NCBI GenBank assembly: GCA_949740535.1
Contig: CATJHO010000102.1
Span: 1 to 39,271 of the forward strand
Direction of reading: 5' to 3'
From: an uncultured Lachnospiraceae bacterium
GTDB lineage: Bacteria > Bacillota > Clostridia > Lachnospirales > Lachnospiraceae
Length of the DNA stretch: 39,271 nucleotides
Below the pieces are notes generated by a model that saw only the letters and a program-made list of their open reading frames with translations, was not told the DNA's origin and searched no databases. This document shows positions 1 through 39,271 of this stretch, in pieces. The translations under genes were made by a program, and so were the position numbers. Each line of letters begins with the position of its first letter. Position 1 is the first letter of the stretch.

Positions 1-1
1 A

Positions 2-106
2 ACACTGCATCCCGTAGAATATGAAGAGACAGAGAGCTATCAGGTGACGGAGATGTTTTTGAATCACAGGGAATATTTATTGGAACGGCTGCTGGATGAA
101 TCATAA
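2..106 (+). CDS. 3' end of an unidentified protein (5' end outside window)
   Basis: The frame starting at base 2 is open to a TAA at 104-106 and encodes about 34 residues rich in Glu, Leu and Tyr, ending LLERLLDES. The amphipathic, charged composition and continuous reading suggest the real C-terminus of an upstream gene. The fragment is too short to assign to a family. Roughly 300 bp separate it from the next gene, so it is probably not part of the cassette downstream. Confidence 0.5.
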   Translation, partial: TLHPVEYEETESYQVTEMFLNHREYLLERLLDES

Positions 107-409
107 AAATAAAAACGGATCACCTGAAAAGTGCTCTGCATGAATATCAGAGAATATTGAAAATTCAAGCGAATGAGTTGACACTTTGGGAGCTGCTGCG
201 AAACTGAAACAGCAGTATCTTGTCAGTGCTCAGAAGAATTTAAGGGCACATGTTCCTGCAGCCGTAAATTCTTCTATAAATAAAGGTAAACTGACAAGAT
301 GCTGTCAAATGGTAATCGTCCGGTTAAGAAATGTAAAGTGTTAATAAGAAATACGTCTGGCTTTACCCTTTAGCGCTTTCGCGCAGTGATTTAAAATAGG
401 AGGAAAAAA
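107..409. other. Intergenic region before the MoxR cassette
   Basis: No convincing gene is seen. A TTGACA at 178-183 has no matching -10 box at the right distance. The main content is a nested inverted repeat at 209-305, listed separately. A strong ribosome binding site, TAGGAGG, lies at 397-403, seven bases before the MoxR start. I could not identify a clear promoter for the cassette. Confidence 0.5.
209..305. repeat. Nested inverted repeat / compound hairpin
   Basis: The outer arms ATCTTGTCAG (217-226) and CTGACAAGAT (291-300) pair perfectly. The stem continues with ACAGC (209-213) against GCTGT (301-305) after a 3-base bulge. Inside it, AGAAGAATTTA (232-242) pairs perfectly with TAAATTCTTCT (265-275). 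No U-tract follows, so it is not a standard terminator. It could be a structured leader RNA, a small palindromic repeat element or a protein-binding site; the sequence alone does not decide. Confidence 0.6.
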
Positions 410-1525
410 ATGGAACCAAACAAAGCAATCAAACCGCCAGTAGAAATACGCTATAAAGAGGAGCTGGAAGCCCTGTCGGCCCTGGATACGGGCCGGCGTC
501 CCCTGAACTGGAAGCTGTCTCCGAAAGCTGTGCGGACCTTTATTCTGGGAAGCCGTGAACCCATCCGTTACAATGGAAAAGACATTCATATCCGCAAAAA
601 GTATCTGGGAAATGACGCCCTGGTAGAGCGGTGTATCATTACCCTCGCAGGAAACCGGGGCCTGATGCTGGTGGGAGAACCGGGTACAGCCAAGACGATG
701 CTTTCCGAGCTTCTGTCGGCGGCCATCAGCGGCAGCAGCACCAATACCATCCAGGGTACAGCGGGAACTACGGAGGATATGATCAAATACAGCTGGAATT
801 ACGCCCTGCTTCTGGCCAAAGGTCCCATTCGCGAGGCACTGGTCCCTTCTCCGCTCTATGTGGGCATGGAGCAGGGAATTCTGACCCGCTTTGAGGAGAT
901 CACCCGTACACCGGCGGAGATACAGGACAGTCTGATCAGCGTTCTGAGCGACAAGGTACTGAATGTGCCGGAGCTGGGAGAGGAGGGACTGCTTTTTGCC
1001 AAGGCAGGCTTCAATGTGATCGGCACGGCTAATACCAGGGACAAGGGCGTCAATGAGATGAGCAGTGCCTTAAAGCGGCGGTTTAACTTTGAGACCGTTC
1101 TGCCCATCCGGGATGCGGCTCTGGAAAAGCAGATTATTCTGAATGAAGTGGCAGATCTGGCGAAGGAAAACCAGATTGAAATGGAGCCGGACGAGGATGT
1201 GGCCGGGCTTCTGGCTTCCACCTATCATGAGCTCAGGGAGGGTGTTTCCTCTCTGGGACACCGGATTGACCGGCCCTCAGCGGTGATGAGCACAGCGGAG
1301 GCGGTATCTGTTTATTATCAGACCATGATGACGGCTTATTATTATGGAGACTCCCGGATGGATATGGGATGTCTGGTACAGAACCTGGTGGGAGCTGTGC
1401 AGAAGGAGAATAAGGAAGATCTGGAAAAACTGAAAAGCTATTTTCAGACCGTGATTCGCGATAAGGGAGGAAAAGAGGGCGGCTTATGGAGCAGTTATTA
1501 CGAAGCCAGAAAATATCTGCGGTAG
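410..1525 (+). CDS. MoxR-family AAA+ ATPase (YehL-like)
   Basis: 371 residues. The Walker A motif GEPGTAKT is at about 89-96, a Walker B-like FEEITR at about 161-166, and a sensor segment GTANTRD followed by an arginine-rich SSALKRRF near 205-227. This is the MoxR branch of AAA+ proteins, which act as ATP-driven remodelling chaperones and usually work with a VWA-domain partner; such a partner is encoded two genes downstream. The ATG at 410 follows TAGGAGG. Its end overlaps the next gene by 40 bp, indicating translational coupling. Gene content around it matches the E. coli yeh locus, where YehL is the ATPase. The family is clear; the substrate is unknown. Confidence 0.93.
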   Translation: MEPNKAIKPPVEIRYKEELEALSALDTGRRPLNWKLSPKAVRTFILGSREPIRYNGKDIHIRKKYLGNDALVERCIITLAGNRGLMLVGEPGTAKTMLSELLSAAISGSSTNTIQGTAGTTEDMIKYSWNYALLLAKGPIREALVPSPLYVGMEQGILTRFEEITRTPAEIQDSLISVLSDKVLNVPELGEEGLLFAKAGFNVIGTANTRDKGVNEMSSALKRRFNFETVLPIRDAALEKQIILNEVADLAKENQIEMEPDEDVAGLLASTYHELREGVSSLGHRIDRPSAVMSTAEAVSVYYQTMMTAYYYGDSRMDMGCLVQNLVGAVQKENKEDLEKLKSYFQTVIRDKGGKEGGLWSSYYEARKYLR

Positions 1526-4035
1526 AGGAAGAAACAGACTTTGTCATACCGCCGGAGCTTTTGTACCATACAGACTGCAGGCTCCTTTATTTTCCCGTCC
1601 GTCATCATAGTCCGGCCTGTTCCTTTCATCTGAAGCGGGCAGTGGCAGAATATGAGCCGGATCTGATACTCATAGAAGGGCCGGAAAATGCAGGCTCCCA
1701 GATCCCGGTTCTGCTTCACCAGGATACGAAGCCGCCTTTGGCGCTGTATTATGCGTATCGGGACCGGGCAGGGCTGGTTACGGATAAGAAGGGGGACTAC
1801 AAATGCTACTATCCCTTTTTGGACTGCTCTCCGGAACTGACGGCCTTGCGGGAGGCCGGGACACGGGAAATTCCGGCCCGGTTTATAGACTTATCCTATG
1901 GGGAGATTCTCATTGGGACTGCGGGCGGAAAGGGGGTCCGCAGAGAAGGAGAAAAGCAGACATACAATGACGACTATCTTCTGAGCCGGAGCCGCTATCT
2001 GACCATGCTCTGTGAGAAAACGGGACTGCGGGATTTTGAGGAGCTCTGGGAGAAGTATTTTGAAATTCAGGGGCTGACAGAGCCTACAGAAGCCTTTGTG
2101 CGCCATATGATGACCTACTGTATTTTATCCCGGATGCATACGCCGAAGGAAGAACTGGCGGAGGACGGCACCATACTGAGAGAGCGGTATATGGCGGAAC
2201 AGATTGCCTGCGCGTCCAGGGAATACCAGAGAATTCTGGTGGTTACAGGCGGATTTCACAGCTACGGCCTCTGGGAACTGCTGTCACAGGAGGAAAACGG
2301 GACATTTGCCTACACGGGAGAGCCGGTGAAACTGCATAGGGAGACAGAAAGGCAGCAGGAGGTGTACCCCATGGCTTACTCCATGGAGGCGGCCGATGCC
2401 CTCAACGGCTATGCCAGCGGTATGCAGTCTCCGGGGTTCTATCATCGGGTCTGGAGAAATATAGAAAATGGAAACCGCACAAAAAGCAGCGGATGGGAAG
2501 AGGAGGGCCTGGCTGCCGGCACAGGAGAAGACCAGGCGGAAAAAAGGAAGCAGACCGGGGCCTATGAGGAGGCAGTTCTGCACTTTCTGGCGGAGACAGG
2601 GCGGCAGGCCCGGAGAAAAGAGGAGAGCGTATCTTCCTACGATGAGATCTGTGCCTTTTCCATGGCCCAGGGACTTGCAGCTCTGCGGGGAAAGCAGGAG
2701 CCGGGGATTTATGAGCTGCGGGACTGCGCCTGCTCTGCCTTTGTAAAAGGGGAACTGAATCTGTCTACGGACGGTGCTCTGCGGATTCTAAAGAGTCTTA
2801 CAACAGGTTCCCAGGTGGGCCGTCTGTGTAAAGAGGCTGCACGGCCGCCCCTTTTGACAGATTTTGAGGAGCAGTGCGGGAGATTTGGCTTAAAAATTCA
2901 TTCTACGGTGGAGCAGACAGTGACGCTGGAAATCTTTAAAAAAGAAAAGCATCTGCAGCTGGGCCGTTTCTTCTACCGGACAGAATTTCTGGACTGCAGC
3001 TTTGCCAGGCGGAAGAAGGGAGCAGATCTGGTGAACCGCAAAGATCAGAACCGGGTCCGGGAGATTTGGAATTATAAATGGTCTGAGCAGGTGATCGCAG
3101 CCCTGATTGACGCTTCCATTTCCGGCGGAACGGTGGAGGAAGCTGCCCGCTGTCTTCTGGAGAGCCGTTTTCAGGAGAGCAGCGGCTGCAGAGAGGCGGC
3201 AAAGCTTCTGGTGCAGGGGTTTTTGATGGGACTTTCCCAGAAGCAGGAGCAGCTGCGGGTTCATCTGGCAGAGGTGCTGGCAATAGACGGGGATTTCTTT
3301 TCACTGACAGAAGGATTTTCCCAGCTTCTGATGCTGATGGAACTGCAGGATCTCTACCGGGTCCGCGATGAGCTGGATTTGGAACGGATGACGGATATCT
3401 GTTTTCAGAAAATCATTCAGCTTCTGCCTTCCATGGGACAGGTGGGAGAGGAACAGCAGCAGAAGTGCATGGAGAGTCTGCGCCTTCTCTATGAGGCAGC
3501 AGGCAGGAGAAATGAAGGGGAACGAAAGCCTGTACTGATGGAGGCTTTGAAAAGCCTGCTGGAACGGGGAAAGGTACAGCCAGGGGTAGAGGGTACAGTT
3601 CTGGGCCTTCTCTATGGCTATGAAGGAAGCTATGGAGAGGTGATTACCCGCACAGTCCGGGGATATATACAGGGAAGCGGGGAGATTCTGTCCAGAAGTG
3701 CGGCATTTCTTCGGGGCCTGTTCTTTTCTGCCAGAGATTTTGTCTTTGTAAGCAAAGAGTTTCTGGCCTTGATTGATGAACTGCTGGGGCGGCTTTCCGG
3801 GGAGGAATTTCTCAAACTTCTGCCGGAGCTGCGCATGGCCTTCGGATACTTTACACCGCTTGAAACCGATCGCATTGCCGGGCGGGCAGCTGCCCTTCAT
3901 GGAAGAAAAAAGAAGGAACTGCTGTCCGGACGGATGGTAAGTCTGGCAGAGTATGCTTATGGAGAGGAGCTGGACGCTTATGCGGCAGGAGAGCTGGAAA
4001 ACGGAATGAACCGGGTGGAAATGCAGCGTTTCTAG
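1486..4035 (+). CDS. DUF5682 family protein (YehM-like)
   Basis: 849 residues. Near residues 30-70 it has the RHHSPA segment and the LILIEGPE segment that I associate with DUF5682, and near 250 a hydrophobic strand ending VTGGFHSYGL. The conserved Glu after a hydrophobic strand and the later Gly-Gly-x-His resemble the layout of TraB/ChaN/EreA-type proteins, so a hydrolase-like N-terminal domain is possible (inference). The remaining ~550 residues are mostly predicted alpha-helical, leucine-rich and without a catalytic motif I recognise. The ATG at 1486 lies inside the end of the MoxR gene and has GGGAGG upstream. It has no signal peptide or membrane segment, so it is likely cytoplasmic and part of the MoxR/VWA complex. 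Confidence 0.85.
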   Translation: MEQLLRSQKISAVEEETDFVIPPELLYHTDCRLLYFPVRHHSPACSFHLKRAVAEYEPDLILIEGPENAGSQIPVLLHQDTKPPLALYYAYRDRAGLVTDKKGDYKCYYPFLDCSPELTALREAGTREIPARFIDLSYGEILIGTAGGKGVRREGEKQTYNDDYLLSRSRYLTMLCEKTGLRDFEELWEKYFEIQGLTEPTEAFVRHMMTYCILSRMHTPKEELAEDGTILRERYMAEQIACASREYQRILVVTGGFHSYGLWELLSQEENGTFAYTGEPVKLHRETERQQEVYPMAYSMEAADALNGYASGMQSPGFYHRVWRNIENGNRTKSSGWEEEGLAAGTGEDQAEKRKQTGAYEEAVLHFLAETGRQARRKEESVSSYDEICAFSMAQGLAALRGKQEPGIYELRDCACSAFVKGELNLSTDGALRILKSLTTGSQVGRLCKEAARPPLLTDFEEQCGRFGLKIHSTVEQTVTLEIFKKEKHLQLGRFFYRTEFLDCSFARRKKGADLVNRKDQNRVREIWNYKWSEQVIAALIDASISGGTVEEAARCLLESRFQESSGCREAAKLLVQGFLMGLSQKQEQLRVHLAEVLAIDGDFFSLTEGFSQLLMLMELQDLYRVRDELDLERMTDICFQKIIQLLPSMGQVGEEQQQKCMESLRLLYEAAGRRNEGERKPVLMEALKSLLERGKVQPGVEGTVLGLLYGYEGSYGEVITRTVRGYIQGSGEILSRSAAFLRGLFFSARDFVFVSKEFLALIDELLGRLSGEEFLKLLPELRMAFGYFTPLETDRIAGRAAALHGRKKKELLSGRMVSLAEYAYGEELDAYAAGELENGMNRVEMQRF

Positions 4036-4087
4036 ATCGTATTTGTCTGGAAACTGCAGGACAGGGATAAAGGGGAAATACATAGAT

Positions 4088-5230
4088 ATGCAGGCAATAG
4101 ATCATGAAAAACAACTAAACCGCTGGCGCCTGATTCTGGGAAGCCAGGCTAAGGATCAGATTTCATTTGGAGGCGGGGGATTCAATGCCCTGGAGAACGG
4201 CGTTTCCTGCGGGGATCTGGAGGAGGCCCTGGACTTTCTCTATTCGCGGGAATATGGGGAGGATGTACGCCGGGAGGGCGGTACAGGAGCCAGCAGGCTG
4301 ACTACGGCGGACTGGATCACAAAGATCCGGCGTCTCTTTCCCAGGGAAACGGTGGAAATACTGGAACGCCATGCCCTGGAGCGGTATGAGATGCAGGAGC
4401 TTCTCACCGACAAGGAGGTGCTGGAAAAACTGGAGCCCAATCCGGAGCTGCTCAAAACCATTTTACAGCTGAAGCATCTGATGAAGGGGGAAGTGCTGGA
4501 TACGGCCCGCCGGATTGTGAAAAAGACAGCAGAGGAGATTGCAGAGAAGCTGAATCAGGAGATCCGGCGTTCCCTTCTGGGGAGCCTGGACCGCAATACA
4601 CCCAGTCATGTGAAATCCATGCGGAATCTGGATATCCGCAAAACTATCCGCAGAAATCTCTCACACTACGATCCCTCGGAGCAGAGGCTTTTGCTGGAGC
4701 AGGTGTATTTCAGCAGCCGTACCCGCAGGTATAACCAGTGGCGGGTGGTGATCGCAGTGGACGAGAGCGGTTCCATGCTGGATTCTGTGATTCACAGCGC
4801 CATTATGGCAGGAATTTTTGCCAAGCTGCCCATGCTGGATACCCGGCTTGTGATTTTTGATACCCAGGTGGTGGATTTAAGCGCCCATCTGGATGATCCT
4901 GTGGAAACCCTGATGAGTATTCAGCTGGGCGGGGGGACTTATATTGCGGGAGCTCTCCAGTACTGTGCGGGGCTTATAGAGAATCCGGGCCGGACCATGG
5001 TGGTGCTGGTGTCGGATCTCTGTGAGGGCGGAAGCGCCGCCGGCCTTCTTGGCGTAAGCCGGGATATTATAGAGAGCGGTGCGAAGCTTATCTGCCTGAC
5101 GGCTCTTGACCGGGACGCCAATCCGGTTTATGACCGTCATATGGCTCAAAATCTGGCCAATCTGGGAGCGCATGTGGGAGCTATGACACCGGAGATGCTG
5201 GGAGATTTTATGGGGAAAATAATGCAGTAA
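4088..5230 (+). CDS. VWA-domain protein, MoxR partner (YehP-like)
   Basis: 380 residues from the ATG at 4088. A helical N-terminal half of about 215 residues precedes a von Willebrand A domain. The metal-ion-dependent adhesion site is complete: DESGS at about 225-229, the threonine in GGGTYIAG, and the aspartate in LVSDLCEGG. Proteins of this CoxE/YehP type are the usual partners of MoxR ATPases. An upstream in-frame TTG at 4043 extends the frame by 15 residues, but it sits only 7 bases after the preceding stop codon and lacks a ribosome binding site; ATG 4088 has AAAGGGG about 12 bases upstream and is preferred. It is cytoplasmic, with no signal or membrane segment. Confidence 0.9.
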   Translation: MQAIDHEKQLNRWRLILGSQAKDQISFGGGGFNALENGVSCGDLEEALDFLYSREYGEDVRREGGTGASRLTTADWITKIRRLFPRETVEILERHALERYEMQELLTDKEVLEKLEPNPELLKTILQLKHLMKGEVLDTARRIVKKTAEEIAEKLNQEIRRSLLGSLDRNTPSHVKSMRNLDIRKTIRRNLSHYDPSEQRLLLEQVYFSSRTRRYNQWRVVIAVDESGSMLDSVIHSAIMAGIFAKLPMLDTRLVIFDTQVVDLSAHLDDPVETLMSIQLGGGTYIAGALQYCAGLIENPGRTMVVLVSDLCEGGSAAGLLGVSRDIIESGAKLICLTALDRDANPVYDRHMAQNLANLGAHVGAMTPEMLGDFMGKIMQ

Positions 5231-5259
5231 GTATTTTGTGGATGGAAGCAGGGAAAAAG

Positions 5260-7473
5260 ATGGAAGAAGCATGGAAAAGTCTGCTTAAGCAGACGGATGA
5301 CGAATATCTTATAGGATTGTGCAATAAAGGCACCGTAAAGCGGGCCTATAAGGATCTGGAGCAGGAGACGCCTTCCCTGTGCTGGAAGGAGGACGGGGCA
5401 GAGATAACCTTAAAGGAAACCGTGTGCCGGATCCGGATGCCTCTTGGGGAGAGCGCCTGCAGCTGTCCTTCCCGGAGCATCTGCCGTCATGTGATCACAG
5501 CGGTTCTTTATCTTAAGAAAACACTGGAGGAGCCGGGAGCGGAAGCTGCAGCTGCGGCAGAGGCTGTTCTTCCAGATACAGGAGCGGTTATTAAGGCAGA
5601 TGAGGAAGAAAGAGTGCCGGGAGCATCCGAAGAGGCTGTCCGGGCAGAACAGGCAGAGGATCCGTACGGGCGGGATCTGAAACAGGCCCTGGAGCAGGAG
5701 CTTCTTGGCGTCTCTCTGGAGAAACTGAAACGGGCCTGTGGCAGCAGGCGGTATCAGGAGCTGCTGGCCTATCTCCAGGGGGGAGAACAGGCAGAGATTC
5801 AGGAAGGAACGGTAATTACGGTGAAGGTTCCCTGGGAGGAGCCGGTGGTGAAGCTGTTAAGTCCTCTTGCCTATTCCACCTGCACCTGCCACAGCAAGGA
5901 GCTCTGCCGCCACAAAGCGCAGGCAGTACTGCTTTTTCAACTGCATCGGAAGGCAGTGACGCCTGAACAGCTGTGCCGGCATTCAGAATGTGCGGCAGAG
6001 TGGGACAGGAAGGAGATTGAGCGGGCCGCAGTTTCCATTCAGGAGGGTATACGCCTGCAGATATTGACCGGGCTGTCCCGGCTGTCCCCGGAGGCGGCGG
6101 AAAGCATGGAGCGCCTGGCGGTGATCAGCCATGGAGCCGGTCTGGCTTCCTGTGAGACAGAACTTCGCAAAGCTGCTTCAGAGTACCGCCTGTACTCTGA
6201 GCGGTCGGCAGCATTTCGGACTCAGAACCTTCTGGAACAGCTGCTGGCCCTGTATCGGAAAGCAGAAGGGCTTAAGAGAGCGGAGAATCCGGAGCAGATA
6301 AGGGCTCTGGCAGGAAGCTTCCGGGATACTTACCGGCCCATATCCCGCCTTCATCTGATGGGGTTGGGAGGCCGGAGCTTTCACAGCAAAACCGGATATG
6401 AGGGAGAGATTTATTATTTTCTGGAGCCGGAGAAGGGAAGCTTTTATACCTGGACCGACGCCCGGCCTGTCTTTTATGAGGGGGTAAGAAGGAGACCGGC
6501 GGGAAGTGGGGAACAGGTCCAGGCTCCCTGGGGATTGAACTGCAGCCGGGAGCAGATGATGGAACTGGAATTTTATCTGGAACATGCCAAAGCAGCCGGG
6601 GGTGTAAGGCTGTCCGTGAGCCAGGAGACAAAAAGCGAGATTCTGGGACTTCGGGATTTTCGGACAGAAGAAGTCCGCAGAAATGTGTTCTGGAATTATG
6701 AGGAGCTTTTAAGATTCTGTTTTCAGGATCCAAAGGCAGAAGACGGAGGAGAGAGGGCGGCCCTGGTGGGAGCGGTAAGCTGCAGGGAAGCAGACTTTGA
6801 CACGGTGCAGCAGAGATTCTCCATGGAGCTCACCGATGTCAGCGGGCAGAAGCTCACAGTGGCTGTCACCTATACCAAAGAAGAAAAGCTGACGATTCAG
6901 GTGCTGGAACGCTTCAGTGAACGGCTTAAGAAGCAGGGAGATCGTCCCCTGGTGTTCTTCGGCCTTCCCTATCTGAAGGAAGGACGGCTGTGGCTGTATC
7001 CGGTGGAAATCTTTGAGGGCGAACGGTTCTTTTCGGAGCCAGGGGAGATGGAGCAGTATCTTCGGGACAAAGGGCTCTGGGAAGAAGGCAGGAAGGAAGA
7101 GGCAGACGGGCAGGGAGACAGACCGGACCGAGATGCCGGGCCGGATAAAGAGCTCCTGCAGGGAATGAAGCAGTTTCTGGAAGAGATTCAGGAGGCGCTG
7201 GGAGATTTGTTTCAGAGCGGTCTGAACTCGGTGCTGGAGGAGACTCTGGGGAATCTTGAGCGTCTGGCAGAAGAGAGCAGTTCCTTAGGGCTTCACAGAG
7301 CCGGATCGGATCTGGCGTTTCTTAAAAAGGCGCTGAGTGAAAAGCGCCACCAGATGGAGTTTGATCCGAAACCTGTACTGGAGGTCTGGGTGCGGCTTAC
7401 GGATTACGTGCGGATCTGCCTGGAGAAAGTATCACTGGATCAGGCGCTGCTGGACATGAACTGCATTTCGTAA
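5260..7473 (+). CDS. SWIM zinc-finger protein with two SWIM motifs (YehQ-like)
   Basis: About 737 residues. Two CxCx5CxH SWIM motifs are visible: CSCPSRSICRH near residue 66 and CTCHSKELCRH near residue 207. SWIM fingers generally bind nucleic acid or protein. The region between them is acidic and Ala/Glu-rich, like a linker; the C-terminal 500 residues are helical with a second acidic linker near residue 620. The frame opens earlier at TTG 5236 and ATG 5242, but only ATG 5260 has a plausible ribosome binding site (AGGG), so I chose it with moderate certainty. It follows the VWA gene by 29 bp, so it is probably in the same transcript, in the order expected for yeh-type loci. Confidence 0.88.
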   Translation: MEEAWKSLLKQTDDEYLIGLCNKGTVKRAYKDLEQETPSLCWKEDGAEITLKETVCRIRMPLGESACSCPSRSICRHVITAVLYLKKTLEEPGAEAAAAAEAVLPDTGAVIKADEEERVPGASEEAVRAEQAEDPYGRDLKQALEQELLGVSLEKLKRACGSRRYQELLAYLQGGEQAEIQEGTVITVKVPWEEPVVKLLSPLAYSTCTCHSKELCRHKAQAVLLFQLHRKAVTPEQLCRHSECAAEWDRKEIERAAVSIQEGIRLQILTGLSRLSPEAAESMERLAVISHGAGLASCETELRKAASEYRLYSERSAAFRTQNLLEQLLALYRKAEGLKRAENPEQIRALAGSFRDTYRPISRLHLMGLGGRSFHSKTGYEGEIYYFLEPEKGSFYTWTDARPVFYEGVRRRPAGSGEQVQAPWGLNCSREQMMELEFYLEHAKAAGGVRLSVSQETKSEILGLRDFRTEEVRRNVFWNYEELLRFCFQDPKAEDGGERAALVGAVSCREADFDTVQQRFSMELTDVSGQKLTVAVTYTKEEKLTIQVLERFSERLKKQGDRPLVFFGLPYLKEGRLWLYPVEIFEGERFFSEPGEMEQYLRDKGLWEEGRKEEADGQGDRPDRDAGPDKELLQGMKQFLEEIQEALGDLFQSGLNSVLEETLGNLERLAEESSSLGLHRAGSDLAFLKKALSEKRHQMEFDPKPVLEVWVRLTDYVRICLEKVSLDQALLDMNCIS

Positions 7474-7504
7474 CAATTCAGTGTCCCCTTCAGGGAAGAA
7501 AAAA

Positions 7505-7568
7505 CTTGTTTCTTTGTAAGCTTATAAGATATAAGCGTCGATTTACAGTTATTTGTACAGAATATGCA
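7505..7568 (+). promoter_or_regulatory. Possible weak promoter before the DUF4132 gene
   Basis: The 134 bp between the SWIM and DUF4132 genes is AT-rich, unlike the tight junctions upstream. TTTACA (7542-7547) and TATGCA (7563-7568) are only 15 bp apart, and a TTGTTT at about 7507 has a TATAAG-like box downstream. Neither pair is strong. This may allow separate expression of the large DUF4132 protein, but it is a weak call. Confidence 0.2.
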
Positions 7569-7607
7569 AAAGAATCTGGATCCATTTATTGAAAAGGAGA
7601 AGAACCT

Positions 7608-10600
7608 ATGAATTTAAGTGATGAAAGAAATTATCAGAAACTGATGGACACCCTGGATGCTCTCAGCCTGACAGAAAAGAACCGGAAGACAGCGGAAGCT
7701 TATCTGGATACTGGCAGTCCGGAACAGAAGGAACTGCTGGAGCAGGTGGAACAGCAGGATTTTTCAAACTTAAGAGATGAACAGCGTCAGAAAAGTATCA
7801 ATTATGTGGAACATCTGCGCAAGAGGAATAAAAAGGAAGAGCTGAAACGCTATGTACAATTTCAGGCGGCAGCAGGCGGTTCCACGGCTTACTATGTCTT
7901 TAACCGCTACGGCTGGAGTTTAAGCTCAGTGAAGGAATACTTAAATCCGGAGCAGACAATGGCAGTTCTGGCAGAGAGTCTGGTCTGGAACAGCTACAGC
8001 CTTAATTATCGGAATACAAAAGAAATTAAGGAGCAGGGAAGAAGAGATCCGGAAGTCTTAAGAAGAGCCATGGATCTGTGTTATCATTCCAGCGACAATG
8101 CGAAAGTTCTGCTGGCCGGTCTTTATTTGAACTGCAGGCGGGCAGAGGCCAGAAAGCCTGGTATTTTAAAAGGACTTTTTGCAAAAAACACTTCTTCAGA
8201 CAACGATGGAGTATCCCGGACCATAAAATTTCTGGAAGATAATATCATAGCCAGTATGCCGGAAATATTTTTGAAACACGATCTGGGAAAGAGCCAGATA
8301 GAGGAATTGCAGAATTATGTCCGCAGCCATCCCATCGATCAGCCATTTCCGCCGGCGGTTCAGAAACTTTTAAATAAACGGAGTTTTTCAGAATATATGG
8401 TAATGTTGTTGTCAGGAGCGGCATTTCTGGCCCTGGAGCACTCACCGGTCTTTTCTGCCTTTTTGCAGGTGGCAGGAAGTCTGTCTGCAGATATTACGCT
8501 GAAGGCATGCAGAGATCTTACCAGTCTTCCAGATGATCCGGACTCCTGGTTCCATAAACATCTGGAGCAGCTGGAAAGCCTGTTCCCGGTGAAGCCGGAG
8601 GAGTTTGTCCGCTGGTATACAGCCAATAATGAGGAGAAGGGACTCTGCCGCATGGCAGCGCGCTTTCCGGATGCAGTGCGGCACGTGGCAGACCACGTGA
8701 CCACGGATGAGTACCAGAGGCTGATGACCCAGACCCGGAACGGCAACCCGGCTCTGGCAAAAGAACTGGAAAAGGAAAATTCTGGAAAATACCAGGTAAA
8801 GCTGGCTGCCGAGCTGACAGCCGGAATGCAGAACGGGCAGACAGAGGCCAAGGATTATCTTTTGGGAGAGACGAAGATTGAGACCCTGTATCCCTTTGTA
8901 AACAACTGGCGGGGGATTAACAGTTATCATTACCAGCGTTTTCAGAAGCTTCAGAATCTGCGCAAAAACGGAAGCCGTTTATTCCGCAGAGGAGTGGTAC
9001 TGGAGGCCCTTCGGATGCAGGGAAGCTTCTTTACCGGCTATTATTTTCATTCTATCCGGGGCTCAAAGACCAACGAAAAACAGCTTGCAGAGGAGATGGG
9101 GCAGCTGATACAGCTTTTTGAAAAGGAGGCGCTTCCCATTCAGTATCAGGCGGATGCCATAGAAGGGATCTGTAATGCCTGCTATCAGGAAAGGGACAAA
9201 AATGCCGTGCTGGATACGGCGGCCAGAATATTGTCAGCCCAGTGGCGGGAGCACGCCCAGGAATTCCGGGATGCAGTGAAGAACAGCACTGCCATAGGCC
9301 GCTGTCTCTGTATCCGTGTGATGGATACCTTCTGGCAGGAGGAGATGGAAACGATTCTTTCCTCGGCCCTTGACAGTTCCAAGCAGGTCCGGGAACAGCT
9401 GGTAACTATCTGCACGGCACATAAAGAGTGGGAGCCAAAGATGCTGGCTATGGTTTCATCCAAAAAGTCCCAGGAGCGGGAGCTTGGCATCCGCGTGCTG
9501 AAGTTCTGGGATGTAAATGCTTATCGAGACACCTTTGCAAAGGCCCTGGAGACGGAGAAGAGCAAGAAGCTGAAAGAACTCCTTTCCGACTGTCTGGGCG
9601 TGAAGCAGGAGGCAGAAGAAGCAGCAGGAGGGAGTCCCAGGACTCCCAAAGAGCTGGCCAGAGAGGTCTTAAAAGGCGGAAAGAAACGGAAGACAGCATG
9701 GGCCTATGAAACGCCTTTCCCAGTGGTACATAATAAGGATGGAAGCGAGGCAGAAGAGGAATATCTGCAGGCAGTACTGACCGCCTACGCAGATCGGGGT
9801 GTACCGGGCATCAGTCCGGAAGGGGCAGAACTGGCCCAGGAACTGGATCCGGAAGAGCTTGGCGCCTATGTGGCAGCTCTCTTTGACAAATGGCTGGAAT
9901 CCGGGGCGGAGGCCAAGAAAAAATGGGTGCTCTACGCGGCATCTGTTCATGGGGGAAAAGAGATTGTGGACGCATTCCGGCATCAGATTCAGGAATGGCC
10001 CCAGCATGCCAGAGGAGCCATGGCGGCAGAGGCAGTGAAGGCTTTGGCGCTGAACGGAAGCTCTGAGGCTCTGCTGTATGTGGATCAGATTTCCAGAAAA
10101 TTCAAGTTCCGCCAGGTGAAGACAGCGGCAGGGGAGGCCTTGGAATATGCGGCTTGCGCGCTTGGGATCAGCCGGGCAGAGCTGGAGGACCGGATTGTGC
10201 CGAATCTGGGCTTTGACGATCAGCTGAAGCGCACCTTTGATTATGGATCCCGCAGGTTCCAGGTATATCTGACACCGGCTCTGGAGCTGGAGGTTTTTGA
10301 TGAGACGGAGAAAAAGCTTAAGAACCTTCCGGCTCCCGGAAAGCGGGATGAGGAGGAGAAGGCAGCCGCCGCCTATAAAGCCTTCAAGGATATGAAAAAG
10401 CAGCTCAAGACTGTAGTTTCCAATCAGAAAATGCGCCTGGAGCAGGCTCTGACAGCGGAACGGCTCTGGAGCGCTTCTGCCTGGGAGGAGCTCTTTGTGA
10501 AGAATCCGGTGATGCATCAGTTTGCCATCGGTCTTATCTGGGGCATTTATGAGGAGAAGGTTCTAAAGAATACCTTCCGCTATATGGAGGACGGCAGCTT

Positions 10601-11174
10601 CAACACAAAGGACGAAGAGGAGATGGAGCTTCCAGGAGACGCGCAGATTGGCCTGGTGCATCCCATTGAGCTTGAAAAAGAGGATCTTGCCGCCTGGAAG
10701 GAACAGCTTCAGGATTACGAGATTATCCAGCCTATTGAGCAGCTGGAGCGCCCGGTCTACCAGGTGGCCGAGGAGGAAAAAGGAACGAGGGAGCTGACCA
10801 GATTTGGCGGAAAGCTTTTGAACGGTCTGTCCCTCTCCGGTAAACTGCAGGGCATGGGCTGGTACCGGGGATCCGTGCAGGATGCAGGGGTTTACTATAC
10901 GTTTTACCGGGAAGATGGGGACATCGGCGTAGAGCTTGAATTCTCCGGAAGCTATGTGGGCGACGAGAATGACGAGGTCACGGTTTACGGCGCAGCCTTC
11001 TACCGGGCCGGAACGGTGAAGCGGGGAAGCTATGTGTATGATACCATCAAAAAAGAGAATGGGTACACACTGGATCAGGTAAGCCCCCGCTATTTCAGCG
11101 AGACAGTGCTGATGCTTACAAAGGCTGTGGCTTCCAGCCAGGAACAGCTGGCGTATCCGGCTTGTAAGAATTGA
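7608..11174 (+). CDS. DUF4132 domain protein (YehI/MolR-like), 1188 aa
   Basis: The largest protein in the window. The N-terminal ~850 residues are helical, with repeated leucine-rich alpha-hairpins reminiscent of HEAT/ARM scaffolds. The C-terminal third carries the segment I recognise as DUF4132, starting near residue 875 with RTFDYGSRRFQVYL and continuing through KDMKKQLK and ERLWSASAWEELF, then a beta-rich tail ending near WYRGSVQDAG. In E. coli the DUF4132 protein YehI is encoded beside the yehL-Q genes and has been called a molybdate metabolism regulator (MolR), a label with little mechanistic support. The ATG has AAAAGGAGA nine bases upstream. It has no signal peptide or membrane segment. 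Function unknown; probably a scaffold or effector of the cassette. Confidence 0.88.
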   Translation: MNLSDERNYQKLMDTLDALSLTEKNRKTAEAYLDTGSPEQKELLEQVEQQDFSNLRDEQRQKSINYVEHLRKRNKKEELKRYVQFQAAAGGSTAYYVFNRYGWSLSSVKEYLNPEQTMAVLAESLVWNSYSLNYRNTKEIKEQGRRDPEVLRRAMDLCYHSSDNAKVLLAGLYLNCRRAEARKPGILKGLFAKNTSSDNDGVSRTIKFLEDNIIASMPEIFLKHDLGKSQIEELQNYVRSHPIDQPFPPAVQKLLNKRSFSEYMVMLLSGAAFLALEHSPVFSAFLQVAGSLSADITLKACRDLTSLPDDPDSWFHKHLEQLESLFPVKPEEFVRWYTANNEEKGLCRMAARFPDAVRHVADHVTTDEYQRLMTQTRNGNPALAKELEKENSGKYQVKLAAELTAGMQNGQTEAKDYLLGETKIETLYPFVNNWRGINSYHYQRFQKLQNLRKNGSRLFRRGVVLEALRMQGSFFTGYYFHSIRGSKTNEKQLAEEMGQLIQLFEKEALPIQYQADAIEGICNACYQERDKNAVLDTAARILSAQWREHAQEFRDAVKNSTAIGRCLCIRVMDTFWQEEMETILSSALDSSKQVREQLVTICTAHKEWEPKMLAMVSSKKSQERELGIRVLKFWDVNAYRDTFAKALETEKSKKLKELLSDCLGVKQEAEEAAGGSPRTPKELAREVLKGGKKRKTAWAYETPFPVVHNKDGSEAEEEYLQAVLTAYADRGVPGISPEGAELAQELDPEELGAYVAALFDKWLESGAEAKKKWVLYAASVHGGKEIVDAFRHQIQEWPQHARGAMAAEAVKALALNGSSEALLYVDQISRKFKFRQVKTAAGEALEYAACALGISRAELEDRIVPNLGFDDQLKRTFDYGSRRFQVYLTPALELEVFDETEKKLKNLPAPGKRDEEEKAAAAYKAFKDMKKQLKTVVSNQKMRLEQALTAERLWSASAWEELFVKNPVMHQFAIGLIWGIYEEKVLKNTFRYMEDGSFNTKDEEEMELPGDAQIGLVHPIELEKEDLAAWKEQLQDYEIIQPIEQLERPVYQVAEEEKGTRELTRFGGKLLNGLSLSGKLQGMGWYRGSVQDAGVYYTFYREDGDIGVELEFSGSYVGDENDEVTVYGAAFYRAGTVKRGSYVYDTIKKENGYTLDQVSPRYFSETVLMLTKAVASSQEQLAYPACKN

Positions 11175-11473
11175 CAAGGAAAATGCATGATTCACAGATG
11201 AACGAAAAGATGGGAAGTCTGTCATACAAAAATTGAAGCATAGGCAGGAACATAATTTATAAACAGGGCGCCTTTGTCAGGAGAGGGGAAGGCAGCTTTA
11301 TAAGCACAGATTTCAGATCTTGACAGAAAGAGAAAGGTATGGTAGAGTTTAACAGTATGGATTTTGTTATTGTTCACGAGTCCATTGTAAGTATTGATTC
11401 TGCCGGTATTCAGTAATCGGACACTCCGGCCATTACTTGATACACGGCTTATGAAAAAAAGGAGGCAGTCACT
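11175..11473 (+). other. rpsO upstream region (promoter and leader)
   Basis: There is no gene in these 299 bp. They hold the promoter at 11320-11348 and a leader of about 120 nt. The leader has short self-complementary stretches (for example TAAT and GG pairing with CC and ATTA around 11415-11440) but no motif I can match to a described S15 leader class. The ribosome binding site AGGAGG is at 11460-11465. Confidence 0.5.
11320..11348 (+). promoter_or_regulatory. Sigma-A-type promoter for rpsO
   Basis: TTGACA at 11320-11325 and TAGAGT at 11343-11348 are separated by 17 bp. The -35 is a consensus match and the -10 matches 4 of 6 positions. It would give an rpsO leader of about 120 nt, a length that allows the S15 autoregulation known in many bacteria. 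Confidence 0.6.
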
Positions 11474-11740
11474 ATGATCGCAAAAGAAAAGAAGCAGGCA
11501 ATCATCGCCGAGTATGGCCTGAAGCCGGGCGACACAGGCTCACCGGAAGTACAGGTAGCTATTTTAACCGCACGGATTCAGGAATTAACCGAGCATCTGA
11601 AGGTGAATCCCAAGGATCATCATTCCAGAAGAGGACTTCTCAAGATGGTCGGCCAGAGACGTAATATGCTGGCTTATCTGAAGAGAACAGATATTGAGCG
11701 GTATCGTAAGCTCATTGAGAGACTGGGACTGAGAAAGTAG
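11474..11740 (+). CDS. rpsO: 30S ribosomal protein S15
   Basis: 88 residues, the standard S15 length. It contains the family signatures [10 protein letters not shown] and [10 protein letters not shown] and ends in a basic helix, [12 protein letters not shown]15 binds 16S rRNA early and nucleates assembly of the small-subunit platform. The ATG at 11474 follows AGGAGG by 8 bases. It stands directly upstream of pnp, a very widely conserved bacterial arrangement. Expression is probably driven by the promoter at 11320 and may be feedback-controlled through its leader. Confidence 0.98.
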
Positions 11741-11748
11741 TTTTACAG

Positions 11749-11771
11749 GGGCGGAGGGGATACTTCCGCCC
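11749..11771 (+). terminator. Hairpin after rpsO (weak or partial terminator)
   Basis: GGGCGGA (11749-11755) pairs with TCCGCCC (11765-11771) around a 9-base loop just after the rpsO stop. The following bases, TCATTTATG, are not a strong U-tract, so partial read-through into pnp is likely. Confidence 0.45.
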
Positions 11772-11831
11772 TCATTTATGTGCAGAGGAAACTCTGCCAG
11801 ACTGTAACCATTGACCCCACAGGAGAGCGGA

Positions 11832-11941
11832 CCGAGACCACTGATCTATATATGAGCAGACAGAACAGCGCCGGGGCAGATATCCGGCCTGTATCGTGTG
11901 TAGATCAGTAGTTTCGGGGCTGTGGTCCGGAAAGCGGACCA
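11832..11941 (+). promoter_or_regulatory. Structured pnp leader RNA: long stem plus two hairpins
   Basis: Bases 11832-11848 pair with 11901-11917 over 17 positions (15 Watson-Crick, one G-U, one A-C mismatch). Inside, GCCGG (11870-11874) pairs with CCGGC (11884-11888). Just downstream TGGTCCG (11923-11929) pairs with CGGACCA (11935-11941). In addition CGGACC at 11828-11833 can pair with GGTCCG at 11924-11929, which competes with the last hairpin. In E. coli a long pnp leader stem is cut by RNase III and is the basis of PNPase autoregulation; a similar role here is inference. Confidence 0.55.
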
Positions 11942-11997
11942 TGGCAGACAGGATTCTCCTGAACCAGAAGAGAGAAATAAAAGTAAAGGAGATTCTT

Positions 11998-14088
11998 ATG
12001 TACAAGAGTTATTCCATGGAACTTGCAGGCCGGACCCTGACCGTAGACATCGGCAGAGTGGCCAAGCAGGCCAGCGGAGCCGCATTTATGCACTATGGAG
12101 AGACAACCGTGCTTTCTACTGCCACGGCTTCCGACAAACCCAGGGAAGGGATTGATTTCTTCCCCTTAAGTGTAGAATATGAGGAGAAGCTGTATTCTGT
12201 AGGCAAGATTCCCGGCGGCTTCAACAAGAGAGAGGGCAAGGCCTCTGAGAATGCGGTTCTGACTTCCCGTGTCATTGACCGTCCCATGCGGCCGCTGTTC
12301 CCCAAGGATTACCGCAATGACGTGACCCTGAACAACCTGGTGCTTTCCGTAGATCCGGAGTGCAGTCCGGAGCTGACAGCCATGCTGGGTTCCGCGATTG
12401 CGGCAGCTGTGTCTGATATTCCATTTGCAGGCCCCTGTGCCATGACTCAGATTGGCATGATTGACGGGGAACTGCTGGTGAATCCAGGGCAGAATCAGCA
12501 GAAGGTATCTGACTTAAAGCTGACAGTGGCTTCCACGAGAGAAAAGGTAATCATGATTGAGGCCGGTGCCAATGAGATTCCTGAGGCAAAGATGATTGAG
12601 GCCATTTATATGGCCCATGAGGTAAATCAGCAGGTTATCGCCTTTATTGACAAGATTGTGGCAGAGTGCGGCAGGGAAAAGCACACCTATACCAGCTGTG
12701 CCGTTCCGGAAGAGCTGTTTGCGGCGATTAAGGAGCTGGTGCCTCCGGAGGAGATGGAGAAGGCCGTATTTACCGATGAGAAGCAGGTGCGGGAGGAGAA
12801 TATCCGCCAGATAACTGCAAAGCTGGAAGAGGCATTTGCAGAGAAGGAAGAGTGGCTTGAGGTTCTGGGCGAGGCCGTTTACCAGTATCAGAAGAAGACG
12901 GTGCGCAAGATGATCCTGAAGGATCACAAGCGTCCCGACGGACGTGAGATCACCCAGATTCGTCCCCTGGCAGCAGAGGTGGATCTGATTCCGAGAGTAC
13001 ACGGCTCTGCTATGTTTACCAGAGGACAGACCCAGATCTGCAACATCTGTACCCTGGCGCCTTTGTCTGAGGCTCAGAGACTGGATGGTCTGGATGAAAA
13101 TGAGACAAGCAAGCGCTATATGCATCACTATAATTTCCCCAGCTACTCCGTAGGCGAGACAAAGCCAAGCAGAGGACCGGGACGCCGGGAGATTGGACAT
13201 GGAGCGCTGGCGGAGCGTGCGCTTCTGCCGGTACTTCCCACTGAGGAAGAGTTCCCCTATGCCATCCGTACCGTATCCGAGACCTTTGAGTCCAACGGAT
13301 CTACTTCTATGGCTTCTACCTGTGCTTCCTGTATGTCGCTGATGGCAGCAGGCGTGCCCATCAAGAAGATGGTAGCCGGTATTTCCTGCGGTCTGGTAAC
13401 CGGGGAGACCGATGATGATTACGTGCTTCTGACAGATATCCAGGGGCTTGAGGACTTCTTTGGCGATATGGATTTCAAGGTAACAGGAACCACGGAAGGT
13501 ATCACAGCGATTCAGATGGATATCAAGATTCACGGTCTGACACGGCCTATCGTGGAGGGTGCCATTGCAAGATGCCGGGAGGCACGGATGTTCATTATGG
13601 ACACCTGTATGAAGCCCTGCATCGCAGAGCCGAGACCGGAGGTTGGACCTTATGCGCCCAAGATCATTCAGATCCAGATTGATCCTCAGAAGATCGGCGA
13701 TGTGGTGGGCCAGAGAGGAAAGACTATCAACACCATCATTGAGCAGACCGGTGTGAAGATTGATATTGATGATGACGGCGCCGTATCTGTATGCGGTACC
13801 GATCAGGCAGGAATGGATAAAGCCGTTGAGCTGATCAAGATCATTGTAACGGACTTCGAGGAGGGCATGGTGCTCACCGGTAAGGTAGTCAGCATTAAGG
13901 AGTTCGGCGCATTCCTGGAGTTTGCGCCCGGCAAGGAAGGTATGGTACACATTTCCAAGATTGCGAAGCAGAGAATCAACCACGTGGAGGATGTACTGAC
14001 CCTGGGTGATGTGGTGAAAGTAGTCTGCCTTGGAAAGGACAAGATGGGCCGTTTGAGCTTCAGCATGAAGGATGTAAAAGAGAATTAA
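11998..14088 (+). CDS. pnp: Polyribonucleotide nucleotidyltransferase (PNPase)
   Basis: 696 residues from ATG 11998, the normal length. PNPase degrades RNA 3' to 5' using phosphate and can run in reverse. The order is two RNase PH domains (about 10-230 and 310-545) with an alpha-helical linker, a KH domain with the VVGQRGKTINTII loop near 565, and an S1 domain (GKVVSIKEFGAFLEF, near 625-690). The phosphorolytic core segment SNGSTSMAS is present. The open frame reaches back to a GTG at 11896, but that lies inside the leader stem; ATG 11998 has AAAGGAG and begins with the canonical MELAGRTL-type N-terminus. Confidence 0.98.
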   Translation: MYKSYSMELAGRTLTVDIGRVAKQASGAAFMHYGETTVLSTATASDKPREGIDFFPLSVEYEEKLYSVGKIPGGFNKREGKASENAVLTSRVIDRPMRPLFPKDYRNDVTLNNLVLSVDPECSPELTAMLGSAIAAAVSDIPFAGPCAMTQIGMIDGELLVNPGQNQQKVSDLKLTVASTREKVIMIEAGANEIPEAKMIEAIYMAHEVNQQVIAFIDKIVAECGREKHTYTSCAVPEELFAAIKELVPPEEMEKAVFTDEKQVREENIRQITAKLEEAFAEKEEWLEVLGEAVYQYQKKTVRKMILKDHKRPDGREITQIRPLAAEVDLIPRVHGSAMFTRGQTQICNICTLAPLSEAQRLDGLDENETSKRYMHHYNFPSYSVGETKPSRGPGRREIGHGALAERALLPVLPTEEEFPYAIRTVSETFESNGSTSMASTCASCMSLMAAGVPIKKMVAGISCGLVTGETDDDYVLLTDIQGLEDFFGDMDFKVTGTTEGITAIQMDIKIHGLTRPIVEGAIARCREARMFIMDTCMKPCIAEPRPEVGPYAPKIIQIQIDPQKIGDVVGQRGKTINTIIEQTGVKIDIDDDGAVSVCGTDQAGMDKAVELIKIIVTDFEEGMVLTGKVVSIKEFGAFLEFAPGKEGMVHISKIAKQRINHVEDVLTLGDVVKVVCLGKDKMGRLSFSMKDVKEN

Positions 14089-14110
14089 GGAAATAAAAAA
14101 GAACCGGAAG

Positions 14111-14150
14111 GTCCCGCGGCGTTACTGTCAGCTGCGGGACTTTTTTCTTT
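14111..14150 (+). terminator. Intrinsic terminator after pnp
   Basis: GTCCCGCGGC (14111-14120) pairs with GCTGCGGGAC (14131-14140), a 10-bp stem with one G-U, followed at once by TTTTTTCTTT. This is a strong rho-independent terminator. Confidence 0.92.
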
Positions 14151-14178
14151 TTGTTTTCAAAACCAGGTTCAATTAAGA

Positions 14179-14208
14179 TTGCATTATGAATACTATATAT
14201 AGTATAAT
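14179..14208 (+). promoter_or_regulatory. Promoter for the hemerythrin fusion gene
   Basis: TTGCAT (14179-14184) and a perfect TATAAT (14203-14208) are separated by 18 bp. Transcription would start near 14215, giving a leader of over 200 nt that includes the hairpin at 14332-14381. Confidence 0.6.
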
Positions 14209-14331
14209 AAAGCCAAGACATATTTAGAACACATTTCTTAAAGAGCTGTGGGAAATGTAACATTCAGGCAGCATCGTTTTGCACGGTCTGCGGCTGTGCA
14301 GGAAGCATCGGACACTCATCTGATGTGAAAA

Positions 14332-14381
14332 CAAACATAAAATCTGCTTACAAGCAGGCTTGATGTCATTTTTTATGTTTG
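14332..14381 (+). promoter_or_regulatory. Long hairpin in the leader of the hemerythrin fusion gene
   Basis: CAAACATAAAA (14332-14342) pairs perfectly with TTTTATGTTTG (14371-14381). A small inner hairpin, CTGCT/AGCAG, sits at 14344-14357. The right arm contains a U-run, so it could act as an attenuator or as an mRNA stabiliser. No known riboswitch motif was recognised in the 200-nt leader. Confidence 0.45.
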
Positions 14382-14442
14382 CTTTCCCGCCGTCTGGACT
14401 GTTACAAAAATATAAGCTTGGTGCAGCAAAGGAGGATATAGT

Positions 14443-15801
14443 ATGGACACCCGGTTTGAATGGCAGGAAGAGTTCAGCATTGGAGTAGATGTAATTGATA
14501 AGGAGCATCAGAGACTTTTCAAGATTATCAATAAACTTTTTGCGTTCAAAGAGGAAGAGAAGAACAACGAGTGGGCATGTCAGGAAGGTATTAAGTTCTT
14601 CAAAGGACATGTGGTAAAGCATTTTGCAGATGAAGAAGCATATATGGTATCCATCGGCTATGAAGGAACAGAACAACACAGGCGTCTGCATAAAGGTTTT
14701 CGGGAGAATACACTCCCGGCGCTGGAACAGGAACTGGAGCAGTCGGATTATTCATCAGACACGGTAGAACATTTTCTGGCTGTCTGCGCCGGATGGCTGA
14801 TTGGCCACACATTGACCGAGGATCTTGCAATTACAGGGAAGAAAATCAGAAAGTGGGAGAATCTTCTGCCGGGCGAAGAGCTTACGGCGATGAAAAAGGT
14901 GATTGTCCAGCTTGTATTTGATATGTTCCATCTGGAATCCCAGATGATCAGTGATGCTTACAATGGAGAAAAGTTCGGAAAGGGTGTATATTACCGTCTG
15001 GTTTACGGAGCGGGAAAGGAAGAAGAAAAGCAGGAGATTCTGATGGTTTTTGAAGAAAAACTGCTGATTGAAACTGTGGGAAAGGTGCTGGGACTTAAGA
15101 CGGGCAAATTGGACGCTAAGCTGGTCCATGCTGCCAGGTATACAGCCCAGCAGTTCGTAGGACGTCTCTTGGAGCATTTCCCGACGAAAGAATCCTATAA
15201 GCTGAAAGAGGAAAATCTGCTCTCCTACGAGGAGTTTCAGAAAATATTTGAAAAGGAAACCCTGCAGGTCAGCTTTCTCTTTAATACAGGTGCAGGCTAT
15301 TTTGCTTACTGTACGATTGCGCCGCATCTGCTGGAGAAGGGTGTGGGCACTCCCATAGAGGAGGAAAACGCTATGTCAGAAGTAGAAAAGTACCTGATGA
15401 AGCGTGAAGAGCAGGAAGTTATAAACCAGAAAAAGAAAGTGCTGGTGGTGGACGATTCGCTTACCATACGGGAGGGAATGAAGCAGCTGCTGGGAGAGGA
15501 TTATGAAGTTGCATCAGCGGAATCCGGAGTGGCAGCGATCCGCACCATTACCCTGAATCAGCCGGATCTGGTCCTTCTGGACTATGAGATGCCGGTCTGT
15601 GATGGAAAGCAGACGTTGGAGATGCTTCGCTCCGAGAAGGCATTCGCAGATATTCCGGTTATCTTTCTGACGGGCCGCAGAGATCCCCAGAGTATGATTC
15701 AGGTAATGCCTTTAAAACCTGCGGGATATCTGTTAAAGAACTCAAAACCTGCGGAGCTTAAGAAAGAGATAGACGCATTTTTTGCTAAGCAGAAAGCGTA
15801 A
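14443..15801 (+). CDS. Bacteriohemerythrin-response regulator receiver fusion
   Basis: 452 residues in three parts. Residues 1-135 form a bacteriohemerythrin with the di-iron ligands in place: H22, H59, E63, H78, H82, H121 and D126. This domain binds oxygen reversibly. Residues about 145-320 form a mixed alpha/beta middle domain, possibly CheX-like, but without an E-x2-N phosphatase motif I can point to. Residues about 333-452 form a CheY-like receiver: acidic pair in LVVDDS, phosphoacceptor Asp in LLDYEMP, Thr in FLTGR and Lys in YLLKNSKP. ATG 14443 follows AAAGGAGG. An output that links oxygen binding to signalling is inferred. The single-gene transcript is bounded by a promoter and a terminator. 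Confidence 0.88.
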   Translation: MDTRFEWQEEFSIGVDVIDKEHQRLFKIINKLFAFKEEEKNNEWACQEGIKFFKGHVVKHFADEEAYMVSIGYEGTEQHRRLHKGFRENTLPALEQELEQSDYSSDTVEHFLAVCAGWLIGHTLTEDLAITGKKIRKWENLLPGEELTAMKKVIVQLVFDMFHLESQMISDAYNGEKFGKGVYYRLVYGAGKEEEKQEILMVFEEKLLIETVGKVLGLKTGKLDAKLVHAARYTAQQFVGRLLEHFPTKESYKLKEENLLSYEEFQKIFEKETLQVSFLFNTGAGYFAYCTIAPHLLEKGVGTPIEEENAMSEVEKYLMKREEQEVINQKKKVLVVDDSLTIREGMKQLLGEDYEVASAESGVAAIRTITLNQPDLVLLDYEMPVCDGKQTLEMLRSEKAFADIPVIFLTGRRDPQSMIQVMPLKPAGYLLKNSKPAELKKEIDAFFAKQKA

Positions 15802-15810
15802 GCATATAAA

Positions 15811-15854
15811 TCAAAAAAGCCATTTGAGCCCTGTAAAGCCGATGGCTTTTTTGA
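15811..15854. terminator. Bidirectional-looking terminator after the hemerythrin fusion gene
   Basis: TCAAAAAAGCCAT (15811-15823) pairs perfectly with ATGGCTTTTTTGA (15842-15854) around an 18-base loop. The A-run and U-run on either side would allow termination on both strands. Confidence 0.88.
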
Positions 15855-15927
15855 TGTATGAGAGGGGCGGTACCTTTGGGGAAGCAGGAAGGTACAGGGC
15901 GCCTGGACAAAAGAAAGGGAGGAAAAT

Positions 15928-16602
15928 ATGGAAAATAAAGTTAAGCTGGGAAATCGGATGGTCCGGGGTGTGATTTTTGATATGGATGGTCTGATGTTTG
16001 ATACGGAGCGGATCTATATCAGGGCTGAGGAGATGACGGGAGCGGAATTTGGTATTGACATCCATGCACTGCCAGATCTGATGGGAGTCAGTGAGCACGA
16101 GGGAGAGGGTATTTATAAAAAATGTTTTGGAGAGCATTTTGATTACGGAAAATACCGTGCAAGAAAGGTAGAGATACTGGGAGAGGATATCGAGACCAAC
16201 GGCCTTCAGAAGAAGCCGGGGCTTGACGAGATTCTTGCGTTTCTTCGGGAGCAGGGGATTCCCATAGCCCTTGCCACTGCCTCAGACAGGACGCTTGCCG
16301 GGGATTATTTAAAGAGAGCAGATGTGGCTGAATATTTTCAGGCCGTTGTGTGCGGGGATATGGTGGAGAAGGGAAAACCGGATCCGGAAATCTTCTTAAA
16401 AGCTGCAGAGCTTCTGGGGACAAAGCCGCAGGAGACCCTGGTTCTGGAGGACAGTTACAACGGAATCCGGGCGGCCCACCGGGGCGGTTTTATCGGATGT
16501 ATGGTGCCGGATACCCAGGAGCCTACAAAAGAGATGCAAAAGATTGCGTTCCGGGTGTTTGAATCTCTGTTTGATGTGGTTCGCTGCATGGAGAAGAGCT
16601 GA
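15928..16602 (+). CDS. HAD-superfamily hydrolase, beta-phosphoglucomutase-like
   Basis: 224 residues. The catalytic motif I, VIFDMDGLMFDTE, sits near residues 14-26 with both nucleophile and acid/base aspartates. Motif II is ATASDR near 113, motif III is the KGKPDPEIF lysine near 152, and motif IV is VLEDSYNGIRAA near 174. The helical cap between motifs I and II is the C1 type of beta-phosphoglucomutase and phosphoglycolate phosphatase-like enzymes, so it probably hydrolyses or transfers phosphate on a small sugar phosphate; the substrate cannot be read from sequence. ATG 15928 follows GGGAGG. It appears to be monocistronic. Confidence 0.92.
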   Translation: MENKVKLGNRMVRGVIFDMDGLMFDTERIYIRAEEMTGAEFGIDIHALPDLMGVSEHEGEGIYKKCFGEHFDYGKYRARKVEILGEDIETNGLQKKPGLDEILAFLREQGIPIALATASDRTLAGDYLKRADVAEYFQAVVCGDMVEKGKPDPEIFLKAAELLGTKPQETLVLEDSYNGIRAAHRGGFIGCMVPDTQEPTKEMQKIAFRVFESLFDVVRCMEKS

Positions 16603-16628
16603 TTGGAGCAGTATTGTGTTAAACTGGT

Positions 16629-16748
16629 ATGAAAAAGCTCTTTACTATGTATTGCCGTCTCTGGCCGGATCCGGATTCTGCCGCCATGGCTGGAAATATC
16701 CGTAAATGCCGTGAAGCGCTGTTTAAAAGATTCACAGGAGAATTGTAG
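16629..16748 (+). CDS. Doubtful 39-residue open frame
   Basis: An ATG at 16629 opens a frame to TAG 16746-16748. The peptide begins MKKLFTMYCRLWPDPD and is basic at the C-terminus. There is no ribosome binding site in front of it, and the gap is only 164 bp, so it may be chance. I list it because it fills most of an otherwise empty gap and ends just before the next ribosome binding site. Confidence 0.15.
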   Translation: MKKLFTMYCRLWPDPDSAAMAGNIRKCREALFKRFTGEL

Positions 16749-16766
16749 ACGTAAGGAGGAAAAGCC

Positions 16767-18428
16767 ATGTACAAATGTCCCAACTGTGCCGGAAATTTAA
16801 AGTTTGACATTGCCCGGCAGCAGCTATACTGCGAATACTGCAGTACCCAGATGGATCCTTACCAATATACGACGGAAAAGGACGCGGAGGAAGGGGAGTC
16901 ACCGTCGGGAGAGTATGAGGTAACGGTGTTCCGGTGTCCCCAGTGCGGCAGTGAGATACTCAGCGAGGATACCACGGCGGCGACTTTCTGCAGCTTCTGC
17001 GGCGCGTCTGCCATTCTGGACAGCCGTGTCAGCAGGGAGCGGCGTCCGGGAATCATTCTGCCCTTTACCAAAACAAAGGAGGACTGCCGGGCAGCTTATG
17101 GAAAGCTTCTGCGCCGGGCTCTTTTTGCGCCCAGGGAGCTGAAGGATGAGGCTCTGATCGAAAAGTTCCGGGGGATTTACATGCCCTATTGGGTATACTC
17201 CTTTGAGAAAAAGGATCGGGTGGTGTTTCCGGGCAGAAAAACACATCGCAGCGGTGATTACCGGATCACAGAGCATTATCAGCTGGACTGTGAGGTAGAG
17301 GAGGAATACAGGGGGCTGGCCTATGACGCGTCTTCTGCCTTTTCAGACAGCTTAAGCAGCGCCATAGGTCCCTTTGATCTGAAGAAGGGGAAAGCCTTTA
17401 CGCCGTCCTTTTTGAGCGGTTTTTATGCGGATACCAGCGATGTGGCTTCGGACGTCTATCTTTCCGATGCGGCAGATCTGGTGGTTCAGGATGCTGCAAA
17501 GAGCCTGGCGGCGGATCCGGTATGCCGGCAGCATGGGGCAGGGCTGGGAGAGACCCGGTATGCCTTTGAAAGCGCACTGCGTCCCTATGAAAGCGCTTCG
17601 GAGCTGGCCATGCTTCCGGTCTGGTTTTTGTCCTATCGAAACGGCGAACGGGTCAGCTATGCGGTGGTAAACGGCCAGACCGGAAAAGCGGCGGCCGACC
17701 TTCCGATAGACGTAAAACGGTATCTTGCGGGTTCGCTGATTCTGGCAGTGCCGTTATTCTTTCTGTTAAATCTGTTTCTGACCATTACGCCAAAGAGGAT
17801 TCTCCTGGCAGCCATCCTGCTGGCCGCCTTAAGCATGATGATTTCCAACGGACAGATCAATCATATTCTGGCCAGGGAATCGGGAGAGGATGATAAGGGG
17901 CTTGGTTCCTTAAGACAGAACTTTACGGAGGCAGCCACGCCGTGTGACCGGGTTAAAGGAACGGACTGGCGGCGGTTCTTTAATAATCCGTTCAAAAAGA
18001 TTCTTTTGGTTGTGCTTATCTTTTACGTAACCGCAGTGCCGATTATTTTTTTCGGAACCCTGCTGGAGGATGTAACGGGAATCGAGATGACTGCTTTCAT
18101 AGAGATTGCAGTCAATCTGGTGGTATTTACCAGCATCAGCCGCATTTTCCGGGGAGGAGGGAACCGGCGGACTTCAGAGAAAAAGCTTCTGGGAGGCGGT
18201 CATTTCAAGGAGAAATGGCCTGTTCTGGGAAAGCCTCTTGGGGGGATTGCATCTGCCATTGTGATTGTGCTTGCGGATCCGGTTTCCGACTGGCTTTATT
18301 ACATAGGAGCTTTTGTCTGTATGGGGATGGTATTGTGGTCGATTGTGGATATCATAAGACAGCACAACCGCCTGACCATGCGGAAGCTGCCGCAGCTGAA
18401 CCGGCGGGGAGGTGGCGGGAATGGGTAA
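16767..18428 (+). CDS. Zinc-ribbon membrane protein (TFIIB-type zinc ribbon)
   Basis: 553 residues. The N-terminus has two zinc ribbons, CPNC...CEYC (residues 4-26) and CPQC...CSFC (about 53-76). A soluble middle of about 230 residues is followed by a hydrophobic C-terminal half with about five membrane segments, the first pair near residues 325-365 and others near 415-440, 445-465 and 490-530. It ends with a basic Arg/Gly tail. Such proteins are often annotated only as zinc-ribbon containing and occur next to TPM-domain genes, as here. The role is unknown; the cytosolic zinc ribbons suggest a regulatory or assembly function. ATG 16767 follows AAGGAGG. It overlaps the next gene by 8 bp. Confidence 0.82.
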   Translation: MYKCPNCAGNLKFDIARQQLYCEYCSTQMDPYQYTTEKDAEEGESPSGEYEVTVFRCPQCGSEILSEDTTAATFCSFCGASAILDSRVSRERRPGIILPFTKTKEDCRAAYGKLLRRALFAPRELKDEALIEKFRGIYMPYWVYSFEKKDRVVFPGRKTHRSGDYRITEHYQLDCEVEEEYRGLAYDASSAFSDSLSSAIGPFDLKKGKAFTPSFLSGFYADTSDVASDVYLSDAADLVVQDAAKSLAADPVCRQHGAGLGETRYAFESALRPYESASELAMLPVWFLSYRNGERVSYAVVNGQTGKAAADLPIDVKRYLAGSLILAVPLFFLLNLFLTITPKRILLAAILLAALSMMISNGQINHILARESGEDDKGLGSLRQNFTEAATPCDRVKGTDWRRFFNNPFKKILLVVLIFYVTAVPIIFFGTLLEDVTGIEMTAFIEIAVNLVVFTSISRIFRGGGNRRTSEKKLLGGGHFKEKWPVLGKPLGGIASAIVIVLADPVSDWLYYIGAFVCMGMVLWSIVDIIRQHNRLTMRKLPQLNRRGGGGNG

Positions 18429-19260
18429 AACGGTCTTACAGAAGAGGACAGGGAGGCATATCCGGGCCTGCTGGATTTTGCTGGGCGTGTTCCTGTTCTT
18501 CATAGGTGCAGCAGGCATAGAACTGCCTCCATGCCATGGGCAGGAGCCGGCAGAGGAAATAGAACTGGAAGGAACGGTAGAGTACCAAAACCCGGATACT
18601 GGCTATCGGGTACTGATCGAAGATTGGGCGGGGCTGCTTACCGGGGAAACGCGTCTTAAGCTTCTGGAAGAGATGAAAGCGGTCACAGCCTATGGAAATG
18701 CGGCTTTTGTTTCCGTAGGAGCGAACAGTGCTTCCACCGAAAGCTTTGCCAGAACTTATTATATGGGCCGGTTCGGCACAGACAGCGGAACGGTATTTGT
18801 GGTTGACATGGATAACCGCAATATCTGGATTCACAGTGATGGCGGGGTGTATAAAGCAGTAACGAAAGCATACGCGGAGACGGTGACGGACAATGTATAC
18901 CCGTATGCTTCCAGGGGGGACTATTACGGCTGTGCCAGAGCAGCTTTTGAGCAGATTACGGCGCTGCTTGAGGGGGAGCGGATTGCCCAGCCTATGAAAT
19001 ATATCAGCAATGGTCTGCTGGCTTTGACTCTTGCATTTTTGATTAATTTTGGACTGGTGATTGGTTTTACCAGACTGCCAGAGCCAGGAGCAGCAGCTGT
19101 GATGGCAGGCATTCACCGGAAATTCGCTTATACAGGGCTGAAAGCGGTACATACCCACCAGACAAGGGTTTACGATCCGGTCTCCAGAGGAAGCGGCGGA
19201 AGCGGTGGAGGAAGAAGTGGTGGAGGAAGAAGCGGAGGCGGAGGCGGGCACAGATTTTAA
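18421..19260 (+). CDS. TPM-domain membrane protein with Gly-rich tail
   Basis: 279 residues from ATG 18421. The N-terminal basic segment and hydrophobic stretch (about 13-30) look like a signal anchor. A TPM domain (TLP18.3/Psb32/MOLO-1 family) follows at about 55-190, with VLIEDWAGLLTGE, SVGANSAS and FVVDMDNRNIWIHSDG visible. A second membrane helix is near 205-225, and the C-terminus is a Gly/Ser/Arg-rich repeat ending GGGHRF, a common ending for this family. An earlier GTG at 18412 is possible, but GGGGAGG is better spaced for ATG 18421. It is translationally coupled to the zinc-ribbon gene upstream, and the two probably act in one membrane complex. Confidence 0.85.
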   Translation: MGKTVLQKRTGRHIRACWILLGVFLFFIGAAGIELPPCHGQEPAEEIELEGTVEYQNPDTGYRVLIEDWAGLLTGETRLKLLEEMKAVTAYGNAAFVSVGANSASTESFARTYYMGRFGTDSGTVFVVDMDNRNIWIHSDGGVYKAVTKAYAETVTDNVYPYASRGDYYGCARAAFEQITALLEGERIAQPMKYISNGLLALTLAFLINFGLVIGFTRLPEPGAAAVMAGIHRKFAYTGLKAVHTHQTRVYDPVSRGSGGSGGGRSGGGRSGGGGGHRF

Positions 19261-19275
19261 ATCTAATAGTTCAGC

Positions 19276-19407
19276 CAGTGGGAAATGTATGGATGAAAAT
19301 CGTGCCTGCACGAATTTTCGTCCATCGTTTCCCGCTGAGGGAGCGCCCGTTTATGAGCAAAAAGGAGTTGCAGCCGCAACAAAGGAGTGCCGTAAGGCAC
19401 GGTTTTT
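19276..19407. repeat. Multi-hairpin element (three hairpins in a row)
   Basis: The first hairpin spans 19276-19337: its arms pair through CAGTGGGAAA/TTTCCCGCTG, then ATGGATGAAAA/TTTTCGTCCAT, then CGTG/CACG, with two small defects. A second hairpin is GTTGC-AGCC-GCAAC (19367-19380). A third is GTGCC-GTAA-GGCAC (19387-19400), followed by GGTTTTT. The length and near-perfect first stem suggest a dispersed palindromic repeat or a structured RNA rather than a simple terminator. Confidence 0.6.
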
Positions 19408-19475
19408 GCGAATGACGCGGGCTGAACGGACTGCAGATTTTCATTATAAACTTTATAACAGGGCTGATTTGGCGG

Positions 19476-19517
19476 CCGGCAGGTTTGTAAGGAAGAATTA
19501 CAAATCTGCCGGTTTTT
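19476..19517 (+). terminator. Intrinsic terminator upstream of spoIIIAA
   Basis: CCGGCAGGTTTGTAA (19476-19490) pairs with TTACAAATCTGCCGG (19498-19512), 15 bp with one G-U, followed by TTTTT. It closes the transcript coming from the zinc-ribbon/TPM pair and isolates the sporulation operon. Confidence 0.92.
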
Positions 19518-19569
19518 CAGGATAGGGAATTTACATATTTTAATGTTAGTCTTTTTTCCGGCCTGTCCT

Positions 19570-19577
19570 CATATACT
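19570..19577 (+). promoter_or_regulatory. Possible sigma-E -10 box for the spoIIIA operon
   Basis: CATATACT lies 19 bases before the spoIIIAA start, close to the sigma-E -10 consensus CATACANT. The matching -35 is weak. In Bacillus the spoIIIA operon is transcribed by sigma-E in the mother cell, which makes the site plausible, but the sequence support is modest. Confidence 0.3.
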
Positions 19578-19595
19578 TTCCTAAGAGGTGAGGAC

Positions 19596-20540
19596 ATGAA
19601 GGACAGGGATGACATCTTACATATCTTTTCCCGCCGTATCCGTGGAGTTCTCGAACAGGCGGATTTGGACTTTGAGGAGCTTCAGGAGATACGTCTTCGG
19701 GCGGAGAAGCCGCTTTTTGTACGTCTGCGGGGAGAGGAGTATCTGCTTTCGGAGCAGGGAGACAGAGAAACGGATCCTGAGAAGGCCTGGAAGGTGCCTG
19801 TAAGAGAGATTCGGGAGACCATGGAGTTTGTGGGAAAATATTCGCTCTATGCCTATGAGGACGAGCTGAGGCAGGGATATCTGACTCTTCAGGGAGGACA
19901 CCGGCTGGGCGTGTCGGGAAAAGTGGTTCTGGAAGGGGACAAGGTAAAGCATATACGCTATATTTCCTGCCTGAATCTGCGTCTGTCCCATGAAGTGATC
20001 GGCTGTGGGGATTCGGTTCTGCCGTTTCTCTGGGGCGGGACGGGACTCTGCCATACCCTGATTATCTCACCCCCCAGATGTGGAAAGACGACTCTGCTGC
20101 GGGATCTTATCCGGCAGATTTCCAATGGAGATCTGGGACATCCTGGCCATACGGTAGGGGTGGTGGATGAGCGCTCGGAGATCTGCGGCTGTTATCAGGG
20201 AATTCCGGCCAATGACGTAGGAATCCGTACGGATGTGATGGATGCCTGTCCCAAGGCGGAGGGCATGATGATGATGGTGCGTTCCATGTCGCCGCAGGTT
20301 CTGGCGGTGGACGAGATTGGAGGAGAAACCGACATCCGGGCGCTGGAAACAGCTCTTTTCTGCGGCTGCCGCCTTCTGGTTACGGTCCATGGCAGCTCCT
20401 TAGAGGACATCCGTTCCAAGCCGCTGCTTCGGCGTCTGGTGGAGGAGCAGATGTTTGAACGCTATGTGATTTTATATAATGGAAGCCGGACGGGAATGAT
20501 CCGGCAGATTCTGGATGAAGGGGGGAAGATTTTATGTTAA
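19596..20540 (+). CDS. spoIIIAA: Stage III sporulation protein AA, ATPase
   Basis: 314 residues. It resembles secretion-type ATPases: a Walker A motif, SPPRCGKTTLL, near 158-168, and a Walker B-like VLAVDEIG near 235. The N-terminal domain contains VGKYSLYAYEDEL and the QGGHRLGVSGK segment typical of SpoIIIAA. It powers or assembles the SpoIIIA-SpoIIQ channel that joins mother cell and forespore after engulfment. ATG 19596 is preceded by GAGGTGAGG. It is the first of eight genes in the standard order AA-AH and overlaps spoIIIAB by 7 bp. Confidence 0.97.
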   Translation: MKDRDDILHIFSRRIRGVLEQADLDFEELQEIRLRAEKPLFVRLRGEEYLLSEQGDRETDPEKAWKVPVREIRETMEFVGKYSLYAYEDELRQGYLTLQGGHRLGVSGKVVLEGDKVKHIRYISCLNLRLSHEVIGCGDSVLPFLWGGTGLCHTLIISPPRCGKTTLLRDLIRQISNGDLGHPGHTVGVVDERSEICGCYQGIPANDVGIRTDVMDACPKAEGMMMMVRSMSPQVLAVDEIGGETDIRALETALFCGCRLLVTVHGSSLEDIRSKPLLRRLVEEQMFERYVILYNGSRTGMIRQILDEGGKILC

Positions 20541-21052
20541 AGGGATTTGGCGCGCTGCTGATTATGGCTTCTGCCGCAGGAATCGGCGCCAGCTTCAGCA
20601 GAGATTTAAAGGGGCGCTGTATGGAGCTTCGGCTGTTGAAGCAGATGATTTATATGCTGAGGGGGGAGATTAAGTACACGAAAACCCCTCTGCCGGAAGC
20701 ATTTACCAGCATTGCGGCCCGTATGAAGGAGCCTTTTGGAAGCTTTCTGGAGCAGACGGCCAGGGAGATGGAGAGCCAGAAGGAAGGAAATTTCGGGGAT
20801 CTGTGGAAGGCCCAGATCAAGGCCTGGCTGTCGGGCACCTGTCTGAAAAAGGAGGATAAGGAGCAGCTGGGAAGCTTGGGTGAGGTGCTGGGATATCTGG
20901 ATCTGGAGATGCAGCTTTCTTCTCTGGATCTTTATCTGGAGCAATTGGAAATCTGCATCCGGGAGGCCCAGGAGACGGCTTCCACAAAACAAAAACTGTA
21001 TCAGAGTCTGGGAGTGGCCGGAGGTATTTTCCTGGTCATTCTGCTGGTGTAA
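20534..21052 (+). CDS. spoIIIAB: Stage III sporulation protein AB
   Basis: 172 residues with an N-terminal hydrophobic segment (about 2-18) and a C-terminal one (about 160-172). The helical domain between them contains LLKQMIYMLRGEIKYTKTPL, the family's hallmark. It resembles GspF-like inner-membrane platform proteins of type II secretion. ATG 20534 overlaps the end of spoIIIAA. It probably anchors the SpoIIIAA ATPase at the mother-cell membrane. Confidence 0.95.
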   Translation: MLKGFGALLIMASAAGIGASFSRDLKGRCMELRLLKQMIYMLRGEIKYTKTPLPEAFTSIAARMKEPFGSFLEQTAREMESQKEGNFGDLWKAQIKAWLSGTCLKKEDKEQLGSLGEVLGYLDLEMQLSSLDLYLEQLEICIREAQETASTKQKLYQSLGVAGGIFLVILLV

Positions 21053-21065
21053 GCGGGAGGAAGAC

Positions 21066-21260
21066 ATGAGCGTCAATCTCATATTTAAAATTGCAGCTGT
21101 TGGGATTCTCGTCTCCGTGCTGAGCCAGATATTGAAACACAGCGGGCGGGAGGAGCAGGCGTTTCTGACCAGTCTGGCGGGGCTGGTGCTGGTGCTGTTT
21201 TGGATTCTGCCTTATATTTTTGATCTGTTTGATACGATGCAGCGGCTGTTCGCACTGTGA
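21066..21260 (+). CDS. spoIIIAC: Stage III sporulation protein AC
   Basis: 64 residues, the usual size, with two membrane helices (about 5-22 and 35-55) separated by LKHSGREEQAF. The ATG at 21066 follows GGGAGGAAG. A longer frame opens far upstream inside spoIIIAB, but this start matches the family length and the ribosome binding site. It is a small membrane subunit of the SpoIIIA channel. Confidence 0.95.
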   Translation: MSVNLIFKIAAVGILVSVLSQILKHSGREEQAFLTSLAGLVLVLFWILPYIFDLFDTMQRLFAL

Positions 21261-21301
21261 AGAGGCGCTGCCGCGCAGCGGCTGTAATAGGAGGTGTGTT
21301 T

Positions 21302-21685
21302 ATGCTACAGGCAGCCATGATAGGGATTGCCGGCGTTCTGCTGGCTCTTCAGATAAAGGCGGTGAAACCGGAATTTGCCGTTTATCTCAGCATTGCCACC
21401 AGTGTGTTTCTGCTCTTTCTGGCGGCCCAGCGTCTGGAAATTGTGGTGGAGAGCGTGAAGCTCATTCAAAATTCTATTTCCATCCACAGCTCCTATATAC
21501 AGGTGCTGTTGAAAATCATTGGCATTACCTATATTGCGGAATTTGCTTCCGATATCTGCCGGGATGCGGGATATGCTGCCATTGCCGGGCAGATTGGCGT
21601 ATTCAGCAAGCTGTCGATTCTGGCGGTCAGTATGCCCATTATTACGGCTCTGCTGGACACGATTCACGGATTTCTGGGCGGATGA
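21302..21685 (+). CDS. spoIIIAD: Stage III sporulation protein AD
   Basis: 127 residues with about four hydrophobic helices and the conserved VESVKLIQNSI and IGITYIAEFASDICRDAGY segments. ATG 21302 is preceded by a strong AGGAGGTG. The in-frame ATG at 21257 lies before the spoIIIAC stop and lacks a ribosome binding site. The stop codon overlaps the spoIIIAE start in an ATGA junction. It is a membrane subunit of the SpoIIIA complex. Confidence 0.96.
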   Translation: MLQAAMIGIAGVLLALQIKAVKPEFAVYLSIATSVFLLFLAAQRLEIVVESVKLIQNSISIHSSYIQVLLKIIGITYIAEFASDICRDAGYAAIAGQIGVFSKLSILAVSMPIITALLDTIHGFLGG

Positions 21686-22809
21686 GGGGGCGCAAGACAG
21701 GGACGGCATTCTTTCTGGGGATACTCTTGTGGTATTTCCTGATGCCGTTAGAGGTGCAGGCAGCGGATCTTTCTATGGTGGAGGAATTGGATTTTAATGA
21801 GATTCAGGAGTCGGTGGATGAGATTCTGGGAGGAGAGTTTCAGTTTAAGGATACTGTGCTGGAGCTGATTCGGGGAGAACAGCCTTTTACGCTGGAGGGC
21901 TTTATAACTGCAGTGATAGAACAGCTGCGGGATAACTGGAGGACGGAGAAGCATCTTCTGCTCTCGATTTTGTTGCTGGGCATTGCGGCAGCCCTGATGT
22001 CAAACTTTTCCAGTATTTTTCAGAATCAACAGATTGCAGAGGTGAGCTTTGAGATCACGTACCTTCTGTTGTTTTTGATTCTGCTGCAGATTTTTTCCGG
22101 GGCAGTGGAGATCACAAGGAATGTACTGGCTGGGCTTCAGGAATTTATGCAGGTGCTGGTTCCGGCTTTTTGTCTGGCGGTGACTATGGCTTCCGGCAGT
22201 ACCACAGCCCTGGTGTTCTATGAATTTCTGCTGGGGCTCATTTATCTGATTCAACAGCTGATTGAGAAGGGACTGCTGGTCCTTATCCAGGTCCATGTGA
22301 TTCTGGTGTTTGTGAATTATTTGACAAAGGATGAGTATCTGTCCCAGATGAAGGAGATGACGGCTAAGGTTACGGTGTGGATTTTGAAATCCACTCTGGC
22401 AGTGGTGATTGGTTTCAACACAATACAGGGGATTTTGAATCCGGCTTTGGATTCCCTGAAAACCGGCCTGTTTACCAGGGCGGCGGAAATGATTCCCGGA
22501 ATCGGCAATATTGCCGGTTCTGTGACAGATGTGATCTTAGGCTCCTCGGTTCTGATTAAAAACGGGATCGGTGTGGCAGCTCTGGTGGTGATTCTGCTGC
22601 TGTGCCTGACGCCTCTTATGAAACTGGGGGCCCTGGTTCTCATTCTGGAACTGGCGGCGGCCCTGATTCAGCCGGTGTCGGATAAGCGGATGACAGGCTG
22701 TGTGTCCGGCGTGGGAGAAGGGATCCGTCTGCTGTTCCGGACGGCCTTTACCACAGCGGTGCTGTTTATGCTGACTATTGTGGTTGTGACCGTGTCGGTA
22801 CGCAGCTGA
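21682..22809 (+). CDS. spoIIIAE: Stage III sporulation protein AE
   Basis: 375 residues from ATG 21682, which overlaps the spoIIIAD stop. An N-terminal signal-like segment ending in VQAADLSM suggests a cleavable signal peptide with cleavage after AQA-type residues. An acidic linker (about 30-75) is followed by about seven membrane helices. The frame stays open back to 21220, but the extension is only the shadow of spoIIIAD. It is the largest membrane component of the channel. Family length is near 380-400, so the protein is complete. Confidence 0.96.
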   Translation: MRGRKTGTAFFLGILLWYFLMPLEVQAADLSMVEELDFNEIQESVDEILGGEFQFKDTVLELIRGEQPFTLEGFITAVIEQLRDNWRTEKHLLLSILLLGIAAALMSNFSSIFQNQQIAEVSFEITYLLLFLILLQIFSGAVEITRNVLAGLQEFMQVLVPAFCLAVTMASGSTTALVFYEFLLGLIYLIQQLIEKGLLVLIQVHVILVFVNYLTKDEYLSQMKEMTAKVTVWILKSTLAVVIGFNTIQGILNPALDSLKTGLFTRAAEMIPGIGNIAGSVTDVILGSSVLIKNGIGVAALVVILLLCLTPLMKLGALVLILELAAALIQPVSDKRMTGCVSGVGEGIRLLFRTAFTTAVLFMLTIVVVTVSVRS

Positions 22810-22828
22810 GGGCTGCTGGCAGAGCTTT

Positions 22829-23308
22829 ATGGCCGGCACAAAAGACATGGACGGCTGGCAGAGACGAAAGCCGGAGGGAAGGGGAGGGACCTTGAAGGAG
22901 TTTTTGTTTGGATGGATCCGGGATATTGCATTTTATACCCTGCTGATGGTGGTGGTGCTGCATGTACTGCCGGAGAAGGGCCAGCGGAAGTATCTCCAGT
23001 TTTTTATGGGGGTGGTACTGATGATTCTGGTGATGTCGCCTTTTCTGTCTCTTCTGGGGCTGGATCGGAAGCTGGACTGGACCTATGCCAGGCAGACACG
23101 AGACCGGGAGCTTCAGGAGTTTCTGGAACGGCAGGAGGTCCTTGAGGAGGAGTACCAAAGATATGTGGAGGAAAAGCTTTACGAGGCCAGAGATGAGGCG
23201 GAGAGCCTAAAGGAAGAGCAGGAACAGGAGGAAGAGGTTCCTCAGGAAGGAGAAGCGGGTGGAATTCCTGAAATCCATATTGAAATCGGAAAACCAGAAG
23301 AAAATTAA
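22829..23308 (+). CDS. spoIIIAF: Stage III sporulation protein AF
   Basis: Up to 159 residues. Two membrane helices (about 32-48 and 57-76) lead into a highly charged Glu/Arg coiled-coil tail. The family normally begins near the segment FLFGWIRDIAFY, so the first 21 residues from ATG 22829 may not be made: TTG 22892 has GGGGAGGG just upstream and would give the canonical N-terminus. I keep the ATG coordinates but regard the start as open. The C-terminus overlaps spoIIIAG by 50 bp. Confidence 0.9.
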   Translation: MAGTKDMDGWQRRKPEGRGGTLKEFLFGWIRDIAFYTLLMVVVLHVLPEKGQRKYLQFFMGVVLMILVMSPFLSLLGLDRKLDWTYARQTRDRELQEFLERQEVLEEEYQRYVEEKLYEARDEAESLKEEQEQEEEVPQEGEAGGIPEIHIEIGKPEEN

Positions 23309-23870
23309 GATGCCCAAAAAGGATCAGCTGGTGATGCTCCTGCTTTTGGGTGTTCTGCTTCTGGTAATTGCCATTCCCTCAGAGCCAAAGAAAAAGAAAG
23401 AGGCAGAGACAGAACTGGCAGAGGAAACAGGGAATAAAGGGGAGAGAGAGGCTGTTTTGGCAGATTCCTATGAACGGCAGCAGGAGGAACGGCTGAAAGA
23501 GATTCTGGAGAAGGTGGAAGGGGTAGGCAGGGTAGAGGTTATGATTACGTTACAGTCTTCTTCAGAAAAGGTGGTGGAGAAGGATGCTCCTTCCCGAAGC
23601 CAGACCGTGGAGGAGGGGGATGCCCAGGGGGGAAGCCGCAGAACCCAGGAGGTGGAGCGGGAGGAAACCACGGTCTACCAGGAGGCAGAAGACGGAACAC
23701 GAACGCCCTATATTATACAGGAGCTTGAGCCTAAGGTGGAGGGGGTCATTGTGATTGCCCAGGGCGGGGGAAATGCAATGGTCAAACAGAATATTCTGGA
23801 GGCAGTTCAGGCATTATTTCCAGTGGAGGCACATAAAATAAAAATAATGAAGATGGAGGGTTCAAAGTGA
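23259..23870 (+). CDS. spoIIIAG: Stage III sporulation protein AG
   Basis: 203 residues, starting at GTG 23259, which has GGAAGGAG upstream and lies inside the end of spoIIIAF. A later ATG at 23310 has no good ribosome binding site. It has one N-terminal membrane helix (about 24-40), a charged linker, and a ring-building domain containing ILEKVEGVGRVEVMITL and VEGVIVIAQGG. SpoIIIAG forms a large membrane ring of the channel in Bacillus. Its end overlaps spoIIIAH. Confidence 0.95.
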   Translation: MEFLKSILKSENQKKIKMPKKDQLVMLLLLGVLLLVIAIPSEPKKKKEAETELAEETGNKGEREAVLADSYERQQEERLKEILEKVEGVGRVEVMITLQSSSEKVVEKDAPSRSQTVEEGDAQGGSRRTQEVEREETTVYQEAEDGTRTPYIIQELEPKVEGVIVIAQGGGNAMVKQNILEAVQALFPVEAHKIKIMKMEGSK

Positions 23871-24550
23871 AGAACATATTTAAGAAAAACCAGATGATCA
23901 TTACCGCACTGGCTATTATGATTGCGGTAGCAGGGTACTTAAACTATTCCGGAAGTAAGCTTGACTCTGCCAGCATCACGGCAGGCTCCGACTCGGCAGT
24001 CAAGGAAGATGACGAAGGCATTGCATCGGATATTTCTGCAGAGGATGTGTATGCCCAGAGCGGCCTGGAGGAACTGCAGTTTGCAGACGGCGATATTGCC
24101 AGTCTGGATCAGGATCCAGGGGATTTGGACAGTGCAGAGCTTGGGGAAGATGAGAATCCAGGGGAGGCTGTTCTGGCAAGCACAACATCTGGCGTGGGTT
24201 TTTCCGCTGAGGCAAAGGTGACCAGAGAGCAGCTCCGCTCCAAGAATAAGGAGATTCTTCTGGAGGTCATCAACAATACGAATATTTCCGATGCCCAGAA
24301 GCAGGAAGCCATCGACAGCATGATTGCTCTGACGGATGTGGCAGAACGGGAATCCGCGGCTGAGATTCTCCTTCAGGCCAAAGGCTTTGAGGACGTAGTG
24401 GTCAGCATTACGGACGGGCGTGCAGACGTGGTTGTAAATATGGCGGAAGTGGATGATGCAGGCCGGGCGCAGATTGAAGATATTGTGAAGCGCAAAACCG
24501 GAATTTCCGGTGAGAATATTGTGATTACGCCGATGGCTCAGGCTGAGTAG
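23867..24550 (+). CDS. spoIIIAH: Stage III sporulation protein AH
   Basis: 227 residues. The start is GTG 23867, overlapping the spoIIIAG stop in a GTGA junction, with GGAGGG upstream. It begins with a short basic stretch and one membrane helix (about 9-25), then a long acidic Ser/Asp linker (about 30-105), then the YscJ/FliF-like ring domain with QEAIDSMIALTDVAERESAA. SpoIIIAH extends into the intermembrane space and binds forespore SpoIIQ. It is the last gene of the operon; a hairpin follows. Confidence 0.96.
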   Translation: MKNIFKKNQMIITALAIMIAVAGYLNYSGSKLDSASITAGSDSAVKEDDEGIASDISAEDVYAQSGLEELQFADGDIASLDQDPGDLDSAELGEDENPGEAVLASTTSGVGFSAEAKVTREQLRSKNKEILLEVINNTNISDAQKQEAIDSMIALTDVAERESAAEILLQAKGFEDVVVSITDGRADVVVNMAEVDDAGRAQIEDIVKRKTGISGENIVITPMAQAE

Positions 24551-24591
24551 GGTTATAAAAACGAAATTAAGACAGTAAGCGGGACGGCTTA

Positions 24592-24630
24592 AGAAGAAAC
24601 CGGAGGGTATTTCCATATCCGGTTTCTTCT
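24592..24630 (+). terminator. Terminator hairpin after spoIIIAH
   Basis: AGAAGAAACCGGA (24592-24604) pairs perfectly with TCCGGTTTCTTCT (24618-24630) around a 13-base loop. The U-rich part lies in the 3' arm and again at about 24643-24650, so termination is likely but not textbook. Confidence 0.75.
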
Positions 24631-24661
24631 GCGGCAGTCCTTGATTTTTTGTGTTTTGCAT

Positions 24662-24690
24662 TTGACGAATGGGGAAAAGTCCGTTATGAT
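24662..24690 (+). promoter_or_regulatory. Strong promoter for the MNT-HepT-aroC transcript
   Basis: TTGACG (24662-24667) and TATGAT (24685-24690) are exactly 17 bp apart; each matches consensus at 5 of 6 positions. It lies 35 bp before the MNT start. No separate promoter is seen before aroC. Confidence 0.75.
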
Positions 24691-24725
24691 AAGAAAATAG
24701 ATTTTGTGGTGCAGGAGGGGCAGAC

Positions 24726-25022
24726 ATGCCGGGAAATACAGGGATCCGTCCGGAGGTGGTACGGGAATTGCGGAATCTGGCAAAGAGCTGCAAAGTGAAG
24801 CGGGTGATACTCTTTGGGTCCAGAGCCAGAGGGGATTACAGCCAGACCAGCGATATTGATCTGGCGGTCAGCGGCGGGGACGTGGTCCGGTTTTCGCTGG
24901 ATGTGGAGGAGGAGATTTCCACACTGCTCTTTTTTGATGTGGTGAATCTGGACGGGCCTGTGCAGGAGGAGCTGCTTGCGTCTATATACAGGGAGGGAAA
25001 GATTCTTTATGAAGAAATATAA
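24726..25022 (+). CDS. MNT-type nucleotidyltransferase (antitoxin-like)
   Basis: 98 residues, a minimal nucleotidyltransferase. The exact GSx10DxD motif is present as GSRARGDYSQTSDID near residues 36-50, with a later Asp in FFDVVNLD completing the metal-binding set. In type VII toxin-antitoxin pairs such a protein adds AMP to a tyrosine of HepT and silences it. The gene precedes its partner and overlaps it by 14 bp. The ATG at 24726 follows AGGAGGGG. It is also similar to the HI0073 family of paired nucleotidyltransferase subunits. Confidence 0.9.
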   Translation: MPGNTGIRPEVVRELRNLAKSCKVKRVILFGSRARGDYSQTSDIDLAVSGGDVVRFSLDVEEEISTLLFFDVVNLDGPVQEELLASIYREGKILYEEI

Positions 25023-25419
25023 AAATTTTTGTGCGGCTTTTGAGAATCTCAGGGATATTTTTGCATATAAAGAGCCCTATTCCAATGTGGTCCTTACAGG
25101 ACTAACCGCGTTGTATGAAATCTGCTTTGAGCAGTCCTGGAAGCTGATGAAGGAGCTTCTGGAAAAGGAAGGCGTGGCAGAAGCACGGACCGGCTCTCCC
25201 CGCCAGATACTGAAGTCTGCCTATGGAGCGGGAATGCTGGAAGAGGAAAGCCTGTGGATGCGCGCGCTGGCTTCCAGGAATAATGTGGCTCATGCTTACA
25301 ATCAGGCAGTTGCATTGGATATTGTAAGGCAGACAAAAGAATTTTATTATCCCATGTTTGCCGAGTTTAAGAAACGGATAGAGGAAAACTGGACAGAAGA
25401 GATAAAAGAACAGGAGTAA
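25009..25419 (+). CDS. HepT/HI0074-like HEPN protein (toxin-like partner)
   Basis: 136 residues, all helical. The RNase motif Rx4HxY appears as RNNVAHAY near residues 87-94. In HepT toxins these residues cut RNA and the tyrosine is the AMPylation target; in the HI0074 lineage it is annotated as a substrate-binding subunit. Both descriptions fit, and the intact motif favours an active HEPN domain. ATG 25009 follows GGGAGGGA and overlaps the MNT gene. Its stop is only 5 bp before aroC, whose ribosome binding site lies in its last codons. Confidence 0.88.
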   Translation: MKKYKNFCAAFENLRDIFAYKEPYSNVVLTGLTALYEICFEQSWKLMKELLEKEGVAEARTGSPRQILKSAYGAGMLEEESLWMRALASRNNVAHAYNQAVALDIVRQTKEFYYPMFAEFKKRIEENWTEEIKEQE

Positions 25420-25424
25420 CAGTC

Positions 25425-26531
25425 ATGGCAGGATCCATTTTTGGAAAACATTTTTGCATCTCTACCTGGGGGGAATCTCATGGTAAGGGGATTGGCGTGG
25501 TGGTGGATGGGTGTCCCGCCGGTCTGCCGCTTTGCGGGGAGGATATACAGAAGTACCTGAACCGGCGGAAGCCCGGACAGTCCCGGTTTACCACCAGCCG
25601 GGCGGAGGCGGATCAGGTAGAAATTCTTTCGGGTGTATTTGAGGGGAAGACGACAGGGACGCCGATTTCCCTGCTGGTGCGCAACACCGCCCAGCGTTCT
25701 CAGGATTATCGTGAGATTGCTTCGTATTACCGTCCGGGACATGCGGATTACACATTTGACGCGAAATACGGCTTTCGGGATTACCGGGGCGGCGGCCGTT
25801 CTTCCGGGCGGGAGACCATCGGGCGGACTGCGGCCGGGGCAGTGGCGGCAAAGCTGCTTAAGGAGCTGGGAATCCGGCTCTGTACTTATACGCGCGCGAT
25901 TGGGCCGGTGGAGATAGAGGGTGCCCGCTTTTTGGAAAAAGAGATTTGGGAAAATGATTTCTATATGCCGGATGCCCAGGCGGCAGAGCAGGCGGCGGCT
26001 TATCTTAAGAGCTGTATGGAGCAGCAGGATTCTTCCGGAGGCGTCATAGAGTGTGTCGTCCGGGGGCTTCCGGCGGGTCTTGGAGATCCCTGCTTTGACA
26101 AGCTGGATGCCAGGCTCGCCCAGGCAGTGATGTCCATTGGAGCAGTCAAGGGCTTTGAGATAGGGGATGGCTTTGAGGCGGCCAGGGCAAAGGGAAGTGA
26201 GAACAATGATGCCTTTGTCTGTGATGGCCGGACGGTGTCCAAAGAGACGAATCATGCAGGGGGGATCTTAGGAGGAATCAGCGACGGGAGCGCTCTTGTT
26301 TTCCGGGCGGCGGTGAAGCCTACGCCTTCCATCGCCAGAGCGCAGCATACCGTGAACCAAAAGGGAGAGAATCTTGAGATCCGTATTCACGGCCGCCACG
26401 ATCCGGTGATTGTGCCAAGGGCAGTGGTTGTGGTGGAGGCTATGGCCGCGCTGGTTCTGGCAGATGCCCTTCTTGAAGGAATGGGTGCGAGAATGGAATA
26501 TCTGCAGCGGATTTGGGGAGAACCAAGATAA
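25425..26531 (+). CDS. aroC: Chorismate synthase
   Basis: 368 residues. The enzyme makes chorismate from EPSP in the last common step of aromatic amino acid synthesis, using reduced FMN. Signatures are GKHFCISTWGESHGKGIG at the N-terminus, RGGGRSSGRETIGR near 125-138, and a C-terminal DPVIVPRAVVVVEAMAA. The length is normal. ATG 25425 follows GGAG in the end of the HepT gene. It stands alone without other shikimate genes, and sharing a transcript with a toxin-antitoxin pair is unusual. Confidence 0.97.
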   Translation: MAGSIFGKHFCISTWGESHGKGIGVVVDGCPAGLPLCGEDIQKYLNRRKPGQSRFTTSRAEADQVEILSGVFEGKTTGTPISLLVRNTAQRSQDYREIASYYRPGHADYTFDAKYGFRDYRGGGRSSGRETIGRTAAGAVAAKLLKELGIRLCTYTRAIGPVEIEGARFLEKEIWENDFYMPDAQAAEQAAAYLKSCMEQQDSSGGVIECVVRGLPAGLGDPCFDKLDARLAQAVMSIGAVKGFEIGDGFEAARAKGSENNDAFVCDGRTVSKETNHAGGILGGISDGSALVFRAAVKPTPSIARAQHTVNQKGENLEIRIHGRHDPVIVPRAVVVVEAMAALVLADALLEGMGARMEYLQRIWGEPR

Positions 26532-26566
26532 AGTATGTAACTGCAGGCTCTGGATCCTGGTCTGTG

Positions 26567-26586
26567 GTGTGGCGGAACTGGCAGAC
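26567..26586 (+). other. tRNA-Leu-like 5' fragment between aroC and tgt
   Basis: GTGTGGCGGAACTGGCAGAC is what the acceptor/D-arm start of a bacterial tRNA-Leu looks like. Downstream there is no matching anticodon arm, no long variable arm, no T-loop (GGTTCGAATCC) and no 3' acceptor strand. It is therefore a remnant, a partial mimic or a coincidence, not a working tRNA. Confidence 0.4.
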
Positions 26587-26648
26587 AGATTTGGCCTGCC
26601 TGTGTATAAAACGTGATTTGGGAATTAAAAACGAGAGGGCTGAAAGAG

Positions 26649-27776
26649 ATGTATCGAGTATTAAAAAAGGATGGAAATGCCAAACGGGCGGAACTGACCA
26701 CGGTCCACGGGACGGTGCAGACGCCGGTTTTTATGAATGTGGGAACGGCGGCAGCTATCAAAGGCGCGGTGGCCTCATCCGATCTGGAAGGGATTGGTAC
26801 ACAGATTGAGCTGTCCAACACCTATCATCTTCATGTGCGTCCGGGAGATGAGATTGTAAAGAAGCTGGGAGGTTTACATAAATTTATGTCCTGGGACAAG
26901 CCCATTCTCACGGATTCCGGCGGGTTTCAGGTATTTTCCCTGGCCTCTCTTCGGAAGATTAAGGAAGAAGGGGTTTATTTCCACTCCCATGTGGACGGAA
27001 GGAAGATTTTTATGGGACCGGAGGAGAGCATGCAGATTCAATCCAATCTGGCTTCCACCATTGCCATGGCTTTTGATGAGTGCGCGCCTGCCCTGGCGGA
27101 TCGGGATTATGTGGAACATTCTGTTGCCCGGACCACCCGCTGGCTGGTCCGCTGTAAGGAGGAGATGAAGCGCCTGAACGGGCTTCCCGATACCATCAAC
27201 CGGAATCAGATGCTGTTTGGCATCAACCAGGGAGCCGTCTTCCCGGATATCCGTATCGAACATGCCAAGGAGATTCGGGAAATGGATCTGGACGGCTATG
27301 CCGTCGGCGGCCTGGCAGTGGGAGAGAGCCATGAGGTGATGTACCATATCATTGAGGAGACAGTGCCTTATCTGCCGGAGGACAAGCCGGTTTACCTCAT
27401 GGGCGTGGGAACGCCGGCCAATATTCTGGAGGCAGTGGACCGGGGGGTGGACTTCTTTGACTGTGTGTATCCCAGCCGGAACGGGCGCCACGGCCATCTC
27501 TATACCAGCCATGGGAAAATCAATCTTTTTAATGCAAAGTATGAGCTGGATGAGCGGCCCATTGAGGAGAAATGTCAGTGCCCTGCCTGCCGGCGGTACA
27601 GCCGGGCCTATATCCGCCATCTTCTGAAGGCAAAAGAAATGCTGGGCATGCGGCTCTGTGTGCTTCATAACCTGTATTTCTATAATACCATGATGACGGA
27701 AATCCGTGAGGCCATTGAAGAGGGACGGTATCAGGCTTATAAGAAAGAAAAGCTGGAAGGAATGAGCGGCAGATAA
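26649..27776 (+). CDS. tgt: Queuine/preQ1 tRNA-ribosyltransferase
   Basis: 375 residues from ATG 26649. Tgt exchanges guanine 34 of GUN-anticodon tRNAs for preQ1 in bacteria. Seen are the nucleophile region LTDSGGFQVFSL near 89-100, the tRNA-binding YAVGGLAVGE near 219-228, a second Asp in VDFFDCVYPSRNGRHG, and the zinc site CQCPACRRYSRAYIRHL near 308-324. A GTG at 26613 would add 12 residues, but the ATG start matches the family's N-terminus (MYRVLKKDGNAKR). The ribosome binding site is weak. No other queuosine gene is nearby. Confidence 0.96.
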   Translation: MYRVLKKDGNAKRAELTTVHGTVQTPVFMNVGTAAAIKGAVASSDLEGIGTQIELSNTYHLHVRPGDEIVKKLGGLHKFMSWDKPILTDSGGFQVFSLASLRKIKEEGVYFHSHVDGRKIFMGPEESMQIQSNLASTIAMAFDECAPALADRDYVEHSVARTTRWLVRCKEEMKRLNGLPDTINRNQMLFGINQGAVFPDIRIEHAKEIREMDLDGYAVGGLAVGESHEVMYHIIEETVPYLPEDKPVYLMGVGTPANILEAVDRGVDFFDCVYPSRNGRHGHLYTSHGKINLFNAKYELDERPIEEKCQCPACRRYSRAYIRHLLKAKEMLGMRLCVLHNLYFYNTMMTEIREAIEEGRYQAYKKEKLEGMSGR

Positions 27777-27823
27777 AGATATTTTGAAAGTTTGATAAAA
27801 AAACAAACTCAAAAGAAAGTTTC

Positions 27824-27852
27824 TTGACGAACACACCTCTATGGCCTATCAT
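27824..27852 (+). promoter_or_regulatory. Promoter for galM
   Basis: TTGACG (27824-27829) and TATCAT (27847-27852) are 17 bp apart. The spacer is almost entirely the left arm of the inverted repeat at 27830-27869. Confidence 0.65.
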
Positions 27853-27869
27853 GGTTGTAGAGGTGTGTT
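27830..27869. promoter_or_regulatory. 12-bp inverted repeat overlapping the galM promoter
   Basis: AACACACCTCTA (27830-27841) and TAGAGGTGTGTT (27858-27869) are perfect inverted copies, 16 bp apart. The left arm fills the -35/-10 spacer and the right arm covers the predicted transcription start. This is the geometry of an operator. It could also work as a hairpin terminator for tgt, although the following GTTGTTG is a poor U-tract. Confidence 0.55.
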
Positions 27870-27943
27870 GTTGTAAGATTCCCATATGTGTTCCACAAAA
27901 GCAGGGGCAGGTGCAGGCGGGAGAAAGAAAGGCGGGATAGGTC

Positions 27944-28996
27944 ATGAGTATTGAGGTAAGGGATTATGGCGTCACAAAGGACGGCCGGCAGGTAAAGCAG
28001 TATATTATGGTGAATAAGCAGGGCATGAAAGCAGTGCTTCTCAATTATGGCGCAGTGCTCGCAGAGCTTTATGTGCCGGATAAGAAGGGAGAGCTTCAGG
28101 ATGTGGCCTGGGGTTATGAAAATATTGCCGGCTATGAGGTAAATGCACCGGGATTTGGCTCTGCCATCGGCCGGAACGCCAACCGGATCGGGGGAGCCTG
28201 CATAGAGATTGCCGGCAGGGTCTATAAGCTGCAGAAAAATGATGGGGAGAACAATCTCCACGGCGGCGATCCCGGCTATAACCGCCGTATGTGGAAGGGC
28301 CTGATAGCAGATGACAACAAGGTGGAATTTTCCATCGAGAGCCCGGACGGGGATCAGGGATTTCCCGGAAATGCGAAGGTGAAGATTTCCTATACTTTGA
28401 CGGATGACAATGAGCTCCGGATCGGGTATGAAGCTCAGGCCGATCAGGATACAATATTTAATCTCACCAACCACAGCTATTTTAACCTGGAGGGCCAGGA
28501 ATCTGACAGTGTGCTGGAACACCAGGTCTTTATTGATGCAGATGCTTTTACGCCCACGGATGACGGGCTGATTCCCACCGGAGAGATACGGAGTGTGGAG
28601 GGAACCCCCATGGATTTTCGAAGTTTCCATGCTCTGGGAGAGCGGATTGAGGCGGATTATGAGCCTCTGAAGCAGGCCGGCGGCTACGATCACAATTATG
28701 TGCTGAACAGCGGGGATGCCTATGCTCTCTCCTGCAAGCTTAAGTCCTTAAAGAGCGGCATTGTAATGGAGGTTTACACAGATCTTCCGGGTATGCAGCT
28801 TTACTGCGGCAATTTCCTGGATCAGGAGGCCGGCGGCAAGAACGGACGGGTATATGGGAAACGTAGCGCTGTGTGCTTTGAATCCCAGTATTTTCCGGAT
28901 GCGGTCCATCATGCAGAATTTAAGAGCCCTGTATTTAAAGCAGGAGAGAAGTATCACAGCGTAACTGCTTACCGGTTTGCCATTGACGGGGAATAG
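27944..28996 (+). CDS. galM: Galactose mutarotase (aldose 1-epimerase)
   Basis: 350 residues. The enzyme interconverts alpha and beta anomers of galactose or glucose. Substrate-binding residues are in IGRNANRI near 76-83 and NNLHGGDPGYNRRMW near 102-116; the catalytic His is in LTNHSYFNLEG near 180 and the catalytic Glu in CFESQYFPDAVHH near 305-317. It has no signal peptide, so it is cytoplasmic. It sits behind its own promoter with a palindromic operator-like site, suggesting control by a sugar-responsive repressor. Leloir genes galK/galT are not in the window. Confidence 0.95.
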   Translation: MSIEVRDYGVTKDGRQVKQYIMVNKQGMKAVLLNYGAVLAELYVPDKKGELQDVAWGYENIAGYEVNAPGFGSAIGRNANRIGGACIEIAGRVYKLQKNDGENNLHGGDPGYNRRMWKGLIADDNKVEFSIESPDGDQGFPGNAKVKISYTLTDDNELRIGYEAQADQDTIFNLTNHSYFNLEGQESDSVLEHQVFIDADAFTPTDDGLIPTGEIRSVEGTPMDFRSFHALGERIEADYEPLKQAGGYDHNYVLNSGDAYALSCKLKSLKSGIVMEVYTDLPGMQLYCGNFLDQEAGGKNGRVYGKRSAVCFESQYFPDAVHHAEFKSPVFKAGEKYHSVTAYRFAIDGE

Positions 28997-29026
28997 GCTC
29001 CTGGTGTGAATGAAAATGCTGCATGA

Positions 29027-30562
<1,536 letters not shown>

Positions 30563-30591
30563 ATGAAAAAGAGAAAAAGGAGAAAAAAGAC

Positions 30592-31134
30592 ATGAAGGAA
30601 TTAAAAGGAACCAAAACAGAGCAGAATCTGATGACCGCTTTTGCAGGGGAATCCCAGGCAAGAAATAAGTATACATATTTTGCATCCAAAGCAAAAAAAG
30701 ACGGTTATGTGCAGATTGCAAAGATCTTTGAGGAGACTGCGGACAATGAGAAGGAGCATGCAAAGATGTGGTTTAAGCTTCTGGAGGGTGGAAGCGTGAA
30801 GGATACCATTTCCAATCTGAAGGCAGCTGCAGAGGGCGAGAACTTCGAGTGGACCGATATGTATGCAGGCTTTGCAGAGGAAGCAAGGAAAGAGGGCTTT
30901 GACGAGATCGCAGTGCTCTTTGAGGGAGTTGCGGCCATTGAGAAGGAGCATGAGGAGCGGTACCGCCAGCTTCTTGCGAGAGTGGAAGGCGATGCAGTGT
31001 TCTCAAGAGACGGGGATGTGATTTGGCAGTGCAGCAACTGCGGACATATCTGTGTGGGAAAGAAAGCCCCGGAAGTATGTCCGGTCTGCGCCCATCCGCA
31101 GGCATATTTCCAGGTAAAGGCTGAGAATTATTAA
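30592..31134 (+). CDS. rbr: Rubrerythrin
   Basis: 180 residues. The N-terminal ferritin-like four-helix domain carries the di-iron ligands in [11 protein letters not shown] (near 18), [13 protein letters not shown] (near 48) and [11 protein letters not shown] (near 112). The C-terminal rubredoxin domain has CSNCGH and CPVCAH holding one iron. The protein reduces hydrogen peroxide in anaerobes, taking electrons from rubredoxin or NADH-linked carriers. ATG 30592 follows AAAAAGGAG. Its presence indicates an anaerobe protecting itself from oxygen, consistent with the hemerythrin gene upstream. Confidence 0.97.
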
Positions 31135-31158
31135 GAGACAGCACTAGGATATGCAGAG

Positions 31159-31227
31159 CCGGCGCAGCAATGTCATTGGGTTAAGCCCGAGGAATTACCG
31201 GCGCTTAGTTTAATGACATTGGCCGGC
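31159..31227. repeat. Inverted repeat with three CCGGCGC copies
   Basis: CAATGTCATT (31168-31177) and AATGACATTG (31212-31221) are perfect inverted copies. CCGGCGC occurs at about 31159, 31198 and 31223, next to or between the arms, so several alternative pairings are possible. No U-tract follows. It may be a protein-binding array or an mRNA structure separating rubrerythrin from the next gene. Confidence 0.5.
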
Positions 31228-31246
31228 GCGGAATGAGGGGTAAACA

Positions 31247-31957
31247 ATGAACAGTTATGAGAAGTGGATTGAGGAAGAGATAAAGTGGATTGGCATCTAC
31301 TGCAGTAAGATGCGGCGTCAGGCGCTCTGTGTTGTGGCACCTTCTATTCTGGGAGGCACGGCGCTGCTTCTGGGAGTTTTGCAGCTGATCGGCAGTGAGA
31401 ATGTGGAAGATTTCGTAAATGGGGTTCTTGGCGGGTTTATGATAGGAGCGCTGATCTGCGGAATTTATCTTCTGGTTCTTCTTCCTGGACTGAATCCCAG
31501 GCGTTATGGGAAAAAGATCGATAGAAGTGTCAGAGACCTTTCCTTAAATGAGATGGAAAAGGAACAGCTGGCACAGGAGATGCTGGCAGCAGATGAGGAG
31601 CACCGGATTTCCTATGTGCTCCAGGGGCCTGGTTCCAAGGGCACTCCTGGCCGGTTTGTGCTGACGGAGCACTATGCGCTGCTGGAGGGAAGCAGCCCTT
31701 ATGCGATATTGATCCGGCTGTCGGATATTGCAGAAATCCGCAGGGGTGAGGAAAAGAAGATGGCAGAAGAGCGGCGTGCCAAATCGAAGACCGTATATTG
31801 GTTTACCCTTTATACCATCGGTTTTTACCGGAAGGATCGGTTTCAGCGGAATTTGACACAGAAGGATCTGCCGGATGAGGCCTTTGGGTTCTTTCGCCAG
31901 GATATCCGGGATCAGGTAATGAATCTGCTGGCAGAATCGGGAATTTGGATTGAGTAA
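31247..31957 (+). CDS. Unidentified membrane protein, 236 aa
   Basis: I do not recognise this family. Residues 1-25 are amphipathic and charged; two membrane helices lie near 28-48 and 59-79. The rest (about 85-236) is a cytosolic domain with a run of basic and acidic residues (RRGEEKKMAEERR near 164-176) and a mixed alpha/beta pattern. ATG 31247 follows GAGGGG. It is followed after 78 bp by a secreted GLUG/LysM protein, and the two may form a functional pair. The alternating hydrophobic strands near 127-165 could form a PH-like fold, but this is a guess. Confidence 0.75.
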   Translation: MNSYEKWIEEEIKWIGIYCSKMRRQALCVVAPSILGGTALLLGVLQLIGSENVEDFVNGVLGGFMIGALICGIYLLVLLPGLNPRRYGKKIDRSVRDLSLNEMEKEQLAQEMLAADEEHRISYVLQGPGSKGTPGRFVLTEHYALLEGSSPYAILIRLSDIAEIRRGEEKKMAEERRAKSKTVYWFTLYTIGFYRKDRFQRNLTQKDLPDEAFGFFRQDIRDQVMNLLAESGIWIE

Positions 31958-32035
31958 ATGAAAATAAATACAGCGGGTGGGGACAGACCCTTGCCGGCTG
32001 GCAGATATGGAATATGACTGGACGGAGGTAAGGCA

Positions 32036-34015
32036 ATGTCGCTTCGGTTGCGGATGGGGCTGGGGTTTCTGGCAGTTCTGGCTGTACTGTCCTTTTTCCT
32101 GCCTTCACCCTGGGGTCTTGGGAAGACAGACAGAGATCCTTTGTATGCGTCTGTTGAGGAGGATCCCTGCTGTCAGGATGGGGTTTACTATATTTATAAT
32201 GCCAAGGATTATCTTCGTTTTACCGGGTATCTGAACCGGGCCAGGAAGGAGGAGCCGGACAATGAGGAAATTCTGGGCCTGGACGTCTGCCTGATGGCGG
32301 ATTTGAATATGGAGGAAGAGGAACGGTACCGGCTGAATGGACATCCCTATATCCGTCAGGCGGTGTTGTACTACAACGGAACCTTTGAGGGAAACGGACA
32401 CAGGATTACCTGGGTTTCAGAGGCTGGCAATGGCATGTTTGTCCGTCTTGGGCGGCAGGGTCAGGTGCGCAATCTTACCTTCTGCGCGCCCTCTCTTGTA
32501 TGGGATATGGATGAATACGGGGTAGGGATGCTCTGTATGATCAATGAAGGGCGGATTGAAAATTGTGTGACGGAAGGGCGCATTGAGGGGACCGAATGTT
32601 ACGTGGGGGGCATAGCCGGAATAAACCGGGGATTTATTGAGAATTGTGTGAACCGGGCGGAAGTGAGAGCGGAAGGTCTGGGAGACTATGGTGCAGGCGG
32701 AATTGCAGGACTGAGTAAATGCAAGGTGCTGGAAGGGGAGAGCAGGGAAGACCCCATTGTGCCGGTAATCCGCAGCTGCATCAATCAGGGGGAAATTCTG
32801 GGTGCCTGGGAAGCCGGAGGGATCTGTGCCAGCAATGACTGCGCGGATATTTATGATTGTGGAAATGAGGGAAGTGTAAAGGTCCGGTATCAGAGAGGCT
32901 ATATTTATCCAGAGGAGCCGGACTGGTATGAACAGGCCAGTGCCGGAGGCATCTGCGGGTACATGGGCAGCAATACCCTGCAGGACTGCTATAATATGGG
33001 AGAAATTTCCATTATAGAGGAGGGTGTGGAAGATACCTATGGGATTGCCGGGCATACACTCTTCTGGATTCATGATGTGAGCGGCTGTGTGAGCCTGAAA
33101 GGAACAGCCAGGGGTTCTATGCGGCATGAGAGTGTGATGGAGCTGGACATGGAGGAATTGAAGGTCTGGATGGAAGATCACGAAGGTATTTCTTATGTGG
33201 CAGATAACTGGGAGTTTGATCTTAAGGAGGCCAGAGAGAAGCTTCCACTGATTCCGCTTGACCTGGAGGAATCCCCGCTGACGGCCGGCCGGGAGGATGT
33301 ACTGCTTTGTGAGGAGTTCTGCCTGCGGGCAGAGCCAGGGTATGATATCCGCCGGGTTTCTCCCTATGGAGTCTGCATTGAGCAGAAGGAGCATGCAGCT
33401 TCGGAAGACGGTGGACGGCTCCAGGTGTGGCTGCTGCGTGTCCCGGACGGACTTACGGATATTGAGGCGTACTTAGATGCCCGTGGGAATTTTGTAAAGG
33501 ATACCGCCCATGAGGTCTGGCTGGGAATCGAAGGCGCCCACTGGCTGCATCCGGGACCAAGCTACAAGGATGACTGTCATGTGAGAACTCTGGTGTCAGG
33601 CGGGGCAAGACAGACGCAGACCTGGATTCTGCACTACCGGGATGACATACTGGCTCATATGGCGGTGGGGACCGAGCAGGGGATGGTTGACAATGTGACA
33701 GCTCTGCCTCTGCGCCGGGAGGATAACGGCTGGCAGGCCTGCTGGCTGATGGTATTCACCAATCAGGGAAATAATTACCGGCCTTCTTTGTTTGAAGTAG
33801 AGGAATTTCTGAAGGGGTTTACCTGGCTGCCCTGCCAGGCGGAGGTGGAAAAAGGAGACTGTCTCTATGGGATTGCCAGGATGTATTGTGGTGATGGAAA
33901 CCGTTACCCGGAGCTGGCAGCGTACAATGAGATTGACGAAATGGATCCGCTGCTTCCCGGACAGATCCTGCAGATTCCACAGGAGTGGGTGATGGAAATG
34001 GGTGCTTGGGAATAA
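32036..34015 (+). CDS. Secreted or anchored GLUG-repeat protein with C-terminal LysM
   Basis: 659 residues. A basic start and hydrophobic segment (about 7-25) act as signal or anchor. From about 160 to 350 there are four to five GLUG-like units of the form GGIAGxNxGxIxNC, for example VGGIAGINRGFIENC and AGGICGYMGSNTLQDC; such repeats build a beta-helix. A further domain (about 410-590) has no family I recognise. The C-terminus (about 605-655) is a LysM-like module with VEKGDCLYGIARMYCGDGNRYPE and LLPGQILQIP visible in pieces. LysM binds peptidoglycan, so the protein is likely held at the cell wall. ATG 32036 follows GGAGG. Confidence 0.8.
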   Translation: MSLRLRMGLGFLAVLAVLSFFLPSPWGLGKTDRDPLYASVEEDPCCQDGVYYIYNAKDYLRFTGYLNRARKEEPDNEEILGLDVCLMADLNMEEEERYRLNGHPYIRQAVLYYNGTFEGNGHRITWVSEAGNGMFVRLGRQGQVRNLTFCAPSLVWDMDEYGVGMLCMINEGRIENCVTEGRIEGTECYVGGIAGINRGFIENCVNRAEVRAEGLGDYGAGGIAGLSKCKVLEGESREDPIVPVIRSCINQGEILGAWEAGGICASNDCADIYDCGNEGSVKVRYQRGYIYPEEPDWYEQASAGGICGYMGSNTLQDCYNMGEISIIEEGVEDTYGIAGHTLFWIHDVSGCVSLKGTARGSMRHESVMELDMEELKVWMEDHEGISYVADNWEFDLKEAREKLPLIPLDLEESPLTAGREDVLLCEEFCLRAEPGYDIRRVSPYGVCIEQKEHAASEDGGRLQVWLLRVPDGLTDIEAYLDARGNFVKDTAHEVWLGIEGAHWLHPGPSYKDDCHVRTLVSGGARQTQTWILHYRDDILAHMAVGTEQGMVDNVTALPLRREDNGWQACWLMVFTNQGNNYRPSLFEVEEFLKGFTWLPCQAEVEKGDCLYGIARMYCGDGNRYPELAAYNEIDEMDPLLPGQILQIPQEWVMEMGAWE

Positions 34016-34050
34016 AACGTAGGAAAAGCAGATATAGACTTTTATATCTT

Positions 34051-34110
34051 AATCAAAAGCCGTGCAGCAGGTACAAGAATCTTGGCCTGTTATCCGGCTT
34101 TTGATTTTTA
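34051..34110 (+). terminator. Intrinsic terminator after the GLUG/LysM gene
   Basis: AATCAAAAGCCG (34051-34062) pairs with CGGCTTTTGATT (34095-34106), with inner CAGG/CCTG pairing, followed by TTTTTA. This is a convincing terminator. Confidence 0.88.
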
Positions 34111-34287
34111 TATTAACTGAAACGTGCCTCTTTGATAGAATTTTCTGCAAGATATGTTTCTGCATTTATGCACGTTTATAAGATTTGGGAAACATGCGCC
34201 GGCATAATATGCAGGATGCTGAAAATTACGATCGCACACTTGACACATTTCCTTACGAAAACGGCTGAAATACGATTGGAACCAATA

Positions 34288-34316
34288 TTGACACTCCTAA
34301 ACAGATAGAATACAAT
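34288..34316 (+). promoter_or_regulatory. Near-consensus promoter for the AAA_14 ATPase gene
   Basis: TTGACA (34288-34293) and TACAAT (34311-34316) are separated by exactly 17 bp. The -10 overlaps ATG 34315, which rules out that start and supports ATG 34357. Confidence 0.82.
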
Positions 34317-34356
34317 GGAGACAGAATGGAATTCCGGCCAGAAAAAGGAGGGACTT

Positions 34357-35577
34357 ATGGACTATATCAAGCGTGATTTGGAGGACTTGATTCCCGCGTT
34401 GTCAGAGAAATATCCCTGTGTTTTGGTTACAGGCCCAAGACAGGCAGGAAAAACTACGCTGTTAAAGCGTCTGATGAATGAAAAAAGGAGTTATGTAAAC
34501 TTAGAAGACTTCGAAGAGCGCAGAGTGGCAAAGAAGGATCCGGTGCTGTTTCTGCAGATGCATTCCCTGCCCATCTTTATCGATGAGATTCAGTATGCGC
34601 CGGAGCTTTTGGTTTACCTTAAGATTGCAGTGGACAACGGGGCAGAGCCGGGAACCTTCTGGCTGGCCTCCTCTCAGATATTTCCGGAAATGGAAGCTAT
34701 GCAGGAATCCTCGCCCAAGGGCGTAGTCACCTGCTTTCTGTCCTTTCTGTCCCAGCATGAACAGTACGGAAGCGGGAGCCGGGTTCCCTTTACAGTGAAC
34801 CTGAATCGAATGGTTCAGAAGAAGCGGACCCACAGCGCTGCGGATTTAAATGGAATGTATGAGCGCATCTGGAAGGGGAGTATGCCAAAAGCTGTCTGCG
34901 GGGAAAAAGAATGGAACACTTTTTACAATGGATATCTGCAGACTTATATAGAGCGGGATGCAGGGGAACTGGCAGCTCTGGCAGATAAAATGCAGTTTGT
35001 GGATTTTATCCGGGCTTTGGCCTGCCGTATCGGACAGATGCTCAATCTCCACCAGATAGCCCAGGAGACAGGCATATCTGATGACACGGGCCGCAGATGG
35101 CTGCAGATACTGGAGCGGACCTATCTGGTGTTCAGCCTTCCTCCTTATCAGGATAAGGCGCTGAAACGGGCTGTCAAGGCGCCAAAGATTTACTTTGTTG
35201 ATACAGGGCTGGCCGCCTGGCTGACCCGGTATACTTCCCCGGAAATTCTGCTGAACGGGGCTCTTGGCAGCGGAATTCTGGAAAATTACGCGGTGTCGGA
35301 GATCCGTAAGTCCTATGCCTGCAGTACAGAGCTCTGCCGGTTCTGGTATTACCGGGACAAAGAAGGGAAAGAGATCGATCTGATTATGGAACGGGAGGGA
35401 TGGCTGTGTCCCATGGAGATTAAGCGTTCTGCCAGTCTGGAACGCAGCTGTACGAAGGTGTTTTCCGTTCTGGATAAGGCATCCCTTCCCAGGGAAAGAG
35501 GAGCAGTCCTTTGTCTTAGGGAGGAGCTGTCCGCTTTCAATACCAATGATTTGATGATTCCGATCTGGATGATTTGA
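34357..35577 (+). CDS. ATP-binding protein, AAA_14 / DUF4143 type
   Basis: 406 residues from ATG 34357, which has AAGGAGGG seven bases upstream. The N-terminal AAA_14 domain has Walker A TGPRQAGKTTLLKR near 23-36 and a Walker B-like LPIFIDEIQYAPELL near 70-84. The usual LTGSQ sensor reads WLASSQ here, and the SLAGR arginine segment common in the family is replaced by SSPKGV. The C-terminal DUF4143 domain contains FVDTGLAAWLTRY, LENYAVSEIRKSY and a nuclease-like FWYYRDKEGKEIDLIMEREG followed by EIKRSASLE. The E/D...ExK pattern resembles the PD-(D/E)xK fold. The role in cells is unknown; the family is common in gut bacteria and archaea. Confidence 0.9.
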   Translation: MDYIKRDLEDLIPALSEKYPCVLVTGPRQAGKTTLLKRLMNEKRSYVNLEDFEERRVAKKDPVLFLQMHSLPIFIDEIQYAPELLVYLKIAVDNGAEPGTFWLASSQIFPEMEAMQESSPKGVVTCFLSFLSQHEQYGSGSRVPFTVNLNRMVQKKRTHSAADLNGMYERIWKGSMPKAVCGEKEWNTFYNGYLQTYIERDAGELAALADKMQFVDFIRALACRIGQMLNLHQIAQETGISDDTGRRWLQILERTYLVFSLPPYQDKALKRAVKAPKIYFVDTGLAAWLTRYTSPEILLNGALGSGILENYAVSEIRKSYACSTELCRFWYYRDKEGKEIDLIMEREGWLCPMEIKRSASLERSCTKVFSVLDKASLPRERGAVLCLREELSAFNTNDLMIPIWMI

Positions 35578-35660
35578 CGGAATGTTAAAGCGGCGGTTTC
35601 TGAACATTTTTTCCAATCCCTTGTTGAAAATTGGGAATGGCTCTTATTTTGCCTTCGGCT

Positions 35661-35689
35661 TTGACCGATAAAGTAGATAGATATAAGAA
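35661..35689 (+). promoter_or_regulatory. Possible promoter for the FlxA-like gene (sigma-A or sigma-28)
   Basis: TTGACC (35661-35666) with TAAGAA (35684-35689) 17 bp on could be a sigma-A promoter. Overlapping it, ACCGATAA (35664-35671) matches 7 of 8 positions of the sigma-28 -10 box GCCGATAA, though no good TAAA -35 is found at 14-16 bp. Both readings are tentative. Confidence 0.35.
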
Positions 35690-35754
35690 TGGTGCAGGAT
35701 ATAAGCGGATTCACAGAATCTTTGGGAAATATCCCGGTCAGGAGGAGTCAAGAC

Positions 35755-36444
35755 ATGCAGGGGATCAACAGTGTAGCTATGACGGGCGTTCAGAACGGAC
35801 AGATGAACCTTTCGCCTGTGGGAGATCCGGTGAGCAGGAGCTTACAGAGCCAGATAGAGGAGCTTCAGAAACGGATTTTACATATTTCTTCCGATGAAAA
35901 TATGCCTATGGAGGAGAAGCAGAAAAAGAAGCAGGAGCTGGAAAATCAGATTATGGAGCTGCAGAGCCAGCTTCAGCAGCATCTGGCAGAACAGCGTCAG
36001 GAACAGCAGGACAGCCGGAAGCAGGCAGCGGAGCAGAAGTCTTACGATCAGACAGGGATGCGGTCTGTGATAACAGCGGACGCCTTGATGAGAAATGCTA
36101 AGATACAGGAAAATACAGCTGCCAGGATGGACACCAGAGCGTCGGTTTTAAGGAGTGAGATGGAGCTGGACGCAGGACGGGAAATAGCGCCCGTCAAGAG
36201 TAAGGAGAATGAGCTGGCAAAGGCAGAGCAGGGAGCGGAAAATGCGCGTTTTTCTCAGATGCAGATATTGGGAAAGACCCATCAGGCACTGACGAATGCA
36301 GATAAAACAGAAGAGACGGCCAGGAAGGAAGAGGAGGAGCAGGAAGCCGAAGAATTGGAGAAAAAGAAGGCTCCGCTCATGTATACCAGCGAGGGCAGAG
36401 CCGTGACAGAAGAAAAGAAGTCCCGGATCATGGTTCACGCCTGA
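35755..36444 (+). CDS. FlxA-like coiled-coil protein
   Basis: 229 residues from ATG 35755 (GGAGGAG seven bases upstream). A frame also opens at ATG 35689, but that ATG overlaps the putative -10 box and has no ribosome binding site. The core, about 30-85, reads SLQSQIEELQKRILHIS then EEKQKKKQELENQIMELQSQ, a Gln/Glu-rich coiled coil matching the FlxA-like family. FlxA in E. coli belongs to the flagellar sigma-28 regulon. The rest is a low-complexity, highly charged helical tail ending EEKKSRIMVHA. There is no signal peptide. The function is unknown. Confidence 0.75.
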   Translation: MQGINSVAMTGVQNGQMNLSPVGDPVSRSLQSQIEELQKRILHISSDENMPMEEKQKKKQELENQIMELQSQLQQHLAEQRQEQQDSRKQAAEQKSYDQTGMRSVITADALMRNAKIQENTAARMDTRASVLRSEMELDAGREIAPVKSKENELAKAEQGAENARFSQMQILGKTHQALTNADKTEETARKEEEEQEAEELEKKKAPLMYTSEGRAVTEEKKSRIMVHA

Positions 36445-36551
36445 GGCAGAAAGCCGGATGCAGCCTGTTTCTGAAAATGTCTGCCGCCGGATGAAGGCGG
36501 GAGGGCGCTGTCTTGTAACTCGTATTATGATTCTATTCAGGAGGAAAATAT

Positions 36552-37319
36552 ATGTATAAATTATGGGAAGCACTGAAGGAGGCAAAGGAATATACATGGG
36601 TGGAGTTATCTCATTCTGTGAATAACGACAGTCCTTACTGGTCCGGGATTCCGGAGGGAAGCGTGGAGCTGGGCACGGTCTGTTTTGACTGGGGAAATCC
36701 CATGCTGGACTGTCTGATTCAGACCTTTAAGTTTCCGGGGCAGTTTGGAACTCATATCGATTTTCCGGGCCATTTTATCAAGGGCGGAGGGCTGTCGGAA
36801 CAGTATGATGTTCACGATCTCATTTTCCCTTTGTGTGTCATCGACATTACAAAGAAGGTGAAAGAGGATGCAAGATATGCGGTAACTCTTGAAGATATCA
36901 AGGCATATGAAGAGCAGTACGGTCCCATTCCGGATGGCGCTTTTGTTGCTCTGCGCACAGACTGGTCAAAGAAATGGCCGGATATGGATGCTCTTTCCGG
37001 AACCAGGGAGGATGGAAGCGAAAACTTCCCCGGATGGTCTATGGAGGCGCTTCAGTATATCTATGAGACACGGAATGCGGCGGCCAACGGACATGAGACG
37101 CTGGATACTGATTCGGCGGCCGTTGCGGAGGAAGCCGGGGATCTGGCTTGTGAGCGGTATGTTCTTGGTAAGGGCAGACTGCAGGTGGAGCTTCTGAAGA
37201 ATCTGGATCAGGTACCGCCTGCCGGGGCAGTGGTTCTGGTATCTTACCCCAGAATTGAGGGGGCTACAGGGCTTCCGGCCAGAGTCTGGGCAGTTACAGA
37301 TCAGCGAAAGAAGTTATGA
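36552..37319 (+). CDS. Cyclase-family metal-dependent hydrolase (kynurenine formamidase-like)
   Basis: 255 residues. The metal-binding motif HxDxxxH appears as GTHIDFPGHF near 72-81. Other family features are VELSHSVNNDSPYW near 18-31, VALRTDWSKKW near 130-140 and a C-terminal RVWAV. Cyclase-family proteins include bacterial arylformamidase (KynB) and amide or isatin hydrolases; the exact substrate cannot be read here. It lacks a signal peptide. ATG 36552 follows CAGGAGG. Its stop overlaps the start of the small membrane protein downstream in an ATGA junction, so the two are probably co-translated. Confidence 0.9.
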   Translation: MYKLWEALKEAKEYTWVELSHSVNNDSPYWSGIPEGSVELGTVCFDWGNPMLDCLIQTFKFPGQFGTHIDFPGHFIKGGGLSEQYDVHDLIFPLCVIDITKKVKEDARYAVTLEDIKAYEEQYGPIPDGAFVALRTDWSKKWPDMDALSGTREDGSENFPGWSMEALQYIYETRNAAANGHETLDTDSAAVAEEAGDLACERYVLGKGRLQVELLKNLDQVPPAGAVVLVSYPRIEGATGLPARVWAVTDQRKKL

Positions 37320-37591
37320 GGGAAAAAATAAGACACCGTCTCTGTCAGACTGCAGATGCAGTCATATTAGCCGGAGGGATTATTTTTTTCATAGGTTTGT
37401 ATTACTGGATAGTAAAAGCAGGAATTCCTTATCAGGATCCGCCTTTGGAGCTGCAGGTACAATATGCAGTCAATAGTGGGATTGGCAGTATATTAACGGG
37501 AAAGGGATTTCTGATTGCTTTATGCGGCGGAGCAGTCCGGCTGTTTTTGGGAGTGTACGCTCTTTTGACAAGGGCGCCGACAGTCAAGTAA
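37316..37591 (+). CDS. Small membrane protein, 91 aa
   Basis: An N-terminal basic stretch is followed by a membrane helix (about 14-34) and a second one (about 58-82), with a short extracytoplasmic loop rich in Pro and Gln between. I do not recognise the family. The ATG overlaps the cyclase-family stop codon, which argues for a real coupled gene. It could be a membrane anchor or transporter accessory for the hydrolase. Confidence 0.7.
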   Translation: MREKIRHRLCQTADAVILAGGIIFFIGLYYWIVKAGIPYQDPPLELQVQYAVNSGIGSILTGKGFLIALCGGAVRLFLGVYALLTRAPTVK

Positions 37592-37620
37592 AACAAGCCG
37601 GTCTGCCAGTCAAAAACGGT

Positions 37621-37655
37621 TCAGGCAGGGAAAAGCTATCCCTTGCCTGATTTTT
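37621..37655 (+). terminator. Intrinsic terminator after the small membrane protein
   Basis: TCAGGCAGGGA (37621-37631) pairs with TCCCTTGCCTGA (37639-37650) with one bulge, followed by TTTTT. It is a good terminator for the cyclase-family/membrane protein pair. Confidence 0.88.
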
Positions 37656-37686
37656 AAGGTATGATTTATCTTCCTGTTTTGTGAGA

Positions 37687-37715
37687 TTGACTTTCTCTAT
37701 GCCCACAATTATAAT
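37687..37715 (+). promoter_or_regulatory. Strong promoter for the chemoreceptor gene
   Basis: TTGACT (37687-37692) and a perfect TATAAT (37710-37715) are 17 bp apart. Transcription would start near 37722, leaving a 160-nt leader with a hairpin (CTGTCT 37729-37734 with AGACAG 37763-37768, and GAGCA with TGCTC inside). The leader does not match a c-di-GMP riboswitch. Confidence 0.82.
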
Positions 37716-37882
37716 TTTAGCAGGAATCCTGTCTTGAGCAGGTACGCGCAGAATGCTCTGCCAGACAGAGAAAACCGGCCTATAGTTTAAATGCGGTGTG
37801 GGAAATAAGCAGTATAGAAGGCAGAGATTATTTACCACAACGGGAAGCTATGGATAACAGAACGCAGAAGGAGACTAGAGAC

Positions 37883-39271
37883 ATGATTAACTACATACGA
37901 AATTTAAGAATCAGGTTAAAGCTTTATATTCTCATAGGAGTCGCTCTGATTGGCATGTTTATTATCGGCGGTATGTCATTTTATCTTATGGGCCGGATGA
38001 ATGATATGACAAATGATATTTCAACAAGCTGGCTTCCCAGCATCGATACAGCCAGGGATCTGAATGTTACTCTTTCCAATATCCGGCTGAATGAATTAGG
38101 GTATCTTACGGCAATTTCTGATGAGGTAGAAGCATCCAGCCTTCAGTACCTTGAAAGTGAAAAAGAAGATATGGAAGCTCTCTTAGCCGCCTATAAGGAA
38201 TTAATTGATGAAGAAGAAAGCGGTTTCTATGAGAATGCAAAGAATCTCTGGACTCAGTACAGTGAAGCAGATGAAGAAATGACAGCGCTGGCCAGGCAGG
38301 GCCGTAAAGAAGAGGCCCGCGCAATCCTGGAAGGCGAATGTGTGGATCTTTACAATTCTTTAAACAGCGCTTTTCAAGAGATTATTACCTACAATACAGA
38401 AGGCAGTGATGCAGCAACAGAGGAAAGCCGTTCCATTTACAGAACTGCCACCAGCCTTATGACGGCGGTTATTATTGGCGTCATTCTTGTGGGCGTGTTC
38501 TTTTCATTTGTGATTGTACGCCTTATTAAGTTCCCTATTTCCGAAATTGAGAATGCTGCTATCAAAATGGCAGAGGGTAATTTGGATGTAGAGATTTCCT
38601 ATACCTCAAAGGATGAACTGGGTGTCCTGGCAGAACAGGTACGCAGATTAATTCATAAGCTTCAGGTTATTATTGATGATGAGAATAAATTCCTTGCTAA
38701 AATGGCTGCCGGAGATTTTACGGTGGATTCTATCTGTGAAGAAGAATATACGGGAGGCTTCTATCCCCTGCTTGTTTCATTCCGGGGCATTGCGGAAACG
38801 CTCAATGACACAATGCTGCAGATCAGTGAAAGTTCTGCGCAGGTTGCAAGCGGATCCGAACAGGTATCCAACGGCGCCCAGGCGCTTTCCCAGGGAGCAA
38901 CGGAGCAGGCAAGTTCCGTGCAGGAGCTGGCTGCCTCTATAAATGAAATCTCCAACAAGGTGAACCAGAATGCGGACAATGCACAGCAGGCCAATGCAAT
39001 GGCAGGCAGTGTCAGCATGGAAATGAACGTGAGCAATGAAAAAATGCAGCAGATGATACAGGCAATGGGTGATATCAGCAACTGCTCCAGTGAAATCAGC
39101 AAGATCATTAAAACAATTGAAGATATTGCGTTCCAGACCAACATTCTTGCCCTTAACGCTGCCGTAGAAGCAGCCCGTGCGGGAACGGCCGGAAAAGGGT
39201 TTGCCGTAGTAGCCGATGAAGTCCGCAATCTGGCAAGCAAAAGTGCAGAAGCGTCTAAGAACACCTCTGTT
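37883..39271 (+). CDS. Methyl-accepting chemotaxis protein (3' end outside window)
   Basis: 463 residues are visible and the frame is still open at the window edge. The order is a membrane helix (about 13-37), a four-helix-bundle type sensor (about 38-190), a second membrane helix (about 192-215), HAMP (about 215-268), a second HAMP-like helical segment, and the signalling domain. The conserved tip reads [19 protein letters not shown] and is followed by [15 protein letters not shown], which bind CheA and CheW. ATG 37883 has AAGGAG nine bases upstream; ATG 37850 is in frame but weaker. It senses a small ligand outside the cell; the ligand is unknown. No flagellar or che genes are present in the window. 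Confidence 0.95.

What the first reader, a model, noticed from the sequence alone, without database searches (positions are those of the whole stretch)
410..11174. Five-gene MoxR / DUF5682 / VWA / double-SWIM / DUF4132 cassette
About 10.8 kb encodes an AAA+ motor, its VWA partner with a complete metal site, a DUF5682 protein, a protein with two SWIM fingers and a 1188-residue DUF4132 protein, in tight order (40 bp overlap, then gaps of 52, 29 and 134 bp). The same five families make up the E. coli yehI/L/M/P/Q locus, so the set persists across phyla. Conserved co-occurrence without known function points to one machine. MoxR-VWA pairs are remodelling chaperones and have been proposed in biological conflict systems; here the substrate-recognition and effector parts may be DUF5682, SWIM and DUF4132. 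A defence, stress or cofactor-insertion role is inference.
Basis: partly seen in the sequence, partly recalled or inferred. Interest (0 to 1): 0.8.

Follow-up and report, generated by a model that had tools for sequence, protein, structure and literature searches.

The report
MoxR–VWA machine with TraB-like hydrolase
Five neighbouring genes that also exist in E. coli and other distant bacteria appear to build one ATP-driven machine whose unexplained subunit (DUF5682) carries a TraB/Tiki-type hydrolase-like domain; its cellular target is still unknown.

Summary
In detail: MoxR, DUF5682, VWA, double-SWIM and DUF4132 genes lie at 410-11174, each with a counterpart in E. coli yehI/L/M/P/Q. The cassette is a discrete unit: 63 of 80 kept loci have all five in this order, 12 of the 16 incomplete ones look cut by contig ends, and no flanking gene family occurs in more than 12 of 80. 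MoxR, DUF5682 and VWA lie together in 13 of 13 further loci. The other slots vary: DUF4132 (type A) is replaced by DUF5691 or an unnamed ~600-aa protein (type B), and MoxR, VWA and DUF5682 trees each separate A from B. New here: the DUF5682 N-terminus matches the TraB/Tiki superfamily with an intact 2His/2Glu set, and DUF5682 is fused to VWA in two loci. Best reading: an ATP-driven remodelling complex that feeds a hydrolase. Defence is not supported (near-core in E. coli, 5,162 of 5,426 genomes; PADLOC 0 of 5), though a few cassettes hold defence inserts. Molybdenum-cofactor maturation is disfavoured (MoaA in 1 of 15 DUF5682-bearing genomes of the genus). New variant of the MoxR–vWA kind.

The parts
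410..1525 (+). MoxR-family AAA+ ATPase (YehL-like). Walker A GEPGTAKT at 674-697; acidic FEE at 890-898.
   Evidence: Pfam AAA_5 6.6e-33; 47% to E. coli YehL; Walker A in 77 of 77 full-length relatives; 81 columns identical in at least 20 of 21 cross-phylum sequences
1486..4035 (+). DUF5682 protein (YehM-like), 849 aa, overlapping moxR by 40 nt
   Evidence: Pfam DUF5682 3.6e-103; YehM 24%, 8e-31; in-frame ATG exactly 40 nt inside moxR in 76 of 77 adjacent loci
1600..2271 (+). TraB/Tiki-superfamily core of DUF5682: H40 (1603), E64 (1675), R232/E233 (2179), H258 (2257)
   Evidence: hhalign to TraB: prob 96.0 (N-terminal half) and 94.7 (core); the residues identical in 31 of 31 sequences; weak Pfam matches to ChaN 23 of 52 and TraB 15 of 52
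4088..5230 (+). VWA_CoxE protein (YehP-like). MIDAS DESGS from 4760; D310.
   Evidence: Pfam VWA_CoxE 4e-46; 44% to YehP; D225, S227, S229 and D310 invariant in 19 of 19 cross-phylum sequences
5260..7473 (+). SWIM protein (YehQ-like) with two SWIM fingers, near 5449-5514 and 5881-5940
   Evidence: Pfam SWIM 1.9e-4 on the first finger; profile of five distant type A SWIM partners vs the Lachnospiraceae-type set prob 100.0; two motifs in 68 of 69 long relatives
7608..11174 (+). DUF4132 protein (YehI-like), 1188 aa; DUF4132 domain at 10311-10862
   Evidence: Pfam DUF4132 1.2e-56, domain place; YehI 34% over aa 748-1116, 1.9e-57
213..304 (.). Inverted-repeat element upstream of moxR (arms 213-227/290-304 and 232-245/262-275), not conserved with the cassette
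   Evidence: the repeat finder; similar stretch found in 1 of 14 genus upstream regions, L024

Best explanation
The cassette encodes one complex. SHOWN by sequence: MoxR, DUF5682 and VWA are a co-inherited core; the DUF5682 N-domain is related to TraB/Tiki proteins and keeps a 2His/2Glu set; DUF5682 and VWA can be one polypeptide. INFERRED: the MoxR ring with its MIDAS-bearing VWA cofactor remodels a client protein and presents it to the TraB/Tiki domain of DUF5682, which hydrolyses it; cleavage is more likely than haem or metal handling. INFERRED, weaker: SWIM and the large fifth protein (DUF4132, sometimes with a WGR domain; DUF5691 or another in type B) recruit or hold the client and may bind nucleic acid. 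The client and the triggering condition are unknown. I expect housekeeping or conditional quality control, or processing, rather than anti-phage immunity.
For: Unit: 63 of 80 loci five-in-order, all 400 gene calls on one strand, no flank family in more than 12 of 80 loci. Core in 13 of 13 loci, two with caveats: VWA fused in Streptomyces, broken in Methylosinus. Trees of MoxR, VWA and DUF5682 each need one change between types A and B (support 100/100, 100/100, 93/87). Fusions: DUF5682+VWA in Streptomyces L120 (aa 21-811 and 890-1250) and in a Lachnospiraceae MAG, L100 (aa 9-847 and 933-1300 of one ORF); SWIM+DUF5691 in L123 and, by one ORF matching both, L121. TraB link; column-permuted controls at most 2.8 (40 runs), while TraB vs GumN, one Pfam family, scores 75.0. 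The 2His/2Glu set is catalytic in a Tiki-family endopeptidase (PMC6254334, abstract and passages). MoxR-VWA pairs act in maturation of protein complexes (PMC3893208, passages).
Against: GumN-type profiles match DUF5682 poorly (0.0-11.1), and Lachnospiraceae-type rows alone reach TraB only at 70.3-74.3. No PDB chain matches the N-domain profile meaningfully (best E 0.53). ChaN, in the same superfamily, is named for haem uptake, so the fold does not prove hydrolysis. ssDNA-exonuc_C also matched 15 of 52 members weakly (best 5.4e-4). The Streptomyces DUF5682, a long branch of a type A locus, falls on the B side of the drawn tree. Direct contact between MoxR and DUF5682 is inferred from order and overlap alone.
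Confidence: 0.45

Rival explanations
1. Cofactor or metallo-enzyme maturase, like CoxD/CoxE or (recalled) chelatase AAA+/VWA pairs: MoxR-VWA opens an apo-enzyme and a ChaN-like DUF5682 domain handles haem or metal.
For: The VWA is of the CoxE family; CoxD/CoxE take part in maturing the CuSMoO2 site of CO dehydrogenase (PMC4240915, abstract and passages); ChaN is the most frequent weak second Pfam match, 23 of 52; DUF4132/MolR has old molybdate links (cited in PMC8533742 and PMC4245954, passages).
Against: For molybdenum: Mob_synth_C (MoaA) occurs in 1 of 16 genomes of the genus, and in 1 of the 15 that hold DUF5682. No gene family recurs in more than 12 of 80 flanks, and the top one looks like a transporter.
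Confidence: 0.2
2. Anti-phage or biological-conflict system of the MoxR-vWA ternary type.
For: MoxR-vWA ternary systems are proposed conflict systems (PMC7159879, passages and section 7). Inserts inside some cassettes carry defence genes: BREX in G005, AbiLi/AbiLii in L077, a PDC-S05 candidate in L036. An Iodobacter plasmid copy lies next to a type I RM set.
Against: PADLOC: 0 of 5 proteins. In E. coli 5,162 of 5,426 genomes hold at least 80% of yehL-Q. Viral contigs: 18 pattern matches, none a relative; phage records: 1 of 50,697, unverified. The candidate catalytic residues do not vary in 31 of 31. By eye most other inserts look ordinary.
Confidence: 0.12
3. DNA- or RNA-linked stress module: SWIM and WGR/DUF4132 bind nucleic acid and the MoxR-VWA-TraB part clears damaged or stalled complexes.
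For: WGR at the N-terminus of the cassette DUF4132 in Sinorhizobium and beside the E. coli locus (yehF); a DUF4132 protein, DRA0166, is discussed in a radiation-response study of Deinococcus (PMC8533742, passage).
Against: The window's DUF4132 has no WGR hit; the type B loci examined have DUF5691 or another protein in the slot; nucleic-acid binding untested.
Confidence: 0.18
4. Five genes kept together by operon habit only, with unrelated jobs.
For: DUF4132 also occurs alone: 4 of 7 DUF4132 genomes lack DUF5682.
Against: Matched trees, fusions, slot replacement and sharp cassette edges.
Confidence: 0.05

Closest known systems
E. coli yehI / yehL-M-P-Q locus
   Same: All five families; order L-M-P-Q as MoxR-DUF5682-VWA-SWIM; MoxR and VWA 44-47% identical
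   Different: DUF4132 (yehI) precedes yehL; moxR and DUF5682 genes do not overlap (10-nt gap); annotated as putative or uncharacterised
MoxR-vWA ternary conflict systems (VMAP, iSTAND, FtsH, beta-propeller types; PMC7159879, passages and section 7 seen)
   Same: MoxR chaperone plus vWA co-chaperone plus a type-specific third protein
   Different: Third protein here is a TraB/Tiki-type DUF5682; no second Pfam domain above cut-off on the window's VWA; near-core in E. coli; 'SWIM', 'WGR', 'DUF4132' and 'YehL' occur 0 times in that paper's main text
TraB/Tiki/ChaN superfamily
   Same: 2His/2Glu motif positions and hhalign match to TraB
   Different: Embedded in an 849-aa protein and linked to a MoxR-VWA pair; I saw no such setting in the listings and passages
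CoxD/CoxE and RavA/ViaA MoxR-VWA pairs
   Same: AAA+ plus VWA cofactor encoded together
   Different: Those have reported clients (CO dehydrogenase; Nuo), and no DUF5682 partner is named in the passages seen

Membership tests
YehL subfamily of MoxR AAA+ ATPases | MoxR AAA+ core with Walker A/B, close to E. coli YehL | tested here: met
   47% over 368 aa, 1.3e-107; Walker A 77 of 77, FEE/LEE 77 of 77
YehL subfamily of MoxR AAA+ ATPases | Partner gene with a MIDAS VWA | tested here: met
   VWA_CoxE 4e-46; DxSxS and D310 in 19 of 19
TraB/Tiki superfamily (DUF5682 N-domain) | Profile-level homology to a member family | tested here: met
   TraB prob 70.3-96.0 depending on rows used; 40 column-permuted controls at most 2.8, reversed TraB at most 0.2
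TraB/Tiki superfamily (DUF5682 N-domain) | 2His/2Glu set in the expected order | tested here: met
   H40, E64, E233, H258 in 31 of 31
TraB/Tiki superfamily (DUF5682 N-domain) | Match to GumN-type members (not defining for every member; told as a result against) | tested here: not met
   prob 0.0-11.1; TraB vs GumN itself 75.0
TraB/Tiki superfamily (DUF5682 N-domain) | Shared three-dimensional fold | not tested
   prediction switched off
MoxR-vWA ternary conflict systems | MoxR and vWA with a third conserved component | tested here: met
   core in 13 of 13 loci
MoxR-vWA ternary conflict systems | Third component VMAP, iSTAND, FtsH or beta-propeller | tested here: not met
   third component is DUF5682; none of these families above cut-off in the five proteins; bpMoxR hit below cut-off
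MoxR-vWA ternary conflict systems | Variable effector domains on the vWA protein | tested here: not met
   window VWA has no Pfam domain above cut-off beyond VWA; other loci not scanned for this
Anti-phage defence system | Match to known defence models | tested here: not met
   PADLOC 0 of 5
Anti-phage defence system | Patchy within a species | tested here: not met
   5,162 of 5,426 E. coli genomes
Anti-phage defence system | Enrichment in defence islands | tested here: inconclusive
   defence inserts in a few cassettes; no statistical test of flanks made
Molybdenum-cofactor maturation (CoxD/CoxE-like) | Host makes molybdenum cofactor | tested here: not met
   MoaA C-domain in 1 of 16 genus genomes, not in the window's own (84% complete) assembly

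The most novel reading that the evidence does not exclude
A previously undescribed, phylum-crossing ATP-dependent protease (or ester hydrolase) in which a MoxR-VWA motor drives a TraB/Tiki-type active site, with a swappable large recognition subunit; E. coli YehL-YehM-YehP-YehQ would be its laboratory-tractable form.
Probability: 0.35. Interest if true: 0.82.

Novelty: new variant of a known kind. Interest (0 to 1): 0.62.

Why it matters
These genes sit in almost every complete E. coli genome, yet the annotation and papers I saw give them no tested function. Naming the DUF5682 N-domain as TraB/Tiki-like, with four candidate catalytic residues, turns a group of uncharacterised genes into one testable enzyme complex. 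It also adds a possible kind of energy-coupled hydrolase in which MoxR–VWA would be the motor.

Tried and rejected
Structure prediction of the DUF5682 N-domain and DUF4132 C-domain: alignments A3 and A4 were made, but the machine was busy and then switched off. PDB sequence searches gave nothing useful: DUF5682 N-domain and DUF4132 C-domain profiles at E up to 1, SWIM up to 1, VWA up to 0.1, MoxR only up to 1e-5. Mobile-element view: viral contigs none, phage records one unverified contig whose MoxR, VWA and DUF5682 fall among type B, plasmids 31 of 72,556 records, several of them chromosome-sized. Homology among the slot-five proteins: DUF4132, DUF5691 and the ~600-aa protein show none (prob at most 1.0). 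I do not claim HEAT repeats for them; that was not tested. Type A and type B SWIM partners match each other only weakly (prob 26.3-48.8). Conserved upstream RNA or hairpin: no Rfam hit; the hairpin is shared with 1 of 14 genus members. The paper search for single yeh names was swamped by unrelated uses (653 papers, 40 listed). Mistakes mended: the VWA tree held one row that I had cut out of frame (Methylobacterium), redone; the SWIM profile held an out-of-frame Nonomuraea row, redone without it; a script count of 77 of 78 overlaps included one locus with an insert, and one search corrects it to 76 of 77; naming each ORF by its best family hid a VWA fused to DUF5682 in L100, found. The MoxR/SWIM/TraB literature search returned one CRISPR paper whose SWIM mention is a figure legend and not this cassette.
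Full report
WHAT IS THERE. The contig starts at window base 1, so the upstream side is cut. DUF4132 has one match in the window's own assembly. Each protein has an E. coli counterpart. MoxR and VWA are close (47% and 44%). DUF5682 is distant but aligns nearly full-length (24%). DUF4132 matches over 375 residues near its C-terminus. SWIM matches only weakly pairwise (3e-6), though a profile of five distant type A SWIM partners, YehQ among them, matches the Lachnospiraceae-type set with probability 100.0.

IT IS A UNIT. The listed titles are mostly Lachnospiraceae and other Clostridia, so these loci are not independent of each other. All five genes stand in the window's order in 63 of 80; one more has DUF4132 first. 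Of the 16 incomplete loci I judge 12 to be cut by contig ends; four are not (L038, L055, L081, L084). DUF4132 relatives exist elsewhere in the genomes of those four (5 of 5 handles, G005 and G522 giving the same places). All 400 cassette gene calls lie on the strand of DUF5682, and median spacings are -40, -4, 21 and 29 nt. Flanking ORFs of 80 aa or more within 6 kb were clustered: no family occurs in more than 12 of 80 loci, and that one looks like a generic transporter; flanks cut by contig ends lower such counts. So the conserved block ends sharply at the five genes. An in-frame ATG of DUF5682 lies exactly 40 nt inside moxR in 76 of 77 adjacent loci, which suggests translational coupling (inference).

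CO-OCCURRENCE. In 41 genomes around the window's own, DUF5682 is in 15 of 16 of the genus and 0 of 25 outside it. In 196 genomes of the class it is in 3, own included. In 299 genomes of the phylum, drawn with the same settings, DUF5682 passes its cut-off in 5 (two further short matches fell below it) and DUF4132 in 7, with 3 in common; chance gives p = 7.8e-5, or 0.002 without the window's own genome. Where both occur outside the genus (G294, G330) they lie in one five-gene block, ordered MoxR-DUF5682-VWA-DUF4132-SWIM. Against exclusivity: 4 of the 7 DUF4132 genomes have no DUF5682, and G294 and G330 each have a second DUF4132 gene with no cassette gene found in the stretch fetched around it. 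DUF5691 passes its cut-off in 0 of 299.

ACROSS PHYLA: A CONSTANT CORE AND A CHANGING SLOT. I fetched 13 of the 32 plasmid and phage records that matched E. coli YehM, leaving out eight E. coli records and further rhizobial, Agrobacterium/Allorhizobium, Proteus and Methylosinus ones. MoxR, DUF5682 and VWA lie together in all 13: in Sinorhizobium DUF4132 stands between DUF5682 and VWA, in Hymenobacter and Deinococcus a small ORF stands between MoxR and DUF5682, in Streptomyces DUF5682 and VWA are one polypeptide, and in Methylosinus VWA is in three pieces. With the window's group this spans six phyla (Pseudomonadota, Actinomycetota, Bacteroidota, Deinococcota, Fusobacteriota, and Bacillota by recall for Lachnospiraceae). 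Type A carries DUF4132 (Iodobacter, Nonomuraea, Sinorhizobium, Proteus; Streptomyces by the record's own annotation; also E. coli and the window). Type B carries DUF5691 with SWIM in front (Nocardia, Methylobacterium, Hymenobacter, Deinococcus, Rhizobium, Methylosinus), or an unnamed ~600-aa protein in the same place (Fusobacterium, G181, G107, G430). The slot-five proteins are not demonstrably related (prob at most 1.0). Trees of MoxR (21 rows), VWA (19 rows, redone) and DUF5682 N-domain (31 rows) each separate A from B with a single change, although the long-branch Streptomyces DUF5682 joins the B side of the drawn tree. Host taxonomy is not followed: Clostridia appear in both types, which points to transfer of whole cassettes (inference).

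FUSIONS. Streptomyces L120: DUF5682 at aa 21-811 and VWA at 890-1250 of one ORF. Lachnospiraceae MAG L100: DUF5682 at aa 9-847 and VWA at 933-1300 of one 1300-aa ORF, the only ORF among the 80 loci to match two cassette families. Hymenobacter: SWIM with DUF5691 (aa 499-1000). Nocardia L121: one ORF matches both the SWIM and DUF5691 references. These support physical contact between subunits; a lost stop codon or an assembly error in any one of them was not excluded.

WHAT DUF5682 IS. Across 31 sequences from six phyla (12 from the window's group, one from the unverified phage contig), R39, H40, P43, E64, R232, E233, M236, G255 and H258 are identical in all. The pattern, a His strand, then a Glu strand, then R-E-x2-M, then G-x2-H, is that of the TraB/Tiki superfamily (recognised from recall, then tested). 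Profile comparison with ten TraB proteins from the same phylum gave probability 96.0, E 2.2e-9. The core alone gave 94.7, other-lineage rows 95.3 and the window's group alone 70.3; with TraB cut to its first part 84.2, 83.8 and 74.3. Controls: 40 column-permuted TraB profiles at most 2.8, reversed and unrelated families at most 0.2. As a yardstick, TraB against GumN, which share one Pfam family, gave 75.0. Against this: GumN vs DUF5682 gave 0.0-11.1. A relaxed Pfam scan of 52 N-domains gave ChaN ('Tiki superfamily') in 23 and TraB in 15, but also ssDNA-exonuc_C in 15. A crystal study of a Tiki-family endopeptidase reports 2His/2Glu as catalytic and shared with other family enzymes (PMC6254334; abstract and passages). 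No structure could be made here.

OTHER ACTIVE SITES. Walker A is present in 77 of 77 MoxR proteins of the 80 loci; VWA shows DESGS in 74 of 75 there, with D225/S227/S229/D310 in 19 of 19 across phyla. Motor and MIDAS therefore look functional.

FUNCTION. MoxR–VWA pairs are reported to help maturation of dedicated complexes (PMC3893208, passages). With a TraB/Tiki domain as the constant third member, the simplest mechanism is ATP-driven presentation of a client to a hydrolase. Molybdenum: Mob_synth_C is found in 1 of 16 genus genomes, namely 1 of the 15 with DUF5682. A CoxD/CoxE-like Mo role is therefore unlikely here, despite the MolR tradition (cited second-hand). Defence: PADLOC 0 of 5; 5,162 of 5,426 complete E. 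coli genomes hold at least 80% of yehL-Q and 5,301 hold some; viral contigs 0 confirmed. For the other side: G005 has an ~18-kb insert between DUF5682 and VWA that contains BrxA, BrxB, BrxC, PglX, PglZ and part of a BrxL, while VWA, SWIM and DUF4132 ORFs remain open behind it, with one further ORF before DUF4132; L077 has AbiLi/AbiLii-like genes in its cassette, and L036 a PDC-S05 candidate. Most other inserts look ordinary by eye. I did not test defence enrichment of the flanks statistically.

KNOWN OR NEW. The YehL subfamily is named in print (PMC3893208, passage). The MoxR–vWA ternary systems paper lists VMAP, iSTAND, FtsH and beta-propeller types (PMC7159879, section 7) and its main text never mentions SWIM, WGR, DUF4132 or YehL. 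A 2021 follow-up mentions no SWIM, EreA, TraB or yeh gene (PMC8195603, passages). 'DUF5682' occurs in 0 papers of the library. Searches with at least two of DUF5682/DUF4132/MoxR/SWIM, at least two of the five yeh names, of YehL/MoxR/YehP, and four of MoxR/SWIM/TraB/von Willebrand/gene neighborhood showed, in their listings, no paper that I recognise as describing this set as one system. Subscription journals are mostly not held, so prior description outside the library cannot be excluded; in particular, a Pfam clan assignment or older comparative-genomics papers may already note parts of this. I file it as a new variant of the MoxR–vWA kind, not as a member of the described conflict systems.

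Noticed in passing
L165 3807-17776 (G005 contig C66): A near-complete BREX set (BrxA, BrxB, BrxC, PglX, PglZ; BrxL matched in part) sits inside the cassette between DUF5682 and VWA, and the downstream cassette ORFs remain open.
   Followed up: yes
L100 1185-5087: DUF5682 and VWA form one 1300-aa ORF in a Lachnospiraceae MAG, a second DUF5682-VWA fusion besides Streptomyces.
   Followed up: partly
18 loci of L036-L115, e.g. L090 13738-15977: The SWIM protein is split into a main ORF and a small following ORF of 104-235 aa; in L108 other ORFs lie between the two.
   Followed up: partly
L054, L089, L091, L092, L101, L109, L113: Tandem second DUF4132 gene after the first, reminiscent of E. coli yehH (pseudogene) and yehI.
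   Followed up: no
L132 1630-3339: In G372 a protein with TPR-like sequence (by eye) lies between DUF5682 and VWA; the DUF5682 match is listed with one TAG stop inside.
   Followed up: no
L128 (MT835988.1, unverified phage contig): Carries MoxR, DUF5682 and VWA of type B; probably bacterial DNA in a phage record.
   Followed up: partly
window 1-105 and upstream of moxR in L020, L022, L025, L026: The tail of an upstream gene looks shared with other genus members; in the window it is cut by the contig start.
   Followed up: no
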